In this document: piece by piece, positions 1 through 64,000 of the stretch | How the letters are laid out: the number at the start of each line of letters is the position of its first letter | Numbering within the stretch: position 1 is the first letter of the stretch | NCBI GenBank assembly: GCA_947482115.1 | Contig: CANKII010000003.1 | Span: forward strand, 310,001-374,000 | Reading direction: 5' to 3' | DNA from: Fibrobacterota bacterium | Lineage (GTDB): Bacteria > Fibrobacterota > Fibrobacteria > UBA11236 | Length of the DNA: 64,000 bases | The notes under the pieces: model-generated | Databases searched by the model: none | What the model saw: only the letters and a program-made list of their open reading frames with translations | What the model was told of the DNA's origin: nothing | Program-made: the position numbers and the translations under genes

Positions 1-2
1 GC

Positions 3-401
3 AACGAATATGGAGCAACTACAGGACGTGAACGCCGTTGCGGCTGGTTCGACGCGGTAGTAGTGCGGCGCGCAGCCATGGTGAATGGTCTCACGCATTT
101 GGCGGTTACCAAACTCGATGTGCTGGACACGTTCAAGGAACTTGAAGTCTGCGTGGCTTATGAGCTGGACGGCAAACGCATTGAACATTTCCCGGCATCG
201 CTTGCCCGCTTGGAACGGATGAAACCGATTTATGAAACCCTGCCCGGATGGCAGCAGGACACCACCGAAGCCCGGCGTTTTGAGGATCTTCCCGAAAACG
301 CCCGCAAATATCTCCATCGTTTGTCAGAGTTGGTGGATGTTCCCATTGGGCTTCTTTCGCTGGGACCCAAGCGACATCAAACCATAAGAATGGGACTGTA
401 A
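3..401 (+). CDS. purA: Adenylosuccinate synthetase, C-terminal part (cut by window start)
   Basis: Catalyses the GTP-dependent joining of IMP and aspartate, the first step from IMP to AMP, in the cytoplasm. The open frame runs in from the window edge. It reads through the RERRCGWFD stretch, then [16 protein letters not shown] and [12 protein letters not shown], which are hallmark C-terminal segments of PurA, including the arginine-rich nucleotide/IMP-binding region. About 132 residues of a roughly 430-residue enzyme are visible. An internal GTG at 63 is not the real start. The gene ends just before a strong hairpin terminator. Identification is firm; the missing N-terminal part cannot be judged. 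Confidence 0.93.
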
Positions 402-404
402 AAC

Positions 405-437
405 AAAAACCCTTCCGCCTGAGGCGGAAGGGTTTTT
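405..437. terminator. Bidirectional rho-independent terminator
   Basis: A 13-bp perfect stem (AACCCTTCCGCCT with its complement) is flanked by A-runs on the left and T-runs on the right, so both strands end in a U-tract. It lies between the stop of purA (plus) and the stop of the convergent DUF1080 gene (minus) and can serve both. Confidence 0.9.
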
Positions 438-460
438 AAATCCCAAAAATTCCGGTCCGC

Positions 461-1621
461 TTAAAACAGCATTGCCGTTTCGGTATAAACACCCTTGGCC
501 GTCGTCACTTTGATGAGATGCATTCCGCCCTTGTGGACAGGAATATTCCATTGCATGGGGGCCGTACCGGAAGTATGGGCGGTTAAGGTTCCCTTGGTAT
601 CATAAACTTCAAGGGACACTTTGCCGGAACCGCCCACCCGGACGCCGTTCCCAACGAAAGCCAAAGACACTGCGTCGCGAGCATCGCGTTCGCTTACACC
701 CTTAATGCCTGTAGTTCCAGCACAGGCGGTGGCATCATGTTTAACGAGATAGGACTTGTAGTTGGCATCCGTCGTAGTCATGCAACCTTCCAGGTTCAGC
801 AAATCAACCTTGCGAAAACGCGTTGGAGCCGACTCGGATTGCAGAGAGATGTAAAAGTCTTTGATGGGGGTGTTGTTTACGATTGGAACAGTATTTCCGC
901 TCACGGATCCTGCATATTGCACAGGCCTGTAATAAGTAAAGGCCAGCTGGCCTTCAACATAATGTCGTATAATGGAGTCGCTCATCACGAGCGCGGAAAC
1001 GGTGATCCAGTTCGGGGTGAGACCCTTGGAACGATCTAGCGTGTTAGCGCTGGTACAATGGTTGGTGTTGACGGAACCGCCGGTGGCTGTGGTATAGAAG
1101 GCCGTACCCGGAGTACACAGGTTGGCCGTGCTGTTGTTGTCCGCATCCACGTTGCCGGGACCAAGCAACTGGTTTTCGAGGCTGATAGGATAATCTTGGT
1201 TTACTCCCATCGTGGCAATCGACTGCCCCATCATGATACCGTTGTTTTGCAAGGCCCAAGACGGGGCACCTGACGGCTGGCTTGCATAGAATTGATGCTC
1301 GGCGCGCACAAGAAAATATTTGAATGAACGGGCTTTGTATCCGATGTGGCCCCAAGGATTACCTGTCCAGTTGGCGTAGGTCGTGGTGTTCACATCCATT
1401 ACAGTATCGGAACCGACCACGGCCCAACGATACGTATTCCTCGGATCCACATTCAGCTGCTGACCCGCAATGTGAATATCCCAGTTGGTGCGAAGACTGG
1501 TATCCGCCTTGTTGAACAGGTGAATCCAGGCGGAATCATTGGGACCCGCCTGAACAGTATTATGGCCCATCAAAACAGCGCCGCAAAGGATTAAACAACC
1601 CGACAGAAAACTCTTGAACAT
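461..1621 (-). CDS. Secreted DUF1080 (3-keto-disaccharide hydrolase-like) protein with C-terminal sorting-type domain
   Basis: The start at 1621 is chosen because GGGAGAG precedes the ATG; 10 more residues are open upstream. The 386-residue product begins with a signal peptide (KSFLSGCLILCGAVLMG). It then has a concanavalin/LamG-like domain opening with AWIHLFNKADTSLRTNW, the typical DUF1080 entry (family pattern GWxxLFNGxDLxxW). The last ~55 residues (VSLEVYDTKGTL to YTETAMLF) form a beta-rich tail resembling those of other secreted proteins here (33693, 51019, 62464). Characterised DUF1080 members act on 3-keto-glycosides or related glycans, but the substrate cannot be told from sequence. 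It is probably exported and cell-surface bound or released. Confidence 0.72.
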   Translation of the reverse strand: MFKSFLSGCLILCGAVLMGHNTVQAGPNDSAWIHLFNKADTSLRTNWDIHIAGQQLNVDPRNTYRWAVVGSDTVMDVNTTTYANWTGNPWGHIGYKARSFKYFLVRAEHQFYASQPSGAPSWALQNNGIMMGQSIATMGVNQDYPISLENQLLGPGNVDADNNSTANLCTPGTAFYTTATGGSVNTNHCTSANTLDRSKGLTPNWITVSALVMSDSIIRHYVEGQLAFTYYRPVQYAGSVSGNTVPIVNNTPIKDFYISLQSESAPTRFRKVDLLNLEGCMTTTDANYKSYLVKHDATACAGTTGIKGVSERDARDAVSLAFVGNGVRVGGSGKVSLEVYDTKGTLTAHTSGTAPMQWNIPVHKGGMHLIKVTTAKGVYTETAMLF

Positions 1622-1747
1622 GGATCTCTCCCTTTTGAATATTAAAGCCAATAAGCTGGTAGAAAACTAAGGCCAAACTGTGAATTTTGCCGCAGGAAAA
1701 TGAGGGATTTCAGCTAGTTATCCCCGAAATTCCCTTTAAATTCACCT

Positions 1748-2794
1748 TCAGCGCGTTTGCCGTGCGATCAAGTCCAAATCGGCCTTCATCATAATTTCAG
1801 CCAACTCTTCAAATTTCACCTTGGGCGTCCAGCCCAATTTTTGTTTGGCCTTGGTCGGATCGCCAATCAGGAGTTCCACTTCCGCAGGGCGGTAGAATTT
1901 CGGATCGACCTCAACAACAACCTTGCCTGTCTTGCGATCACGGCCTTTTTCGTTCTCGTGGGCACCTTCCCATTCAATGTCAAATCCGGCAATGGCGCTG
2001 GCCTTTTCCACAAATTCACGCACCGTGTGAGTTTCACCCGTGGCGGCCACATAGTCATCGGCTTCAGGCTGCTGGAGCATGATCCACATCATTTCCACAA
2101 AATCCTTGGCATAACCCCAATCCCGCTTGGCATCCATGTTCCCCAATCGAAGCGAAGACTCCAAACCGGCCTTGATTTTGGCCAAGGACAGGGTGATTTT
2201 ACGGGTCACAAAATTTTCACCACGGCGGGGAGATTCGTGATTGAATAAAACGCCGTTGCTGGCATGCATGTTGTAAGCTTCGCGGTAATTCTTGGTAATC
2301 CAGAAACCGTAAAGCTTCGCCACACCGTAGGGTGAACGCGGATAAAACGGCGTGGTTTCCCGTTGCGGAACTTCGACCACCTTGCCATACAACTCGGAAG
2401 TCGAGGCCTGATAAAAACGCGAGTCCAGCTTGTTGCTGCGGATACCTTCCAAGAGGCGCAACACACCGGTAGCATCCACATCGGCGGTGGACTCGGGCGA
2501 GTCGAAGGAAACCTTCACATGGCTCTGTGCGGCCAGATTGTAAATCTCGTCGGGACGAGTCAATGCAATGATGCGATTCAGGCTGCTGCTATCGGCCATG
2601 TCGCCGTAATGAAGCTCGTAAATCTTCCCGGCCTTGCGGGCGTGATCACGGGCGTCCTCAATGCGAGTCCGGTTGAACAGGGATGTACGGCGGATAATGC
2701 CGTGGACATCATAGCCCTTCTCAATGAGAAGTTCTGCGAGGTAAGAGCCGTCCTGACCCGTGATACCGGTGATTAATGCGATTTTCTTGGGCAT
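1748..2794 (-). CDS. gmd: GDP-mannose 4,6-dehydratase
   Basis: Converts GDP-mannose to GDP-4-keto-6-deoxy-mannose, precursor of fucose, rhamnose or perosamine residues in surface glycans. The 348-residue length is typical. The extended SDR fold shows the TGITGQDG dinucleotide site at residues 9-16, the QASTSELYG segment and the catalytic YGVAK motif. The ORF stays open upstream to 3346, but that extension overlaps hom on the other strand and has no family similarity, so the ATG at 2794 is the start. It is divergent from hom with only 55 bp between. The gene likely feeds the glycan cluster at 6660-13400, although no epimerase or reductase partner is in the window. Confidence 0.93.
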
Positions 2795-2849
2795 GCCTGA
2801 ATTCCCGTAATAAAGGTCCTTTAAACTAGAAAAGTTACCTTTGCCCTCC

Positions 2850-4154
2850 ATGAAAACACCTCTTGAAATTCGCTTGGGAATCGTTGGTTTGGGCACGGTT
2901 GGACAGGGAGTGGTCGAACTTTTGGAAAAACATCGCGGCTTCTTCTCCCGCGATTTAGGATTCGACTTCCGCATTGCAGCGGCCTGTGCCAAGGAAGAAT
3001 CGGCCCTCGCCTTGGTAAAAGATAAAGGGTGTTTGAAAACCGGCGATCCGCTGGCCGTGGCAAACCATCCTGATGTGGATGTGTTCATCGAATTGGCTGG
3101 CGGCGAGGATGGCCCCAAACCGTGGCATGAAGCTGCGCTGAAGTCCGGCAAGCACGTCATCACCGCTAACAAGGCGCTGTTGGCCAAACATGGCGTGGAG
3201 CTTTTCCCGCTGGCCTCCAAACAAAGTTGCTTTCTGCTTTTTGAAGCCGCAGTGGGCGGCGGCATTCCCATCATCAAATCTTTGCAGGAAAGCCTGGTCG
3301 CGAACGACATCGAAGGACTGGCCTGCATCATCAATGGCACTTGCAATTACATCCTCACGCAAATGGCACGGAACAAGGTTTCCTTCGCCGATGCTTTGGC
3401 CGAAGCGCAACGACTCGGTTATGCCGAGGCCAATCCGAGTTTCGACATCGACGGCATGGATTCCCTGCATAAGGTTTCCTTGCTAGCCTCGCTAGCTTAC
3501 GGGCGTTATGTGGATTATCGCAAGCTGTCCGTCGAAGGCGTTCGCAATATCAGTGCGCTTGACATGCAAATGGCAGCAGAACTGGGCTATGAAGTCAAGC
3601 TGCTCGGTGTGGTCTCCGAAACCAATGGCAAAATTCTGGCGGCAGTTTATCCGGCATTGTTGGAACGCGGACATCAGCTGGCTTCGGTGCAGGGAGTTTT
3701 GAACGCAGTGTATCTCAAGACTTCGGCTGCGGGTCCGCAATTGTTCACGGGTGCCGGCGCGGGAAGATATCCGACCGCCAGCGCGGTGATTTCGGATCTG
3801 GTGACTTTGTCGCGGCAAATGGCCACGGGTCATCCCATTCCGTTGAACATGGATTTCTTCTCTGCGGACAATGCTGCGGAATTGCTGTCCATCGACGAAT
3901 TGGAAACTGAATTTTATCTGCGCTTGACGACGGTGGACAAACCCGGCGTGTTGAGCAAGGTTACGGGGATTTTGGGCGAAGCCGGTATTTCCATCCGCGC
4001 CTTGAGCCAGAAACCGGAACACGATCCGGCGAACGTTCCGGTGATTATTCTGACGCATGCGGTGAAGAACGCGAAAGTCGCACACGCCCTGCGCCAAATC
4101 GATGCACTGGATGTGGTCAGTGCACCAACACGGGTGATAAGGTTTTATAAGTAG
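2850..4154 (+). CDS. hom: Homoserine dehydrogenase with ACT domain
   Basis: Reduces aspartate semialdehyde to homoserine with NAD(P)H, the branch point to threonine and methionine. The 434-residue product has the nucleotide site GLGTVGQG at residues ~12-19, the [11 protein letters not shown] segment around the catalytic lysine, the [12 protein letters not shown] substrate region, and a C-terminal ACT domain (~residues 350-430, starting [17 protein letters not shown]) that normally gives feedback control by threonine. I prefer the ATG at 2850 over a TTG at 2841; no strong Shine-Dalgarno is visible for either. It supplies homoserine to the MetX-MetW fusion encoded at 15921. Confidence 0.94.
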
Positions 4155-4202
4155 TCGTAAATTCTTCTTTGGATCTTGGATTCCTTTTGGGGAGGGTGGA
4201 TT

Positions 4203-5003
4203 ATGAAGAACTTTGCATTGGGATTGATGGTTCTAGGCTTTGTTTTCGTAGGCTGCCTTAACACGGTTTACAACGATCTTCCGGCAATAATCCAGATGCA
4301 ACCTTCTGATGCTTTAATCACCGAAGGTGATACGGCAAGGATTATGGTTTCAGCAACCGGATCGAAACTCGCTTTTCAATGGATTAAAAACGATTCGGAT
4401 ACACTCTTGGGCGACACTTTGCCAATTTTGACCCTGCCAAACGTCGGATTTTCCGATGACAGGGCCAGCTACAAATGTCGAATCAGAAATGGCCGAGCGA
4501 TAATTATCAGCGGTTCTGCCAGATTGCATGTGACCTTACTGTCCATTCCTTCATCAGTAAGAATGATCAAGTCGGCCACGCTCACGATTCCCGCCATCAC
4601 GGATACCAGCGCGGCTTCTCATCTTCCCGGGATGGCTTTCTCAGGATATCTCGGAGACAGTCAGACGGTTTATTTCAATGCCCAAAGAGACACGATGTGG
4701 TTTATTTATCAAAACTACAACGATCAGCTTAAGCTCGATCAACTCATGTCAGCCGGAGACTTTCACATCGGCACAGATTCACTTGGAGTTCACGAAATCA
4801 CAGGAGCAGTTACGGCATACTATGACGACGCTTTCAGTCCCACTGAGAAGACGAAGTATTCGTTGGGTAACAAAATTCCGCTGAAGAGTCGGCTACCAAA
4901 AGGCGCCTACAGGGTCTATGTCCAAGTTGCGATTTCCTGTTTCTGTTTTCCAAATCCTCCGCCTCAATATTTTTACGCGGAGTTTAACGTCGGAACACCC
5001 TAA
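4203..5003 (+). CDS. Ig-domain lipoprotein of unknown function
   Basis: The start at 4203 has GGGGAGG 8 nt upstream; nine more in-frame codons upstream are unlikely. The N-terminus is a lipoprotein signal (LMVLGFVFVGC, lipobox Cys about residue 17). Residues ~25-110 look like an Ig-like domain of the kind found in bacterial surface proteins (PSDALITEGDTARIMVSATGSKLAFQW, then YKCRIRNG). The C-terminal ~150 residues are not recognised. The sequence is more AT-rich than its neighbours. It is convergent with the CFA-like gene, with 9 bp between the stops. Probably anchored in the outer membrane; no enzymatic motif seen. Confidence 0.6.
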   Translation: MKNFALGLMVLGFVFVGCLNTVYNDLPAIIQMQPSDALITEGDTARIMVSATGSKLAFQWIKNDSDTLLGDTLPILTLPNVGFSDDRASYKCRIRNGRAIIISGSARLHVTLLSIPSSVRMIKSATLTIPAITDTSAASHLPGMAFSGYLGDSQTVYFNAQRDTMWFIYQNYNDQLKLDQLMSAGDFHIGTDSLGVHEITGAVTAYYDDAFSPTEKTKYSLGNKIPLKSRLPKGAYRVYVQVAISCFCFPNPPPQYFYAEFNVGTP

Positions 5004-5012
5004 ACTGGAAAA

Positions 5013-6233
5013 TTACTCCGGCAGTTGCAGCACCCAGCGATAGGCCTGCATCACATCCTTCTTGAACACATCCGCCGTGCCCCAGAGATAAATCTGGAAC
5101 TGCCGGAACAGGACTTCGCCTTCCAGCTCCACCAGCTTGTCGCGATGACGTTCGAAGTTCAACGCCCATTGCTTGGCCGTCAGGTAATAGCTCCAGCGAT
5201 CATCCCAGATACCGCGCAACTGGAACGGCGTTTTCGAAAGCTCGGTCATGTAATCGTGCAGGCAAAGCGGAGAACAGTTGTTCGGATAAATGTACCGGTA
5301 GATGAAGCTGTGGAACTTGTACTTCTCGCGGCAGGCGCTGGCGTCGAGATACATCTTGCCGCCCGGTTTCAGCAGACGCTGATAGGTCGCGAGTGATTTT
5401 CCATAATCCGGCAAGTGCTCGGTGACACCCAAATTCACCAGCGCATCGTACTTGAAACCCGGTTCGTACTCGTACAAATGGCAGTTCACGACCTTGGTGG
5501 GAATTTTTTCCCGGGCGATCATATCGTTCAAATACTTTTCGCTTTCCTTTGATATGGTCAGCGAAGTAACGTGAATACCCTTTTTCCCGGCATATTCATT
5601 GAAGGCGCCCCAGCCGCCGCCAATGTCCAAAACGCGGTCGCCGGGTTTCACATTGATTTGCTCCAGGGCGAAATCGAGCTTCCGGGTGACGGCGTCTTCC
5701 AGCGACTCATTGTCGTTCAAGTACACGCCCTGCGAATAGCAACGGTGGCGGGTGTCCATGAAGGTCAGATAAAACTCATGGGAATGGTCATAATGGGCGG
5801 CAATACCCGAACGATCCATTTTGGCTTGGCCGAAGACCAGCGGCTTAAGCAGGCTCCAAAAATATTGAAGCGGATGATTGTCCGAGGTCATGTCGCGGAA
5901 GGAGAAAAAACGCTCCATATCGCCGCGGAAGTCGAGATGATCGAGCATGTAAGCTTCGAAAATGGTCGTTGCGTCGAGCGAAGCGAGGGCTGAAACAGCC
6001 GTTTTGTCCCGAACAGTTACGCTAAAGGCGGGCTCCCCTTCCCCGAAATAGTGCCATTCACAATCCTGCCAGCGCATTTGCAGGGGAACACCCTTGCCGG
6101 TCGCGTAATATTCCTGGCATGTTTTACGGAGAATGCTGATCAAACGTTTAAAACCGGGATCCTCTTGCGTCGTGGATCGTACCGGAATTTTATGGGCGGG
6201 GGCGGATGCCACGGCTGTTTCTGCTTCTTGCAT
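5013..6233 (-). CDS. cfa: Cyclopropane-fatty-acyl-phospholipid synthase-family methyltransferase
   Basis: Transfers the methyl group of S-adenosylmethionine to unsaturated acyl chains of membrane lipids (or a related lipid substrate). The 406-residue product has the family signature IAAHYDHSHEFYLTFMD at ~144-160, the SAM site VLDIGGGWGAF at 201-211, VTSLTISKES after the second strand and LVNLGVTEHLPDYG. The N-terminal ~120 residues match the extra domain of CFA synthases only loosely, so a modified-fatty-acid or mycolic-type methyltransferase is the main alternative. Transcribed alone, with ~60 bp before the MazG-like gene. Confidence 0.78.
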   Translation of the reverse strand: MQEAETAVASAPAHKIPVRSTTQEDPGFKRLISILRKTCQEYYATGKGVPLQMRWQDCEWHYFGEGEPAFSVTVRDKTAVSALASLDATTIFEAYMLDHLDFRGDMERFFSFRDMTSDNHPLQYFWSLLKPLVFGQAKMDRSGIAAHYDHSHEFYLTFMDTRHRCYSQGVYLNDNESLEDAVTRKLDFALEQINVKPGDRVLDIGGGWGAFNEYAGKKGIHVTSLTISKESEKYLNDMIAREKIPTKVVNCHLYEYEPGFKYDALVNLGVTEHLPDYGKSLATYQRLLKPGGKMYLDASACREKYKFHSFIYRYIYPNNCSPLCLHDYMTELSKTPFQLRGIWDDRWSYYLTAKQWALNFERHRDKLVELEGEVLFRQFQIYLWGTADVFKKDVMQAYRWVLQLPE

Positions 6234-6292
6234 GTGACCTGCCTAAAAAGAAAGTTCGGGTTAAAAAATATATCGGAAACCCAAAATGAGGG

Positions 6293-6625
6293 CTAATTAC
6301 CGGATAGTTTGGGGTTTTGGCGATGCCTGTCGGCGTCCCGCTTCGTTTTCTTGTCCAGATTTCGCTCAAGGGCTGCAGTGAGATCCACTCCGGTTTGATT
6401 GGCCAGACACACCAACACAAACAAAATGTCCGCCATCTCGTCCCCAAGGTCACGGCCCTCGTCGGATTTCTTGAAACTTTGATCTCCGTGAGTTCTGGCC
6501 ATCAAGCGGGCCAGCTCCCCCACTTCCTCCATGAGCACGGCAAGATTGGTCAATTCGGAGAAGTAGCGAACCCCGTAGGTTTTGATCCAATCGTCAATAC
6601 GGCGCTGTGCTTCTTCCAAGGTCAT
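6293..6625 (-). CDS. MazG-like nucleotide pyrophosphohydrolase
   Basis: A 110-residue all-alpha NTP pyrophosphatase, expected to hydrolyse (d)NTPs to NMP and pyrophosphate for nucleotide-pool cleaning. The metal-binding pattern is present: EEVGEL around residues 33-38 and the second helix DLGDEMADILF (ExxD). Length and order fit the short single-domain MazG/YpjD-type proteins rather than two-domain MazG. GGAGG lies directly before the ATG, unusually close. The divergent GT4 gene starts 36 bp away with a palindrome in between (6633-6650). Confidence 0.8.
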   Translation of the reverse strand: MTLEEAQRRIDDWIKTYGVRYFSELTNLAVLMEEVGELARLMARTHGDQSFKKSDEGRDLGDEMADILFVLVCLANQTGVDLTAALERNLDKKTKRDADRHRQNPKLSGN

Positions 6626-6632
6626 GCCTCCA

Positions 6633-6650
6633 AACTAATTTTTTAGTTTC
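6633..6650. promoter_or_regulatory. AAACTAA-TTTT-TTAGTTT palindrome in a divergent intergenic region
   Basis: A perfect 7-bp inverted repeat with a 4-nt spacer sits between the divergent MazG-like gene and the GT4 gene. It may be a regulator site or two back-to-back -10 elements: TAGTTT recurs as a -10 candidate elsewhere in this window. No regulator can be assigned. Confidence 0.35.
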
Positions 6651-6661
6651 GGCATTCCACG

Positions 6662-7789
6662 ATGTCCCCCAACCGCATTCTCGTTGTAACCCAGGATTTT
6701 CCACCAGAAACGGGGGGAGTGCAGAGCTATTTGTTTGAATTAGCCCGGCATTTTCATTCGCGAGGACAGGACGTTACCGTGGTCTGCCCCGGATCGGCAA
6801 ATACCCCTTCTCCCCTGCCACCTGATGTAAAGGTCATCCGGGTGAACATCCCTACTTCGTGGTTGTTCCTGCCGCTTATGTTCCGGCTGCCCCGAATCTT
6901 GAGGGAAGGCGGATTCTCCCATGTGGTCTATGCGCAATGGCAGGGAGTTCTCTCCGAGATTTTGCTGCCGCGCAGCGCCAAAAAACATCAAAGCCTGTGT
7001 CTTGTTTGCGGCCGGGAACTGCTGACCAGTGTTTTAATTCCCTTCCATGGCATCCTGAGTCGTTGGACTTTCCGGCGGGTGAACATCGCTGTTCCTATCA
7101 GCCGCGCAGTAGAGGCCCTGTTGCGTGAACGCATTCCTGCCACGGGACGCATCGTTCAAGTGCATCCCGGCGTAGACCCCAACCGGTTTCATCCCGTGGA
7201 TGCCCATTCGTTGAGAGCCCGCTATGGACTCGATGATGGGCCTGTGGTGATGTGCATTGCCCGCATGGTTCATCGCAAGGGAATGGATCTTTTGATAAAG
7301 GCGTTCTCCGATGTCTTGAAGCAGGCTCCCACAACCTGGTTGGTTTTGGGAGGCGATGGTCCGGAAGCCGCCGCCTTGCGCAATCTGGCATTGGAACTTG
7401 GCATTGCCGATCGCGTCCGCTTTGTGGGAAGAATTTCCGATTCGGAACTGGCCTTGCATTATTCCCTTGCATCGGTTTTTGCGTTGCCGACAAGACAGAG
7501 CAAAAAGGATGTTGAAGGGTTTGGAATCGTTTATCTCGAGGCCGGGGGTTGCGAAGTTCCGGTGATCGGAACGCGCACCGGAGGCGTCATGGACGCCGTG
7601 GAAGAGAATGTCACGGGTCTGCTGATACCGCAAGAAGACATCGAAGCACTGACAGCCGCTTTAACACGGCTACTGAAAAACCCCGAAGAGGCCCGTCAAA
7701 TGGGCCGCAGTGCACGTCAAAGAATTTTAAGGGAGCTTACCTGGAAACATACCGGAGATGCATTTCTGGAACTGATGAACGGCGCCTAG
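6662..7789 (+). CDS. Glycosyltransferase family 4
   Basis: A retaining GT-B glycosyltransferase using a nucleotide-sugar donor, probably building a surface polysaccharide or glycolipid in the cytoplasm or at the inner membrane. The 375-residue protein begins with the acceptor-domain signature TQDFPPETGGVQSYLFELA. It has VVMCIARMVHRKGMDLLIKA at the second Rossmann domain and the donor-site EGFGIVYLEAGGCEVPVIGTRTGG motif (EX7E). It opens the envelope-glycan block and is convergent with the methyltransferase at 7791, with only 1 bp between stops. Sugar specificity cannot be told. Confidence 0.9.
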   Translation: MSPNRILVVTQDFPPETGGVQSYLFELARHFHSRGQDVTVVCPGSANTPSPLPPDVKVIRVNIPTSWLFLPLMFRLPRILREGGFSHVVYAQWQGVLSEILLPRSAKKHQSLCLVCGRELLTSVLIPFHGILSRWTFRRVNIAVPISRAVEALLRERIPATGRIVQVHPGVDPNRFHPVDAHSLRARYGLDDGPVVMCIARMVHRKGMDLLIKAFSDVLKQAPTTWLVLGGDGPEAAALRNLALELGIADRVRFVGRISDSELALHYSLASVFALPTRQSKKDVEGFGIVYLEAGGCEVPVIGTRTGGVMDAVEENVTGLLIPQEDIEALTAALTRLLKNPEEARQMGRSARQRILRELTWKHTGDAFLELMNGA

Positions 7790-7790
7790 T

Positions 7791-8669
7791 CTAATCTTTC
7801 CTCAAAAAAAAGCAGGCTTGATCTCCAAGCTTGCGGCGATTCATCAACATCGCCTTGGCCTCGAATATTTTGATTTGCATCCAGGAAAACACGGAAGCCT
7901 TCCGATCCACCGCATAAGAATTGGGCGCAAACAAGGGGATGCCGCGAAGATACTGTTCGCTCCCCCAGAACTGGAAATCCGTGGAATCAAAGAGCACTTC
8001 CTGAATCGAAAACCCCGTGTTGCGCGCCAGAAGATCCATGCTGGCCAGCGAATGAAGATAAAAGTGGCGCGGCGCATCCAATGAGACCCAATGGGTGGAA
8101 TATTTTTTCCATGCAAAGGAAGAGACGAGGGGGATGCGAATCAGGAGGAATTTTCCGGGAACCAGCAATTGATGAATTTTTTTCAGGGTGGCCGTGGGAT
8201 TAGACATGTGTTCAAAGGAATGATTCATCATGATCAAATCAAACTCTCCCGTCATCTCCTCCACATCTTTTTTAAAAATCCGGATGCCGTTGGAATAGGC
8301 GATGTCTTTCTCGATAAAGGGATCGATGCCCGTAAGCGAGGAAAATCCGGCTCTTGCGAACTCATGCAAAATACGGCCCTGTCCACAACCTACATCCAGC
8401 ACTCGCTCGGAAGTTCCGATGTGAACCCGCTTCAACCAAGCATTCATATTCAGTCGGTTTTCCCGTGAAGGCTTTGCCGGATCTCCTCCAAGGGAATAGT
8501 ATCCCCCGGAGTAATGTCTGGAAATGTCTTCGGGGATGCTGGCAATTTGAAGGCATTCACACCGAGCACATTGGAAATACGGAAAGACTTCACCCGTGCC
8601 GAACATTCGCTCTTGGGCGAGATATTCCCGGCTCCCGCTTTCATTTCCACAAATCCTGCAAACAGGCAT
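7791..8669 (-). CDS. Class I SAM-dependent methyltransferase with N-terminal zinc-ribbon-like cysteines
   Basis: The start at 8669 is chosen because GGAGAAG lies 8 nt upstream of the ATG and the protein then begins at the zinc-ribbon (CRICG, later CARCE). The longer frame to 8780 would overlap the divergent flippase gene. The SAM site is VLDVGCGQGRILHEFA, followed by DLIMMNHSFEHMSNP and LLVPGKFLLIRIP. This architecture is common among methyltransferases in polysaccharide loci that methylate sugars or modify deoxysugar intermediates. Its place between a GT4 and a flippase supports a glycan-tailoring role; the substrate is unknown. Confidence 0.8.
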   Translation of the reverse strand: MPVCRICGNESGSREYLAQERMFGTGEVFPYFQCARCECLQIASIPEDISRHYSGGYYSLGGDPAKPSRENRLNMNAWLKRVHIGTSERVLDVGCGQGRILHEFARAGFSSLTGIDPFIEKDIAYSNGIRIFKKDVEEMTGEFDLIMMNHSFEHMSNPTATLKKIHQLLVPGKFLLIRIPLVSSFAWKKYSTHWVSLDAPRHFYLHSLASMDLLARNTGFSIQEVLFDSTDFQFWGSEQYLRGIPLFAPNSYAVDRKASVFSWMQIKIFEAKAMLMNRRKLGDQACFFLRKD

Positions 8670-8769
8670 ATCTTCTCCAACGGGTAGCGGAACGTCGTCT
8701 GTCCCGAACGCAAAATTTACTACGTCAGGGATGCCTGTGCCGTCTTTCGCACCCATGGTTGTGGAATAA

Positions 8770-10293
8770 ATGACCGACAAACCCGCAAATCCCAGTCCGT
8801 CTTCCGGTGAATCGCATCACCAGTTCATCAATCGCGCACTAAGCTTCACGTTTCTGGAAAATCTTTTCAAACCCATTTCACCCCTGATGGAACTGGTTTG
8901 CGCGGCCCTTTTCGTGGGAGGGCCATGGGGCCGGTACAAGTTTTACGAATCATTGGTCTTCCTCTTCTTCCGTATCAGTCTGATGGGAATGGACAAGGGC
9001 GTCATCTGGTATTATTCCCAGGTTGAGGAAGCCGTCTATTTGAAATCCATTTTCCGCAGTCTGACCTGGTGCTTTCTCGCTTTCATGATTTTAGGGGCCT
9101 TGACCTTCGGCAGTTATTACGGAATCATTCCCTTTTCAGGATGGGTCCTTGGAAAGAATTCGGACTCCTTCCATGTGGCTGGAAGCGAACTCCTGCAGTA
9201 TTTGCTGGTGGTTCCCATGATGCTCATTATCGAACTCTGTCTTCAGGCCAATGTGAACAAATACAACCTCAAGTATCGCATCCTCGTTCCCGGAATTCTG
9301 GTGCCGTTGGTGACATATGGATTGGCGGTTGGGGGACATTTTGCCGCACCGGGACTTTTCAGCCTGTCGCTTTGCCTGTTGGCAGGAAACACCGCCGGAG
9401 CGGCACTGGCGTTCTGGGGATTTGTCCGGACACACCGCCCCTCTTGGCAGGACGTTTCGCTGGGGAAACCACCTTCGTGGAAAATGATCCAATATTCCTT
9501 TCCACTTGCCAGCGCAAACATTTTCGCCGCACTGGCAGTAAGGGCGGATATTTTCATGCTCGCGGGTCTCGCAGGGGTGCGGAGTGTTGAGATTTTCGCG
9601 GTGGTGACCATGATTGGAAAATCCCTGACGTCCATCCGTCAGTCCTTCGAAAATATTTTGCTCTCCGCCTTTTCGTCCTCAAAGTCCAGTCATTTGACAT
9701 TAAAGTTGAAGCACTATTTCAATTATTCGGTCTGGCTGGTCATGGGCGTGCAGGGCGCGTTGTTGTTACTGATGATCTTTTTTGGAACCGAAGCCTTGGG
9801 TCTGATCAACAGCCAATACGCGACAGGGTACTGGACTCTCATCATCACGGCGTTCTTCATTTACGTCAACACTGCAACGGAATTCTCGGCCTTACTGTTG
9901 CTGGGATTGGGCCGCACCTATGTCATGCCCGTCAATCATGTGATATTCTTTGTCGGAAATATTCTGTTGAATTTCCTGTTCATCCCACGTTGGGACTCCC
10001 TTGGGGCAGCCCTCGCCTTGGGATTGACTAATCTGGCATCAGGATTCATTTACTTCTCGTTCTTAACCTACTTCAACCGCAGTACGCCGTTTTTGTGGAG
10101 TTATTGGAGACCCATTTTGATCAACACCGGCTGTCTTGTCGCTTTCACAACGCTGGGATTTTACCTGCATGTTGGGTTCCTGATGCGGGTGTTCGTATTC
10201 GCCTTATCGTTGGCAGGAGCCTTTTTCTGGCAACGCCGTCATTACCGGCAGTTTAACAACTGGATCAAAGATGTCGGAAATGCGCCTGCATGA
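8770..10293 (+). CDS. Polysaccharide flippase (Wzx/MOP superfamily)
   Basis: An integral inner-membrane protein of 507 residues with about 12-14 hydrophobic segments, expected to move lipid-linked oligosaccharide from the cytoplasmic to the periplasmic face. Family-like features are the amphipathic start, paired helices such as FPLASANIFAALAVRADIFMLAGLAGV in the middle and a late LGLGRTYVMPVNHVIFF segment. Flanking glycosyltransferases support the assignment. A second, different member of the superfamily is encoded at 40822. Confidence 0.82.
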   Translation: MTDKPANPSPSSGESHHQFINRALSFTFLENLFKPISPLMELVCAALFVGGPWGRYKFYESLVFLFFRISLMGMDKGVIWYYSQVEEAVYLKSIFRSLTWCFLAFMILGALTFGSYYGIIPFSGWVLGKNSDSFHVAGSELLQYLLVVPMMLIIELCLQANVNKYNLKYRILVPGILVPLVTYGLAVGGHFAAPGLFSLSLCLLAGNTAGAALAFWGFVRTHRPSWQDVSLGKPPSWKMIQYSFPLASANIFAALAVRADIFMLAGLAGVRSVEIFAVVTMIGKSLTSIRQSFENILLSAFSSSKSSHLTLKLKHYFNYSVWLVMGVQGALLLLMIFFGTEALGLINSQYATGYWTLIITAFFIYVNTATEFSALLLLGLGRTYVMPVNHVIFFVGNILLNFLFIPRWDSLGAALALGLTNLASGFIYFSFLTYFNRSTPFLWSYWRPILINTGCLVAFTTLGFYLHVGFLMRVFVFALSLAGAFFWQRRHYRQFNNWIKDVGNAPA

Positions 10294-10297
10294 GAAA

Positions 10298-11356
10298 TCA
10301 GATGCGCTCTCCAAGTCTTCCCCTTAGAAAATCAACCGCTCCCTGAAACAGGGAGCCCGCCATGCGAAATTTTCCGGTGAAAAGTTTCAAGGCTGCCCGG
10401 TGAACAAGCACGTACCATAGCGAAAAAGGCAGCATCCACGGCATGTACTTCCATACGAAATGGAGGATGTTGCGGGCGAAATAATATTCCTTCTCCGCGC
10501 TGCTGGACCCTTTGCCGCCCTTGTGATAAACCACCGATTCCATGGCAACGCCAAACCGGATGCCCGCAGCCTTGACCCCATAACAAAAATCCACATCCTC
10601 GAAATAAAGGAAGTATTCGTCAGGAAGCAGGCTGCTGCTAAAGCATTGTCGTGAAGCCAGCATGGCGGTGCCCGTGATGTAATCCATATTGTTCAATTGG
10701 GCTTCGTCCTTGATCTCGGTGTTGCGACCTCGGAACGGATTGAATCTTCCGGCCAATCCCTGGATCGTTCCGGGCTGGTTGTATTCGTCGATTCTTGCCC
10801 CGCAAAGGCCCCAACTGTTTTTTTGAGCCTGTTCAACCAAGTGAGTCAGGCTATCCTTGTGAACCGCAGTGTCGTTGTTCAGAATCCAGAGGTATTCGAA
10901 ATCGCCCTTTTTGAGACACGCGCGTATTCCCAGATTGTAGCCACCATAACAACCCCAATCCGTTTCAGATTTGATGAGGGTTAAAAACGGGACAGAGTCC
11001 CCTCCCGAATCCTCCCCCAAAAGCGCGCCCTGTTCATCCACAAACACATGGGAAATCCTCGATCGATTTTTTTTCACGGAATTAAACACCGGAGAGGATT
11101 GTGGCGTTTGCGATTCCAGTTCTCCCCTCGTCCATGCCTGAATTTTTTCAAGGGACTGGTCGTGGGAGCCATTATCAATCACCACGACCTCAAAATTGGG
11201 GTAAGAGCAGGAATAAACGGACTCTAAACATTCCAAAGTGTCCTGCCAGCCCTTGTAATTCAAAATGAGCACATAAACTTTGGGGTGGCCTGAACTCATG
11301 ATGGTATAGTAGGCTAAGGTGAAGGCGTTTTCAAGAGGCATCCCCGACTGCTGCAT
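10298..11356 (-). CDS. Glycosyltransferase family 2
   Basis: An inverting GT-A glycosyltransferase. Seen: VYVLILNYKGWQDTLECLESV at the start of the domain, VVVIDNGSHD, the metal/donor site WILNNDTAV (DXD equivalent), ITGTAMLASR and YFEDVDFCYGVKAAG. The C-terminal hydrophobic stretch near residues 300-325 may attach it to the membrane. The ATG encoding MSSGHPK at 11299 may be the real start; no Shine-Dalgarno separates the options. It is convergent with the flippase, 4 bp between stops. The NND and ED motifs resemble rhamnosyl-type GT2 enzymes, but this is only a hint. Confidence 0.88.
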   Translation of the reverse strand: MQQSGMPLENAFTLAYYTIMSSGHPKVYVLILNYKGWQDTLECLESVYSCSYPNFEVVVIDNGSHDQSLEKIQAWTRGELESQTPQSSPVFNSVKKNRSRISHVFVDEQGALLGEDSGGDSVPFLTLIKSETDWGCYGGYNLGIRACLKKGDFEYLWILNNDTAVHKDSLTHLVEQAQKNSWGLCGARIDEYNQPGTIQGLAGRFNPFRGRNTEIKDEAQLNNMDYITGTAMLASRQCFSSSLLPDEYFLYFEDVDFCYGVKAAGIRFGVAMESVVYHKGGKGSSSAEKEYYFARNILHFVWKYMPWMLPFSLWYVLVHRAALKLFTGKFRMAGSLFQGAVDFLRGRLGERI

Positions 11357-11416
11357 GCAACAACCATTGGATTGGATCCCTCCTTAGCGAACTCAGATTT
11401 GATAGTTTAACGCAGG

Positions 11417-11965
11417 ATGTCATCCCCTCGCGGCTTTCAACGCCTCCTTGATTGGGAGCATTCCCTCGTGCATCGCCTGCACGGCGTCAAGCTTCACACA
11501 GCCATTGACCGTATTCTGGTCACCTTTGTGCGCATTGGCGATGGATGGGGCTGGGTCGGTGTGGCGGGATTGCTGTTCATTCTGCTTCCATGGATGCAAT
11601 TCAAAGCCGTCCTGGAGCAGGTTTTTCTCGCCGTGGCCATCAGCCTTCCCGTGTATTGGGGACTCAAGTTTTCCCTGAGGCGACAACGTCCCTTCCATTT
11701 TATGGAGGGGATTTCTTCGCGAGTGCCTGCCCTCGACAAATACAGCTTTCCCTCAGGCCACACCATGAACAATCTGGCCGTTGCCATGACTCTCGCCCTG
11801 AACTTTCCGCATCTCTGGCCGCTGGCATTGGCCATCCCCCTGTCCCTCGGTCTCCTGAGAATTCTTTACGGAGTGCACTTTCTGACGGATATCCTGGCTG
11901 GCGCCTTGCTGGGAGCCATGAGCGCGCTGAGTGCGCATTGGCTTTTCCCCCGTATATTTTCATGA
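11417..11965 (+). CDS. PAP2-family membrane phosphatase
   Basis: A 182-residue membrane protein with the three-part phosphatase signature: KFSLRRQRPF, YSFPSGHTMNN and the third motif ending YGVHFLTDILAG. Such enzymes dephosphorylate undecaprenyl pyrophosphate, phosphatidate or lipid A/sugar phosphates at the periplasmic face. Next to flippase and glycosyltransferase genes, recycling of the polyprenyl carrier is the most plausible role. Its stop overlaps the start of the Omp85-type gene (ATGA), so the two are translationally coupled. Confidence 0.88.
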   Translation: MSSPRGFQRLLDWEHSLVHRLHGVKLHTAIDRILVTFVRIGDGWGWVGVAGLLFILLPWMQFKAVLEQVFLAVAISLPVYWGLKFSLRRQRPFHFMEGISSRVPALDKYSFPSGHTMNNLAVAMTLALNFPHLWPLALAIPLSLGLLRILYGVHFLTDILAGALLGAMSALSAHWLFPRIFS

Positions 11966-13410
11966 AATGGCTGCTGATTTTAGGGTTTGGATTTATTCCC
12001 GCCTTGGGGGCAAAGAGCATCCGTGTTGTGGAAGATTCCACAGCCAAATCCGATATGGACAGTACGGCCCGCGACAGCACTTCGGCCGGCGCCCGGATTT
12101 ATGAGTACATCGCCTACCCGACTTTGCAATTGGTCACTTGGCCGGTGGAGAAACTGCTCGTCCCGGTGGTGCGCACGCTTACCTACCCCATGCAAGAACC
12201 GATGCGCTATTTCCTCAATGAAAACGTCATCGATCGAACGCGCAATCTGGTCGGCTTTGGAAAAAATGATCGGATTCTGATTTATCCCACTTTGAGTCTC
12301 GCTCCGGGAACGGGATCACGCATTGGACTCACCTTGCGCAACCAGGCGTTGTTTGGAAACGAGCAGGAAAGACTTGTGGCCAACTTCATCTATTACGTAA
12401 ATGGCGACTACAAGGCCAGAAGTTATGTCACCGCCAAAAAAATCCTCGAAACACACCTCACTGGAAAAGTGTCCGTGGGTCTTGTGCGCATGAAAAACAG
12501 CAGTTCAAATCAGCCCGGCACCAACAGTTTTTTCTATTACGCCGACACTTCCGAAACATACCAGTTCCAGTTGACCCATCCCTTGTTGCTCGGTTTTAGC
12601 GTGTTGGGGGATTTCTCCATGCGTCTCAACCGGTTGAGTCCCTTGGTCAGCCCACCACCCTGCGCCTCTTGTACGAACATTCCGACGGGCGACTTTTTCA
12701 AAAATGCTTCGGGTGCACCGGATGCCACCTATCGCGGAATTGGCCAGTCCTTTCTGGATCGATCCTGGGCGGTGGGATTGGGCCGTGATACGCGAAACAA
12801 TGAGAACATCACCTTGACGGGAAGCCGCCTGGATGTGGGATGGCGCTATCACAACGTCGAAGGCAACCACGATTATGGGGAATGGGGTGGGCAGTATACC
12901 AAGTACTTCAAGCTGGGCCGCGAACGCTATGAAATCACCGCTGCGGAAGAAAAGCGGCGGGGAAACATGAGCATGGAAAAATTCATCCAAAAGCTGGAGT
13001 ATGAAAAACTCCGCAACGAAATATTTTCGCGCAAGGTAGTTGCCTTGCATGTCTTCACCGCACAAAGTTACGAGGTCCCTGGCAATAGCATGCCGATCAA
13101 CGGCCTGCAGGCATTGGGAAATGATTCCCCTCTTCGCGGTTATGCGGGAGCCCGTTTCAGGGACTATACCGTGGCATCCGTGAGCGCCGAGTATCGTTTT
13201 CCGGTTCTAAGACTAATGGATGGAACCTTGTTTGATGAATACGGAGTACGGGGACGCTCTTGGGATAAGATCGATTATTTGAACTACAAGAATTCGTGGG
13301 GATTCGGCATCCGCGTGCGGCGGCCGGATCTGTACTTGTTCCGAATGGATGTGGGGATTCACGGTCTTTCGGGAGCCGTCTTCAACATGTCCGTGGATGC
13401 ACCGTTCTAG
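11962..13410 (+). CDS. Omp85/BamA-TamA-like outer-membrane barrel
   Basis: The start at 11962 overlaps the PAP2 stop (ATGA). A longer frame beginning at 11545 is only an overlap with PAP2. The 482-residue product starts with a signal peptide (MKWLLILGFGFIPALGA). It has a helical linker near residues 45-90 rather than a clear POTRA domain, then alternating beta strands, and ends with the GFGIRVRRPDLYLFRMDVGIHG segment typical of surface-antigen (D15) barrels. SPLRGYAGARFRDYTVASVSAEYRFPV is the family-like motif before the last strands. It may assemble or export surface material made by the preceding glycan genes; this is inferred from linkage. Confidence 0.72.
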   Translation: MKWLLILGFGFIPALGAKSIRVVEDSTAKSDMDSTARDSTSAGARIYEYIAYPTLQLVTWPVEKLLVPVVRTLTYPMQEPMRYFLNENVIDRTRNLVGFGKNDRILIYPTLSLAPGTGSRIGLTLRNQALFGNEQERLVANFIYYVNGDYKARSYVTAKKILETHLTGKVSVGLVRMKNSSSNQPGTNSFFYYADTSETYQFQLTHPLLLGFSVLGDFSMRLNRLSPLVSPPPCASCTNIPTGDFFKNASGAPDATYRGIGQSFLDRSWAVGLGRDTRNNENITLTGSRLDVGWRYHNVEGNHDYGEWGGQYTKYFKLGRERYEITAAEEKRRGNMSMEKFIQKLEYEKLRNEIFSRKVVALHVFTAQSYEVPGNSMPINGLQALGNDSPLRGYAGARFRDYTVASVSAEYRFPVLRLMDGTLFDEYGVRGRSWDKIDYLNYKNSWGFGIRVRRPDLYLFRMDVGIHGLSGAVFNMSVDAPF

Positions 13411-13414
13411 CAAT

Positions 13415-13442
13415 AAAAAAGCCCCGTCTTTCGACGAGGCTT
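13415..13442 (-). terminator. Terminator of the sigma-factor gene
   Basis: GCCTCGTC-GAAA-GACGGGGC (one mismatch) followed on the minus strand by a six-T run. It lies 27 bp past the stop of the gene at 13469. The plus strand has no good T-run, so it serves the sigma gene better than the Omp85 gene. Confidence 0.7.
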
Positions 13443-13468
13443 GAAAACAATTCCAGTTAAGCTGTGAA

Positions 13469-14281
13469 TTATCCGCTCAACGCCTGCAAATAACCGTCAT
13501 ACTTCTCGCGGAGAACTTCCTTGTTCTTGTTCCGGCGAATGCGGCGCAAAGCTTGGTCGCGGAGTTGGCGTACGCGCTCATGCGAGATGTTCAGAGTCTC
13601 ACCGACTTCACGCAGCGTTTGCGGCGCTTCGTGATTGATGCCAAACAAACCTTTGATGACTTGCGCTTCGCGTTCCGGCAATTCGGAAAGCAAATCTTTT
13701 GCGAGATGTTCGACGGCTTGAATCTCGGCTTCCGATTCCGGATTCACGGCGCGTTCATCGGCCAAAACCTCCTGATAGGTGGTCTTGGTATCGGTCTTCA
13801 ACGGAGCGTCAAAGCTGATGCCCGCTTCACCGATTTGAATCAGCTCGCGAATGTCGTCGGAAAGTTCCTTGCCCTTGGATTTTTCCTTGAGCGCCTTGCG
13901 CACGCGCAAATGCTGGTTGGCCGGCAAGCGGATCAACGAACCCTGCTCGTTTATGGCGCGGGTGATATAAGCCTTGATCCACCACACGGCGTAGGAAATG
14001 AATTTCAAACCGCGGGAATGATCGAAGCTTTCAATGGCGCGAATAAGGCCCATGGCTCCTTCACTCACCAAATCCGGCAGCGGAATCGGGCATCCACGGT
14101 ATTGCAAAGCCACCTTGAGCACGAAACGCATGTTGGCCGAAACCAGCTTTTCGCGGGCGGCGCGATTCCCCTGGCGGCACAGCTTGAACAGCATGTGCTC
14201 ATCCTTACGGTCAATGGGACTCGTCTTGCGGATGTCCTCAAGGTACCGTTTAAGGGTTTCGTCTGTGGTATCAAAAGTCAT
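13469..14281 (-). CDS. Sigma-70 family RNA polymerase sigma factor (short RpoD-like)
   Basis: Directs RNA polymerase to promoters. The 270-residue protein starts directly with the region 1.2-like DETLKRYLEDIRKTSPID. It has region 2 (REKLVSANMRFVLKVALQY, LPDLVSEGAMGLIRAIESFD, KFISYAVWWIKAYI), region 3 (LIRLPANQHLRVRKALKEK) and region 4 with the -35 helix-turn-helix (LREVGETLNISHERVRQLRDQALRRIR). Region 1.1 is absent, as in short primary factors of some phyla and in group 2 factors; which it is cannot be decided here. GGAAAC precedes the ATG. Confidence 0.88.
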   Translation of the reverse strand: MTFDTTDETLKRYLEDIRKTSPIDRKDEHMLFKLCRQGNRAAREKLVSANMRFVLKVALQYRGCPIPLPDLVSEGAMGLIRAIESFDHSRGLKFISYAVWWIKAYITRAINEQGSLIRLPANQHLRVRKALKEKSKGKELSDDIRELIQIGEAGISFDAPLKTDTKTTYQEVLADERAVNPESEAEIQAVEHLAKDLLSELPEREAQVIKGLFGINHEAPQTLREVGETLNISHERVRQLRDQALRRIRRNKNKEVLREKYDGYLQALSG

Positions 14282-14520
14282 TAAGGTTTCCTGATCCCGG
14301 GTGGCTCAATCTTGTTTAAAGCAAGAAATATGCCGCTCGTTTATCGTAGGGAGAACAGCAGAAAAGTCAAGCCAATATAGCCGATAATGAAATTTTTATC
14401 CACTGAAAAGCGAATTATCTTCAGCCAAGAATCGCTTCAAAATTCCACTGCATGAAATAGTATTTTTTCGATTTCTTACGCTTTTTAGACCAAATCTGCT
14501 GTAAACATCCGGAAAAAGCA
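14282..14520. other. Intergenic region without recognised gene
   Basis: About 240 AT-rich bases between rsmA and the sigma-factor gene, both on the minus strand. It presumably holds the sigma-gene promoter. Short ORFs here are only out-of-frame readings of rsmA. No tRNA, riboswitch or strong hairpin was seen. Confidence 0.5.
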
Positions 14521-15372
14521 TCACACCTTCCGCATTGGCCCCAATTCAATGAATAATGCGGCAAACTCATCCGGAGAAATATCCTCAGCACGGCTATCTG
14601 GTCGAATACCGCGCCCTTCCAAGGCCTTAACAACCTTGTCCTTCGGGTATAAAGACTCAAGGCTGTTCGCAAGCTGTTTGCGTTTTTGAGAGAAGGCCAA
14701 GTCCACAAAAGGGCTAAAAAGCGGATCCACGCAAGCTGGAGCATTTCGTGGAGTAAGCCGAACAGTTGCCGACCAAACCTTGGGCTTGGGACGAAATGCC
14801 TCCGGTGAGACTTTACGCAAGAGCTCTGCATTTGCCCGATTCTGCACCATGACGCTGAAAAAACTGAAGTCGCGGGAATGCGGCTGGGCGCAAATGCGCT
14901 TGGCCACTTCGTATTGCAACATGATTTGTACAGAAAGACAACGGTCCAGATGTGGCAGTAGTTGGAACAAAATGGGAGCCGCTCGGTTATAAGGAAGATT
15001 TCCAACAATGAGCGGTTTCATGCCGGGTTCAGGTGCATGCTTTTCAAGGATCTCGTTCCAATCTACCCGCGTGGCATCCGCAGGAATGACTTCCAGTGGA
15101 CCCCAGTTGGTATGTGCCTGAAGATGCTCCACCCATTTGGGGTCGATCTCAATCGCGGTGATTTTGCGGCAGCGCGGCGCAAGACGGCGCGTTAAAGCGC
15201 CCTGTCCCGGCCCAATTTCAATAATCCAATCGGTGGGGCTGGAAGGCACATCGTCGCAAATGTCGCGAATGACGCCTTCGTCGATCAGAAAGTTCTGGCC
15301 GAACTTCCAGCGCGTTTTGCGATCGTCCGTGCGGGTTTCGTTTTTGTGTTTTTTCTGCGGAGGCCGTTTCAT
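14521..15372 (-). CDS. rsmA: 16S rRNA dimethyladenosine transferase
   Basis: Dimethylates two adjacent adenosines in the 3' terminal helix of 16S rRNA during small-subunit maturation. The 283-residue protein shows KFGQNFLIDEGVI, the SAM site IIEIGPGQGALTRRL, ITAIEIDPKWVE and the catalytic NLPYN motif, then VWSATVRLTPR and the C-terminal helical domain (FSQKRKQLANSL). The N-terminal ~20 residues are a lysine/arginine-rich extension. Confidence 0.95.
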   Translation of the reverse strand: MKRPPQKKHKNETRTDDRKTRWKFGQNFLIDEGVIRDICDDVPSSPTDWIIEIGPGQGALTRRLAPRCRKITAIEIDPKWVEHLQAHTNWGPLEVIPADATRVDWNEILEKHAPEPGMKPLIVGNLPYNRAAPILFQLLPHLDRCLSVQIMLQYEVAKRICAQPHSRDFSFFSVMVQNRANAELLRKVSPEAFRPKPKVWSATVRLTPRNAPACVDPLFSPFVDLAFSQKRKQLANSLESLYPKDKVVKALEGRGIRPDSRAEDISPDEFAALFIELGPMRKV

Positions 15373-15411
15373 GGGATGGGGAAAGGTAACCTCGCGTTGG
15401 GGATCCGGTTT

Positions 15412-15915
15412 TTACAGGGAACTTAAATTCAGGCCCTGAAACCGATCCTTTAACTTTCCGGCAATCACAGGCTCCAGTTTTTCACTCCATTTACGCTCGA
15501 TCTCGCCGGCTTCCTGAACAATGCGCGGGGCCACTTTGGCGTAACGCTGCCCCCCATCGGAAGCGTTGTAATTCATGACGAATTTGAGATCGTCGTCGGT
15601 CAGGTATTTATCGACCACGGCATACAGCTGCGGGTAGAGCCCCTCATTTCCATTCAGATTGTCCTGATAAACAGTGGAGATGGCATTTCGAATTTCGGTC
15701 AACAGGGAATCGGAAACAGAATCCGGATTGTCGTTCCGGATTCGCTGTGCCTTGACCGCAACCACTTTACCGATGAATCCATCCATCTTGGCTTTGACAT
15801 GCATGGCCTCCATGGCTTTTTCGATCAACGCCTTTTTTTGTTTGGGAATATCCCCGCAATACGCAATCGAAAAACCACCGACCAGCAAACCGAAAAGTAG
15901 GGATTTGATTTTCAC
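15412..15915 (-). CDS. DUF2059 periplasmic protein
   Basis: A GTG-started 167-residue protein with a signal peptide (MKIKSLLFGLLVGGFSIAYC). The mature part is mostly helical and ends with the DUF2059 signature: a helix reading YLTDDDLKFVMNYNASDGGQRYAKVAPRI followed by ERKWSEKLEPVI. The family's function is unknown. It begins 5 bp after the metX-metW stop, so it is probably co-transcribed with it. Confidence 0.72.
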   Translation of the reverse strand: MKIKSLLFGLLVGGFSIAYCGDIPKQKKALIEKAMEAMHVKAKMDGFIGKVVAVKAQRIRNDNPDSVSDSLLTEIRNAISTVYQDNLNGNEGLYPQLYAVVDKYLTDDDLKFVMNYNASDGGQRYAKVAPRIVQEAGEIERKWSEKLEPVIAGKLKDRFQGLNLSSL

Positions 15916-15920
15916 AACTT

Positions 15921-17714
15921 TTATCGTTTTCGCGAAATCTTCGCAACCACAAATTCCGCGCCTGCGTTTTTAAATCCCGCCGCCAGAATCAACCGCGAAG
16001 GCAACGAGCCGGGGAAGCAAATCAATTCTTCGATGACAATGTTTTCGCGCGCGCACAGTTCCTGAAAGTCGTTCAAACTGAAAAGGTGAATGTTGGGCGT
16101 GTCATGCCAGGAATGTGGCAATGCTTTTGTAATCGGCATCGCACCCGTGAATGTCAGCGAGAGGCGATTGCCGATGTGACCGAAGTTGGGAAATGCCACC
16201 ACGGCCTTGCGCGCCACGCGCAGCACCTCACGCAACACGAGCCGCGGACGTTTCACTTCCTGCAAGGTGCGGTTCAACACGGCATAGTCGAAAACCTGAT
16301 CGCCGAAGAGCGACAGGCCATGATCCACATCGCCTTGCACCACCGGCACATTTTTGCGCAGACAATCCACGACATGGCTCAAATCGAAATCGATGCCGAC
16401 GCCGGTCACCTTGCTTTGATGAAACATGCGATCGATAAACGCACCATCGCCGCATCCGACATCGAGTATATGGCTGCCCGGTTTGATGAATCCTGCCAGC
16501 GCATCCAAATCGCGGGTGGAATCAAGCACTGATTTTTCTGAAGGATGCAAAGTGGCCGCAGCCTTGGCGGAATAGGTGGGTTTTTCCAGAAAACCCTGAA
16601 GGACGCGGGAAAGATGTTCCACTTCCAAAAGAAAAGCATCGTGTCCATACGGTGAATCCAACTCCGCGACGGAGGCGACCTTCTTGAGATTCAACAATAC
16701 TTTCGCCAATTCATGCGTTTGCTCGGTTGGGAACAGCCAATCCGAAGACAAACCCACCAAAAGAAATTCGGCTTGCGAATCGCGGAAAGCATTTTCCAGT
16801 GAACCGTAGCGCGATGCCAAATCGAAAGTATCCATGGCATAGGTGATGTGGAGATACGAATTGGCATCGAAGCGCTGCACAAACTGCTCGCCCTGATGAT
16901 TCAGGTAGCTCTCCACTTCGAAACCGGTTTCAAAATGCTCACGATCCGTATTCGGCCGCTGGTTGCGACCGAATTTCTGGCGCATCGAAATTGCCGACAG
17001 ATAAGTGAGATGGCCGATCATGCGGGCATAGGCCAGACCTTTTTCAGGCGGAGAGCCATTCACGTAATAATCGCCTTCGCGATAATCCGGATCGTTGACA
17101 ATGGCCTTGCGCCCAATGATCTCAAAGCCCAGTGCCTGCGCAGAAAGACTGGCCGCCGCTGCGATGCACATGCATTTGCGGACCTTGTCCGGATAACTCA
17201 CACTCCATTGCAATGCCTGCATGCCGCCCATGCTGCCGCCCACAACAGCTTCGAGCACATCAATTCCCAAATGCTCCACTAACAAACGTTGGACATGAAC
17301 CATGTCTTCCACGGTGATCTTGAGGAATGAAGAGCCGTAAGGTTTCCCCGTATCCGGATTGATGGACGCGGGGCCGGTAGTTCCCTTGCACCCACCGAGC
17401 ATGTTCTGCGCGATCACAAAATAGCGGTTGGTATCGATGGCCTTGCTCGGCCCGATCATCTCATCCCACCAGCCGGGTTTTTTGTCCTCTTCCGAATTCC
17501 ATCCGGCCGCATGCGCGTCGGTGGTCAACGGGGAGCAAATCAGAATCGCATTGCTTTTGTCGTGGTTCAACGTGCCATAGGTTTCATATGCCACTTCGAG
17601 TTGCTTCAATTTTCCGCCCAATACCAGATCAAATCCCTGCGGCGGGGACGTGTGAAAGGTTTGGGTTTTCACCCAGAGCTTGGCCGGCTGCGAAGAAGAT
17701 GTCATAGTGTACAT
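15921..17714 (-). CDS. metX: Homoserine O-acetyltransferase / MetW fusion protein
   Basis: A single 597-residue frame joins two methionine-pathway proteins. Residues ~10-375 are MetX, an alpha/beta hydrolase that acylates homoserine: CSPLTTDAHAAG, NMLGGCKGTTGP, nucleophile Ser161 in GGSMGGMQ, Asp325 in SSDWLF and His358 in YGHDAF. Residues ~395-597 are MetW, a SAM-methyltransferase-like protein: ILDVGCGDGAFIDRM at ~416-430, the VVQGDVDHGL segment, FDYAVLNRTLQEV and FPNFGHIGNRL. In many bacteria metX and metW are separate neighbours and both are needed for efficient acylation. ATGs at 17714 and 17705 are both possible starts; neither has a clear ribosome site. Divergent from mutM, 20 bp apart. 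Confidence 0.93.
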   Translation of the reverse strand: MYTMTSSSQPAKLWVKTQTFHTSPPQGFDLVLGGKLKQLEVAYETYGTLNHDKSNAILICSPLTTDAHAAGWNSEEDKKPGWWDEMIGPSKAIDTNRYFVIAQNMLGGCKGTTGPASINPDTGKPYGSSFLKITVEDMVHVQRLLVEHLGIDVLEAVVGGSMGGMQALQWSVSYPDKVRKCMCIAAAASLSAQALGFEIIGRKAIVNDPDYREGDYYVNGSPPEKGLAYARMIGHLTYLSAISMRQKFGRNQRPNTDREHFETGFEVESYLNHQGEQFVQRFDANSYLHITYAMDTFDLASRYGSLENAFRDSQAEFLLVGLSSDWLFPTEQTHELAKVLLNLKKVASVAELDSPYGHDAFLLEVEHLSRVLQGFLEKPTYSAKAAATLHPSEKSVLDSTRDLDALAGFIKPGSHILDVGCGDGAFIDRMFHQSKVTGVGIDFDLSHVVDCLRKNVPVVQGDVDHGLSLFGDQVFDYAVLNRTLQEVKRPRLVLREVLRVARKAVVAFPNFGHIGNRLSLTFTGAMPITKALPHSWHDTPNIHLFSLNDFQELCARENIVIEELICFPGSLPSRLILAAGFKNAGAEFVVAKISRKR

Positions 17715-17734
17715 GGCAATTTAGATTTCATTTC

Positions 17735-18664
17735 ATGCCTGAACTGCCGGAAGTCGAAACCATACGCCGGGGCCTGAAACCCATTGTGGGCCGCCGCATT
17801 CAATCCGCAGAATTCGGATTGCCGCGCCTGATTCTGGGCGCGAAGGCTGCAGAATTGACCCGCCGCCTGCAAGGCCAACTCATCAAGGCCGTATTGCGCC
17901 GGGGAAAATATCTGATTCTGGAACTGGACAAGGATTCCCTCGTGTTTCATCTGGGCATGACGGGGCAACTCACCTTTGCTCCGGCACATGCGAAGGAGGA
18001 TACCCGTTTCCTGCGCACGGTGACGGGTTTGCAAAAAGCCGTGGGCGTTCATCCGGTGGATGCGCACACGCATGCGATTCTGCATCTGGACAACGGCGGA
18101 CGAATGCAATTCCGTGATCCGCGCACCTTCGGAAAAATTCTTTTCATCGCAGGAGAAGATTGGAAAAGCCATCCGCGTTTGAGCAAGCTCGGGGACGAGC
18201 CGCTGGATTTGAAAATCGAATCCTTTCTCGCAAAAAATTATCCGTCGGATTCCAAACGATCGATCAAAGCATTGTTGCTCGATCAAAGTTTTCTTGCGGG
18301 CGTAGGAAATATTTACGCGGACGAAGCGCTGTTCTTATCCGGCATCCATCCTAAAAAACTTGTCTCTTCTGTGAAACCGGCGGAAAGGACTTGTCTTCTC
18401 GAAGCGGTGAAAACAGTTTTGCGCGACGGCATTCGCAATCAGGGCACAACGTTTTCGGATTATCGCAAGCCCGATGGTTCAAGCGGCAAAAATTTTGAGC
18501 GGTTGAAAGTGTATGGACGCGGCGGACAGCCCTGTCGTGATTGTAAAACAGTATTAATCAAAACCGTCATCGCACAACGTGGCACGGTGTTTTGCCCGGA
18601 ATGTCAACCCCTGTCTGCAGGAAAAAAACGTGCCATTTCAAAAACGGTGGACAAAGTTCATTGA
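17735..18664 (+). CDS. mutM: Formamidopyrimidine-DNA glycosylase
   Basis: Excises oxidised purines such as 8-oxoguanine and nicks the abasic site. The invariant N-terminus PELPEVETIRRGL carries the catalytic proline and glutamate. LRRGKYL holds the lysine of the N-terminal domain, and AGVGNIYADEALF marks the helix-two-turn-helix. The C-terminal zinc finger is C-x2-C (CRDC) with CPEC. At 309 residues it is longer than the usual ~270, with extra sequence around residues 75-120 and a basic tail after the zinc finger. Confidence 0.95.
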   Translation: MPELPEVETIRRGLKPIVGRRIQSAEFGLPRLILGAKAAELTRRLQGQLIKAVLRRGKYLILELDKDSLVFHLGMTGQLTFAPAHAKEDTRFLRTVTGLQKAVGVHPVDAHTHAILHLDNGGRMQFRDPRTFGKILFIAGEDWKSHPRLSKLGDEPLDLKIESFLAKNYPSDSKRSIKALLLDQSFLAGVGNIYADEALFLSGIHPKKLVSSVKPAERTCLLEAVKTVLRDGIRNQGTTFSDYRKPDGSSGKNFERLKVYGRGGQPCRDCKTVLIKTVIAQRGTVFCPECQPLSAGKKRAISKTVDKVH

Positions 18665-18682
18665 GCTTCGCATAATTAAAGT

Positions 18683-19024
18683 ATGGAAACGGGAAATGTG
18701 GAGAATGCCATTCTGGCGAAGCTCGAACAGCCTGAATCGCCGCTGATGCAGCGCGTGACGCGCAACAATCAAATCCTGCTGCACAATTATCAGGCCGAAG
18801 TCATCAAGCATTGTCAATGTGTGCTGGAAGGTTGTGAGCGCACATTTGGAATCGTGCTGATCCCGAATCAAATCCTGTACCCGAAGTTTTGCGGAGAGCA
18901 TCGCAGCGAGTTTCGCAGGGAGTTTCATTTGCAACAGCACCCGGCCCTTCGACAAGCTCAGGGACCGGGCGTTGTGGAAAAACTCAGGACGCAGGAAAAA
19001 GAGTTCTCCGCCACAGCGTTGTGA
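18683..19024 (+). CDS. Small cysteine-containing protein of unknown function, 3' end built from a repeat
   Basis: A 113-residue product, not recognised. Residues ~40-75 contain HCQCVLEGCERTF and KFCGEH, which could bind a metal (Cys/His cluster). The 3' third of the reading frame runs through the palindromic repeat CCTTCGACAAGCTCAGGG (positions 18946-18963), encoding ALRQAQGPG. The C-terminus is therefore repeat-derived and the original gene may have ended elsewhere. It follows mutM by 18 bp on the same strand and could be co-transcribed with it. Confidence 0.5.
   Translation: METGNVENAILAKLEQPESPLMQRVTRNNQILLHNYQAEVIKHCQCVLEGCERTFGIVLIPNQILYPKFCGEHRSEFRREFHLQQHPALRQAQGPGVVEKLRTQEKEFSATAL
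18940..18968. repeat. Short palindromic repeat (CCTTCGACAAGCTCAGG type) inside a gene
   Basis: CCCGG...CCTTCGACAAGCTCAGGG...CCGGG forms an interrupted inverted repeat within the small gene at 18683. The core is a sequence I know as a common dispersed element in many environmental bacterial genomes. It is read in frame here. Confidence 0.5.
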
Positions 19025-19026
19025 TT

Positions 19027-19171
19027 GAACTCCCTCACCCCACCCTAACCCTCCCCTCTTGAGGGGAGGGAAGGTCTGATAAGTTTGAACAAGAAAAACC
19101 TTTGTTTTGAATTTTTTGTTGCTCCTCTTCCCCTCAAGAGGGGAAGAGGTTGGGAGATGGGGTGAAACTCC
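19027..19171. repeat. Two-hairpin dispersed repeat element
   Basis: A ~145-bp element made of two strong hairpins (CCCTCCCCTC-TT-GAGGGGAGGG at 19049-19070 and CTCTTCCCCTC-AA-GAGGGGAAGAG at 19124-19147) separated by ~53 AT-rich bases. It is bordered by CTCACCCCACCCTAACCC on the left and the roughly complementary GGTTGGGAGATGGGGTG on the right. The same design occurs at 23163-23284. Its right end forms the start of the DUF374 gene. Likely a non-autonomous (MITE/REP-like) element. Confidence 0.65.
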
Positions 19172-19707
19172 TTCTCTCTTTCGGCGTGCGATGGATTCAA
19201 AGCCTTCGTCCGCGCTTCGTCGATTCCCCTGCATTGCCGCCGTCCGGAATTCTGGTGCTGTGGCATGAGCATATGCTGCTGTGCCTTCCCGCATTTGCAC
19301 ATCGGAACATGCGCGTGTTGATTTCGCAAAGTCGCGATGGAGAATGGGGAGCCGTGGCGGCGCAGCGTTTGGGTTATTCGGTGGTGCGGGGTTCCAGCAG
19401 TCGCGGCGGAGTCGATGCCTTGCGGAAACTGGCGGGGGATCTTTCCACGAATGGCGGATGGGTGGCGTTGGTGGTGGACGGCCCGCGCGGTCCGAGACGT
19501 TTGTCGAAACCGGGTGCGGTGTGGTTGAGTCAACGGACGGGATTGCCGGTCGTTGCGGTTACGGCGAAATCTTCGATGGCGGTGAGACTCAAGAGTTGGG
19601 ATCGGTGTGTGGTGCCGGTGCCGTTCGCGAAGGTATTTTTACAAACATCGGAACCGTTCTTTCCGCAACAGACTCGCGACGTGGACGGGGTGCTGGGAAT
19701 TCTTTAA
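19162..19707 (+). CDS. DUF374 lysophospholipid acyltransferase-like protein
   Basis: About 181 residues. Family signatures: ILVLWHEHMLLCLPAF, the LISQSRDGEWGAVAAQRLGYSVVRGSS stretch, VALVVDGPRGPRRLSKPGAVWLSQRTGLPVVAV. DUF374 proteins are related to acyltransferases that add acyl chains to lipid A or phospholipids at the inner membrane. The usual length is ~200-230; the N-terminus here coincides with the end of the repeat at 19027-19171, so the repeat may have replaced the native start. The GTG at 19162 (or TTG at 19150) is the likely start now. Confidence 0.75.
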   Translation: MKLLLSFGVRWIQSLRPRFVDSPALPPSGILVLWHEHMLLCLPAFAHRNMRVLISQSRDGEWGAVAAQRLGYSVVRGSSSRGGVDALRKLAGDLSTNGGWVALVVDGPRGPRRLSKPGAVWLSQRTGLPVVAVTAKSSMAVRLKSWDRCVVPVPFAKVFLQTSEPFFPQQTRDVDGVLGIL

Positions 19708-19720
19708 GCAAGGAACTGCA

Positions 19721-20284
19721 ATGCAAAAAGCAAAAGATTTGAAACCGAAGGACCGCGAGGAACTGCTCAAAGTATTGAAATCCCGTTTCGAGAAAAACAT
19801 GAATCGCCATAAAGGGCTTGATTGGGCCAAGGTGCAGGCGAGGCTCGAAGCGAAGGCGGAAAAACTCGTGTCTCTTCACGGAATGGAAAACACCGGTGGT
19901 GAACCGGATGTGGTGGGTCATGATAAAAAGTCAGGCGAGTACGTTTTTTATGACTGCTCTGCGGAAAGTCCCGCAGGCCGCAGAAGTTTCTGTTACGACC
20001 GTGAGGCGTTGGACTCCCGGAAGGAAAACAAACCGAAAGACTGTGCGATGGACATGGCGGCTGCGATGGGCGTTGAACTTTTGACGGAAGAGGAATATCG
20101 GGGTTTGCAGCAACTTGGAAAGTTTGATTTAAAAACATCGAGTTGGGTGAAAACACCGGCGACGGTTAGAAAACTCGGTGGCGCCCTTTTTTGTGATCGG
20201 CGGTATGACACGGTCTTTCTGTATCACAATGGTGCGGAGTCTTACTATGCGGCGAGGGCGTTTCGTGGTTCGCTAAGGGTTTAA
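19721..20284 (+). CDS. DUF4256 protein
   Basis: A 187-residue cytoplasmic protein with an AAGGAA ribosome site. Family features: RFEKNMNRHKGLDWAKVQARLE, LHGMENTGGEPDVVG, EYVFYDCSAESPAGRRSFCYDREAL, MGVELLTEEEYRGLQQLGKFD and the C-terminal RYDTVFLYHNGAESYYAARAFRG. The function of DUF4256 is not known. Starts 13 bp after the DUF374 gene. Confidence 0.78.
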   Translation: MQKAKDLKPKDREELLKVLKSRFEKNMNRHKGLDWAKVQARLEAKAEKLVSLHGMENTGGEPDVVGHDKKSGEYVFYDCSAESPAGRRSFCYDREALDSRKENKPKDCAMDMAAAMGVELLTEEEYRGLQQLGKFDLKTSSWVKTPATVRKLGGALFCDRRYDTVFLYHNGAESYYAARAFRGSLRV

Positions 20285-20310
20285 ACCAAATTCATTCGGC
20301 AAGTCACCAT

Positions 20311-20799
20311 ATGACTTCTATTGACTATTCAAAATTTTCGACGTTGGATCTTCTGGATGCAATGAGGAATATTGATAAGGAAAATTATCCGGAAAATTAC
20401 AAGAACCTTGTAGCCGAATTCAACAACCGTCCGGATAAAGACATAGAGTCAAAAATGGAAGCTGCTGAAGAAGCAACAATCAAAAAGAATTATTTGGAAT
20501 GGTATTCATTGAAACATTGGACAATGTGGGTTCCCGCGATAAGTTATGTCGCTTGGATTCTACTTGGGATCTACAGAGGAAGCGTTTTTGTTCCCGGCCA
20601 TCGTTATGGCGGCGCTTACCTTACGAGAAAAAACGGACTTTTATTTCTGTTAGGGCTTGCAATAGTGTTTGGCGCAGGATTATTTCGAAGATTCACATTG
20701 AATAAGTTGGCATTTTATAGAAAGTATTACCTACTCATTCTTTGGTCTGGACTACTCCTGGTATTTTATTCAATTATGACTGGAAAGATGGTTCCATAA
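20311..20799 (+). CDS. Hypothetical membrane protein
   Basis: 162 residues, not recognised. A soluble, acidic, helical N-terminal ~65 residues is followed by about three transmembrane segments (WVPAISYVAWILLGIY, GLLFLLGLAIVFGAGLF, YYLLILWSGLLLVFYSIM). The coding sequence is clearly more AT-rich than the flanking genes, which suggests acquisition from elsewhere. Confidence 0.5.
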   Translation: MTSIDYSKFSTLDLLDAMRNIDKENYPENYKNLVAEFNNRPDKDIESKMEAAEEATIKKNYLEWYSLKHWTMWVPAISYVAWILLGIYRGSVFVPGHRYGGAYLTRKNGLLFLLGLAIVFGAGLFRRFTLNKLAFYRKYYLLILWSGLLLVFYSIMTGKMVP

Positions 20800-20917
20800 C
20801 TAATGCTCCCCCAGCAAAACCGTAACGGGGGCTTGTAAGAATCCGATCCGTTCAATAGTATTGTCGCCCTGCCGTGAAACAACCTGAAGCGCCTGACCGC
20901 CGCGCGGAGACCACCAC

Positions 20918-21175
20918 ATGACCGAAGCCATTTACCGTGAATCGCACCTGCGCAGCATTCTCAAGGCCATCTCCTGGCGCGTGATCGCGTCTCTCACGAC
21001 TTTCACCATTGCCGACGTCGTCACGGGCAAAATCCAGGTGGCCGCCACAATCGCTGGCACGGAGGCTTTCGCGAAAATTTTCATCTATTACCTCCATGAA
21101 AGAGGTTGGCAAATGGTTCCCCACGGAGCCATCCGGAAATTGTTTCGACTCAAAACCAGCGGCGAAACGGCCTGA
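20918..21175 (+). CDS. DUF2061 small membrane protein
   Basis: 85 residues with the DUF2061 pattern HLRSILKAISWRVIASLTTFTIADVVTG and a second hydrophobic segment ending FAKIFIYYLHERGW. GGAG precedes the ATG. Members often lie near sulfate-assimilation genes, but none is seen here and the function is unknown. Codons are GC-rich compared with the gene upstream, and the GC-rich stretch continues into the deacetylase gene. Confidence 0.75.
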   Translation: MTEAIYRESHLRSILKAISWRVIASLTTFTIADVVTGKIQVAATIAGTEAFAKIFIYYLHERGWQMVPHGAIRKLFRLKTSGETA

Positions 21176-21275
21176 GCCGCAGGATGACGCTGCATTTTTG
21201 GGAAATATCAGAATCAAAAGAAAAATTCCGGGCGTGAAAAATGGCCGCGATATACCTTTACTTCTGAGGTACACC

Positions 21276-22502
21276 ATGAAAAGACAAACAACAATCGCCA
21301 GCCTTCTTCTGCTCGGATCGATCTCCGTTTTCGCAGGCCCCGTCACAACCACACCGTGGAACGGACACCCCGGCGCCGTGAGCTACACCTATGACGATGC
21401 CCGCGTCAGCCAGCTCCCCAACCTGCTCCCCCAGCTGGATTCGCTCAAGATCAAGGCCACCTTCGAAATCGCCGCGGCTGTCGGCAATTTCACTTCGCGC
21501 GTGAGCGACTGGATCCAGGTCTCCAAGAATGGCCACGAGCTTGCGAACCATACCCGCAATCACATAAACATCACCGACGCCAATTCCGCCGCCACAGTCA
21601 AGGATTTCGCGGACTATTTGCGCGCCCTGGATACCACCGTCCAATCAGTGACTTTCGCCTACCCGAACTGCAGCATTCCCGGCACGACCGGAAAAAATGG
21701 CGTGAGCGCGGAAAATTTCATCGGCCGGGGATGCGGCCAGACCACCTATGCGTGGGGCACCCAGCCCACGGACTGGATGAACATCCAGGGGCTGATCCTG
21801 TCGCCCACCAATACCAACACCTCGGTCACCCTGCAGGCCACCGCAAAGACCAGCAACGCCTGGTTCATCACCATCGTACACGACGTGGCCAACCCCACGC
21901 CCGACCAGTACAGCGTCACGCCCGCCAACAACCTGGTGATGCTCAACGCGGGCATCAGCAACGGCCTGTGGATCGACACCTACCTGAACGTTGGGGCCTA
22001 TTACCGCGCGCACTTCACCATGGACACGGCGACTGCGAAAGCCGTCTCCGGCGGTTGGAATCTGGCATGGGTTTCACCCCATTCGAAAATGCCCAAGAAA
22101 GTGAACTTGCGGGTGAAGTTCGCAGCAGCAACGTTTGGAACCAGCTTCACGGTTCAGCAAAACGGCGTCACCATCCCGGTGGAAACCGATGGATCGTACA
22201 TCATCGATTTCATGAAGCTCTCCATGAAAGTGCTGCAGGGCACATCGGGAATCAAGTCGCGCGTAATCCTCCCGTCGAAACTCGATGCGCGGATAACGTC
22301 AAACGGAATCATGTTCGACGGAGTCTTTGGCGAAGTCGAAGCCACTGTGGTGGATGTGCGCGGCAACCGGGTGTTTCATGGCAGAGTGTCGAATCGCATG
22401 GTGTCACTCCGAAAAGAGCAGATGCGCGGCATCCTTTTCCTGACCCTGTCGGATCGCGCTTCCAGAACCTCGGTCCACGCCAGAGTCACCGCAATACGCT
22501 GA
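21276..22502 (+). CDS. Secreted polysaccharide deacetylase with C-terminal sorting-type domain
   Basis: 408 residues; the start at 21276 has GAGG upstream. Signal peptide (SLLLLGSISVFAG). A NodB-like metal-dependent deacetylase domain covers ~residues 20-270: AVSYTYDDARVSQLPNLLP (the usual TFDD is TYDD), KATFEIAAAV, ELANHTRNHINITD (H-x3-H metal site), FAYPNCS and WFITIVHDV. The C-terminal ~140 residues are beta-rich (VEATVVDVRGNRVFHG near the end), like the tails of other secreted proteins here. Codons in the catalytic part are strongly C-ending and GC-rich; those of the last ~400 bp resemble the host. Substrate unknown (chitin, peptidoglycan or xylan are typical). Confidence 0.82.
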   Translation: MKRQTTIASLLLLGSISVFAGPVTTTPWNGHPGAVSYTYDDARVSQLPNLLPQLDSLKIKATFEIAAAVGNFTSRVSDWIQVSKNGHELANHTRNHINITDANSAATVKDFADYLRALDTTVQSVTFAYPNCSIPGTTGKNGVSAENFIGRGCGQTTYAWGTQPTDWMNIQGLILSPTNTNTSVTLQATAKTSNAWFITIVHDVANPTPDQYSVTPANNLVMLNAGISNGLWIDTYLNVGAYYRAHFTMDTATAKAVSGGWNLAWVSPHSKMPKKVNLRVKFAAATFGTSFTVQQNGVTIPVETDGSYIIDFMKLSMKVLQGTSGIKSRVILPSKLDARITSNGIMFDGVFGEVEATVVDVRGNRVFHGRVSNRMVSLRKEQMRGILFLTLSDRASRTSVHARVTAIR

Positions 22503-22519
22503 AGGCCTGACCTCTTTTT

Positions 22520-23149
22520 GTGAAAGCTGTTCCTAAGCAGGATATCCCGGCGGGCCGGTTTTCATCCTGGCTTCAACTCACAAAGAAAGCGCAGACCGTA
22601 AAGGGGGGAGCGGATGTTCCCTGTGGCACCTGCACAGCCTGTTGCCGTTCCTCTTATTTCATCCACATCAGGCCCGACGAAACTCAAACGCTGGCATCGA
22701 TACCGAAGAAATTGTTGTTCCCCGCTCCCGGCTTGCCGAAGGGCAATGTGTTGATGGGATATGACGAACAGGGTCAATGCCCCATGTTCAAAGACAACAA
22801 ATGTTCGATCTATGAGGACCGCCCGCAAACCTGCCGAACCTATGACTGCCGGATTTTCCCTGCGACTGGAATTTCGGTTGGTAAGGATAAGCCGCTTATT
22901 TCCAAACAGGAGAAACGCTGGAAGTTTGATTTGAAAACGGATCGTGAACGCAAACAACTGGCAGCGGTGCAGGCGGCCGCGAAGTTTCTGCAGAAGAACG
23001 CGAAGCATTTCCCGGAAGGATTTGTTCCCGCCAATACAACCCAGCAAGCCGTTCTTGCAATCAAGGTGCATGAGGTTTTTCTGGATTCAGGCAAGGCGAA
23101 ATCAAATCGCGAAATGGTGGAGAATGTGATTCACGCCCTCACCCCATAG
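22520..23149 (+). CDS. YkgJ-family cysteine-cluster protein
   Basis: A GTG-started 209-residue protein. The zinc- or iron-binding cluster is clear: CGTCTACCR near residues 35-43, then CPMFKDNKCSIYEDRPQTCRTYDCRIFP. YkgJ proteins have no settled function. It follows the deacetylase by 17 bp and is followed by a dispersed repeat. Confidence 0.8.
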   Translation: MKAVPKQDIPAGRFSSWLQLTKKAQTVKGGADVPCGTCTACCRSSYFIHIRPDETQTLASIPKKLLFPAPGLPKGNVLMGYDEQGQCPMFKDNKCSIYEDRPQTCRTYDCRIFPATGISVGKDKPLISKQEKRWKFDLKTDRERKQLAAVQAAAKFLQKNAKHFPEGFVPANTTQQAVLAIKVHEVFLDSGKAKSNREMVENVIHALTP

Positions 23150-23162
23150 TCCATTATCTGTG

Positions 23163-23284
23163 AATCTGCCCCTCTCCCATCTTAAAGGATGAGAGAGGGG
23201 AATAAGACGTTTTGGTTTAGCTTAGGTTTGTTTCTCCCTTCTCCTATGCTTTAACATGGGAGAAGGGTTGGGGATGAGGGTGCA
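23163..23284. repeat. Second two-hairpin dispersed repeat element
   Basis: Two hairpins (CCCCTCTC-CCATC...GATGAGAGAGGGG at 23169-23200 and CCCTTCTCCTATG...CATGGGAGAAGGG at 23236-23267) separated by ~35 bp, ending GGTTGGGGATGAGGGTG. Same architecture and end sequences as 19027-19171, though the stems differ, so both belong to one family. It fills the gap between YkgJ and the exonuclease gene. Confidence 0.62.
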
Positions 23285-23322
23285 GTTTTTACTTTTCCTC
23301 CATCTGATTCGGAGAATTTCTT

Positions 23323-23967
23323 GTGCTGCCCTTCGTTACTTTGATTGCCTTTGACATCGAAACCACCGGCCTTGATGCAGCCAAGGATGATATTCTGGAA
23401 CTAGCCGGGGTAAAGTTCACTTTCGAACGGATCAACGGGAAATTGACGACGAAAGAAATCGGGCGATATCAAAGCCTTGCGAAACCGACCATGATGATTC
23501 CCGACGAAGTCACCCGCATTCACAACATCACCAATCAAATGGTGGAGGATGCGCCGAGTCTGCCATCCGTATTGCAGGGATTTTTTCGCTTCTGCGGTTT
23601 AAGTCCCATTCTCGTTGCGCATAACGCTTCATTCGACGCCTCCTTTATTGCCAAAGGCATTCGCAAACACGGACAGGTGATGCCGCAGCATCCCGTCATT
23701 GACAGCTTGAAACTCATCCGGAAAATTCTGCCGGAGTATGCGTCGCATAAACTCGGTGAGGTGGCGCGCAAGCTCGGCGATCAAACCGGACTGGCGTTGA
23801 AGCGCGAGGAATTACACCGCGCGACTTACGATTGTGTGGTACTCAAGGAAGTGCTGGGAGCCTGTTTGCCGAAACGCTATCAGGACAAGGATTTGGCAAT
23901 GGATCAGGCTGTGAAGTCGTTTGAAAGCATTCACGGCCCGGCATTGCGCTTCTCTCAATTTCCATAA
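23323..23967 (+). CDS. DEDDh 3'-5' exonuclease (DNA polymerase III epsilon-like)
   Basis: 214 residues from a GTG with GGAGAA 8 nt upstream. Exonuclease motifs: FDIETTG (Exo I, Asp and Glu), LVAHNASFDASFI (Exo II) and HRATYDCVVL (Exo III, His with Asp four residues later). The protein is a stand-alone proofreading-type nuclease; processing of DNA or RNA ends is expected. Its last 13 bp overlap the convergent btuD. Confidence 0.87.
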   Translation: MLPFVTLIAFDIETTGLDAAKDDILELAGVKFTFERINGKLTTKEIGRYQSLAKPTMMIPDEVTRIHNITNQMVEDAPSLPSVLQGFFRFCGLSPILVAHNASFDASFIAKGIRKHGQVMPQHPVIDSLKLIRKILPEYASHKLGEVARKLGDQTGLALKREELHRATYDCVVLKEVLGACLPKRYQDKDLAMDQAVKSFESIHGPALRFSQFP

Positions 23968-24716
23968 CGAAACCACGGAGCCGCTGCGAGTCCCAACGTT
24001 TCGCGACAAACCGTATGCGAAGCAACTTCGACCGGTGTGCCATAAAACCATGCGCCACCGGGAAGCAATACCAGCAAACGATCTGCAGAGTGAAAAGCCA
24101 AATCCAGATCATGGCAGGAAAACAGAATCGCTTTGTTCTCTTCTGATGCGAGACGACGCAACAAGGCGATCTCGTAAAGGCGTGAAGGTGCGTCCAGATG
24201 CGAAAGCGGTTCGTCGAGAAGCAATATCGGGGTTTCCTGCGCCAATGCACGCGCCAATCCGAGTTTTTGCCTTTCACCGTCACTAAGTTGGCTCATGGAC
24301 AAGGATGCGAGACTTGGCGTTCCCGTGATTTCCAAAGCCCGTTGAATCAAATCCCGATCTGCGTCAGAAAGGCTTCCATGCCATGGTGTATGCGGCCAAC
24401 GACCAAGCGCCACGAATTCTTCACCGCTTAACACGCCGTCACCCTGTCGCGACGATAGCGTCAGTGCCAAAAGATGCGCACGACGACGCGCTGAAATTTC
24501 ACCCACGCTTTCACCATTAAAAGATACGCGGCCCGATTCGGGAGTTCGAATCCCCGCCAATGCTTTGAGCAAAGTGGTTTTGCCGGAACCATTACGACCC
24601 AGCAACGCTACCAATTCTCCTGAGTGCAAGGAGAAATTCAAATCCTCGCATAAAATCCGTGAAGCCTTCCCTACCGAAAGGCACAATCCCTGTGTCGACA
24701 GAATGGGCGACTTCAT
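23955..24716 (-). CDS. btuD: Vitamin B12 (corrinoid) ABC transporter ATPase
   Basis: Hydrolyses ATP to drive B12 import through BtuC. 253 residues: Walker A LGRNGSGKTTLL, signature QLSDGERQKLGLARALAQ, Walker B PILLLDEPLSHLD, switch His in FSCHDLDL. The start at 24716 overlaps the btuC stop (ATGA); the frame open to 24962 is btuC in another frame. B12 specificity is inferred from the operon and its riboswitch, since FecE/HmuV-type ATPases look alike. Confidence 0.87.
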   Translation of the reverse strand: MKSPILSTQGLCLSVGKASRILCEDLNFSLHSGELVALLGRNGSGKTTLLKALAGIRTPESGRVSFNGESVGEISARRRAHLLALTLSSRQGDGVLSGEEFVALGRWPHTPWHGSLSDADRDLIQRALEITGTPSLASLSMSQLSDGERQKLGLARALAQETPILLLDEPLSHLDAPSRLYEIALLRRLASEENKAILFSCHDLDLAFHSADRLLVLLPGGAWFYGTPVEVASHTVCRETLGLAAAPWFRYGN

Positions 24717-25720
24717 GAATCGCTCCGTCTTTGGTACCGCAACAAAAGCAATAATGCCAGTGGCGCACCCAATGCCGAAACCACCACGTTCACTGGTAAC
24801 ACACGACCGGGAATCAGGATTTGTGACAAGGCATCGCACACCAGCAAACCCATTGCGCCCAATAATGCCGAACCCGGAATCAAGGCGCGCGGATCGGTTC
24901 TTCCCAAAACCCATCGCGCCACATGTGGCATTCCCAATCCAATGAAAGCGATGGGACCGCAAAAAGCCGTCACGGCTGCAGCGAGAATGCTGGCGCAGGC
25001 CGCCGTTCCCATGCGCGTCAATTTCACACGCGATCCCAAGGTGCGCGCTTCATCTTCACCCAGCATCAATGCCGTCAGGGATTTGGTGCCGAATGAGGCG
25101 GCGATCAAACCCAACACACAAACCGGAGTGAGCCAAGCCAACTGCCCCCATGTCACGCCACCCATACTGCCCAAAGTCCAGTTCACAAAGGATTGCAACG
25201 CTTCGGCTCCGCTGAAAGCTTGCATGGCCGCGATCAAAGCTCCGAGTCCGCTGGAGAGCAATAAGCCCGCAAGCAACAACGCCGCCGGACTTCGCAACAG
25301 CGGAGCCAACGCGACCAGCAACACCATCACAGCCAACGCGCCGAGCATTGCCGCACCCAACAATCCCGCTTGCGCCAGAAAGGATGGTCCCTGCCATCCG
25401 AGCAAAAGAAAACACGCGACACCAACTCCCGCACCTGCGCTAAGTCCCAGTTCATATGGACCGGCGAGTGGATTGCGAAACAAGGTTTGCATTTGAAACC
25501 CGCTCACCGCCAACACGGAACCGGCCAGCAAAGCCGCCAGCACACGCGGCAAACGAATTTCCCAAATGATTTCCTGGGCCGCCAAAGTCGAACCCGGTCC
25601 CGCCTTCAAGGCTGCAACGACTTCGGAGATTCCGAACGAAGAGGAACCGCTCAACAAATCCAATACAAATGCCAGCGCAAGAAGAGCGAATAAAAGAATG
25701 GCGACCCGACGAAATTTCAT
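24713..25720 (-). CDS. btuC: FecCD-type ABC permease, probably for vitamin B12
   Basis: 335 residues with about ten membrane helices. Family landmarks: IRLPRVLAALLAGSVLAVSGFQMQTLFRNPLAGPYELG, LGSMGGVTWGQLAW and the ATPase-coupling region AFCGPIAFIGLGMPHVARWVLG. The start at 25720 overlaps the btuF stop (ATGA), so btuF, btuC and btuD are translationally coupled. Substrate assigned from the cobalamin riboswitch upstream. Confidence 0.9.
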   Translation of the reverse strand: MKFRRVAILLFALLALAFVLDLLSGSSSFGISEVVAALKAGPGSTLAAQEIIWEIRLPRVLAALLAGSVLAVSGFQMQTLFRNPLAGPYELGLSAGAGVGVACFLLLGWQGPSFLAQAGLLGAAMLGALAVMVLLVALAPLLRSPAALLLAGLLLSSGLGALIAAMQAFSGAEALQSFVNWTLGSMGGVTWGQLAWLTPVCVLGLIAASFGTKSLTALMLGEDEARTLGSRVKLTRMGTAACASILAAAVTAFCGPIAFIGLGMPHVARWVLGRTDPRALIPGSALLGAMGLLVCDALSQILIPGRVLPVNVVVSALGAPLALLLLLRYQRRSDS

Positions 25721-26817
25721 TTGGAATTGTTCTTCGGTAAACGTCGATAATAATTTCCGGAACGGGAATCCAAAGTTCCATCCGCAATGTGCGTCAGATC
25801 GGAAAGCAGCAAATCGGGCCGGATCGCGCCTGTCTCCCAATACGCGTTTCCACCTTCCGCACAATGATGGGCATCGTTCTGATAAACATGTTCTTCGCGA
25901 AACGCCCGAAATTTGACGGAGCGCGATTCCATCGATTCCAAACCGGCGAGTGAACGCGCTTCACCCGCATTGAGCCACAAATCCGCTTCACGTCCTTTAT
26001 CCAAAACGCCTTCCAGTCCCAGAGTCAATGCGCCCGTGTGTCTGTCGTCTTCCCAGAGATAGTGAATGCCCGCATCGCGCAACAACTGCGCCACATAACT
26101 TCCCCCACCGGAAACGAACCATTGACCGCGCCAGCCCAATCCCACAATTGCAGTGGGCCGTCGTTTTCGCATCTTCATTCCGGCTTTCAAGGAGTCATAA
26201 CCATGTCGCACCACCTCAAAGAGTGAATCCGCCATGCGTTCCCTGCCGAACAGAATTCCGTAAAGACGCACCCACTCGGCACGGCCCAGCGGATTATTTT
26301 CCAGCCACTCCGGCGTGGCCAATGCGGGAATGTGCAAAGCGTTCGCCTTTGGATTCAAAGAGGAAACGCCGCCCGGCGGGTACGAATAAAGAATGACATC
26401 GGGATGCAAGGCAACCACGCGTTCCCAATCCGTTTGCGCATCGGAACCCACTTCCGCCCACGCGTGGCGTTTACCCATTGCTCGTAATGCGGAGTCGCAA
26501 ATGAAGCTCGCCTGATCAACACCCACAATGTGATCGCGCAAATTCAGCACTTCGAGATACCCCTCATGCACCGAGGTCATGCAAATCACCCGGTGCAGCG
26601 GGATGGAAAGAACTTTCACACGGCGATCAATTTTGGAAGGACAACGGCCTGCGGGACACAAGGCATAGGTTGTCGTATCCTTGTTCACAAAAATCCGCAG
26701 ACGGACAAACCCCTCCGCGGAATCCAGCGAGAAGCTCCGGGCATAACGCAAGGGCGTGGCAAAGGATGCAACTCCGAAGAGCTGCATCCCAAGTGCCATG
26801 CAAAATAACCGCCTCAT
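25717..26817 (-). CDS. btuF: Periplasmic B12-binding protein of the ABC importer
   Basis: 366 residues with signal peptide (MRRLFCMALGMQLFGVASFA). The TroA/BtuF-like bilobal fold shows HRVICMTSVHEGYLEVLNLRDHIVGVDQ, WERVVALHPDVILYSY and TAIVGLGWRGQWFVSGGGSYVAQLLRDAGIHYLW. An extra ~70-residue N-terminal stretch with CPAGRCPSK precedes the lobe. It lies 32 bp after the surface lipoprotein gene in the riboswitch operon. Confidence 0.85.
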   Translation of the reverse strand: MRRLFCMALGMQLFGVASFATPLRYARSFSLDSAEGFVRLRIFVNKDTTTYALCPAGRCPSKIDRRVKVLSIPLHRVICMTSVHEGYLEVLNLRDHIVGVDQASFICDSALRAMGKRHAWAEVGSDAQTDWERVVALHPDVILYSYPPGGVSSLNPKANALHIPALATPEWLENNPLGRAEWVRLYGILFGRERMADSLFEVVRHGYDSLKAGMKMRKRRPTAIVGLGWRGQWFVSGGGSYVAQLLRDAGIHYLWEDDRHTGALTLGLEGVLDKGREADLWLNAGEARSLAGLESMESRSVKFRAFREEHVYQNDAHHCAEGGNAYWETGAIRPDLLLSDLTHIADGTLDSRSGNYYRRLPKNNSK

Positions 26818-26849
26818 TTCGATGTTTCCATTTTTTCCAAAAGTAGGTC

Positions 26850-28187
26850 TTAGTACGCCACCTTTTTCACCTTGGTCGTGTAGCCATAATCAGTGCTGTA
26901 GGCAACATAACCCGAATGATCTCCCGCAGGGACAAAATCAAAAATATCCGCCGACAGGCTTTGCGCGGTGACCACATTTCCCGTATGAATGCGTTGTGCC
27001 AGATCGATTTTCTCCACGCCGCCCGACTGATCGTAATTCGCGATTCCGGTGATATACCATGTGCTGCCAACAACATGCGCCGAAAGGGCATTTTTAAAGT
27101 GCAGGGGGATCGTGGACGTAATCTGTTTTGTCGTCGCATTTATGACCACGACCAAACCGGTATCCACAGCGGAATACTTGTAGTTCAACCGTTGAAGGGC
27201 GACGAAAACATAACCGTTAAAGGACGTAACCCAAGCCATGCGAGGAGCCGGAGCCGCAGTATCGACAGGATGATGCGACACATACTGCGAAAGATCGATG
27301 GAATCACGTGTTCCGCCGCCCAGTTGCGTGGGATCGAGGATTAACATGTATTTCGAATCATAGCGGCTGACAAAAGCCTTGCCGTTGGATATCGCGATGT
27401 CATAAGGATTGCTTCCAGCCTGCACGTTGAATGTAACGTTCAGGTTCGGCGCATGACCCGTAAATCCCGTAAGTACGCCCGTGGTACGATCGAACAGAAA
27501 AACCTTGCCTGTGGCTGTGTCTGTAAAATTATCCGAGCCAAAGGAGATCACACTTTTCTGAATGGATTTGTTCGTGAGATCCACCGAGCTGACGGCTCCC
27601 TGAACATAATTCGTTTCCGTAATGATGAGGTGATTGTCCTGGGTAAAGGCCATGCTTGAGGGCGGCAACTGCTCGGAATAGTATGCGGTTATTTTGCCCG
27701 TGCCCGTATCAATGACCGCGACACCGGGATTGGTTGAGGATCGGTTCGCAACGAAAATCTCGCCGCCACGGACCAGCATTTGGGAGACATCTTGGAGACT
27801 GTCCTTCGACACACCCACCCAATGGGACACCGTAAGAGTCACGGATGCCGTCAGAATCGTGTCGCTTTTTGCGGTCACCGTATAGGTGGTGGTGGCGAGT
27901 TCGGCGACGGGTGTTCCTGAAATGATTCCGGTGGACGTATCCAGCGACAAACCGGAAGGAAGCGCGGGACTGATGGAATAATGATGCACCCCACCGGTGG
28001 TGAAATGCGGCGTATCGCTTGCGATGGCAACATTAGGTGCGTAAAATGCACCGGGAGTGGAATAGGAAAATCCCGACGGGGACGGTTCCTTGTTGCTGTC
28101 TTTGACGTCATTGAGAATGTCGCAGGCTACGAACAGGCTTGCGCCGAGAAGGCAGCCGGCGAGGCCTATAAAGGTTGATGTTTTCAT
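26850..28187 (-). CDS. Surface lipoprotein with Ig-like domain and beta-propeller, BtuG-like candidate
   Basis: 445 residues. Lipoprotein signal with lipobox LFVAC (Cys22). Residues ~55-120 form a putative Ig (He_PIG) domain: YSISPALPSGLSLDTSTGIISGTP and TTTYTVTAKS. From ~130 to the end are repeated blades of a YncE/quinoprotein-like propeller (VAVIDTGTGKITAYYS, SNPYDIAISNGKAFVSRY, GLVVVINATTKQITSTIPL). It sits between btuB (27 bp) and btuF (32 bp) under the cobalamin riboswitch. Bacteroides BtuG is also a surface beta-propeller lipoprotein that captures B12 and caps BtuB, so an equivalent role is the best inference. BtuG itself lacks the Ig-like domain, and orthology is not proven. Confidence 0.7.
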   Translation of the reverse strand: MKTSTFIGLAGCLLGASLFVACDILNDVKDSNKEPSPSGFSYSTPGAFYAPNVAIASDTPHFTTGGVHHYSISPALPSGLSLDTSTGIISGTPVAELATTTYTVTAKSDTILTASVTLTVSHWVGVSKDSLQDVSQMLVRGGEIFVANRSSTNPGVAVIDTGTGKITAYYSEQLPPSSMAFTQDNHLIITETNYVQGAVSSVDLTNKSIQKSVISFGSDNFTDTATGKVFLFDRTTGVLTGFTGHAPNLNVTFNVQAGSNPYDIAISNGKAFVSRYDSKYMLILDPTQLGGGTRDSIDLSQYVSHHPVDTAAPAPRMAWVTSFNGYVFVALQRLNYKYSAVDTGLVVVINATTKQITSTIPLHFKNALSAHVVGSTWYITGIANYDQSGGVEKIDLAQRIHTGNVVTAQSLSADIFDFVPAGDHSGYVAYSTDYGYTTKVKKVAY

Positions 28188-28214
28188 GTTTTTTCCTTGG
28201 GTTTGGTTTGTTGT

Positions 28215-30179
28215 TTACAGATTGATGGAAAGTGTGATGGAATAATTGCGTCCGCTGCGGATGCTATAGGCGAAATCCCGGTATTGGTTGTTAAGAAGAT
28301 TGCGGGCGTCAAAACCCAGAGAACTTCGACCCTGTCGCGCATCCAAATGAAAGCCCCAATCCTCCTGAGAAGATCGACGCGTGTCCGCAAGGTTGATGTC
28401 TCCGGAATAATAAGGACCCTGAAAATCAAGCATCGGTCCGGTGGTGATTGCAACGGCATGAAATTTGGACTTCCAGAACATTTCCACATGTCCCTCAACC
28501 GGACTTTGATACGCAGGCCAATACCCCGCAGCTGGACCGCCCAAAATGCGAAGACTTTGCAAGGTGAGCGATGTGCGCGACTCGAAATGGGAAAACCCGA
28601 TCCGATTTTCGGCTTCAACACCTACAGCCCGATAAGCAGGTCCGTTTCCATATTGGAGAAAGGGACTGGCTCCGTAGGCCTGCAAATGGATCGGATCTTC
28701 GTAGCGATGCCAGTATGCCGTGGTTTGAAATTGAAAGACGTTTTTCCGGAAGTCATGCGACAGACTCAAGGTCCGGGTTTTTTGCGGATCCAATTTCAAG
28801 TTGGGACGGATTCCATTGTTGTCTCCCAATAATTCCTCCGAGGAAGGCGCCTGTTCTTCATAACGGCCCAACGCTTCAAAGGTCCCGATAGGTGTACGCC
28901 ATTGGATTCCACCGCGCAAACTCAACGGCATCAACATCCGTGATGTGGCCGCGATGGAATCCGGATTCGGAAAATCACTTATCCGGCTGGCATCGAATTG
29001 AACCCATGAACCGCGAACGTCTTCGGTCAACGCCAAGTCTCTCGTGATTTTTTCGCGCAAGGCCGTCCCCAATTGAACTTCCTTACGAGTGGCGGAAGGT
29101 GAAACGAAAGGCCGATTATAGGGCGTGGCCGTGGGCTCCACATTTTCATGGCTCACGCGTGTGTCCGCGCCTAAAACCAGTTTTTGCATTAACGGAATCG
29201 ATGCTCGCAGATCCGCTTCCAACGCGGTGGCAGCACGCGCTGCTTCATAGGATGCATAACCCAAAGACTGGCCGGGGTCACGATAAGAGTCGTTGAAATG
29301 ATGCGCTTGCACTCCAGCTCCCACTTCAGCATGACCCGGATACGCTTCGATGCGGTAAGCACCCATCCATTCATTATGCCGCGTGTATGCTTGCGCATTG
29401 AAAACTGTGTTGGGAATGCCGGGATATTCCTTGAGGTAATCCAGCCACAATACCGACAGGGTTTGATTGAAGGAAAAATTGTCCTTGCGCAGCGAAGCAC
29501 GCGCGCCACGACTCCAATAGGCATTGTTGTTCATGCGCTGCCACGCATCATCTGCGTTGTAATACACCGTTCCATTATCGGTAAAAAACGGATAATCGTT
29601 TTGGGCTGTTTGGCCTTCGGCTCCCACCGTCCATTTCCATACCTTTCCACCATGCACCGTCGCCGCACCTTCGACCGTGGAGAAACTGGCGGCGCGACTG
29701 CGAAGTTCCGCATGACTCGAATCGGAAGATTGCGTGGACAAATCGATGCGCGCCAGTGAACCCGGATCTCCCGCTCCAAACGCATCAAAACCGGAACGCG
29801 CTTCGACACCGGAGAACCACAACAAAGGCCATTTTGCGAGATCAGGATTTTGACCTTCCTGATTCAACCGCATTCCATCGAGATAAATGTCCACGGCGGA
29901 AGCGTCCGAACCGCGGAAACTCAATTCGGAATAACCGCCCAACCCGCCTTCTTCGCGCACGTGAAATCCGGGAAGCGTTTTAATTGCATCTTCCAAGGAC
30001 GCAAAACGCTGCAACTCACTTTCATCCAAACGATGAGTATTGGCAGGACCGGATTCCACACGCTGGCCCTTGGCACTGCTTTGTGGCAGATCCACGGTAT
30101 CGCGATCGGTGGCTTGAACAGGTGAAAATATTCCACAAAACAGCAGCGCTACCATGCAAAATGTCACGCAAAACGACAT
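28215..30179 (-). CDS. btuB: TonB-dependent outer-membrane receptor for vitamin B12
   Basis: 654 residues. The start at 30179 is chosen because a signal peptide follows at once (CVTFCMVALLFCGIFSPVQA); upstream codons to 30392 lie in the riboswitch leader. The plug domain shows LQRFASLEDAIKTLPGFHVREEGG and ELSFRGSDASAVDIYLDGMRLN. The 22-strand-type barrel ends with YRDFAYSIRSGRNYSITLSINL, an aromatic-poor but typical last strand. It imports B12 with TonB energy. Specificity is strongly supported by the leader riboswitch and by btuFCD in the same operon. Confidence 0.9.
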   Translation of the reverse strand: MSFCVTFCMVALLFCGIFSPVQATDRDTVDLPQSSAKGQRVESGPANTHRLDESELQRFASLEDAIKTLPGFHVREEGGLGGYSELSFRGSDASAVDIYLDGMRLNQEGQNPDLAKWPLLWFSGVEARSGFDAFGAGDPGSLARIDLSTQSSDSSHAELRSRAASFSTVEGAATVHGGKVWKWTVGAEGQTAQNDYPFFTDNGTVYYNADDAWQRMNNNAYWSRGARASLRKDNFSFNQTLSVLWLDYLKEYPGIPNTVFNAQAYTRHNEWMGAYRIEAYPGHAEVGAGVQAHHFNDSYRDPGQSLGYASYEAARAATALEADLRASIPLMQKLVLGADTRVSHENVEPTATPYNRPFVSPSATRKEVQLGTALREKITRDLALTEDVRGSWVQFDASRISDFPNPDSIAATSRMLMPLSLRGGIQWRTPIGTFEALGRYEEQAPSSEELLGDNNGIRPNLKLDPQKTRTLSLSHDFRKNVFQFQTTAYWHRYEDPIHLQAYGASPFLQYGNGPAYRAVGVEAENRIGFSHFESRTSLTLQSLRILGGPAAGYWPAYQSPVEGHVEMFWKSKFHAVAITTGPMLDFQGPYYSGDINLADTRRSSQEDWGFHLDARQGRSSLGFDARNLLNNQYRDFAYSIRSGRNYSITLSINL

Positions 30180-30189
30180 GCGCCCTTTC

Positions 30190-30210
30190 CCCGTGTGTCT
30201 TGGACACGGG
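30190..30210 (-). promoter_or_regulatory. Hairpin between riboswitch and btuB start (possible expression platform)
   Basis: A 7-bp stem CCCGTGT/ACACGGG with a 7-nt loop ends about 10 nt before the btuB ATG. Its 3' arm runs into GGGGAAAGGG, the likely ribosome site. A B12-dependent switch could use it to hide or expose translation initiation. No T-run follows, so a terminator is unlikely. Confidence 0.45.
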
Positions 30211-30302
30211 AGGAGTGATGCCTTCGAATGCGGGGGAGTTTGGAAAGTACGGGGAAAAGACACCCGTAGCCATCCACCCTCGCGCCCGAAGAGCAGTTGA
30301 TA

Positions 30303-30505
30303 ACCTACAGGTGAGTCTTCTGGCTTGCGGTTTGAGGCGTGTGCCCCGAATCTCTCCGGCCTTCCCATCCTTGCGGACAGTGGCCTGTTCACCTTGCACC
30401 GAACGGTGGAGAAATCCTTAACCGCTTACAGCGACGAGCTCGCTCCCGATTCTAACGGGATTCCTCGTTATGTCCGCACCATGGCGGACTTCCTATAAGC
30501 GGACA
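30303..30505 (-). ncRNA. Cobalamin riboswitch
   Basis: Reading the minus strand 5' to 3', the conserved blocks of the cobalamin aptamer appear in order: GAATCCCG with AGAATCGGG, CGCTGTAAGCGG (30422-30434), GCCACTG (30378-30384), GGGAAGGC (30359-30366), and the B12 box AGCCAGAAGACTCACCTG (30308-30325). They follow the RF00174 arrangement, and the leader ends ~125 nt before btuB. In known examples cobalamin binding lowers expression of the downstream transport genes. The five-gene operon downstream fits. Confidence 0.93.
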
Positions 30506-30542
30506 GGAAGATAATTAATGGCAGGATGCAAACGACAACGGA

Positions 30543-32093
30543 TTATTCCTCCGCCCGCAAGGCGCGCAAATCGGTTTTACCCTTGTAAAAAACCTTGAAA
30601 GCGATGTTTTCACCAATCGCGAGTGTTTTCACGGCATCGAGAAGTTGCTTGGGTTGCTTCACTTCCTGAAAAGAAACATCGGCCTTGCGTTTGTAATCGG
30701 TGATGACCATGCCCTCCAGCATTCCGTTTTCTGCTGCGGGGGATCCGTCCATCACTTCGACCAGCACCACCCCGGAAACTTCTTTCGAGATTTGATACTT
30801 GGCACGCGCATCCGTGTCCACGGCAACAAAACGAAGACCCAGTTTGCGGGAGCTAAAACCACCCGAACCATCATCCCCCTCGGATGCCGCAGGGGTTGAA
30901 TCATTCTCATCTTCGCCATCGCCCGGCTTCGCTCCGACTTTCACATCCAAAACCATTTTCTTTCCATCACGCCAGATGTCAAAGGCGTATTTATTGCCGG
31001 GTTTTAGATCCGCCACATGATTGCGCAAGTCCGCTGCATCCTGAACCGTGGCACCGTCGACCTTGAGGATAATGTCCCCGCTTTTAAGTGCGCTCTTGGA
31101 TGCCGGAGAATTGGGAGCGATGTCGCGGACAAGGCATCCCTGCGGACTTGGAAGCCCCAAGGCCCCCGCCAGATTTTCATCCACATTGTCAATGCCGATG
31201 CCGAGAAAACCGCGCGTCACCTTGCCTTCATAAATCAAATCCTCCGCCACCTTGACCGCCATGTTGACGGGAATGGCGAAGCTCACACCCATGAAGCCGC
31301 CATTGCGGGTGTAGATGCTGGAGTTGATGCCAACAACTTCTCCGCGCAAATTGACCAGCGGCCCTCCGGAATTTCCGGGATTGACCGCGGCGTCGGTTTG
31401 AATAAAATCCTGATATGAGTCTCCACCGAATTGATCGCGACGGCCCTTTGCCGAGACAATGCCGGTGGTCACCGTATTTTGCAATGCAAACGGATTTCCT
31501 ATCGCGAGAACCCACTCCCCTATTTGCAACTTGCGCGAGTCTCCGAAATCCACCGGTTTCAGATCTTCCAAGGGCGCGTCGATTTGGATTACGGCCACAT
31601 CCACTTTTTTGTCCACGCCCACAACTTTTGCGACATAGGTTTTGTTGTTGCCGAGTGCAACCTTCACAATGTCTGCGCCTTCCACGACGTGTGCGTTGGT
31701 GAAGATGTATCCCTCTTTCGCCACGATAAATCCGGAACCGCCTCCGAGGGGAATATTGCGCTTGGGGGAATTGTCTTCGGGCGCATTCGGTTGTTGCGGC
31801 ATCCCAAAAAATTCAAAGAGCGGATTTTGCTGTAGTTGCTGTTGCTGGCTCCATTTCTTTTCCGTGGTAATGGACACGACACTGGGTGTCACCGCCTCTA
31901 CCACCTTGCCGAACAGGCGGTTCAACTCATCCACTTTTCCGCCATCAGTTTGAGCACCCGCTCCTTTACCCAATTCAATGCTTCCACGCTTGGGCCGGGC
32001 AGACTCCTTTGAATCCTTCGAAAAACCCGTCAAAGGCAGTATGGCGCTGAATACACAAACAGTTAAAAACGGTTTCCATCGAATGTTTTGCAT
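30543..32093 (-). CDS. htrA: HtrA/DegP-family periplasmic serine protease
   Basis: 516 residues: signal peptide, trypsin-like domain with triad His135 (NAHVV), Asp165 (VDVAVI) and Ser242 (GNSGGP), then two PDZ domains (~300-385 and ~410-510). It degrades or refolds misfolded envelope proteins. Residues 82-112 form a glutamine- and proline-rich LA-loop-like insert (QQQQLQQN), as in DegP. An acidic linker, DGEDENDSTPAASEGDDGSGG, separates the PDZ domains. Confidence 0.94.
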   Translation of the reverse strand: MQNIRWKPFLTVCVFSAILPLTGFSKDSKESARPKRGSIELGKGAGAQTDGGKVDELNRLFGKVVEAVTPSVVSITTEKKWSQQQQLQQNPLFEFFGMPQQPNAPEDNSPKRNIPLGGGSGFIVAKEGYIFTNAHVVEGADIVKVALGNNKTYVAKVVGVDKKVDVAVIQIDAPLEDLKPVDFGDSRKLQIGEWVLAIGNPFALQNTVTTGIVSAKGRRDQFGGDSYQDFIQTDAAVNPGNSGGPLVNLRGEVVGINSSIYTRNGGFMGVSFAIPVNMAVKVAEDLIYEGKVTRGFLGIGIDNVDENLAGALGLPSPQGCLVRDIAPNSPASKSALKSGDIILKVDGATVQDAADLRNHVADLKPGNKYAFDIWRDGKKMVLDVKVGAKPGDGEDENDSTPAASEGDDGSGGFSSRKLGLRFVAVDTDARAKYQISKEVSGVVLVEVMDGSPAAENGMLEGMVITDYKRKADVSFQEVKQPKQLLDAVKTLAIGENIAFKVFYKGKTDLRALRAEE

Positions 32094-32223
32094 GGAGGTA
32101 TCCTTTCAGCTTTTGGCGATATTTTACAAAGCTCCTGCCTTTTCACGCCACTTTCTCCAAAGGCGGGCCGGGGGAATTAGCTAGTTTTGCCTCCTCTTTA
32201 CGCTCTTTTACAAGGAAAAAATC
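32094..32223. promoter_or_regulatory. Divergent htrA/gnd control region
   Basis: 130 bp between divergent genes. It holds AAGGA before the gnd ATG, AAAGGATACCTCC before the htrA ATG on the minus strand, and AGCTAGTTTTGC at 32179-32190, a motif that recurs before the genes at 35669 and 37197. No matching -35 was found at 17 bp. Confidence 0.4.
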
Positions 32224-33648
32224 ATGGCAGCGCAAGCGGATATCGGACTGATCGGACTGGCGGTAATGGGTGAAAATCTCGTGCTCAACATGGAAAGCCG
32301 CGGTTACACGGTGGCCGTTTACAATCGCACCACCTCCAAGGTGGATGAACTGGTGCAGGGACGCGGCAAGGGCAAGAAATTGGTGGGCACTCATTCCATC
32401 GCCGAATTCACCGCCTCGTTAAAGCGTCCGCGCAAGCTCATGTGCATGGTCAAGGCCGGCCCGGCCGTGGATGATTTGATCGAACAGCTGCTTCCCCATC
32501 TCGAACCCGGCGACATCATCATTGACGGTGGCAACAGCTTTTTTCCCGACACCATTCGCCGCACAAAATATCTCGAGTCCAAAGGTTTCCTTTTCCTCGG
32601 TGTGGGCGTATCCGGCGGCGAAGAAGGCGCGCTGAAAGGTCCGTCCATCATGCCCGGTGGTTCAGTGAAAGCCTGGCCGGATTTGAAGCCCATCTTCCAG
32701 GCCATCGCTGCGAAGGTCGGCCCGAACAACGATATTCCCTGCTGCGACTGGGTCGGAAACGACGGCGCCGGTCACTATGTGAAAATGGTGCACAACGGAA
32801 TTGAATATGGCGACATGCAACTCATCTGTGAAGCCTACTCCATGATGAAGCATTTGCTCGGCATGACTCCGCCCGAAATGAGCGAAGTGTTCGCGCGCTG
32901 GAACAAGGGTCCGCTGGATTCCTATCTCATCGAAATCACCCGCGACATTCTCGGCAAAAAAGATCCGGAAACCGGCAAGTGGCTGGTCGATGTCATTCTC
33001 GACAAGGCCGGACAAAAAGGCACGGGCAAATGGACTTCACAGAACGCATTGGATCTCGGAATTCCGATTCCAGTGATGATGGAAGCCGTGGTGGCGCGCA
33101 GCCTTTCTGCATTGAAGGACGAACGAGTCGCCGCCAGCAAACAAATTTCCGCGCCCGCATTACGCACACAGGCGGATAAGGAAAAATTCCTACAGGCGAT
33201 TCACGATGCGTTGTATGCTTCCAAGATCATGTCCTATGCACAGGGTTTCCAATTGCTTCGTTCCGCCGCGGGCGAATACAAATGGGATCTCAACTATGGA
33301 TCGGTTGCGTTGTTGTGGCGCGGCGGTTGCATCATTCGCGCACGATTCCTCGAGGAAATCAAAAAGGCCTTTGATCAGGAACCCGGACTCAAGAATCTGA
33401 TTCTTGCGCCTTACTTTCAGAATGTGTTAAAGGGCGGAGAGAGCAACTGGCGTTGGGCCATTTCCGAAGCCGTGCTTTCCGGAATTCCGATTCCGGCATT
33501 CACCTCGGCACTCTCCTACTTCGACGGTTATCGCAGTGCGGATCTTCCCGCCAATCTGTTGCAGGCACAACGCGATTATTTCGGAGCGCACACTTATGAA
33601 CGCACCGATAAACCCGGTTCGTTTCATACGGAATGGCTGGATGGATGA
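32224..33648 (+). CDS. gnd: 6-phosphogluconate dehydrogenase, decarboxylating
   Basis: Oxidises 6-phosphogluconate to ribulose 5-phosphate, CO2 and NAD(P)H in the pentose-phosphate pathway. 474 residues: IGLIGLAVMGENL (nucleotide site), YNRTTSKVD, IIIDGGNSFFPDT, FLGVGVSGGEEGALKGPSIMPGG, catalytic HYVKMVHNGIEYGDMQLICEAY, and the C-terminal YAQGFQLLRSAA and WRGGCIIRARFL. AAGGA precedes the ATG. The stop is immediately followed by a 46-bp perfect palindrome. Confidence 0.96.
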   Translation: MAAQADIGLIGLAVMGENLVLNMESRGYTVAVYNRTTSKVDELVQGRGKGKKLVGTHSIAEFTASLKRPRKLMCMVKAGPAVDDLIEQLLPHLEPGDIIIDGGNSFFPDTIRRTKYLESKGFLFLGVGVSGGEEGALKGPSIMPGGSVKAWPDLKPIFQAIAAKVGPNNDIPCCDWVGNDGAGHYVKMVHNGIEYGDMQLICEAYSMMKHLLGMTPPEMSEVFARWNKGPLDSYLIEITRDILGKKDPETGKWLVDVILDKAGQKGTGKWTSQNALDLGIPIPVMMEAVVARSLSALKDERVAASKQISAPALRTQADKEKFLQAIHDALYASKIMSYAQGFQLLRSAAGEYKWDLNYGSVALLWRGGCIIRARFLEEIKKAFDQEPGLKNLILAPYFQNVLKGGESNWRWAISEAVLSGIPIPAFTSALSYFDGYRSADLPANLLQAQRDYFGAHTYERTDKPGSFHTEWLDG

Positions 33649-33649
33649 T

Positions 33650-33695
33650 TAGATAATTGTAGGGGCAACCGGCCGGTTGCCCCTACAATTATCTA
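33650..33695. repeat. 46-bp perfect palindrome between convergent stops
   Basis: Every base from 33650 to 33695 is mirrored; each arm contains AATTGTAGGGGCAACCGG. It begins 2 bp after the gnd stop and includes the TAG stop of the convergent sugar dehydrogenase. It can act as a bidirectional terminator, but its core TGTAGGGGC is shared with the inverted repeat inside hrpB (48126-48174), so it is probably a member of a dispersed repeat family. Confidence 0.85.
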
Positions 33696-35558
33696 CGGTG
33701 TGAATCGCACCTGCAACAAACCCGAACGTAATTCGTTGGGCATTGTCACAGTGGCTTCAGAAGCCGCCCGCTTTGCAGACCAGATCTGCTTGCCCTTCAA
33801 ATCAAAGGCCGCGAGGTTCTGCATTCCCGCAGGCCAAGTCACGCGGCCGTCCCCAATGCCGGAATACAGCAGTGTCTGTCCGGGATTTTCTTTGGCTCTC
33901 CGATCCGCAACGGACAACACCGTTCCCGGACGGCATGTACCCGTGTATTCAATGCGGGAGATTCGGGTCGTCGCCGTGGAATTGAAATTCGATGCGTCAT
34001 AATGGGTAACATAAAGTGCGCCTTCGGGTCCCATTTGCATGGATACAATGCCGTATCCACCGGTGGCTTTGATGGTCGTGGCATAACCGGGAAAATCATC
34101 CACGGCCGTAACGGCAGTTCCCGTGCCGTTCAAAGTCGCCACCTTGACCCAATTTTTGACGGACTCGGTAATAATCCACTTGCCATTAAAGTGGGGCGGG
34201 AATTTTTTCGTGGATGCCAGGGCCGTGTCATAATGGTAAATGGGGCCGGTCGTGGCAGCCGTGCCGCTACCGGTGCCTAAGTTAAACACCGTATTTTCCG
34301 CGGCATTCTTGGACTCCGGAAGAATGCAGGCTTGGGCGGGTGGAAGGTGCGTGATGCCCGTGTTATTGGGTGAATTGTTAAACACCGTATCGGGACTCTG
34401 CGGAGGCAAGGTGTAACTGCTGGTCCCATTCCACATGTTGTAACCTTTGTTATCCCCTATGAAATAAGGGAATCCCGAAAACCCGGGCCGGGTCAAAAGA
34501 TTGAATTCATCCCTTCCCGCAGGACCGCGGGTCGTACTGGAAGAGGAGGCGTCGGGACCGACTTCCCCCAGCATCACCCAACCCGTGGGCTTGTCCACGG
34601 AAAGGCTGTACGGATTGCGATGTCCAAAGGAATACAGTTCCGGCAGGATTTTATTCGTGTCCTGACCGGCAACCCAGGCACCACCTATTTCGAACAGTCT
34701 CTGCCGTAAATTTCCGGCGGGAATCCTGTAACCCTTCGCGGAACTGTCGGGATGAATGCGAATCACCTTGCCGCGCCAATCCATGGTGTTGGCGGTACGG
34801 GCCGCATTATCCTGTGTGGCCTGATCCTTCGGATCCCCACTGGAATTCGCCTGCAACGCGGAATTCATGGGGCCAAAGCCGTCGCTATTCTCGGCATTAT
34901 TGCCCGTCGACATGTAAAGGTTGCCCTGCGCATCCCAATCCATGCCGCCGCCCTGATGGCAGCAAATGCCCGGAGTCCACGCCATTTTCAAAAGTTTCTT
35001 TTCGCTGGACATGTCGATGGAATCCAATGTTGGCATGGTAAATCGCGACATCAGCATGGTGTCCACCTGCTTGTTGCTGACCGAAGTTCGGGGCATGTAA
35101 TACACATAAGCCCAATGGTTCGCGTTATAATTCGGATCAAGCGTGAAGAAGCGGAGCCCCAATTCCCTGTTTCCGGTTTGGCCGGTTGCAACACCCGTGC
35201 CCACATTAAACGTCGCAACCGTTTTCAGAGTGTTGCCGTTCGGATTGAACACGCGAACCCTTCCCGTTGCCGTGCTGCTATTGGGCTGGCCGGTCGCATT
35301 GGTTCGTTCCGTGTAATAAACCCGGCCATCGGTATGCACCCACAAGCTGACTGGCTCCACAAGATTGGCGTCAGTAACCAGAGAGGTAGGCGTGGTCGTT
35401 CCGCGGGAAACCAGCACCACTTCCTTGAAATCGGCGGTCACCATGTCCGGGCAACCCGGATAAGTAAGGGCTGCGAATGAAGGTCGCAGAGATCCCACAG
35501 TTGCCATAAGGGCAACAATTCCAACACCACGAATTATCGAATAGTTTCTTCCAAACAT
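33693..35558 (-). CDS. Secreted PQQ-type glucose/sorbosone dehydrogenase with C-terminal sorting-type domain
   Basis: 621 residues; the start at 35558 follows AAAGGAGC. Signal peptide, then the six-bladed propeller of the soluble glucose dehydrogenase/Hhip family (~residues 60-540): GNRELGLRFFTLDPNY, CCHQGGGMDWDAQGNLYMSTGNN, ILPELYSFGHRNPYSLSVD and IVSMQMGPEGALYVTHYD. The last ~60 residues (LAAFDLKGKQIW to LLQVRFTP) are a short beta domain like those of other secreted proteins here. Expected to oxidise a sugar or polyol outside the cytoplasm using PQQ; substrate unknown. A relative is encoded at 43659. Confidence 0.8.
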   Translation of the reverse strand: MFGRNYSIIRGVGIVALMATVGSLRPSFAALTYPGCPDMVTADFKEVVLVSRGTTTPTSLVTDANLVEPVSLWVHTDGRVYYTERTNATGQPNSSTATGRVRVFNPNGNTLKTVATFNVGTGVATGQTGNRELGLRFFTLDPNYNANHWAYVYYMPRTSVSNKQVDTMLMSRFTMPTLDSIDMSSEKKLLKMAWTPGICCHQGGGMDWDAQGNLYMSTGNNAENSDGFGPMNSALQANSSGDPKDQATQDNAARTANTMDWRGKVIRIHPDSSAKGYRIPAGNLRQRLFEIGGAWVAGQDTNKILPELYSFGHRNPYSLSVDKPTGWVMLGEVGPDASSSSTTRGPAGRDEFNLLTRPGFSGFPYFIGDNKGYNMWNGTSSYTLPPQSPDTVFNNSPNNTGITHLPPAQACILPESKNAAENTVFNLGTGSGTAATTGPIYHYDTALASTKKFPPHFNGKWIITESVKNWVKVATLNGTGTAVTAVDDFPGYATTIKATGGYGIVSMQMGPEGALYVTHYDASNFNSTATTRISRIEYTGTCRPGTVLSVADRRAKENPGQTLLYSGIGDGRVTWPAGMQNLAAFDLKGKQIWSAKRAASEATVTMPNELRSGLLQVRFTP

Positions 35559-35668
35559 TGAAAACGCTCCTTTACCCGTTCGCCTGCCGATGAACATTAT
35601 TTTGAGATTCTTAATTTAGGTCGACAGCTAGTTTTACGTTGGCGGTTTTCAGGAAAATAGGGTGACAA

Positions 35669-37051
35669 ATGTTTCGTTTTCTACATCTGCCCCTACCAGA
35701 CGATCTGCATCTGTCGGATGATTTTTTGTTGAACATTTTCTTGAAAAATTTCAGCCAACGCATTTTTTCACTGCTTTTGCTGATTTTGGCAGTGGGCGTT
35801 TCTCATGCAGCTGATCCAAACTGTCCGGCATATGAGGGTTTCTTCATCTCGGGGATCCAATTCCAAGGTTTAAATCAAACGCGTAGCAGCGTTGTGAAAA
35901 ATGCCATTGAGAACCGGCAAGGAGGTTCATTCTCCTGTAAAGCCTGGGAAACGGAACGCAACCGGCTCAAGGATTTGGACATCTTCGCGGATGTGACATT
36001 GGTGGCACAAGCCAAACAAGATTCCGTTTCACTCCTTTATCGTTTTCGCGAATTACCCCCTTATCTTCCCCTGGCTTCCGTGAATAAAACCGATCAGGAT
36101 GGTTTGAGCATCGGACCTTCCATAGCCGCATTGAATTTTCTCGGCACGGGTAAACGCATAAACGTCATGGCACGGTTTGGAGGAACTACGGAATATCAAG
36201 CCGAAGTTTCCGGAAGACAATTATTCGGTCATTCAGCCGAGTTTAGCATGGCGTGGATTCACGGAGACAGTTATAACTCTTTCGATTCCACTCATGAAAA
36301 CTCCCATCGCATCAAAGCCGAAGGATTTTGGCCTTTAGTGGGAGCCCGTCAGTTCGGAATAGTTGGGCTGGCGGAATATTTCCGGATCCAATCCACCCGG
36401 GACAGCCTCACCCTCCGCAACAACAACGTAGACGTGGTTCCAAGATTGGGGGTGGGTTTTCGCTGGGATACCCGGGATCGATCCCTGTTGCCCCGCCGGG
36501 GGTTTTTCGCCGAAACGCGTTTCACTGAAAACGGTGGGTACTTGGGAGGACCGGCTGATTTTTGGGAAGAGATGACCGACTTGCGGGTTTATCTCCCTAT
36601 TACGAAACGGAATGGTTTCACTGGAAACGTGCTTTATCAATATCGCGATGGCGTCGTGAACCAAAATTTGGGGCGTTACGATTTGTTTCATACGGGTGGA
36701 GCCAACACATTGCGAGGCTACTCCGACAACTCATTTAACGGTCAAAACGAATGTCTGTTGAATGCGGAATACCGATTCGATGCCGTGGAGGAACGGATTC
36801 AGAAACTGGGTCCATGGAGTTTGAACTATGGCGTTCAACTTGTCTCCGGGTGGGACGCTGCCAGCTTATGGGACGGAAATTCATCGAAGCCGGAGGTTTT
36901 TCATCATGGCTTTTATGCGGGTATTCATCTCTTGATTCCCGGAATGGAACGCATCCGGTTGGAAGTTGGGTCCAGAACCACAAAGGTCGACTTGCGCGTC
37001 CACTTTGGCCTTTTTGAAAAAACAACGGTGCAACGCTTTAGAACACGGTGA
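35669..37051 (+). CDS. Omp85/BamA-TamA-like surface antigen with one POTRA domain
   Basis: 460 residues. A long N-terminus leads to a signal segment (FSLLLLILAVGVSHA), so the true start could be later than 35669. Residues ~58-130 form one POTRA-like domain (FFISGIQFQGLNQTRSSVVKNAI to RLKDLDIFADVTLVAQ). The barrel follows, with PRLGVGFRWDTRDRSLLPRRGFFAETRF and GGANTLRGYSDNSFNGQNECLLNAEYRF, matching the D15 signature region. It is likely an envelope-assembly or protein-secretion barrel, distinct from the one at 11962. Confidence 0.82.
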   Translation: MFRFLHLPLPDDLHLSDDFLLNIFLKNFSQRIFSLLLLILAVGVSHAADPNCPAYEGFFISGIQFQGLNQTRSSVVKNAIENRQGGSFSCKAWETERNRLKDLDIFADVTLVAQAKQDSVSLLYRFRELPPYLPLASVNKTDQDGLSIGPSIAALNFLGTGKRINVMARFGGTTEYQAEVSGRQLFGHSAEFSMAWIHGDSYNSFDSTHENSHRIKAEGFWPLVGARQFGIVGLAEYFRIQSTRDSLTLRNNNVDVVPRLGVGFRWDTRDRSLLPRRGFFAETRFTENGGYLGGPADFWEEMTDLRVYLPITKRNGFTGNVLYQYRDGVVNQNLGRYDLFHTGGANTLRGYSDNSFNGQNECLLNAEYRFDAVEERIQKLGPWSLNYGVQLVSGWDAASLWDGNSSKPEVFHHGFYAGIHLLIPGMERIRLEVGSRTTKVDLRVHFGLFEKTTVQRFRTR

Positions 37052-37118
37052 TCTTCCACACTTTAAGACCTCCATCTTGTTCGATTTCCTTTATTTTTCG
37101 ATTTTTTGGCCTATTGGT

Positions 37119-37147
37119 TTGATTTCGTCCCCACATCTAGGTAGTTT
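37119..37147 (+). promoter_or_regulatory. Predicted sigma-70 promoter of the radical SAM gene
   Basis: TTGATT (37119-37124), a 17-bp spacer and TAGTTT (37142-37147). The expected start of transcription lies ~45 nt before the ATG at 37197, which has GGAGG upstream. Confidence 0.5.
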
Positions 37148-37196
37148 TACAGGGCGTTTTAAATTGTCCTAGCCGTTTTTACCGGAGGCCGGTTTC

Positions 37197-38750
37197 ATGA
37201 AGGTTTTGTTTCTCAATCCCCCCTATTTCGCGATGTTTTCGCGGGAGTCACGCAGCCCTAGCGTGACCAAGTCCAGTACCCTGTACTGGCCTATGTTCAT
37301 GTGCTATGCAGCCGGCTGCGTCGAGGAGGATGGGAACGAAATTTTGGTGCTGGATTCCCCGGCTATGGATCTGGACTTGGAAGCCACTTTGGCAAAAATC
37401 AAGGCTTTCCAGCCGGAATTTGCAGTGTTAAACACTTCAACTCCTTCCATTAATAATGATATGCGCGTTGGCAAAGCCATCAAGGAAGCCATCGGTTGCC
37501 CTGTCGCCATGATGGGTACCCATGCCACGGCGGAACCCATTGAAATTTTGGAACGTGAATCCACCATTGACTATGTCATCGTCGGTGAAGCTGATTACAC
37601 CGCCCGTGAGTTGGTGCGCCATGTGCGCGGCGACGGTCCGGATCACCCCTCCAAGGTTTTGGGCATTGCCTACCGCGCTGGAGAAGCGCTCACTAAAAAT
37701 ACGGATCGACCCAAAATCGAAGACATCAACACTCTTCCGTGGGTAAGCAAGGTGTATCGCAAGCATCTTTTCTCCTGCTACAAGCGTTATTTCTACGGTG
37801 CGAACATCAACCCCCTTATTGTGATTCTTTCCGGTCGCGGCTGTCCCTTTCGCTGCACCTATTGCGTCATTCCGCAAACCCTCACCGGGCACACCTATCG
37901 CAAGCGCGACGTGGCCGATGTGGTGGATGAAATGGCCTACATCAAAGCCTCCTTCCCGGATCTCGGTGAAATCTTTTTCGAAGACGACACGTTCACGGCG
38001 CATCCGAGCCGGACCGTGGAATTGTGCGAAGAAGTCATTCGTCGCGGCCTCAAGGTCACCTGGTCTGCCAATGCCCGCGCCGATGTGAAAGCCGACGTGC
38101 TGGCCGTCATGAAAAGGGCCGGTTGTCGCGAACTGTGCGTGGGCTTTGAGTCCTGCTCTACCGACGTGCTCAAGAATGTGAAAAAGGGCCTTGCTGACGG
38201 CATGGCTCAACGTTTCATGGAAGGGGCCAACAAGGCCGGCATTCTCATTCATGGCTGCTTCATGGTGGGTAATTTGGGTGACACTCCCGAAACATTGGAA
38301 GCCACCCTGCAATTCGCAAAGATGTTGAATCCAAACACCGCTCAGTTTTACCCCATCATGGCGTATCCCGGTACCACAGCTTACGACGAAGCCAAGGAGC
38401 GTGGAGAACTGGCGTCGGATGATTACGATCTCTGGCTGGACAAAGATGGTCAGCACAATACCACGGTCATCCGCAAGGGACTCACTTCGCAGCAATTGGT
38501 GAACTTCTGCGACAAGGCGCGCCGCGAATTCTATTTGCGTCCGAAGTACATCTGGACACAAGCCATCATGGCTTTGACCAATGGCCGTGAGCGCTATCGA
38601 GTGATTCGTGGTGCCAGCACGTTGTTCAAGCATCTCTTCCGCAAGCATGGCGCATTGCAGGAATCCAGCGGTTACAGCCGTCCCAAGGAGCCTTCGGCCA
38701 AGGATATCGCACTGGAAGCCGCCAAGCATAGCGTTACCGCCGACGTGTGA
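37197..38750 (+). CDS. B12-binding radical SAM protein (HpnJ/P-methylase-like family)
   Basis: 517 residues: N-terminal cobalamin-binding Rossmann domain (~1-150: VLFLNPPYFAMFSRESRS, FAVLNTSTPSINNDMR, MGTHATAEP, DYVIVGEADYTARELV), then the radical SAM domain with the cluster CPFRCTYC near residues 219-226, followed by IFFEDDTFT, CVGFESCSTDVLKNVKKG and GCFMVGNLGDTPETLEATLQFA. Related enzymes carry out methylations or ring rearrangements, for example in hopanoid and antibiotic pathways; the substrate is unknown. The stop overlaps purN (GTGTGA). It depends on cobalamin, which the operon at 23955-30505 would import. Confidence 0.85.
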   Translation: MKVLFLNPPYFAMFSRESRSPSVTKSSTLYWPMFMCYAAGCVEEDGNEILVLDSPAMDLDLEATLAKIKAFQPEFAVLNTSTPSINNDMRVGKAIKEAIGCPVAMMGTHATAEPIEILERESTIDYVIVGEADYTARELVRHVRGDGPDHPSKVLGIAYRAGEALTKNTDRPKIEDINTLPWVSKVYRKHLFSCYKRYFYGANINPLIVILSGRGCPFRCTYCVIPQTLTGHTYRKRDVADVVDEMAYIKASFPDLGEIFFEDDTFTAHPSRTVELCEEVIRRGLKVTWSANARADVKADVLAVMKRAGCRELCVGFESCSTDVLKNVKKGLADGMAQRFMEGANKAGILIHGCFMVGNLGDTPETLEATLQFAKMLNPNTAQFYPIMAYPGTTAYDEAKERGELASDDYDLWLDKDGQHNTTVIRKGLTSQQLVNFCDKARREFYLRPKYIWTQAIMALTNGRERYRVIRGASTLFKHLFRKHGALQESSGYSRPKEPSAKDIALEAAKHSVTADV

Positions 38751-39418
38751 TTCCCCTGCGCTTTGCCGTTCTGGCTTCGGGAGGTGGTTCCAACCTTCAG
38801 GCGCTTCTGGATCGCATTCGCAGCGGAGACCTTCCCGCCGAACACGTTTTCACAGTATCCAATAACAGTCAAGCCAAAGCTTTGGAACGAACCCGCAATG
38901 CGGGAGCATTGGCTTTTCATATCAGCAGTAAAACGGAAGGCTCCGAAGAAGGCGTTGTTTCCAAACTTCTGGAATTAATCGACCATCATCCCGTCGATTT
39001 GCTGGTGTTGGCCGGATACATGAAAAAAGTGCCTCCCGCCGTTTTGCACCGGTTGAAAAATCGTGTGGTGAACGTCCACCCCGCCTTGCTGCCTTCCTTC
39101 GGAGGCGCCGGATTTTACGGCGAAAGAGTGCACGAAGCCGTTGTTCAGAGCCGTTGCGAATTCACCGGAGTCACCATTCACATGGTCAATGAGAATTACG
39201 ATGATGGACAAATCATCTTGCAACGCAAAGTTCGCGTTCCTGCAGGAGCCGATGCGAAAACCGTTGGACAACTGGTGCTGGAAAAAGAACACGACAGCTA
39301 TTGGCGAGTGCTGAAGGCCTTTGCGGATGGAGATGTCGTTTCCACAGATAGTGACAACCCCGCCGAAGCCGTGCGCATCAATCCGGAATGGTTGCAAAGA
39401 ATGAGTGAACTGGATTAG
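38747..39418 (+). CDS. purN: Phosphoribosylglycinamide formyltransferase
   Basis: Transfers formyl from 10-formyl-THF to GAR, the third step of purine synthesis. 223 residues from a GTG that overlaps the previous stop. Motifs: FAVLASGGGSNLQALLDRI, VFTVSNNSQAKALERTRN, VNVHPALLPSFGGAGFYG and the active-site region FTGVTIHMVNENYDDGQIILQ with His and Asp. Confidence 0.94.
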   Translation: MIPLRFAVLASGGGSNLQALLDRIRSGDLPAEHVFTVSNNSQAKALERTRNAGALAFHISSKTEGSEEGVVSKLLELIDHHPVDLLVLAGYMKKVPPAVLHRLKNRVVNVHPALLPSFGGAGFYGERVHEAVVQSRCEFTGVTIHMVNENYDDGQIILQRKVRVPAGADAKTVGQLVLEKEHDSYWRVLKAFADGDVVSTDSDNPAEAVRINPEWLQRMSELD

Positions 39419-40067
39419 TTCTGTGGGAAAGAAAACAGATGTTGCTCCTGTCCTTTGGGAACACGATCGAATTTTAATTCCCTCCGCCGGATATCTATGC
39501 GGCATTGACGAAGTGGGACGAGGCCCTTTGGCCGGAGGAGTTGTAGCCGCCTGCGTGATTCTCGATCTTTCAGCGGCACCTATCTCCGGCATCAATGATT
39601 CCAAAAAATTGAACCCTGAACTCCGTGAATCTTTGTACCCGAAAATCCTCGCGAACGCAGTGGCCTATGGCGTGGGCGAAGCCAGCCCCAAGGAAATCGA
39701 TCAGATCAATATCTTAAATGCCACATTCCTCGCCATGCGCAGGGCTTTGGAATCCATGGCCATCCAACCTGTACTTCTGTTGGTGGATGGAAACCAGAAA
39801 ATCCCCTCCATGAATTTATCGCAACGAACCTTGGTTGGAGGAGACGGGCTCTCCGCCTCCATTGCTGCCGCTTCCATTGTGGCCAAGGTCACACGGGATC
39901 GCTCGATGGAAGAGTGGGGCAAACAATTCCCTGAATACGGCTTTGCGCGCCATAAAGGCTACGGAACCGCTGATCACTGCAGGGCGTTGACGGAGCACGG
40001 ACTAAGCTCAATCCACCGCCGGTCGTTTTGTTCGTCCTTCGTATCCCATACATCTCCGTTGCATTAA
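39405..40067 (+). CDS. rnhB: Ribonuclease HII
   Basis: Cleaves RNA in RNA-DNA hybrids and at single ribonucleotides in DNA. 220 residues: the GIDEVGRGPLAGG motif with the first Asp and Glu, INDSKKL, VLLLVDGNQKIP (third Asp), GGDGLSASIAAASIVAKVTRDR and FARHKGYGTADH. The GTG at 39405 overlaps purN by 14 bp; a GTG at 39423 just after the purN stop is equally possible. Confidence 0.94.
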   Translation: MNWISSVGKKTDVAPVLWEHDRILIPSAGYLCGIDEVGRGPLAGGVVAACVILDLSAAPISGINDSKKLNPELRESLYPKILANAVAYGVGEASPKEIDQINILNATFLAMRRALESMAIQPVLLLVDGNQKIPSMNLSQRTLVGGDGLSASIAAASIVAKVTRDRSMEEWGKQFPEYGFARHKGYGTADHCRALTEHGLSSIHRRSFCSSFVSHTSPLH

Positions 40068-40093
40068 AACTCCAGCTATTATAATTCTGCTAT

Positions 40094-40825
40094 ATGAAGT
40101 ACGGGATTTTCTCCGACATCCACGGCAATCTGGAAGCCCTGCTTCAAGTCGCTGAATCCATGAATCGCTATGGTGTGGAACGCAGGGTTTGTCTGGGCGA
40201 CATCGTGGGTTACGGTCCCTTTCCCAATGAATGCGTGGAATGGGTGGCCGAGAAAAGCGACATCGTCATATTGGGAAACCATGACAGTGTGGCCGTGGGC
40301 CGCGAAAGTTCCGAAGAGTGGAATAATTACAATGCCCAGCGCGCCATCGAATGGACACGCAATGTGTTAAAGCCCTCCACGATCGCTTTCCTGGAAAAGC
40401 TTCTCCTCACCACCTCGGAAGCGCCGTTATTCTTCACCCATGCCAGTCCATGGTCCCCTGCCGGTTGGAAATACGTCTCCAGTCTGGATGACGCTGTCGA
40501 TGCCTTCTCTTTTTTCACCGAGACCATCGGATTCATCGGACATACGCATTGGCCGATGATTGCCATCATGCAGGATGAACAATCGTTCCGGATTTCCGAA
40601 ACCCTCTTTTACACCGTGCAGCCCGGCCAGCGCCTGCTCGTAAATGATGGCAGCGTGGGACAACCCCGCGATCGCAATCCCCTCGCGACCTGGTGCCTGT
40701 GCGATACGGAAAAAATGACGGTGGAAATCGTGCGTGTGGCCTATGACATCGGCAAAACCCAAGATGCCATGCGCAAACTGGGTCTTGCCGAATTTCTCAT
40801 CAACCGATTGTCGGAAGGCCGGTGA
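40094..40825 (+). CDS. Calcineurin-like metallophosphoesterase (YfcE/DUF2437-type)
   Basis: 243 residues with the full dimetal signature: FSDIHGNLEAL, LGDIVGYGPFP, ILGNHDSV, FFTHASPW and IGHTHWPM. A phosphodiesterase or phosphatase acting in the cytoplasm; the substrate cannot be deduced. RnhB lies 26 bp upstream and the flippase start overlaps its stop (GTGA). Confidence 0.88.
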   Translation: MKYGIFSDIHGNLEALLQVAESMNRYGVERRVCLGDIVGYGPFPNECVEWVAEKSDIVILGNHDSVAVGRESSEEWNNYNAQRAIEWTRNVLKPSTIAFLEKLLLTTSEAPLFFTHASPWSPAGWKYVSSLDDAVDAFSFFTETIGFIGHTHWPMIAIMQDEQSFRISETLFYTVQPGQRLLVNDGSVGQPRDRNPLATWCLCDTEKMTVEIVRVAYDIGKTQDAMRKLGLAEFLINRLSEGR

Positions 40826-42327
40826 GCCGGCTCCGCACTCTGGCGAAGGAGTCCGTGGCCTACGGAGTGTCCTCGCTCTTCAGCCGCTTCCTGAACTTTC
40901 TTCTCGTTCCCTTTTACACCCATGTGTTGTCGCCGTCGGAATTCGGTGTCAGCAATATTGTTTTCGCGCTTATCGCTTTTCTGAATGTTCTCTATCAGGC
41001 TGGTTTTGACTCGGCTTATTTGCGTCTCGCCCATGATGCCGAAGAAACGGATCGAAAGCGTTTGTTCAGCACTGCTTTGTGGTCGCAAGCCGGACTGACC
41101 GTGCTGTTCAGCATTCCGTTTCTGCTGGCATCTTCGTGGTTGGGAGAGGTTTTCAAAATTCCAGGTGCGAATCGCAATCTGTTTCCGCTGGCAGCGATCA
41201 TTCTTGCATTGGATACCTTGTCCGTTGTACCCATGGCGCACTTGCGCTACCGCCACCAAGCTTTGCGTTTCGCCTCCATCCGATTGGGTAATGTTATTGT
41301 GAATATCGGAGGCAATGTTCTGTTTGTGCTGGTATTGCATCAGGGATTGCGGGGCATTTTCATGGCGAATATTTTTGCCAGCTTCTTCACTTTGATTCTA
41401 CTGCTGCCAATTTTTCTAGAAAATCTGCGAATGCTTTGTGATGGAGAAAAGTTCCGCGCGTTGTTGCGCTTCGGACTCCCCTTCATGCCCGCAGGACTTT
41501 ACGGCATTGTCAATGAAATGTCGGGGCGGTTGTTCCTCGGCCGTTTGAGCGCAGCGGATCTCGCTCACCTCTATCCCGGAAAAGGCTGGGATGTGCTGCA
41601 TCTCACCGGTCTTTTTTCTGCGGCCTGGAAACTCGGTGTGTTCGGTTTGTTGCTGGTACAAATGTACCGGCTTGCATGGCAACCATTTTTCCTGCAACAT
41701 CAACGCGATGCGGATGCACCGGCCCTGTTCGGTCGCGTACTGCGTCTGTTGTTGTTGTTCATAGGCACATGCGGTCTTACACTCATGTTATTTCTGGACA
41801 AACTCGTCTCTTTTTCGATCCACGGAAAAACCTTGATTGCGCAACCTTTTTGGGATGGACTTGCCATTGTTCCCGGTGTGCTGCTGGCTTATGCCTGTCA
41901 GGCTTGGTTTGTGCATTTTACCCTCGGCGTTTACATCGCCAAAAAAACCCGGGCATTGGTGTGGATTAATGGAATCGGCGCTGTCATCACGGTAGCCCTG
42001 AATCTTTTATTGGTTCCCTACTTTGGACTTTGGGGCGCGGTGTGGGCTGCCGTGGTCTGTTATGCGGTGATGGCATGGCTTATGACCCAGAAAAGCCAGA
42101 CTCTCTTCCCCATCGATTTGGCATGGCGGCGCATGTTTCCGGTCCTTGCCTGGCTGGTGTTGTGCTTTACCGCGGGATTTTGGATTCAAATGCATCCCAA
42201 TGCGGGAATGATCGAGCGGATGGTTTTGTTGATTGTGGGATTGTGCCTGCCGTTTGTGCTTGGGGGAGTTTCACCACAAGAGGGCAGGACGTTACGGGCG
42301 ATTTTCAAAGGACGTTCAGGTCCATAA
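40822..42327 (+). CDS. Oligosaccharide/polysaccharide flippase (MOP superfamily)
   Basis: 501 residues, GTG start overlapping the previous stop. About 12-14 membrane helices. The N-terminal ESVAYGVSSLFSRFLNFLLVPFYTHVLSPSEFGVSN is typical of Wzx-like polysaccharide transporters, and FGLPFMPAGLYGIVNEMSGRLFLGRL opens the second half. Lipid-linked glycan export is expected; no glycosyltransferase is adjacent, unlike the flippase at 8770. Confidence 0.85.
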   Translation: MSRLRTLAKESVAYGVSSLFSRFLNFLLVPFYTHVLSPSEFGVSNIVFALIAFLNVLYQAGFDSAYLRLAHDAEETDRKRLFSTALWSQAGLTVLFSIPFLLASSWLGEVFKIPGANRNLFPLAAIILALDTLSVVPMAHLRYRHQALRFASIRLGNVIVNIGGNVLFVLVLHQGLRGIFMANIFASFFTLILLLPIFLENLRMLCDGEKFRALLRFGLPFMPAGLYGIVNEMSGRLFLGRLSAADLAHLYPGKGWDVLHLTGLFSAAWKLGVFGLLLVQMYRLAWQPFFLQHQRDADAPALFGRVLRLLLLFIGTCGLTLMLFLDKLVSFSIHGKTLIAQPFWDGLAIVPGVLLAYACQAWFVHFTLGVYIAKKTRALVWINGIGAVITVALNLLLVPYFGLWGAVWAAVVCYAVMAWLMTQKSQTLFPIDLAWRRMFPVLAWLVLCFTAGFWIQMHPNAGMIERMVLLIVGLCLPFVLGGVSPQEGRTLRAIFKGRSGP

Positions 42328-42388
42328 AAACTTCTAATCTTTTTCTCCAAACCGGAGAGTCCCGGTTCCCCTCTGAAAGGAAGATTTC

Positions 42389-43612
42389 ATGAAGCTCTTC
42401 TTTAAAATCCTCGGCTCCCTGTTACTTCTCATTGTTCTCATTGTCGGCAGCTTTCTCGCCAAAGTGCAAATCACTGGAATCCCTTCCTACAAAACACAAA
42501 AAGTCGATTTAAAAGTTGAAGTGACGCCGGAACGGGTGGCGCGCGGCAAGGCCATCTCCAGCATGTTGTGCAGACAATGCCATCTGGATCAGGCAACCGG
42601 AAAACTGACCGGACACCGGCTTGAGGATTTGCCAAATGATTTTGGAACGGCATACTCCCGCAACATCACCAACGATCCCGAACATGGAATTGGATCATGG
42701 ACGGACGGTGAGATTGCGTACTTGTTGCGCACGGGCATCAAGCGCAATGGTCATTATGCGCCGCCATGGATGGTCAAGCTTCCCCGCATTGCGGATGAAG
42801 ACATTTATTCCATCATTGCTTATTTGCGGTCGGATGATTCCGCAGTGCAAGCCTCATCCATTCCCAGCCGTGAATCGGAGCCGTCTTTCCTCGCCAAATT
42901 CCTTTGCCATGTGGCTTTCAAACCTTTCGCCTATCCCGATCATGAAATCAAGGTGCCGGATATTCACGACAAGGTCGCTTATGGAAAATATGTGGTACAG
43001 GATGGAATCGGGTGTTTCGCCTGCCATTCCGCCAGCTTCAAAACCATGGATGAAAATCATCCCGAGAAATCACAGGGATATCTCGGCGGAGGCAATGGCA
43101 TGCCGGGGATGGATGGAAAGATTATTTACACTGCCAACCTCACTCCGGATCCAACAGGCATTGGTAATTGGAACGAGGATGATTTTGTGAAATCGATACG
43201 CGAAGGCATTCGTCCCGATGGAAGGCCCTTGCGTTATCCCATGTCCCGTCTTCCGGAATTGGGTGATGATGAAGCGCGGGCGATTTATGCGTACCTCAAA
43301 ACCGTTCCACCGATTCACAATGATGTGGAGCGCAACTTTCCGGATTTAAGTGGAGCGGCACTGTCGGATGGCAAGGAGATCTATCACAAGTATGGTTGCA
43401 TTGCCTGTCATGGTGAAACCGGTGTGGGATTGGGAGACTTGACGCGATCCAAAATCGATTTCCCCACCGACTCTTCGCTCATGGCATGGATAAAAAATCC
43501 ACCCTCATTTAAACCGATGACGAAGATGCCCCCATTCAATGGAATCATTCAGGATGCGGAATATGTGCCGCTGATGGCATACGTGCGTCAGCTCTCTGAC
43601 GCACGGAAATAA
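42389..43612 (+). CDS. Membrane-anchored tri-heme cytochrome c
   Basis: 407 residues. N-terminal membrane anchor/signal (ILGSLLLLIVLIVGSFLAKV). Three c-type heme sites: CRQCH at 61-65, CFACH at 209-213 and CIACH at 337-341, each followed by a candidate axial Met (PPWM, YPMS, KMPPF). The segment NITNDPEHGIGSWTDGEIAYLLRTGIKRNG is typical of the cytochrome subunit of periplasmic alcohol, gluconate and sugar dehydrogenases. It converges on a PQQ-type sugar dehydrogenase gene at 43659, a plausible electron donor. AGGA precedes the ATG. Confidence 0.87.
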   Translation: MKLFFKILGSLLLLIVLIVGSFLAKVQITGIPSYKTQKVDLKVEVTPERVARGKAISSMLCRQCHLDQATGKLTGHRLEDLPNDFGTAYSRNITNDPEHGIGSWTDGEIAYLLRTGIKRNGHYAPPWMVKLPRIADEDIYSIIAYLRSDDSAVQASSIPSRESEPSFLAKFLCHVAFKPFAYPDHEIKVPDIHDKVAYGKYVVQDGIGCFACHSASFKTMDENHPEKSQGYLGGGNGMPGMDGKIIYTANLTPDPTGIGNWNEDDFVKSIREGIRPDGRPLRYPMSRLPELGDDEARAIYAYLKTVPPIHNDVERNFPDLSGAALSDGKEIYHKYGCIACHGETGVGLGDLTRSKIDFPTDSSLMAWIKNPPSFKPMTKMPPFNGIIQDAEYVPLMAYVRQLSDARK

Positions 43613-43638
43613 AATAGGTAGGGATACCCCTACCTTTT
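43583..43638 (+). terminator. Tandem hairpins ending the cytochrome gene
   Basis: A 9-bp stem GTGCGTCAG/CTGACGCAC (43583-43604) lies in the last codons, followed by GGTAGGG-ATAC-CCCTACC (43617-43634) and TTTT. The second hairpin has the look of a terminator and sits between convergent genes. Confidence 0.65.
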
Positions 43639-43658
43639 CAGAAATCACATCTAGTTCG

Positions 43659-45128
43659 TTATTTCAGGACGGGAACCAACGCCGCATTTTTCTCTCCCGG
43701 ACGTTGGGTCACATAAACACCGTTGCGCAACGCACCACCCTGAACTTTGCGGCCCTGCAAATTGTGCAAATCCAGATTCGAAAGATCGCCTACGGAAATG
43801 GGTGCGAATGCCTTTCCGGTACGGTGAGGAGAGATGGAAGCAGGCGTAGGTAATCCTGTAGATACGAGATCCGGACTGGAAAGAATATCCACCGTTCCCG
43901 TGTTGCTCGTTCCCGATCCCAACGCATACAAATTACCCTTGAGATCCTGCCCAAAAGCACTAAGACCGGTCTTGGCCACCGTTGTGCCGGCAGGGGTGGG
44001 ATGCAAGGTGATGCGCTCCGCAATGCGTCCGTTAATGACGCGCACTACCCAAACCTGACCAGTGCCATTGTCCCCATAAAAGTATAAGCCATAATAAATC
44101 GATGCCGGCTTTCCACGATAAACAAAACCCCCAACGACAGCATTACCCACTGTATCCGGGGTCGTTCCATGAGGATATGCTGCAATGGGTAAAGTGTATT
44201 TTGGATCCGTCACCGTGCAAGTCACACTGGGTTGGCATGCGAATCCTTCCATATTCCGCCAGCCGAGATTGGCTCCTTTGGTCACGGTGTCGATTTCCTC
44301 GCGGGTATTGTTACCCACTTCCCCCGCCCAGAGATTGGCGTTGAGCGGATCAAAATTCCAACGCCAAGGATTCCGGACTCCGATGGCGTATATCTCCGGC
44401 AAGTACGCGGCGTTACTGACAAATGGGTTGTCCGAGGGTATGGCATAGGGCTTCGAACCTGTGGTGCCATTGACATCAATTCGGAGAAACTTGCCCAGAA
44501 TGGTGTCCGTCTTTTGCGCACGACCGAGTGGCAGTGCCGTGGAAGTCGGATCTCCCTGGGGATTACCGCCATCCCCCAAGCCGATATACAAATAACCATC
44601 GACAGGCCCAAAATGAATGTCACCCCCGTTGTGATTGGAGGCGGACTTGGGAATGTTGAGGATTAAACGGGGTGCAACGCCAGCATCCTTGATTAAGGTC
44701 GAATCCGTCTGGCGCTCTTCAATGACATTCAAGCCACAGTTTGTGGCATCGCAACCAGTACCAGTCTTGCTGTAAAAGACGTAATACTTTCTGTTGGTCA
44801 AAAAGTTTGGATGAAAAGCCAGGCCCAGAAAACCCATTTCATTTTGATTGGAAACCACGGTCTGCTTGAGAAGAGTGTCCTTGATCCAGCTTCCGTTGTT
44901 GCGTCGCGCGATGATGGCATTGCCGCGCTGTTGTTCCAGAATCACATAGGTGCTGTCCTTGCCCGGCACTTGGGCAAAAAAAACGGGGCGGGCGAAAGTC
45001 ACTCCGGTCGTTCCGTTCATAAATGCATTCACGAAGGAAATGGTATTGGGAATCACCGCCATGGAAGTGGAGAATCCAAGCATGACACACATTCCAGCCA
45101 AACGGCTATTCCAAATTCTGCTCCCCAT
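43659..45128 (-). CDS. Secreted PQQ-type sugar dehydrogenase (Hhip-like) with C-terminal domain
   Basis: 489 residues; the ATG at 45128 has GGAGGGG before it. Signal peptide (LAGMCVMLGFSTSMAVI). Propeller motifs: EMGFLGLAFHPNFLTNRKYYVFYS, NHNGGDIHFGPVDGYLYIGLGDGG, GKFLRIDVNG, YAIGVRNPWRWNFD and GANLGWRNMEGFACQP. The C-terminal part includes LDLHNLQGRKVQGGALRNGVYV, a reduced form of the sorting-type domain. It oxidises an unknown sugar outside the cytoplasm and could pass electrons to the tri-heme cytochrome encoded tail-to-tail with it. Confidence 0.82.
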   Translation of the reverse strand: MGSRIWNSRLAGMCVMLGFSTSMAVIPNTISFVNAFMNGTTGVTFARPVFFAQVPGKDSTYVILEQQRGNAIIARRNNGSWIKDTLLKQTVVSNQNEMGFLGLAFHPNFLTNRKYYVFYSKTGTGCDATNCGLNVIEERQTDSTLIKDAGVAPRLILNIPKSASNHNGGDIHFGPVDGYLYIGLGDGGNPQGDPTSTALPLGRAQKTDTILGKFLRIDVNGTTGSKPYAIPSDNPFVSNAAYLPEIYAIGVRNPWRWNFDPLNANLWAGEVGNNTREEIDTVTKGANLGWRNMEGFACQPSVTCTVTDPKYTLPIAAYPHGTTPDTVGNAVVGGFVYRGKPASIYYGLYFYGDNGTGQVWVVRVINGRIAERITLHPTPAGTTVAKTGLSAFGQDLKGNLYALGSGTSNTGTVDILSSPDLVSTGLPTPASISPHRTGKAFAPISVGDLSNLDLHNLQGRKVQGGALRNGVYVTQRPGEKNAALVPVLK

Positions 45129-45190
45129 ATCCCCTCCAGAACTATGATTTTTCTTCACCTATGCAAAAAAGATATAAACCAGCGAAACTT

Positions 45191-45230
45191 AGGAAAACGC
45201 GTTGGAATCCGCTCAAATTGCAGGATGTGT
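45191..45230 (-). pseudogene. Duplicate of the lysA 3' end
   Basis: 40 bp matching lysA codons at 45681-45720 with three differences, the last 27 bases being identical. On the minus strand it still reads ILQFERIPTRF in the lysA frame but continues past the lysA stop. The copies are 490 bp apart and flank the small gene at 45269. Either a remnant of a second lysA or the footprint of an insertion. Confidence 0.75.
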
Positions 45231-45268
45231 AAAGTGACCGTTCTTGGATGGCCCGATTCGAAAAGGTC

Positions 45269-45619
45269 TTAAGCCTGCTTCAAACCTTCCAGCATGACAT
45301 CGGGTAATTTGGCCTGAAACCCTTCAACCAAACTGACGCTGGTGGCTGTCGCGACTACCAACTCATTACGCATGTGAAGCATCATGCCGCCAAACTTTTG
45401 TTCCAAGGGCGGGTACAGTTTGTCAATGCCACCCAAGGTCGAACTGACCAGCATCCACGCAGGGTTTGAAATCATCGTCTTGAAAAACGCATCGTCATTG
45501 ATTTTATCCGGGCCAATCGATTTGATCTTTTCCAATTCTTCCATCATCAACGGGGTCATTTTATCGACGACGCTTTGTACACCTGCTTTGCCAGCCAGAT
45601 CCTTGAGTTTTCCGAACAC
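45269..45619 (-). CDS. Hypothetical 116-residue protein
   Basis: GTG start with AGGGAT upstream. Not recognised. The sequence is helical (KLKDLAGKAGVQSVVDKMTPLMMEELEKIK), without signal peptide or membrane segment. The C-terminal half has ELVVATATSVSLVEGFQ. It is flanked by direct repeats derived from lysA, so it may have arrived by insertion. Confidence 0.5.
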   Translation of the reverse strand: MFGKLKDLAGKAGVQSVVDKMTPLMMEELEKIKSIGPDKINDDAFFKTMISNPAWMLVSSTLGGIDKLYPPLEQKFGGMMLHMRNELVVATATSVSLVEGFQAKLPDVMLEGLKQA

Positions 45620-45677
45620 GATTACATCCCTGGTTAAAGTGAATTTGAACTGTTACCGGGCCAAACGTATCAAAGAG

Positions 45678-46952
45678 TCAAAGAAAACGCGCGGGAATCC
45701 GCTCAAATTGCAGGATGTGTTCCAGACTTTGCCGTTCCCGAATCACTTCATCCGAACCATTGGAGATCAAAACTTCCTTGGCCAGTTTGCGCGTGTTGTA
45801 ATTGCTGGACATGGCCGCGCCATAGGCTCCCGTGTCATGCAGGACCAAATAATCGCCGACCTGGGCCTCCGGCAGAAGCCTTGTCACCACCACTCCACCT
45901 TCTTCCTGTGTGAACACATCGCCGGACTCGCATAAGGGACCGGCGACCACCACTTCCTGTGAATTCGAAATTTCACGGCCATCGGCGGGACAAATGGAAA
46001 TGTCGTGATAAGAGCCGTACATCGCCGGGCGAACCAAGGTATCGAAACCGGCATCGACCAGATAAAACAGATTGTCTCCGGTTTTTTTGATGGAACGAAT
46101 CTGCGTCACCAATGCGCTGGATTCGGCCACCAAATAACGGCCCGGTTCCACTTCAAGACGAACCGCATGACCCAAATCCTTTTCGATTTGCTTGCGCGCC
46201 TTGTCCCACAAATGAAAATACGCGCCCACATCAATGCGGGGTTCTTCCTTGTGATACGGAATCGGAAGACCACCGCCCGCGCTGATCACGTCGATTTGCG
46301 GACCGCCACGACGCGCGGCGCTGACCATTGCATCGCACACTTCTGAGAGATGCTCGAAATCCGTTCCCGAACCGATATGCATGTGAAGGCCGTGAATCTT
46401 CACCCCGGCTTCGCGGCCCAATCGCAGGCACTCTTCGAGTTGCGCATGCCAGATGCCATGCTTCGACCACTCGCCGCCGGTATTCGTCTTACGGGAATGA
46501 CCGTGACCAAAACCGGGATTCAAACGCAAGGTCACCAAGGCGCCGGGACAAAACTTTCCGAGTTGCGTAATCATGTCCGGCGAACCCACGTTCACAGGAA
46601 TGCGATGCGTGCGAATTATTTCCACCGCATCGGCGTCAAACAAGTCTGCGGTGAACAAAATTCCGGGCGGCTCGCCTTCGGGTTTGAATCCGGCTTTCAT
46701 GGCACGGAAAACTTCGCCCGCCGAAACGGCATCCACCACCACGCCGAGTTTTTTCATCAACGCCAGAATGGCGAGATTGGAGCAGGCTTTTTGCGCATAA
46801 CGGATGGCGTCGAATTGTTGTAATTCGGAGACGCGTTTTTCGATGATTTCCTGATCGTACAGGAAAACAGGGGTTCCGTGCTTTGCGGCCAGCTCGGTGA
46901 TGGATAATCCGGCGAACCGGGTGAATACGTTTTTCACAGGGGCGTTTTTCAT
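45678..46952 (-). CDS. lysA: Diaminopimelate decarboxylase
   Basis: PLP enzyme that makes lysine from meso-diaminopimelate. 424 residues: RYAQKACSNLAIL with the PLP lysine (Lys55), GLHMHIGSGTDFEHL, SAGGGLPIPY, LEVEPGRYLVA, the C-terminal GPLCESGDVF and DTGAYGAAMSSNYNTR. AAGG lies before the ATG. Adjacent 5' to 5' with hrpB. A ~40-bp duplicate of its 3' end lies 490 bp downstream. Confidence 0.95.
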   Translation of the reverse strand: MKNAPVKNVFTRFAGLSITELAAKHGTPVFLYDQEIIEKRVSELQQFDAIRYAQKACSNLAILALMKKLGVVVDAVSAGEVFRAMKAGFKPEGEPPGILFTADLFDADAVEIIRTHRIPVNVGSPDMITQLGKFCPGALVTLRLNPGFGHGHSRKTNTGGEWSKHGIWHAQLEECLRLGREAGVKIHGLHMHIGSGTDFEHLSEVCDAMVSAARRGGPQIDVISAGGGLPIPYHKEEPRIDVGAYFHLWDKARKQIEKDLGHAVRLEVEPGRYLVAESSALVTQIRSIKKTGDNLFYLVDAGFDTLVRPAMYGSYHDISICPADGREISNSQEVVVAGPLCESGDVFTQEEGGVVVTRLLPEAQVGDYLVLHDTGAYGAAMSSNYNTRKLAKEVLISNGSDEVIRERQSLEHILQFERIPARFL

Positions 46953-47001
46953 AAAACCTTAAATCGTGGTGTGGAAAGCAAAGTTACTATTGCGACTCAC
47001 C

Positions 47002-49494
47002 ATGTCCGATATCCAGAAAGAAGAATTGCTGCCGGTGCTTGCGGCGCGGGAGCGCATCGAAGCCGCCATCGCCGCTTCCGGGTCGCTGATTCTTTCCGCC
47101 CCGCCGGGTACGGGAAAATCCACGCAAGTTCCGCGCTTTTTAATCGACCCCAAACTCAATCAACCGGGTCAGGTGCTGGTGTTGCAGCCGCGCCGCATTG
47201 CGGCCCGAGCTTTGGCGGCGCGCATGGCCGACGAAATCGGTGAGCCCTTGGGAAAAACCGTGGGTTATCAAGTCCGTTTTGAAAACGTGTCCGGACCGGA
47301 AACGCGATTGCTGTTTCAAACCTATGGCACTTTCCGCCAGCGGATTTTACGTGATCCCGATTTAAGCGGTGTTCAGGCCGTGGTACTCGATGAATTTCAT
47401 GAGCGGGCATGGGAAGCGGATCTCGCTTTATTGTGGTGCCGGGAATTGCGCCGCCAACGTCGACCCGATTTACGGCTGGTCGTCATGTCCGCCACATTGG
47501 ATGCCGATGGACTTGCGACATATTTGCCGGATGCCGCACAGGTTTCCGTGGAAGGCCGAGCCTTCCCTGTCGAGATCCGTCATCAACCCGCGCGGCAAAA
47601 TGAATTCCTGCCGCAGCAGGTTTTGCGCGCATTGAAATCTTTGGGACATGCGGGATGGTCCGGCTCCGCGTTGGTGTTTCTTCCCGGGGCGGGAGAAATT
47701 CGGCAAGCCATGGATCAACTTGGCGCTTATTGCCGCAAAGCCGGATTTCGACTTTGTGAATTGCACGGCTCATTGCCGCTCAATGCGCAACAGGATGCCA
47801 TTCGCGCACCGTTGCGCGGCCCCTCTATTCTGCTCACCACCAATGTGGCGGAAACGTCACTCACCGTACCCGGCGTAACTGCCGTCATTGACGCGGGATT
47901 GCATCGTGTGGCCTCTTACGATCCCGAACGCGATCTCAACACCTTGTATTTGCAAAGCGTTTCCATGGCCAATGCGATTCAACGCGCAGGTCGCGCAGGC
48001 CGTGTCGCACCGGGCGTGTGCGTCCGGCTCTGGGATTCGGATCGCGAAAAGCACATGGCGAAAAATTTGGAACCGGAAGTAAAGCGGGTGGAGCTTTCCG
48101 AAGCCGCATTGGCATTGCATTCGTTGGGCCAAACTGTAGGGGCGGCATTGAATCCCGCCCCTACAGTTTGGCCCACACCACCCGATCCATCCCTTTGGAA
48201 ACGCGCCGAGGAAAAGCTGGAACGCGTCGCAGCGTTGCATCACGGAAAAATCACATCGCTGGGAAAATCCCTCTTACACTGGCCCGCACCCCCCACGCTT
48301 GCGCGTGTGCTGCATGATGCCGCGCAATCCGCTGATTCTGCCTTGCAGAAACAAGCCGCTGCGATGGCCGCATGTTTGTCTGCGGGTAAATCCTCCGGTG
48401 CGGGAAAAGGCATTTCCGATCTGTTCATCCTGGCGGAAAATTTGGTAGAGGATGAAAAAAAATCGGACCGCGAATTGGTGGGGGCCTATCGGCAATTTTT
48501 GGGGAATATGAAAATCCCCCCCCCTCCCCGCGGCCACCATGCTGTACCCCCCGATGGGGGGAACACCGGTTCTTTCTTACGTCAGAAAGCCACGCAACTA
48601 TTTCTGCCGGTGTATATCGACCGATTGGCTGCGCGGTCGGAGGGTGGACAATCGTTTGTGGTGGCGGATGGCCGACGCGGTGTCGCCACAGCATCTTCCG
48701 AAACAAAACTGTTGCTGGCATTGGAGATTCACGAGTCCGGCGGCAAGGATCGCATGCGGCAAACAACCTTGCCGCTGTTCCTGCCGGTGGAACCTGCTTG
48801 GGTGGAAAGCGCGTTTCCCGGAGAATGTGTTTGGGAAGCGGCGGAGGAATTCGACGCGAAAAAAGGCAAGGTGATTCACGAAGATCGCCTGTCCTTTCGT
48901 GGACTTGTACTGGATCGCCGTGAGAAGACTGCGGCGAAAAATTCCGACGCGGGAGATTTACTCGTCGAACAAATCCTGCGCGGGGAAATTCAACTGCCTT
49001 TGGATGAGGAAGCGCAGCAATGGGTGTATCGCATCCAACTGGCACATCGCATCGCCCCTGAAAGCGGAATCCCGGCGTTGGATGAAGACGATTGGAAACT
49101 CATCTATCACGATATTTGCGAGGGCAAGAAAAGCGTGAAACAACTTGAGGATGTTTCCATCTCCGCGGCCTTGCGGGATTATCTCGGCTATGCCATGACT
49201 TCGTTTCTGGAACGTGAAGTGCCGACCAAGGTAAAGCTTCCCGGCAAGCGCGATGGCAAAATCACTTATTTCGAAAAAAGTCCGCCGGAGCTTTCCGGAA
49301 GACTCGGTGATTTCATCGGCATGGAAGGCCGGTTTAAGATTTTGATGAAACGCGTGGACGTGACCTTCGACATTCTGGCGCCAAATTACCGGACAGTGCA
49401 GAAGACCTCGGACCTGACATCGTTCTGGCAGAATTCATATCCGGAAGTGAAGAAGGAATTGAAGCGGAAATATCCCCGCCATCCGTGGCCATAA
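47002..49494 (+). CDS. hrpB: ATP-dependent RNA helicase HrpB
   Basis: DEAH-box superfamily 2 helicase, 830 residues from the ATG at 47002 (12 in-frame codons upstream look non-coding). Motifs: APPGTGKSTQVPRFL (Walker A), VLQPRRIAARALAARMA, DEFHERAWEADLALLW (DEFH form usual for HrpB), MSATLDA, LLTTNVAETSLTVPGV, and AIQRAGRAGRVAPGVC. The HrpB-specific C-terminal domain follows (LSFRGLVLDRREKT to the end). The role in bacteria is poorly known. Two repeat-like inserts are read in frame: an inverted repeat at 48126-48174 and a C/G-rich tract at 48516-48561. Confidence 0.93.
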   Translation: MSDIQKEELLPVLAARERIEAAIAASGSLILSAPPGTGKSTQVPRFLIDPKLNQPGQVLVLQPRRIAARALAARMADEIGEPLGKTVGYQVRFENVSGPETRLLFQTYGTFRQRILRDPDLSGVQAVVLDEFHERAWEADLALLWCRELRRQRRPDLRLVVMSATLDADGLATYLPDAAQVSVEGRAFPVEIRHQPARQNEFLPQQVLRALKSLGHAGWSGSALVFLPGAGEIRQAMDQLGAYCRKAGFRLCELHGSLPLNAQQDAIRAPLRGPSILLTTNVAETSLTVPGVTAVIDAGLHRVASYDPERDLNTLYLQSVSMANAIQRAGRAGRVAPGVCVRLWDSDREKHMAKNLEPEVKRVELSEAALALHSLGQTVGAALNPAPTVWPTPPDPSLWKRAEEKLERVAALHHGKITSLGKSLLHWPAPPTLARVLHDAAQSADSALQKQAAAMAACLSAGKSSGAGKGISDLFILAENLVEDEKKSDRELVGAYRQFLGNMKIPPPPRGHHAVPPDGGNTGSFLRQKATQLFLPVYIDRLAARSEGGQSFVVADGRRGVATASSETKLLLALEIHESGGKDRMRQTTLPLFLPVEPAWVESAFPGECVWEAAEEFDAKKGKVIHEDRLSFRGLVLDRREKTAAKNSDAGDLLVEQILRGEIQLPLDEEAQQWVYRIQLAHRIAPESGIPALDEDDWKLIYHDICEGKKSVKQLEDVSISAALRDYLGYAMTSFLEREVPTKVKLPGKRDGKITYFEKSPPELSGRLGDFIGMEGRFKILMKRVDVTFDILAPNYRTVQKTSDLTSFWQNSYPEVKKELKRKYPRHPWP
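48126..48174. repeat. Inverted repeat inside hrpB, related to the 33650 palindrome
   Basis: Two perfect 20-bp arms (48126-48145 and 48155-48174) around a 9-nt loop, core CTGTAGGGGCGG. In frame it encodes QTVGAALNPAPTVWP between the helicase core and the C-terminal domains. It shares TGTAGGGGC with the palindrome at 33650-33695. Confidence 0.8.
48516..48575. repeat. C/G-rich low-complexity insert inside hrpB
   Basis: A run of nine Cs followed by CTCCCCGCGG, then CCCCCC-GAT-GGGGGG (48547-48561). It encodes IPPPPRGHHAVPPDGGNTGS, unlike normal HrpB sequence in this region; probably an in-frame repeat insertion in a surface loop. Confidence 0.55.
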
Positions 49495-49502
49495 GGAAGA
49501 TT

Positions 49503-50933
49503 TTAAGCCTCGGCCTTGATGCCATAACGTGAGAGCTTGTTGTGGAGTCCCTGGCGGGACAATCCCAGCAATCGTGCGGCCTTTGAGATGTTGTTCCCAG
49601 ATTCTTCCAACGCCTTTTGAATCCAGTCGCGCTCCAGTTGCGCGACTGCGTCCTCCAGATTGTTTCCTGAAACAAAGGAGGTGGAAATCATCGAAGTCGA
49701 GTTTCGTTGCATACGCTCCGGCCAGTGTTCGGGAAGCAAACGATTTTCTTCTGTCATCACGAGCGCGTGCTCGATGGCGTTTTCCAGCTCGCGTACATTA
49801 CCCGGAAAGGAATAAGCAACCGCAACAGTGAGAGCTTCCAATGAAACTTCGGGCGTGGGCAGGGACAGCTTCTTCGCCTTGATCGCGAGGAAATGCCGCA
49901 GCAGTACAGGGATGTCCTCCCGGCGTTCCCGCAGGGGCGGAATGTGAACAGGCACCACACTCAAGCGGTAGAACAAATCCTCGCGGAAAGTTTTTTCCGC
50001 CACCATGGCTTCCAGATCGCGGTGCGTAGCCGCAATCACGCGCACGTCCACCCTGCGTTCAGAACGGGCTCCCACGGGAGTGACAACTCCTTCCTGCAAA
50101 AAGCGCAGCAGCCGCGCTTGCATGGACAAGGACATATCCCCTACCTCGTCTAGGAAAAGCGTTCCACCCTGCGCGGCCTCAAGAATGCCTGTGCGATTCT
50201 CAGTGGCATGCGTGAATGCGCCCTTGATATGGCCGAACAATTCGCTTTCCAGAATGGAATCGGGAAGCGCGGCGCAGTTCTGGGCCACGAAGGGTTTGTC
50301 ACGCCTCGGACCGTTGAAATGAAGGGCGCGGGCGCAAAGCTCCTTGCCTGTGCCGCTTTCCCCAAGCAACAGCACTGTCGTTTGAGTGGTCAGCAACGAT
50401 TGGAGTTTTCGTTTCAATTCTTGTAGAGAAGGCGAAACTCCCGCAAGTGTTTTGAACGCCTCATATTCCCGGAAGACATCCGCCTTAAGATCGAGATTCT
50501 CCCGCTCCAGCATTTGATTGCGGCCACGCAGTTCAGACTCGAGCCTTTTGTTCTCCCGGATGAGCCGGAACATTTCAACGCCCTGCCGCACCACGGCTTC
50601 GAGTTGCGCGGGTTCCCACGGTTTGGGAAGGAAATGATGGATGCCTCCTTCGTTGATCGCCGTGACAAGGGAATCGAAATCGCTGTATCCCGTGAGGAGA
50701 ATGCGGGAGGTATCCGGAGATTGTTGTCTCACCCAGGCTAGAAACTCGGCTCCGGATTCCCCGGGCATGCGTTGATCCGAAATGACACAGGCAAGATCTG
50801 AATGCTCAAACAAGGAATGCGCTGCCACGGCATTGGGGGCCGTCAGGCATTCATATTCTCCTTCTAGGGCTCTGGCCAGACTCGACAGAATAGCGGGCTC
50901 GTCGTCGACGAGAAGAATCAGGGGGCGGGACAT
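49503..50933 (-). CDS. NtrC-family sigma-54-dependent response regulator
   Basis: 476 residues in three domains. Receiver (1-120): LLVDDEPAIL acidic pair, phospho-acceptor Asp53 (ISDQRMPG), Lys104 (LPKPW). AAA+ (~165-395): GESGTGKE at 191-198, the sigma-54 contact loop GAFTHA at 239-244 (usually GAFTGA), GTLFLDEVGDM and RFREDLFYRLSVVPVHIPPLRER-like region. Fis-type HTH at the end (NNISKAARLLGLSRQGLHNKLS). No kinase gene is nearby, so signal and targets are unknown. Convergent with hrpB, 8 bp between stops. Confidence 0.93.
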   Translation of the reverse strand: MSRPLILLVDDEPAILSSLARALEGEYECLTAPNAVAAHSLFEHSDLACVISDQRMPGESGAEFLAWVRQQSPDTSRILLTGYSDFDSLVTAINEGGIHHFLPKPWEPAQLEAVVRQGVEMFRLIRENKRLESELRGRNQMLERENLDLKADVFREYEAFKTLAGVSPSLQELKRKLQSLLTTQTTVLLLGESGTGKELCARALHFNGPRRDKPFVAQNCAALPDSILESELFGHIKGAFTHATENRTGILEAAQGGTLFLDEVGDMSLSMQARLLRFLQEGVVTPVGARSERRVDVRVIAATHRDLEAMVAEKTFREDLFYRLSVVPVHIPPLRERREDIPVLLRHFLAIKAKKLSLPTPEVSLEALTVAVAYSFPGNVRELENAIEHALVMTEENRLLPEHWPERMQRNSTSMISTSFVSGNNLEDAVAQLERDWIQKALEESGNNISKAARLLGLSRQGLHNKLSRYGIKAEA

Positions 50934-50965
50934 GGAGTGGAAGCTATAAAGTTGCCGGAAAACAG

Positions 50966-50992
50966 AAAACCCCGCAGAGACTGCGGGGTTTT
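50966..50992 (-). terminator. Terminator after the ThuA-like gene at 51019
   Basis: AAAACCCCGCAG-AGA-CTGCGGGGTTTT, a 12-bp perfect stem, placed 27 bp past the stop of the minus-strand gene at 51019 and before the start of the NtrC-type gene. Nearly symmetric, so it could work on either strand. Confidence 0.85.
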
Positions 50993-51018
50993 CTTACACC
51001 AGCTAAACAGGGGTACAA

Positions 51019-52260
51019 TTAAAGCATGACCCGTTGCGTATAGGTCTTTTTACCAGACTTGACCTGAACCAGGTACAGATTGGAAGCCTTCAAGTGGGAG
51101 AAGGAATACTGTCCTTCACCATGGCCTGATTGCTGGGCCACCTTTTGGCCTGAAAGGGTGAACACTTCGACGGAGTATTTCACTGCCTCGTTGCCCAAGC
51201 TGGAAACGGCGACCATGAGTTCGCCATTAAGCTTATGAGCATTCAAAATACTGTTACGAGCTGCGGCATTCATATTGATGCTCGTGGACCCGGCCTGTCC
51301 GGCAGCAGCCCATTTGATGGCCTCAAGAATAAAAGTCTTCGTGGGGCCTGCCTGAGCGGAATCGCTTCCATTGGGGGCGGCATTGGTGGATTTTCCGTCA
51401 TAAGCACCGACATCATGACCGCGTGCACTAAAGATGAATCGGCCCGCATGGCAACTGTCGGCGGGGCAAAGCTTGGGAAACTTGTAAGCCCAAGCTTCCG
51501 GGTGATCCGGTCCCATTTTCACGGCAGTAGGAACGTCGTAGGTGTTTTCATCAATAGTGTATAAAATGTCCGGCGCGCGAGGAAATCCGCCCCAAACCGT
51601 GGAAGCCGAAGCGAGACGGGGATTCGTACGGAAGGAATACCATTCATCCGGATAGGTGAATTGGTCATTCGTCGAGTTTTGTTTTGTCAGGGCATAAGTA
51701 ATACCAGCCTTGATGGCGGCATACTCCGCGGCATTGGCGCGTACCGTGGTTTCGTTGTTCACCTTGACGGTATCCCAACGCACCTTGGCATTTCTGCCGC
51801 CGGCGGAATTCCACGGAGAGTGGTCCGTAAACTTGGTTCCTGCCAGAATACTGTCGGTTATGAAAGGCCACAAGTCGGCATGATCCAAAAATCCATGCCA
51901 TCCCAAAGTCCCGCCGCCTTTTCTCACCCAAGTTTGATAGGCAAGCCTTTGGGTCGCATTGGTAATGACGTTACCTGCCGAGGTATTGTTATTCCAAATG
52001 ATGACGTTATAGGTTGCCAAAGTGTCGGTAGTAAACTTAGCCGCAGATGCTGCGGCACTTGTGGGCGCAACGACCGTCCACCCCTGCTGGGGGCCCAAAA
52101 CAGTCCGAAGATAATTGGACAACCAGTTGATGGCTGAGGTATGTGCAAACGCACCGCTCTGGTCGATGCACAAAATTCTTAACGGAGCCGCACTAACGGT
52201 TCCCAACGCAAGGGAAAAAATCCCCGCCGCGAGAAGTGATTTTATTTTACCATGAAACAT
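51019..52260 (-). CDS. Secreted ThuA-like protein with C-terminal sorting-type domain
   Basis: 413 residues; the start at 52260 follows AAGGGGGAAAC. Signal peptide (LLAAGIFSLALGTVSA). A ThuA-like (glutamine-amidotransferase-fold) domain spans ~25-330: LRILCIDQSGAFAHTSAINWLSNYL, YNVIIWNNNTSAG, KGGGTLGWHGFLDHADLWPFI, ILYTIDENTYD, HPEAWAYKF, RFIFSARGHD and EAIKWAAAG. The last ~60 residues (YSVEVFTLSGQKVAQQSG to YTQRVML) match the tails of the proteins at 62464 and 63627. ThuA domains are linked to trehalose and keto-sugar metabolism in rhizobia; the activity of secreted forms is not established. Confidence 0.82.
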   Translation of the reverse strand: MFHGKIKSLLAAGIFSLALGTVSAAPLRILCIDQSGAFAHTSAINWLSNYLRTVLGPQQGWTVVAPTSAAASAAKFTTDTLATYNVIIWNNNTSAGNVITNATQRLAYQTWVRKGGGTLGWHGFLDHADLWPFITDSILAGTKFTDHSPWNSAGGRNAKVRWDTVKVNNETTVRANAAEYAAIKAGITYALTKQNSTNDQFTYPDEWYSFRTNPRLASASTVWGGFPRAPDILYTIDENTYDVPTAVKMGPDHPEAWAYKFPKLCPADSCHAGRFIFSARGHDVGAYDGKSTNAAPNGSDSAQAGPTKTFILEAIKWAAAGQAGSTSINMNAAARNSILNAHKLNGELMVAVSSLGNEAVKYSVEVFTLSGQKVAQQSGHGEGQYSFSHLKASNLYLVQVKSGKKTYTQRVML

Positions 52261-52320
52261 TGTTTCCCCCTTGTGTTTAGTCATTGAAATATATCCCGTT
52301 TGTTCTCTTCATGCTTTCGG

Positions 52321-52365
52321 TTTTTTTAGTGCCGTTACCTTATAAAAGGCAAGTAACTAAAAAAA
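52321..52365. promoter_or_regulatory. Long AT-rich inverted repeat
   Basis: TTTTTTTAGT ... ACTAAAAAAA arms with an inner GCC/GGC pair lie between the stop of the porin-like gene (52404) and the ThuA-like gene. Because the U-run precedes rather than follows the stem on both strands, it is not a standard terminator. It may be a regulatory site for the ThuA-like gene. Confidence 0.35.
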
Positions 52366-52403
52366 TCTTCTGGTTTTGAACTTTTTAGCCGCTTCCGTTA
52401 TCG

Positions 52404-53729
52404 TTATATCCCAAACTCAAGCCTAAATAGGTAATACCACTGGCTGGGCCGGGAAGTGATTGTTTCGTTCGAAAAGAAATAAAGCTGGGGGTCGATTCCC
52501 CGCAGGTAATCGCTGGCAACCTGGGCATAAATGGATATGCCCTTCAAGAGTTGCTTTTTGGCGTAAAACGACCATTTATTTCCTTGGGCCTTGGTGGCTT
52601 TGGATGCACTGTCCGGATTATACCCTCCGGGCTGCTCTAGTCCCGCCCCCCAAATGGGCTCCCCGTCAATAACAGACCCGATATGATTTTGGAAATTCCA
52701 GCTTCGATGTTCGTATTCAAAAGCGATGACGTCGAAGAAATTCAGGGTTGGAAGATTGACGCCCACCATGACGGGAATGCGCTTTGTAATGTCGTCGTAA
52801 TAGAACGGGTAATCCTTTACGCCCAAAATTGCGGCTTCTCCATAGAGCTTAAGTCCTTCATTTCCGATCCACGGATTGTTCAGTAAGGATCCCAAATTTA
52901 CGGAGGCGCGGCCCATGACTTTTATGCCCTTGGAAGTCCAGTGCTTATTCGCCGGATTGTTATCCTCAAGAAACGCAGAGTCTCCACGATAGGCCACACT
53001 TCTGCTTTGCAAATCATGTGGAAAGACGGGAATTAAGTGGGCGAATTCAGCACCCGCACCCACCTCAACCAATGGGATGGGTTTGTACGCCACTAAAATA
53101 CTGGGACTTAAATCATGTTGGGGTTCAATATCCCTCTCCATGAAAAGATTGACGTCTGCATGCAACGTGTTGGAAAGAAAATTACCGCGAATATGCAAAC
53201 CGGAAGCCATGTACAAAGCGCTATTGATGGTGCTCCAGCCGCCGGTCACTTCATAACCGGGATAAGTTCCGGAACGCATCAGATATTCGCCCAAATTTTT
53301 AGCATCGGGATTGTATTTGAACGGGAAAAATCCGAACTGCACAACCCACGAAGGCGCCTGTAAATCGCCGAATTTGTAAATGCCCTGCGCCTGACCGACG
53401 CCGGGACCGAATTTAATCACGCGAGTCGAGGCAGAGGCAAGTTCCGGATACCCGTAAAAGAACAACCCCCCTACACCCACTTTGATGTCAAGCCGATCAT
53501 TGATGGTGGTAGTCTGGTTGAGGTATACCGCCGTATGCTGGAGTAATTTCATCTGTCCGTCAGGATCATTGCCTTTTTCATCAACCGCACCATCCACGAC
53601 CTGACCCACATCGATGTAACTCCCGATTTCCAAGGGGGAGCGTTCCACCTTGGGCTCGGCCCAAGCCCCAAGATGCGCGGCGCAAATCAGCCCCGCGCAT
53701 AAAATCGCACTTTTTTGTTTCTGTTTCAT
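52404..53729 (-). CDS. Porin-like outer-membrane protein, second of a tandem pair
   Basis: 441 residues from the ATG at 53729 (GGGA upstream). Signal peptide (SAILCAGLICAAHLGAWA), then a series of amphipathic beta strands ending in YYLFRLEFGI with the terminal aromatic/hydrophobic pattern of outer-membrane barrels. Shares blocks with the gene upstream: RVIKFGPGVGQAQGIYKFGDL, FPFKYNPDAKNLGEYLMRSG, GGWSTINSA, AEFAHLIP, AILGVKDYPFYYDD and IPVMVGVNLPTLNFFDV. The family is not named; a substrate-specific porin is the best guess. Follows the paralogue by 26 bp. Confidence 0.65.
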   Translation of the reverse strand: MKQKQKSAILCAGLICAAHLGAWAEPKVERSPLEIGSYIDVGQVVDGAVDEKGNDPDGQMKLLQHTAVYLNQTTTINDRLDIKVGVGGLFFYGYPELASASTRVIKFGPGVGQAQGIYKFGDLQAPSWVVQFGFFPFKYNPDAKNLGEYLMRSGTYPGYEVTGGWSTINSALYMASGLHIRGNFLSNTLHADVNLFMERDIEPQHDLSPSILVAYKPIPLVEVGAGAEFAHLIPVFPHDLQSRSVAYRGDSAFLEDNNPANKHWTSKGIKVMGRASVNLGSLLNNPWIGNEGLKLYGEAAILGVKDYPFYYDDITKRIPVMVGVNLPTLNFFDVIAFEYEHRSWNFQNHIGSVIDGEPIWGAGLEQPGGYNPDSASKATKAQGNKWSFYAKKQLLKGISIYAQVASDYLRGIDPQLYFFSNETITSRPSQWYYLFRLEFGI

Positions 53730-53755
53730 AAGTTCCCTGCCTTGGATTAAATCCA

Positions 53756-55135
53756 TTATATCCCCATTTCCAAGCGGAGGAGGTAATACCAATCCTCGGG
53801 TCTTACAGTAAGGGGTTCCCTGTTTGGAACAAGCGCGCCATCGGATGTGAATTTATACGGGCGATTATGATCGCTGGCAATTTGCGTATAAACTTTGAGC
53901 CCGGGAATTATCTCGCGCTTTGCATACACCGACCATTTTATTCCCTGATACCGATACCAAGGCACTTTCGACAATGCATTCTTATCGTAAGCCGTTACGG
54001 ATTGTGTTGAGTTTGTTCCATAATTGCTCAAATCGGGAAGAGGCAGGATTCTGTCCACATAGGATTGAGCAATGCTGTTCACAAAGTCAGCTTTACGGTA
54101 CTCCACTTCCAAAGCGAGGATGTCCAGCAATCTAAAAGTTGGGAAATTGAACCCTACCATGACCGGAATGCGATGCCAACGATCCGAGTAGTAGAACGGA
54201 TAATCTTTCCATCCCAAAACGGCAGCTTCGGCATAAAGCTTCAAATCTTCGGAGCCGAGATATTCGGATTTCAACAAGGTTTGAAAATTTACGGAGGCAC
54301 GAGCCATTAATTTGGTGGCTTCAAAGGTATATCTCGAATAAACCGAATCATTGGGATCGGTTACAACGGTATCCCCGTGATAGCGATTGAAGGGAAAGCC
54401 GCCCGACCCCGGGCTTGGGGAAGTTTTGCTCGGTTGGATTGGAATCAAATGAGCGAACGCCACGCCTCCACCCAACTCAACGGCTGGATGCGGCTTGTAA
54501 CTGAACAAATATGCCGGCGTGAAATCCCCGGTGGGTTCATAAGCTCTTTCCATGCTCACCAATAGATTATGGGTGACAGGCCCGGTGTGCAACTCGAAAT
54601 CAACACCTTGAATCAACATATTGGCACTGTTGACAATGCTCCATCCACCCGTGATGAGAACATTCGGGTAAGCCCCGGAACGAAGGAGATACTCCCCAAG
54701 GTTTTTGGCGTCGGGATTGTATTTATAGGGAATCAATCCGAACCGCAAACGTCCCCAAGGATGTTCCAATTCTCCCAGTTTAAGAATGCCCTGAGCTTGA
54801 CCCACACCCGGACCAAACTTCAACGACCGTTGATAAGACTGGCTGATGGGTTCGGGAAAGGAATTAAAAAACAGCCCTCCAATGGTGACAACCAGGCGCA
54901 AACGGTCATCTACAGTGACCCCTTGTGTAAAAGCAACTCCGGTTCTTTGTAGCCACAATCCTTGGGCTTCTTTAAAAAAACTTTCCTGAACTCGTCCAAT
55001 GTCAAAATTGACGCCGGTCTGCAAAGGTTCCCGCACAACATCGGCATGGCCCAATGACATAAACCCGGAAAAAGACACGGCAAGGGCCAAATACCGCAGT
55101 GAGCGATGATACTTGGATATTGCTGCAATAGGCAT
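53756..55135 (-). CDS. Porin-like outer-membrane protein, first of a tandem pair
   Basis: 459 residues from the ATG at 55135 (CAGGGA upstream; the longer frame to 55222 would cover the operator). Signal peptide (LRYLALAVSFSGFMSLGHA), then barrel-type strands ending YYLLRLEMGI. Paralogous along its length to the product at 52404 (shared FGPGVGQAQG, YKYNPDAKNLGEYLLRSG, KDYPFYYSD, IPVMVGFNFPTFRLLD). First gene of an operon whose start region carries a TGGTCGTACCA operator for a FadR-type regulator, so it is probably induced by the substrate of the aldehyde dehydrogenase/reductase pathway. Confidence 0.66.
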   Translation of the reverse strand: MPIAAISKYHRSLRYLALAVSFSGFMSLGHADVVREPLQTGVNFDIGRVQESFFKEAQGLWLQRTGVAFTQGVTVDDRLRLVVTIGGLFFNSFPEPISQSYQRSLKFGPGVGQAQGILKLGELEHPWGRLRFGLIPYKYNPDAKNLGEYLLRSGAYPNVLITGGWSIVNSANMLIQGVDFELHTGPVTHNLLVSMERAYEPTGDFTPAYLFSYKPHPAVELGGGVAFAHLIPIQPSKTSPSPGSGGFPFNRYHGDTVVTDPNDSVYSRYTFEATKLMARASVNFQTLLKSEYLGSEDLKLYAEAAVLGWKDYPFYYSDRWHRIPVMVGFNFPTFRLLDILALEVEYRKADFVNSIAQSYVDRILPLPDLSNYGTNSTQSVTAYDKNALSKVPWYRYQGIKWSVYAKREIIPGLKVYTQIASDHNRPYKFTSDGALVPNREPLTVRPEDWYYLLRLEMGI

Positions 55136-55173
55136 GAAATTCCCTGCTCTTAAATCAAAAGCCACGTAATTTT

Positions 55174-55222
55174 TGGTCGTACCAGTGAAAGGGAATGTAT
55201 CGCCTACTAGGAATTTTTGCAC
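55174..55222 (-). promoter_or_regulatory. Predicted promoter and FadR-type operator of the porin pair
   Basis: On the minus strand: weak -35 (TGCAAA or GTGCAA near 55216-55222), -10 TACATT (55194-55199), then exactly 9 nt to a perfect TGGTACGACCA (55174-55184). A bound regulator would cover the transcription start. Same geometry as at 58468-58516. Confidence 0.7.
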
Positions 55223-55290
55223 GACATTTTAGAGATAAAGTTTTGATTTGACGCAAACTTTAGTTGGACCTTTAGAATTCAACCGAAAAT

Positions 55291-56061
55291 ATGGATTTTT
55301 TGGTACATACAAGTCAAAAATCTACGAAAGCCGGAAAGATCGTGAACAAAATTCTGGAACCCACGGGATCAACTCTGACGCAGGGCGGACATCTTTTCGA
55401 TCGACTTGCGGATCAAATGGAAGCGGAAGTCGGCAGTGATGCCTACAAGGCCGGGGATCGGCTGCCGAGTGAGCGCACGCTGGCTTTGAGATTCAAGGTG
55501 AGTCGCGCCGTGATTCGGGAATCCATCCGCATTTTGTGTGAACGGGGACTGCTGGAAGCAAAGCCCAAAAGCGGAGTTTATGTCAAAGGTCGGGACGACA
55601 AGGGCACCACCGTTCAAATAGGCCGGTTGCTCAAACGCCAAGACCATGCTTTCGACGAACTGGGTGAGGTTCGCTTCACCCTCGAAGTGGACATTGCCGG
55701 AATGGCGGCCGAACGCGCCACTCCCGAGGATATTGCGGCGCTGGAGAAAACCATCGCAAACATGGAAGCCAATCCGAAAGATGCGGTGGCTTTCACGCAG
55801 AACGATTTGCTTTTCCACATTACTTTGGCTAGGGCCACGCACAATCGTCTCTACTTGGCGTTAATGGAGCCCATTCAGGATTTACTCATGGATTATCGAT
55901 TGCATTCGTATCGTCATCAACCGGACAGCACCATCCACGCCGCTTTGCATCATCATCGGTTGATTTTGAACACGGTCAAGGCGCACGATGCCGAGGGGGC
56001 ACGTCAGGCCATGCGTGAGCACCTCTCCGAGGCGCAGAATATTTTGGCGCGAACGGGCTAA
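55291..56061 (+). CDS. FadR/GntR-family transcriptional regulator (FCD domain)
   Basis: 256 residues. N-terminal winged helix-turn-helix (~40-105): YKAGDRLPSERTLALRFKVSRAVIRESIRILCERGLLEAKPKSGVYV. C-terminal all-helical FCD ligand-binding domain with the metal-site residues Asp and His in FTQNDLLFHITLARATHNRLYL and later HHHRLILNTVKAHD. A GTG at 55342 preceded by CCGGAAAG is an alternative start, more compatible with the promoter (TTGACG at 55248 and a -10 around 55271-55278). Divergent from the porin pair. FCD regulators usually sense small organic acids and repress until ligand binds. Confidence 0.9.
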   Translation: MDFLVHTSQKSTKAGKIVNKILEPTGSTLTQGGHLFDRLADQMEAEVGSDAYKAGDRLPSERTLALRFKVSRAVIRESIRILCERGLLEAKPKSGVYVKGRDDKGTTVQIGRLLKRQDHAFDELGEVRFTLEVDIAGMAAERATPEDIAALEKTIANMEANPKDAVAFTQNDLLFHITLARATHNRLYLALMEPIQDLLMDYRLHSYRHQPDSTIHAALHHHRLILNTVKAHDAEGARQAMREHLSEAQNILARTG

Positions 56062-56072
56062 TGCCCTTCGTG

Positions 56073-56936
56073 TTACTTTGCCAATAACGCAGCCAACTCC
56101 GGCATCAAACCATCGGGTTTGGCCTTTAATCCAAATTCGAGTGTTGCAGTGACCGCGTCGGCCAGGGCATGCGCTGCCTGGGCTTGAGTTGCCATTTCTC
56201 CATAATACCCCAAGTCCTTGCGGGCATTGGCAATGGAAAAGCGCAAACCCGAAACATCGCCGGCCAATAGGAAGGGCTTAATGCGCTCCAACGCGATGCC
56301 GCCGCCGCCGCCTTTGGAGAGAACATCGACAAAGACTTCCGGTGAAACGCCGCTGCGCGCCGAACAGGCCGCCGCCTCGGCCAAAAGGGCGACCATTCCC
56401 ATGGAGACATAATTGTGCAACAGCTTCATGCTATGGCCTGCGCTCACCGCTCCTGCATGCAGAATATTTTCGGCAAAACATTTCAGAACCGGCAGCACTT
56501 CTTCAAGCAGCGCCGCATCGCCCCCCACCAATAAATTCAACCGGCCTTCGGCGGCTTCCTTGGGGGTGCGCGTCATGGGCGCATCGAGCCAACGGCCTTT
56601 GGCCGCCACCACTTTTTGCGCGACACTTTTGGTGGATTCCGGCAAGGAGGTGGAACAATCGACCAAAACGGTTCCGGGCTTGAGACCTTCCAGCAATCCT
56701 CCGGGACCGGTGATGACGGCTTCGACCTGGGGTGAACCCGTTAGCACCGTGATGATCAACTCCGAATTGGCCGCCAAAGCGGGCAAAGTGGAATACGTTT
56801 TCGCGCCACCCGACAAAAGTGCGTCCAATGGTTGATTCCCGGGATGTTCGAATAGTCCCAACGAATGCCCATGCTTTTGCAAGTTCGTCGCAATACCGTG
56901 CCCCATCAGGCCAATACCCACCATGCCAATCTTCAT
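56073..56936 (-). CDS. Beta-hydroxyacid dehydrogenase (3-hydroxyisobutyrate / tartronate-semialdehyde reductase family)
   Basis: 287 residues; the start at 56936 follows GGGGAGAACC. NAD(P) site IGMVGIGLMGHGIATNLQKHGH, substrate motif VDCSTSLPESTK, DAPMTRTPKEAAEGRLNLLVGG (usually DAPVSGG...G), and the catalytic lysine in GHSMKLLHNYVSMGMVALLAEA. It interconverts a short hydroxyacid and its semialdehyde. Downstream of the aldehyde dehydrogenase by 47 bp, so the pair would handle the same semialdehyde. MTRTP in place of the common VSGG suggests an unusual substrate, as in succinic-semialdehyde or glyoxylate reductase-like members. Confidence 0.85.
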   Translation of the reverse strand: MKIGMVGIGLMGHGIATNLQKHGHSLGLFEHPGNQPLDALLSGGAKTYSTLPALAANSELIITVLTGSPQVEAVITGPGGLLEGLKPGTVLVDCSTSLPESTKSVAQKVVAAKGRWLDAPMTRTPKEAAEGRLNLLVGGDAALLEEVLPVLKCFAENILHAGAVSAGHSMKLLHNYVSMGMVALLAEAAACSARSGVSPEVFVDVLSKGGGGGIALERIKPFLLAGDVSGLRFSIANARKDLGYYGEMATQAQAAHALADAVTATLEFGLKAKPDGLMPELAALLAK

Positions 56937-56983
56937 CGCCGGTTCTCCCCGCAAATTGTTTTCATGTTTTTTCCTTAGCAGGA

Positions 56984-58435
56984 TTAACGGGAGTGTCCGG
57001 TGCGGAACATGACGGTTTGAATGGAGGTCATTTCCTCGATGGCAAAACGTAACCCCTCGCGGCCCATTCCGCTTTGGCGGTTGCCGCCATAGGGAATCAT
57101 GTCGGGGCGCAAATGCGGACAATCATTGATGACCACGCCACCGAAGTTCAATCCATGAATGGCTTGGAACACGCGCTCGATGTCGCGGGTAAAGACGGCT
57201 GCTTGCAAACCGTATTGAGTGTCATCGGCTTGACGCAATGCTTCGTCAAAGGTGTCGCATTTGATCAAGGAACATGCGGGTCCGAACACTTCCTGTGAAA
57301 TCACCTTCATGGTCGGTTTGGTGTTTTCCAAAACGGCGGGTTGAAGAAGATTGGCGGTGCGTTGTCCGCCGGTCAGCAAGGTTGCACCTTCGGCCACGGC
57401 TTCCTTGATCCACGACTCGACGCGAATGGCATCCTTCTCCAGAATGAGCGGGCCGACATCGGTTTCAGGATCCAGAGGATCGCCGACTTTTAATTTGGCG
57501 ACTTCTTCCAAAAGCAATTTTTTGAATTGATCGTAAACGGGAGCTTCGACATAGATGCGCTGTGTCGAAATGCAAACCTGACCGGAGCAGTAATTCGCGC
57601 CGATGGCGGTCTTGGCGGCGGCGGCTTTCAAGTCCGCATCTGCCGCGATGATGACGGGAGAACTGTTGCCCAATTCCAACGTCACTTTTTTCATTCCAGC
57701 ATTGGCCAGAATATGCAAGCCGACTTCAAGGCTGCCGGTGAAAGTGATCTTGGCAACATCAGGGTGTTTGACGATCAAATCACCCAATATCGATCCTTTT
57801 CCGTGAACCAGATTGATGACACCCGGCGGCAGTCCGGCTTCTTCAAGCAAAGCCACAATCCACGCACCTGTAAGCGATGTCGCCTCGGCGGGCTTGAGCA
57901 CGATGGTGTTTCCCGCCGCAAGAGCCGGGGCGATTTTGTGAGCCGCAAGGTTCAAGGGAAAATTGAAAGGCGTAATGGCTCCGACCACTCCGAGGGGTTT
58001 CCGATGCCAGAAACCAAAAAGACCTTCACCGGATTTCACCGCATCCAAAGGAATGGTTTCACCGTGAATTTGTGCGGCTTCCTCAGCGGCAAGGCGGAAG
58101 GTGTCCACAGCCCGATCGACTTCGAAGCCGGCGTACTTGACCGCCTTGCCCACTTCACGCGCCACGCACTTGGCGATCTCGGCGCGATTTTGCGCGAGCA
58201 GCTCGGAAGTTTTGCGGAGAATATCCGCCCGTTTGTGAATGGGCATTTTGGACATGATCGGAAAGGCGGCTTTCGCAGCGGCGACTGCCTTCAGCACTTC
58301 TTCAGGCCCCGCGCCGGAAAGTTCATGGGCAATTTCGCCGGTGAACTTGTTGTAGACGGTGACCTTGTTGGGACCGTCAACCCACTGTCCGCCGATGAAA
58401 AGTTGAGTGGGAGGAAATGAAGCTCTAGCGATCAT
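56984..58435 (-). CDS. NAD(P)-dependent aldehyde dehydrogenase (lactaldehyde dehydrogenase-like group)
   Basis: 483 residues; the ATG at 58435 has AGGAG 7 nt upstream. Motifs: AITPFNFPLNLAAHKIAPALAAGNTIVLKPAE, ITFTGSLEVG, LELGNSSPVII (catalytic Glu; usually ELGG), SGQVCISTQRIYV (nucleophile Cys), QEVFGP and IPYGGNRQSGMGREG near the end, as in lactaldehyde/phosphonoacetaldehyde-type dehydrogenases. Substrate unknown. First gene of the operon with the reductase; the promoter overlaps a FadR-type operator. Confidence 0.88.
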   Translation of the reverse strand: MIARASFPPTQLFIGGQWVDGPNKVTVYNKFTGEIAHELSGAGPEEVLKAVAAAKAAFPIMSKMPIHKRADILRKTSELLAQNRAEIAKCVAREVGKAVKYAGFEVDRAVDTFRLAAEEAAQIHGETIPLDAVKSGEGLFGFWHRKPLGVVGAITPFNFPLNLAAHKIAPALAAGNTIVLKPAEATSLTGAWIVALLEEAGLPPGVINLVHGKGSILGDLIVKHPDVAKITFTGSLEVGLHILANAGMKKVTLELGNSSPVIIAADADLKAAAAKTAIGANYCSGQVCISTQRIYVEAPVYDQFKKLLLEEVAKLKVGDPLDPETDVGPLILEKDAIRVESWIKEAVAEGATLLTGGQRTANLLQPAVLENTKPTMKVISQEVFGPACSLIKCDTFDEALRQADDTQYGLQAAVFTRDIERVFQAIHGLNFGGVVINDCPHLRPDMIPYGGNRQSGMGREGLRFAIEEMTSIQTVMFRTGHSR

Positions 58436-58467
58436 AAGATGCTCCTGACAAAAAACCTTGAAAAATC

Positions 58468-58516
58468 TGGTAAGACCAGGGGGTTTAATTCTAACTTGTA
58501 CAACCGGAATTTTCAA
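58468..58516 (-). promoter_or_regulatory. Promoter and FadR-type operator of the aldehyde dehydrogenase operon
   Basis: On the minus strand: TTGAAA (58511-58516), 17-bp spacer, TAGAAT (58488-58493), then 9 nt and a perfect TGGTCTTACCA (58468-58478). This is close to the sigma-70 consensus with a repressor site over +1. Confidence 0.78.
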
Positions 58517-58584
58517 CCGCTAATCTGGTTCACGACAGGCAGTTCGGCAGGCCTAAAGCCGACTTCATGTCAAGTGTGTTCAGG

Positions 58585-58613
58585 TTGACTGGGTTGGAAT
58601 TTCCGCCTAGTTT
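58585..58613 (+). promoter_or_regulatory. Predicted promoter of the DJ-1 family gene
   Basis: TTGACT (58585-58590), 17-bp spacer, TAGTTT (58608-58613). The start of transcription would fall ~40 nt before the TTG start codon at 58663. Confidence 0.6.
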
Positions 58614-58662
58614 GGTACGGCCAAAAATAGAACCCCCCTGTTGGGAGTTCAGAGAGGAAACC

Positions 58663-59226
58663 TTGAGCAAAAAAATCCTTATTATCACAGGCGATGGCGG
58701 CGAGACCTACGAGACGCTTTTCGCGAAGCACCGTTTCCTGGAAGCCGGCTACGAGCCCGTCATCGCGGCGCCTTCCAAGAAGCGCCTCCATCTCGTGATC
58801 CACGACTTCGAACCCGGCTGGGACACCTATAAGGAGCGTCCGGGTTATGAAGTTGTCGCTGACATGACTTTCGACAAAGTCAAGACCAAGGACTATATCG
58901 CAGTGCTGGTGATTGGCGGCCGCGCCCCCGAGTATCTGCGCAACAACAAAAAGTGCATGGATATCATCAAGGAGATGTACAAGGCCGGCAAGTGGCATTT
59001 CTCCATCTGCCACGGCCTGCAGCTCTCCGCAGCAGCGGGAATCACCAAGGGGAAGAAGGTGACCTGCTATGAGAACATCCGTCACGAGGTGGATGCCGAT
59101 GGTGCATTCTATCAGAAGCAAGAGGCCGTTCGCGACGGGCTGATCGTTTCCGGACAGACTTGGAACTCGCACCCCGAGTTTTATCAGCTTGTGTTCCAGT
59201 GCCTTACTGAAAAGAAGAAGAAATAA
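58663..59226 (+). CDS. DJ-1/PfpI-family protein
   Basis: 187 residues from a TTG codon with AGAGAGGAAA just upstream; a frame open from 58567 would run through the promoter. Fold signatures: ILIITGDGGETYETLFAKHRF (acidic residue near the active site), YIAVLVIGGRAPEYL and the nucleophile elbow WHFSICHGLQLSAAAG with Cys. DJ-1/PfpI members are proteases, glyoxalases or chaperone-like; which applies is not clear. Codons are unusually GC-rich and C-ending for this window, which suggests transfer or high expression. Confidence 0.85.
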   Translation: MSKKILIITGDGGETYETLFAKHRFLEAGYEPVIAAPSKKRLHLVIHDFEPGWDTYKERPGYEVVADMTFDKVKTKDYIAVLVIGGRAPEYLRNNKKCMDIIKEMYKAGKWHFSICHGLQLSAAAGITKGKKVTCYENIRHEVDADGAFYQKQEAVRDGLIVSGQTWNSHPEFYQLVFQCLTEKKKK

Positions 59227-59235
59227 TTCTTTTCC

Positions 59236-60054
59236 ATGGCTTACCGGTTTTCCACGCGTAGCGGAAGTTCGCTGTACGTTGAAGACACAGGTTCTGGTCC
59301 TCCCGTCCTTGCCCTTCATGGGATAGGCGGGGGGACCTATTTTTTTTCCGGCTTCGCGAAACGCCTCGCTTCCCGCTACCGAATCATCTCCGTGGATCTT
59401 CCCGGAACGGGCAACAGCAATTCCGCCATTCAACCTTTCACGCTTGAAAGCATTATTGCCGATCTCGGTGATTTGGTGGCGGATAAAATCGGTGAACCCG
59501 TGGTTGTGCTTGGCCACTCCTTTGGAACAATGGTGGGTCTGAAAGCTTGGGAAACATGGCCGCAATGGTTTCGCGCCATGATCTTCGTGTGTGGTTTGCC
59601 CAAGGTTCGGCCCAATGTTCACGAACGTCTTTCCCTTCGCGCTGCGGATATTCCCGTCAACGGGATTTTGGGTTGGGGCCCGAAAATGTCACCCGGAGTT
59701 TTTGCGGCAGATTGGATGAAGCGTGAACCGGAAATGGTGGGAATCTTTGAACGGTTGTTTGAAGCGCAGGAACCGACGTCTTATGTCCGCTCCATCGAAG
59801 TGTTGCTGGGATCCGATGTTCGCCCCATTGTGCCCACATTGAAAATTCCCTGCATGGCCGTGATCGGATCAGAAGACTCCTACGCACCACCGGAATCGGT
59901 GAAGGAATTCATCAGCCATATTCCGGGCGGATGCCGCGAAGAAATTTTACAGGGCTCCGGACACAGTCCATTTTTTGAAACCCCGGAAACTTTTGCGAAG
60001 GTCGTGACCTCTTTTCTCGATTCGCTTCCTGCTCATCTCGATACGTCCGCCTGA
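59236..60054 (+). CDS. Alpha/beta hydrolase
   Basis: 272 residues. LALHGIGGGTYFFSGFAKRLASRYRIISVDLPGTGNS (oxyanion hole and first Asp loop), nucleophile elbow VVLGHSFGTMVG (Ser), acid in VIGSEDSYAPPE, and catalytic His in LQGSGHSPFFETPE. The substrate (ester, lactone or halide) cannot be told. It starts 9 bp after the DJ-1 gene, so both probably form one operon. Confidence 0.87.
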   Translation: MAYRFSTRSGSSLYVEDTGSGPPVLALHGIGGGTYFFSGFAKRLASRYRIISVDLPGTGNSNSAIQPFTLESIIADLGDLVADKIGEPVVVLGHSFGTMVGLKAWETWPQWFRAMIFVCGLPKVRPNVHERLSLRAADIPVNGILGWGPKMSPGVFAADWMKREPEMVGIFERLFEAQEPTSYVRSIEVLLGSDVRPIVPTLKIPCMAVIGSEDSYAPPESVKEFISHIPGGCREEILQGSGHSPFFETPETFAKVVTSFLDSLPAHLDTSA

Positions 60055-60078
60055 TGCGGATTACTCGATGAGCGGTTC
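60031..60078 (+). terminator. Possible terminator after the hydrolase gene
   Basis: GCTCATC..CGA / TCGATGAGC arms enclose a second TCCGC/GCGGA stem, forming a two-level hairpin that spans the stop codon. The T-run is poor. Confidence 0.35.
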
Positions 60079-60101
60079 TTCGTTAAAAGATCTGTGATTT
60101 T

Positions 60102-60944
60102 TTACAGCGATTTACGTCGCCAGGTCATCCAATGCGGAAAACCCGTCAAAGTTTGATCCTCCGGCACCCATTGCTGGAAGGAGTCCGGTGCAATTGCGCG
60201 CAAACGAACCACATATTCCGCATTCGTGTCCAGAGAAAGAGGCTGCCAGTCTGTGACACCCGATGAGTCATAGTTGCGCCCAAGTCCGAACTTGACGATG
60301 AGAAGCGATCCTGACTGAAACCAGTGATCGCTTTTGAAATCCCAGAGAGGTTTGCCGTCCTCCATGCGTCCATCACTGTAGGCCCCGTTATGCGCCAGAT
60401 TCAGATAGGCAACCCCTGTATGGATTACGGTATCGCCGGCAAACTTATGGGTTTCCGTGCACTCATAATGGCCTTCGCTTAACAACGGTGTTTCGAGCCG
60501 TTGGTATCGCACCCACCGGATGACGTCGAAATAAAATCCGGAGTCGCGGGACAATTCCAAACGCTCGAAGCTGTCGTCGGAAATCCGCCGCAAATAAGAG
60601 GTGTCGGTGGGAATGGAATCCCAATAGTCGAACACATAGCTGTAGTGGGCATTTCTCCGCGATGCCGAACTCGCGATCAACAGGTTGTCCCGGGATTCCC
60701 AATCTCCCTTGGTGATCACCCACGGCGTGGAATCTCCCATTTCAAAAAAATGAAATCCACCGCCGGGTTCAATGACAATCTCGGATTCATGACCTTGAGA
60801 TCGTCCCGCAGCGCCGTAGTCGCTGTAATAGGCGCCGGGCTTCAGTTGATTCGACTGGGAACTTCCATCGCCTCCAAAGATGCAACCGGAAAGGAAGGCG
60901 GTTGTCACCATTGCCGAGGCAATGAGCAAGGGGCTGAGTTTCAT
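60102..60944 (-). CDS. Hypothetical lipoprotein
   Basis: 280 residues from the ATG at 60944. Lipoprotein signal LLIASAMVTTAFLSGC (lipobox LSGC). The rest looks like two similar beta-rich halves: YYSDYGAAGRSQGHESEIVIEPGGGFHFFE and later HYECTETHKFAGDTVIHTGVAYLNLAHNGAYSDG, each followed by a W-containing strand (WESRDNLLIASS, WFQSGSLLIVKF). This is reminiscent of lipocalin-like small-molecule binders, but no family is recognised. Confidence 0.55.
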   Translation of the reverse strand: MKLSPLLIASAMVTTAFLSGCIFGGDGSSQSNQLKPGAYYSDYGAAGRSQGHESEIVIEPGGGFHFFEMGDSTPWVITKGDWESRDNLLIASSASRRNAHYSYVFDYWDSIPTDTSYLRRISDDSFERLELSRDSGFYFDVIRWVRYQRLETPLLSEGHYECTETHKFAGDTVIHTGVAYLNLAHNGAYSDGRMEDGKPLWDFKSDHWFQSGSLLIVKFGLGRNYDSSGVTDWQPLSLDTNAEYVVRLRAIAPDSFQQWVPEDQTLTGFPHWMTWRRKSL

Positions 60945-61052
60945 AAGCAGATAAGAGTAAGTAGAGGGTGCCGGTGGCGGGGCATTTAAGTGTAACAGTG
61001 AATAAGGGGAGGGACTCAAACGCGGCTCGAATAAGTGGTTTACCCGCCCGAA

Positions 61053-62456
61053 TCAATCCAGTCTATAGGCAACGCGAGTGACCGTCACATTCAGCTGCGG
61101 TGTGCGTACCTCGACGTAATAAACTCCCCGGTTCAAGTTCCGAATCTCCACCTGTCTGCCTTCGCCACCAGAAACTGTTTTGGAACTCAATTGTTTTCCA
61201 ACGGCATTCGTCACCAGAACTCCATATGTTCCTCTTTCAGGAGCAGGAATGAACATGCCCTCCGGAGTGACCATGATGCCTGGAAAGGCCTTGCCCCTTA
61301 CCAGCTTGTAAACCGAGACACTGTTTTTCAAGGTTTTACAGGGCAATGGATCATCGAAGCCGGGAATAATCATCGCCACCGTGGCCTCGGAGTTGAATTC
61401 GACATAATTGGAATCCATGCAGCCCGTAAAATCACGGGCGAGATAACGGATCAAGTTCCAATTGATTTTCTCCTCCACACTGTCGTTTACCGTCACACCG
61501 CCTACATGCCGGGTTCGTGTATAAACATCGTAGCCCGCATTATTGTAGGCAGTCAGTCCGTTACCGACATGGCGGCTCCAAACTTCAACCCGATCACCCA
61601 TTTTCTGGTTCACCCCAGTGTAATAGGGAGCCGTTTCATCCAACGCCATCAGGCAAACAACAGGACCAAATGCGACGCCATCGAAAGTTTGAGAGCCTTG
61701 CTGGCGCACGTAACCGCGGTAATAAAACCAGTCGCTCCCCACGCTGTCCCATACATTGGGATTTGGACCTCCCACCACGCCGTTATTGCTCGGCAAGCCT
61801 TTAAATATCCCCTGAAATTCAGGATTGGCTTTACCGTGATTTATGGCCGCTGCTGGAGTTCCGGCTAATGCATGTGGAGGAATTGCGCCGACTTTTGTTG
61901 AATCCACATAAATCCTGGCATACTTTGGATAGGTATCCTTACCCAAATACTGTCTGACCAAAACCCTGGCCAGCCAGCGACAATTGGGATCGGTCAGATT
62001 TTCCAAACCGGATGTCGGGCAGGGAATATATGCGGTCTCATGTAATTGCAGCAGTCCTTTTCCCGAGTCTTCCACAAACGTTCTGGTGGCTGCAAGAGAT
62101 GTGGCATTTTGAAGTACATCGCCGTCGCCATCGCTGAAAATGGAAACATCAACGCCCGACAAAGTGGCGGGGGTGATGTAATCGGATTTTCCACCTACGT
62201 CCAATTGAAAGCCATACTTGTTGGCCAATCTCGTCATGGAATTCAGCAGGGGGGTCTTCGAATAACCTCCAAGGGCGTAGTTGTATAAAAGCACATGGCG
62301 GACATGGTGACGGGGATTTGTTTGGTAAGGGTTGGATGGGTTTCGGGCCACCATTTGCTGGGCCATGGTGTAATGCATTGCGCCCATGCCCAAAATTAAA
62401 GCTACGGGGACAATGAACATCCTTGTATTCCCATTTGCCTTTGTAGATGACTTCAT
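61053..62456 (-). CDS. Secreted ThuA-like protein with C-terminal domain
   Basis: About 467 residues. AGGA lies 5 nt before the ATG at 62456; an ATG at 62462 is also in frame. Signal/anchor (MFIVPVALILGMGAMHYTMA). ThuA-like features: RHVLLYNYALGGYSKTPLLNSMTRLANKYGFQLDVGG, SGVDVSIFSDGDGDVL, RTFVEDSGKGLLQLHETAY and the late PVVCLMALDETAPYY and EVWSRHVGNGLTAYNNAGYD. The C-terminal ~90 residues (YGVLVTNAVGKQLSSKTVSGGEG to VTRVAYRLD) are a sorting-type beta domain. More divergent than its two upstream neighbours. Immediately downstream of 62464 and surely co-transcribed. Confidence 0.74.
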   Translation of the reverse strand: MKSSTKANGNTRMFIVPVALILGMGAMHYTMAQQMVARNPSNPYQTNPRHHVRHVLLYNYALGGYSKTPLLNSMTRLANKYGFQLDVGGKSDYITPATLSGVDVSIFSDGDGDVLQNATSLAATRTFVEDSGKGLLQLHETAYIPCPTSGLENLTDPNCRWLARVLVRQYLGKDTYPKYARIYVDSTKVGAIPPHALAGTPAAAINHGKANPEFQGIFKGLPSNNGVVGGPNPNVWDSVGSDWFYYRGYVRQQGSQTFDGVAFGPVVCLMALDETAPYYTGVNQKMGDRVEVWSRHVGNGLTAYNNAGYDVYTRTRHVGGVTVNDSVEEKINWNLIRYLARDFTGCMDSNYVEFNSEATVAMIIPGFDDPLPCKTLKNSVSVYKLVRGKAFPGIMVTPEGMFIPAPERGTYGVLVTNAVGKQLSSKTVSGGEGRQVEIRNLNRGVYYVEVRTPQLNVTVTRVAYRLD

Positions 62457-62463
62457 AGACATC

Positions 62464-63627
62464 CTAAAATACCACCCGCTGGCTGTAAGTTTTGCCGTGC
62501 GACTTCACCTGAATCACATACACCGCCGCACGTTTGAGATTCGAGAAGGAATATTCTTTCTCACCTTCTCCAATTTGCCGAATAAGTTTGTGTCCTGCCA
62601 GATCGAACACTTCGACGACGTGCTTCTTCATTCCATAAACCGAAACTTGCAAAGCTCCATTCTGATTCCGTGAGTTCAACGATCCATTGTGCGATTCATT
62701 CCCGACAGCCCGAATGGCAACCGAAGACTGTGTCAATCCCGCAGCCCAGCGAATGGATTGCCAAGCCCAAGTTCTTGTGAGCCCTGCCGCTCCGGTGTCG
62801 ATGCCGTTCGGGGCGGCTCCCGAACCTGTTCCGGTGAAAGCGGCTGAATCGTGTCCCCGTGCATTGTAAATGAAACGTCCCCGTTGTCCTGTCGAATCAG
62901 GTGGCAAAGTGTAAGCCCAAGCAATGGGATGATTTGGACCCATGACCCCTCCGGGGGGCACATCATAAGTGTTCTCGTCTATTGTCAGCAATACATCCAC
63001 TTGACTGCGGGGATTCCCGTGAAAAGACATCCATTCATCCGGCCAAGTCCAATGGGTCTTTGGAAAGCCAGCGAGGAGATCATTATATTCGGGCTTTTGC
63101 GAGCGAACCATTCCGTTGGTCGGCATGGTGTCTATTTGAACTTGGGCGTTCCGGCCTGCCACTGAACCCCATGCGGACCATGCGGTGAATTGGGTGAAGA
63201 AAACGCTATCTGTTAAAAATGGCCATAGATCCTTGTGATCCATCACTCCCATCCACGCCACAAGTCCGCCGCCATGTTTCAACCACCGCTGAAAAGCCGT
63301 CCGTTGCGCAATGCCCGGGATAACTCCGCCAATGGATGAGTTATTGTTGAAAACAATAACTTGATATTTGCTTAGGCTGTCGTCATTCATCATGGCTCCT
63401 GTTGCCATGATGCTCGCGGGCACTGTAAGAGTAAAACCCTTTTCCGAGGCAAAATCCCGTAAAATGGCCGTCAAGGCATTTACAGCATTTGTGCGGGTGA
63501 GTCCGCCAGTTCCGACTTGGTTTATGCAGAGAACTTTTAATGGAACGGCACTGGGCGACCCTAAGGCAAACGCAAAAAATGCAGCGTAGCAAAACAACCG
63601 GTTTATGTTTACGCGCCTGTCTTTCAT
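62464..63627 (-). CDS. Secreted ThuA-like protein with C-terminal sorting-type domain
   Basis: 387 residues. Signal peptide (FCYAAFFAFALGSPSA). Aligns closely with the product at 51019: LKVLCINQVGTGGLTRTNAVNALTAIL, YQVIVFNNNSSIGG, KHGGGLVAWMGVMDHKDLWPFLTDSVFF, VLLTIDENTYDVP, HPIAWAYTLP, RFIYNARGHDSAAF and QSIRWAAGL. The tail VVEVFDLAGHKLIRQIG to YSQRVVF is the shared C-terminal domain. Its start overlaps the stop of the gene upstream (TAATG), so translation is coupled. Confidence 0.82.
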   Translation of the reverse strand: MKDRRVNINRLFCYAAFFAFALGSPSAVPLKVLCINQVGTGGLTRTNAVNALTAILRDFASEKGFTLTVPASIMATGAMMNDDSLSKYQVIVFNNNSSIGGVIPGIAQRTAFQRWLKHGGGLVAWMGVMDHKDLWPFLTDSVFFTQFTAWSAWGSVAGRNAQVQIDTMPTNGMVRSQKPEYNDLLAGFPKTHWTWPDEWMSFHGNPRSQVDVLLTIDENTYDVPPGGVMGPNHPIAWAYTLPPDSTGQRGRFIYNARGHDSAAFTGTGSGAAPNGIDTGAAGLTRTWAWQSIRWAAGLTQSSVAIRAVGNESHNGSLNSRNQNGALQVSVYGMKKHVVEVFDLAGHKLIRQIGEGEKEYSFSNLKRAAVYVIQVKSHGKTYSQRVVF

Positions 63628-64000
63628 TAAAACACCACCCGACTTACATACGTCTTTTCATCTGCTCTGACCCGAACCATGTAAATGGCATTGCGTTTCA
63701 ATTCCGGAAAAGAATATTCCCTGTCTCCCGTACCGGACTGGTGTCCCAGATTGTGACCGGAAAGATCGAACACTTCAACATCCGCTTTTCCCGCAACGTA
63801 AGTGATGGATATCTGCAGGATCCCATTCAGACTATGGGCGTTTAAAACTCCGTTGTCTTTCGCAATCACGGAATGGATGGAAGCGCCAGGTTGGGTGAAT
63901 CCCGCCGCCCAGCGGATGGATTCCAGGACCCAATTTTTTGTCCCACAGGCGGCGCAGGAATCATACGGAGACGAATTGGATCCTTTTCCGGCGAACGAAC
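63627..64000 (-). CDS. Secreted ThuA-like protein, C-terminal part (cut by window end)
   Basis: The frame is open to the window edge, 123 residues visible. It contains the end of a ThuA-like domain (ESIRWAAGFTQPG, matching SIRWAAGL of the next gene) and the C-terminal domain VEVFDLSGHNLGHQSG to YVSRVVF. Third member of a tandem ThuA-like operon and probably closer to the operon's start. The GTG at 63869 is internal, not a start. Confidence 0.8.
   Translation of the reverse strand, partial: SFAGKGSNSSPYDSCAACGTKNWVLESIRWAAGFTQPGASIHSVIAKDNGVLNAHSLNGILQISITYVAGKADVEVFDLSGHNLGHQSGTGDREYSFPELKRNAIYMVRVRADEKTYVSRVVF

Follow-up and report, generated by a model that had tools for sequence, protein, structure and literature searches.

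A riboswitch-led corrinoid import operon with a probable BtuG-like, circularly permuted lid in Fibrobacterota

The closest described systems are BtuB2G2 and BtuB3G3 of Bacteroides thetaiotaomicron (PMC6143338, PMC10404256; PDB 8bmx, 8p97, 3dsm), where, as in the Fibrobacterota system reported here, a riboswitch-controlled locus carries a BtuB gene beside the gene of a seven-bladed propeller lipoprotein with a negatively charged propeller. The BtuG2 propeller is acidic (-18) and an electrostatic attraction has been described; the linker between its lipid anchor and the propeller was proposed to act as a hinge together with EL2 (PMC10404256). According to PMC6143338, BtuG occurs only in Bacteroidetes, and PMC10404256 regards TonB transporters capped by a lipoprotein as seemingly confined to that phylum. 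In the SusCD pedal-bin transporters, too, a lipoprotein serves as the lid of a TonB-dependent transporter, but the fold of SusD is unrelated to the propeller lid and its substrate is a glycan (PMC10404256 and general knowledge). The BtuB-BtuFCD system of E. coli comprises the receptor, binding protein, permease and ATPase families which are also found in the operon described below, whereas it has no surface lipoprotein lid and its genes are arranged differently. A riboswitch is carried by E. coli btuB as well.

Here we report on a window of 64,000 nucleotides from a Fibrobacterota bacterium of the lineage UBA11236 (GCA_947482115.1, contig CANKII010000003.1, positions 310,001-374,000), the genome of which has 2.72 Mb and is 99.4% complete. 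The window very probably holds a corrinoid import operon under a cobalamin riboswitch, with a BtuG-like lid which is probably a distant relative of Bacteroides BtuG and has a permuted ring. This kind of system is already known; what is new to our knowledge is that it occurs throughout a second phylum, has an Ig spacer and has been permuted recurrently, and no literature joining BtuG with Fibrobacter was found in a search of openly accessible journal papers.

The operon, its riboswitch and its host

The features of the operon are given here with their positions in the window:

23955..24716, minus strand: btuD, ABC ATPase (PF00005, E 5.4e-28; ATGA overlap with btuC)
24713..25720, minus strand: btuC, permease of the FecCD type (PF01032, E 3e-76; ATGA overlap with btuF)
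25717..26817, minus strand: btuF, periplasmic B12-binding protein (PF01497, Peripla_BP_2, E 2.3e-19)
26850..28187, minus strand: gene of the predicted BtuG-like surface lipoprotein, 445 aa (lipobox LFVAC, Cys22; He_PIG; YVTN-type repeats; profile A1)
28215..30182, minus strand: btuB, TonB-dependent B12 receptor, 655 aa, with signal peptide (Plug PF07715; family profile)
30182..30267, minus strand: probable expression platform between aptamer and btuB start (complementary segments and a competing hairpin)
30293..30511, minus strand: cobalamin riboswitch aptamer RF00174 (cmscan 85.4 bits, E 1.3e-19, full model 1-189, gathering 31.5)

The sequence-only reading had proposed a riboswitch-led, complete B12 uptake operon at 23955-30505, and both the operon and its coordinates hold. 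Searching the riboswitch region with RF00174 gave a match at 85.4 bits against the gathering score of 31.5, the single one in the window and in the whole genome, and five same-strand genes recognised by family models follow in the order btuB, lipoprotein gene, btuF, btuC and btuD. The gaps amount to 27 nt between btuB and the lipoprotein gene and to 32 nt between the lipoprotein gene and btuF, while the last three genes are joined by two ATGA overlaps (btuF/btuC and btuC/btuD), just as had been noted before. The spread of this architecture over the phylum, the Ig spacer of the lipoprotein and the permuted ring did not form part of the sequence-only reading.

For the permease the best NCBIfam model is BtuC, with a score under its equivalog cut-off, and the PF01497 binding protein is encoded by a single copy in the genome. 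Sharing one predicted transcription unit, the PF01497, PF01032 and PF00005 genes would together provide a BtuFCD importer, which in contrast to BtuB2G2/BtuB3G3 is encoded directly after the lipoprotein gene in one operon.

Compared with the PDB on its own, the window receptor is weakly BtuB-like (E 5e-7), and as a single sequence it scores far below the NCBIfam BtuB equivalog cut-offs. With profile A5, built from 25 receptors from riboswitch loci of Fibrobacterota, the ten best PDB sequences are all BtuB entries from B. thetaiotaomicron and E. coli (E 8e-49 to 2e-46), followed by the TonB-linked receptor 9gbc (1.5e-44) and then by YncD (1e-39), the next named receptor after BtuB. Because profile A5 ranks BtuB first, the window receptor is assigned by its family to BtuB.

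In the probable expression platform the segment 5' ACGGGUGUCUUUUCCCCGU is predicted to pair with ACACGGGGAAAGGG (-28.8 kcal/mol), which contains the likely btuB ribosome-binding site. A competing hairpin, CCCGUGUC/GACACACGGG (-13 kcal/mol), overlaps the segment with the ribosome-binding site. These alternative pairings suggest that the riboswitch controls btuB at the level of translation.

The genome encodes the B12-dependent MetH as well as TonB, and had no match for CbiC, the sole biosynthesis marker searched; judged by this one marker, the host looks like a B12 user which depends on uptake. The B12-binding domain PF02310 is matched in this genome by MetH and by one further protein of 517 aa, encoded in the window at 37197-38750 (plus strand), 7 kb from the B12 operon. 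The latter contains a CPFRCTYC motif and is probably a radical-SAM enzyme. Immediately upstream of the riboswitch, a gene of the same orientation (30543-32093, minus strand) looks like that of a DegP/HtrA protease.

With ample B12, the btuB ribosome-binding site would be hidden by the riboswitch. Under B12 shortage the lipoprotein would be synthesised and brought to the outer face, where its lipid anchor and the Ig spacer would tether it. By analogy with BtuB2G2 (PMC10404256), the cavity at the centre of the propeller would catch B12, and the lipoprotein, acting as a lid on BtuB, would hand it over, whereupon TonB-driven import would bring the vitamin to the periplasm and BtuF would deliver it to BtuCD.

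Likeness of the lipoprotein to BtuG

Within the lipoprotein gene the following parts can be distinguished:

27828..28067, minus strand: residues 41-120, the Ig-like He_PIG domain separating the lipid anchor from the propeller (PF05345, E 5.7e-10)
27648..27833, minus strand: blade 7 in its new, N-terminal place, about residues 119-180 (tandem-target test; doubled profile)
26853..27647, minus strand: blades 1-6 of the propeller (AF2 on residues 118-445; Foldseek 8ptf)

The lipobox Cys22 is invariant in alignment A1. The He_PIG domain is missing from the same-genus permutants L033 (alignment A1) and L034 (from its sequence). No BtuH domain was found in the window lipoprotein. He_PIG Ig-like domains are abundant elsewhere in the genome (e.g. 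G000:C13:16334-18907 and G000:C2:344003-344749), the longest of the open frames that contain them reaching about 2,300 aa. The segment between anchor and propeller is very variable in the family: it is the He_PIG domain in the window protein and consists of Ser-rich repeats in Fibrobacter (e.g. L049), while in L064 another Ig-like domain can be recognised by eye. In L074 a carboxypeptidase-regulatory-like segment precedes the propeller, without an obvious lipobox.

That a propeller lipoprotein adjoins BtuB, as had been proposed, agrees with the family models, which find in this gene the He_PIG domain and, for the propeller part, weak propeller matches. AF2 on the full-length single sequence gave a pLDDT of 31.8, and the model was therefore built from residues 118-445 together with 34 named relatives (pLDDT 77.8, pTM 0.79). 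Its strands are consistent with seven blades, so that structure prediction also yields a seven-bladed propeller. Neither a missing RF00174 match nor a fold other than a propeller, two outcomes named beforehand as refuting the proposal, was thus observed. The best solved structure found by Foldseek for this model is 8ptf, BtuG2 with cyanocobalamin (CNCbl; E 2.9e-10), but the scores of YncE, Fbw7 and BamB are close behind. Fold alone thus has no family specificity, and we rejected the fold comparison as proof of BtuG membership, since generic propellers score alike.

Profile A1, made from 32 lipoprotein relatives, ranks BtuG first: its top twelve distinct PDB sequences are all BtuG (E 6.5e-12 to 9.2e-11), and the archaeal YVTN protein 1l0q (1.4e-9) and E. 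coli YncE (9e-5) come after them. YncD/YncE and YVTN propellers, although of the same propeller superfamily, have lower profile scores than BtuB and BtuG. The single window lipoprotein had no BtuG match in the PDB. When segments of BtuG1-3 were compared by HHalign with eight members from Fibrobacterota, the outcome was 97.7%, colinear over 201 columns. In the reverse search with a BtuG profile the btuG-like locus ranked first in seven of the ten genomes having any match, while in the genome of the window the BtuG-only profile found nothing. In view of the family-profile likeness and of this empty reverse search we call the protein BtuG-like rather than a proven orthologue; it is a probable distant homologue of BtuG. 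The expectation that a BtuG-type architecture would be found outside Bacteroidetes is supported, with the likeness to BtuG visible for family profiles but not for the single protein.

Apart from the phylum, the Fibrobacterota proteins differ from Bacteroides BtuG by an identity of about 11-23% in the comparisons made and by different pocket residues. W194, W272 and Y316 of the BtuG2 pocket align in the Fibrobacterota profile to the Q of LQR, the D position after LGG and the G of FGG, which lie at or beside conserved Fibrobacterota motifs. Pocket residues vary inside BtuG too, as according to the printed alignments W194 is not kept in BtuG1 and W272 is not kept in BtuG3. The different residues at these positions suggest that the details of the presumed B12 binding probably differ from BtuG2. 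The mature lipoproteins are net negative in 62 of 63 cases (median -21; window protein -8), which is in line with an electrostatic attraction of the BtuG2 type. At positions +2 to +11 after the lipobox Cys, D/E make up 22% and S/N 30% (63 family proteins, computed on the family alone).

Pairing with riboswitch and btuB across the phylum

The host had been suspected to belong to an FCB phylum other than Bacteroidota, and this proved right: it is a member of Fibrobacterota, and so are all of the 41 named relatives which a scan of GTDB-scale contigs, with an 8-row alignment as query, gave for the lipoprotein family. The family profile finds a related propeller in 155 of 168 Fibrobacterota species and in 88 of the 89 good-quality genomes, and RF00174 is found in 151 of the 168 species. 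Both riboswitch and propeller places were listed for 119 genomes. In 112 of these a cobalamin riboswitch on the same strand precedes the start of the propeller by 2.0-5.2 kb (median 2187 bp); in the seven exceptions riboswitch and propeller are on different contigs among the places listed. This number and the narrow spacing led us to reject a chance co-location. The loci that were opened show the riboswitch followed by the TonB-dependent receptor (btuB) and the lipoprotein, in several cases then BtuD and BtuC. Because the three are paired in almost all Fibrobacterota genomes, among them those of Fibrobacter from gut and rumen, which live alongside Bacteroidota, surface capture of B12 would be wider, and perhaps older, than described.

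The trees of BtuB and of the BtuG-like proteins are largely congruent and have two main divisions, with a few deep placements that differ (e.g. the f1-g2 group), as if the receptor-lipoprotein pair had been passed on as a unit. One genome of the genus to which the window belongs (G161, locus L032) has a btuB and a lipoprotein gene which both belong to the other main division, a finding suggesting that the two may also have been replaced as one unit in evolution.

With a genuine B12 operon, the lipoprotein might still be an unrelated YVTN/YncE-type propeller which was recruited independently beside BtuB, its likeness to BtuG being parallel. The archaeal 1l0q lies about 7 bits under the best BtuG in the profile search, Foldseek does not separate BtuG from YncE and the BtuG2 pocket residues differ, all of which would fit such a recruitment. 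We nevertheless consider it unlikely, because all of the top twelve PDB sequences are BtuG, the profile-profile comparison is colinear over 201 columns, the BtuG profile ranks the btuG-like locus first in 7/10 genomes with a match, and the gene position is identical in a related phylum. Still less probable is a lipoprotein which faces the periplasm, or which serves as a scaffold or assembly factor for BtuB, instead of a B12-capturing lid. Such a role disagrees with the strict pairing with a riboswitch-controlled btuB and with the profile likeness to BtuG in first place; moreover, the acidic, Ser/Asn-rich stretch after the Cys (again from the family alone) and the long tethers, whether Ser-rich or Ig, would fit a display on the cell surface. 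In its favour one can name BamB, a periplasm-facing propeller lipoprotein, among the Foldseek matches, and the fact that the surface export is a prediction. A surface lid related to BtuG remains the reading we prefer.

Circular permutation of the propeller

In most relatives of the window lipoprotein the blades are in canonical order, with blade 7 at the C-terminus. The order in the window protein is 7-1-2-3-4-5-6, and its N-terminal blade, like that of L033 (and L034), corresponds to the C-terminal blade of the canonical relatives (GEIFVANRSSTNPGVAVID...LPPSSMAF versus TYLYVGDRSLSDPGVIVID...LPPFDLAVL). Together with the Ig spacer, the circularly permuted propeller distinguishes the window protein from the lipoproteins of BtuB2G2 and BtuB3G3.

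It could be argued that the permuted order is a repeat-caused alignment artefact, i.e. a shift by one blade, as the blades resemble each other and MAFFT slipped one blade in some mixed fragment alignments, which were left out of the analysis. Blade 7, however, has a signature of its own (VGDRS..PG...ID....LPP..LA), which is present at the N-terminus of the window protein and missing from its C-terminus. When canonical relatives are supplied as tandem copies, the alignment score of the window protein rises by as much as 64 points, compared with at most 9 among 435 pairs of canonical proteins. A doubled profile (337 positions) matches it at h281-603 with 142.7 bits versus 112.1 for the single profile, a gain of 30.6 bits; the gains range from 22.5 to 30.6 bits in the three-member clade of the window and from 11 to 134 bits over 29 permutants, but from -7.5 to +1.8 in 46 canonical proteins. 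An artefact is thus highly improbable and we treat the permutation as genuine. That the reading frames around the new ends are complete, including lipobox and stop codon, speaks against an assembly error.

A second form, with blade 3 first and blades 1-2 last, was found in 26 of 79 loci (gains 11-134 bits), a sample which was enriched for suspected permutants and gives no frequency estimate for the phylum. Of these loci 21 represent one Fibrobacter-type clade and the others come from single genomes that belong to other groups (G165, G013, G015, G026 and G029). On the receptor tree, which cannot be biased by a permutation of the lipoprotein, the blade-3 form needs five changes and the blade-7 form one, and the starred branches force the same numbers. 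The lipoprotein tree, for which the sequences were rotated in silico first, gives six changes for the blade-3 form, with four forced by starred branches. Both trees require that the blade-3-first permutation arose repeatedly, the exact number of origins being uncertain due to the long branches L071 and L084. As canonical Fibrobacterota members have the blade order of Bacteroides BtuG, with which they align colinearly, the canonical order is probably ancestral.

The linker of the Fibrobacter form joins the ring at blade 3, in most cases following a Ser-rich tether of about 80-165 residues, and that of the window protein joins it at blade 7 after the 80-residue Ig domain. The entry point of the tether is thus movable in evolution. 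The median tether length is 121 residues in blade-3-first proteins versus 19 in the others. A functional rule for tether length was dropped, because the long tethers mostly belong to one Ser-rich Fibrobacter clade and the other blade-3-first forms have 14-34 residues.

Three further loci (L174:1-4501 of G011, L155:1-4401 of G006 and L154:1-4501 of G037) have two N-terminal segments swapped, with the profile order 28-67, 3-27, 68-335; the middle piece of L154 was not scored. In these forms, each placed among canonical relatives, blades 1 and 2 have exchanged strands, which is not a circular permutation.

Taken jointly, we lean, with some reserve, towards lidded B12 transport being ancestral to Fibrobacterota, possibly to the ancestor shared with Bacteroidota, combined with a recurrent natural circular permutation of the lid: about five blade-3, one blade-7 and three strand-swapped origins, each kept beside btuB. 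If this is true, the ring would stay closed and the pocket unchanged, while the permutations would shift the entry point of the tether and thereby re-site the tether or hinge. Repeated permutation at one gene position would offer a natural permutant series for relating the tether entry point to lid function, and for studying how evolution cuts and re-closes propellers.

At locus L172 (G132:C30:5340-7947) two canonical BtuG-like propellers are encoded side by side; a circular permutation could be preceded by a tandem duplication of this type.
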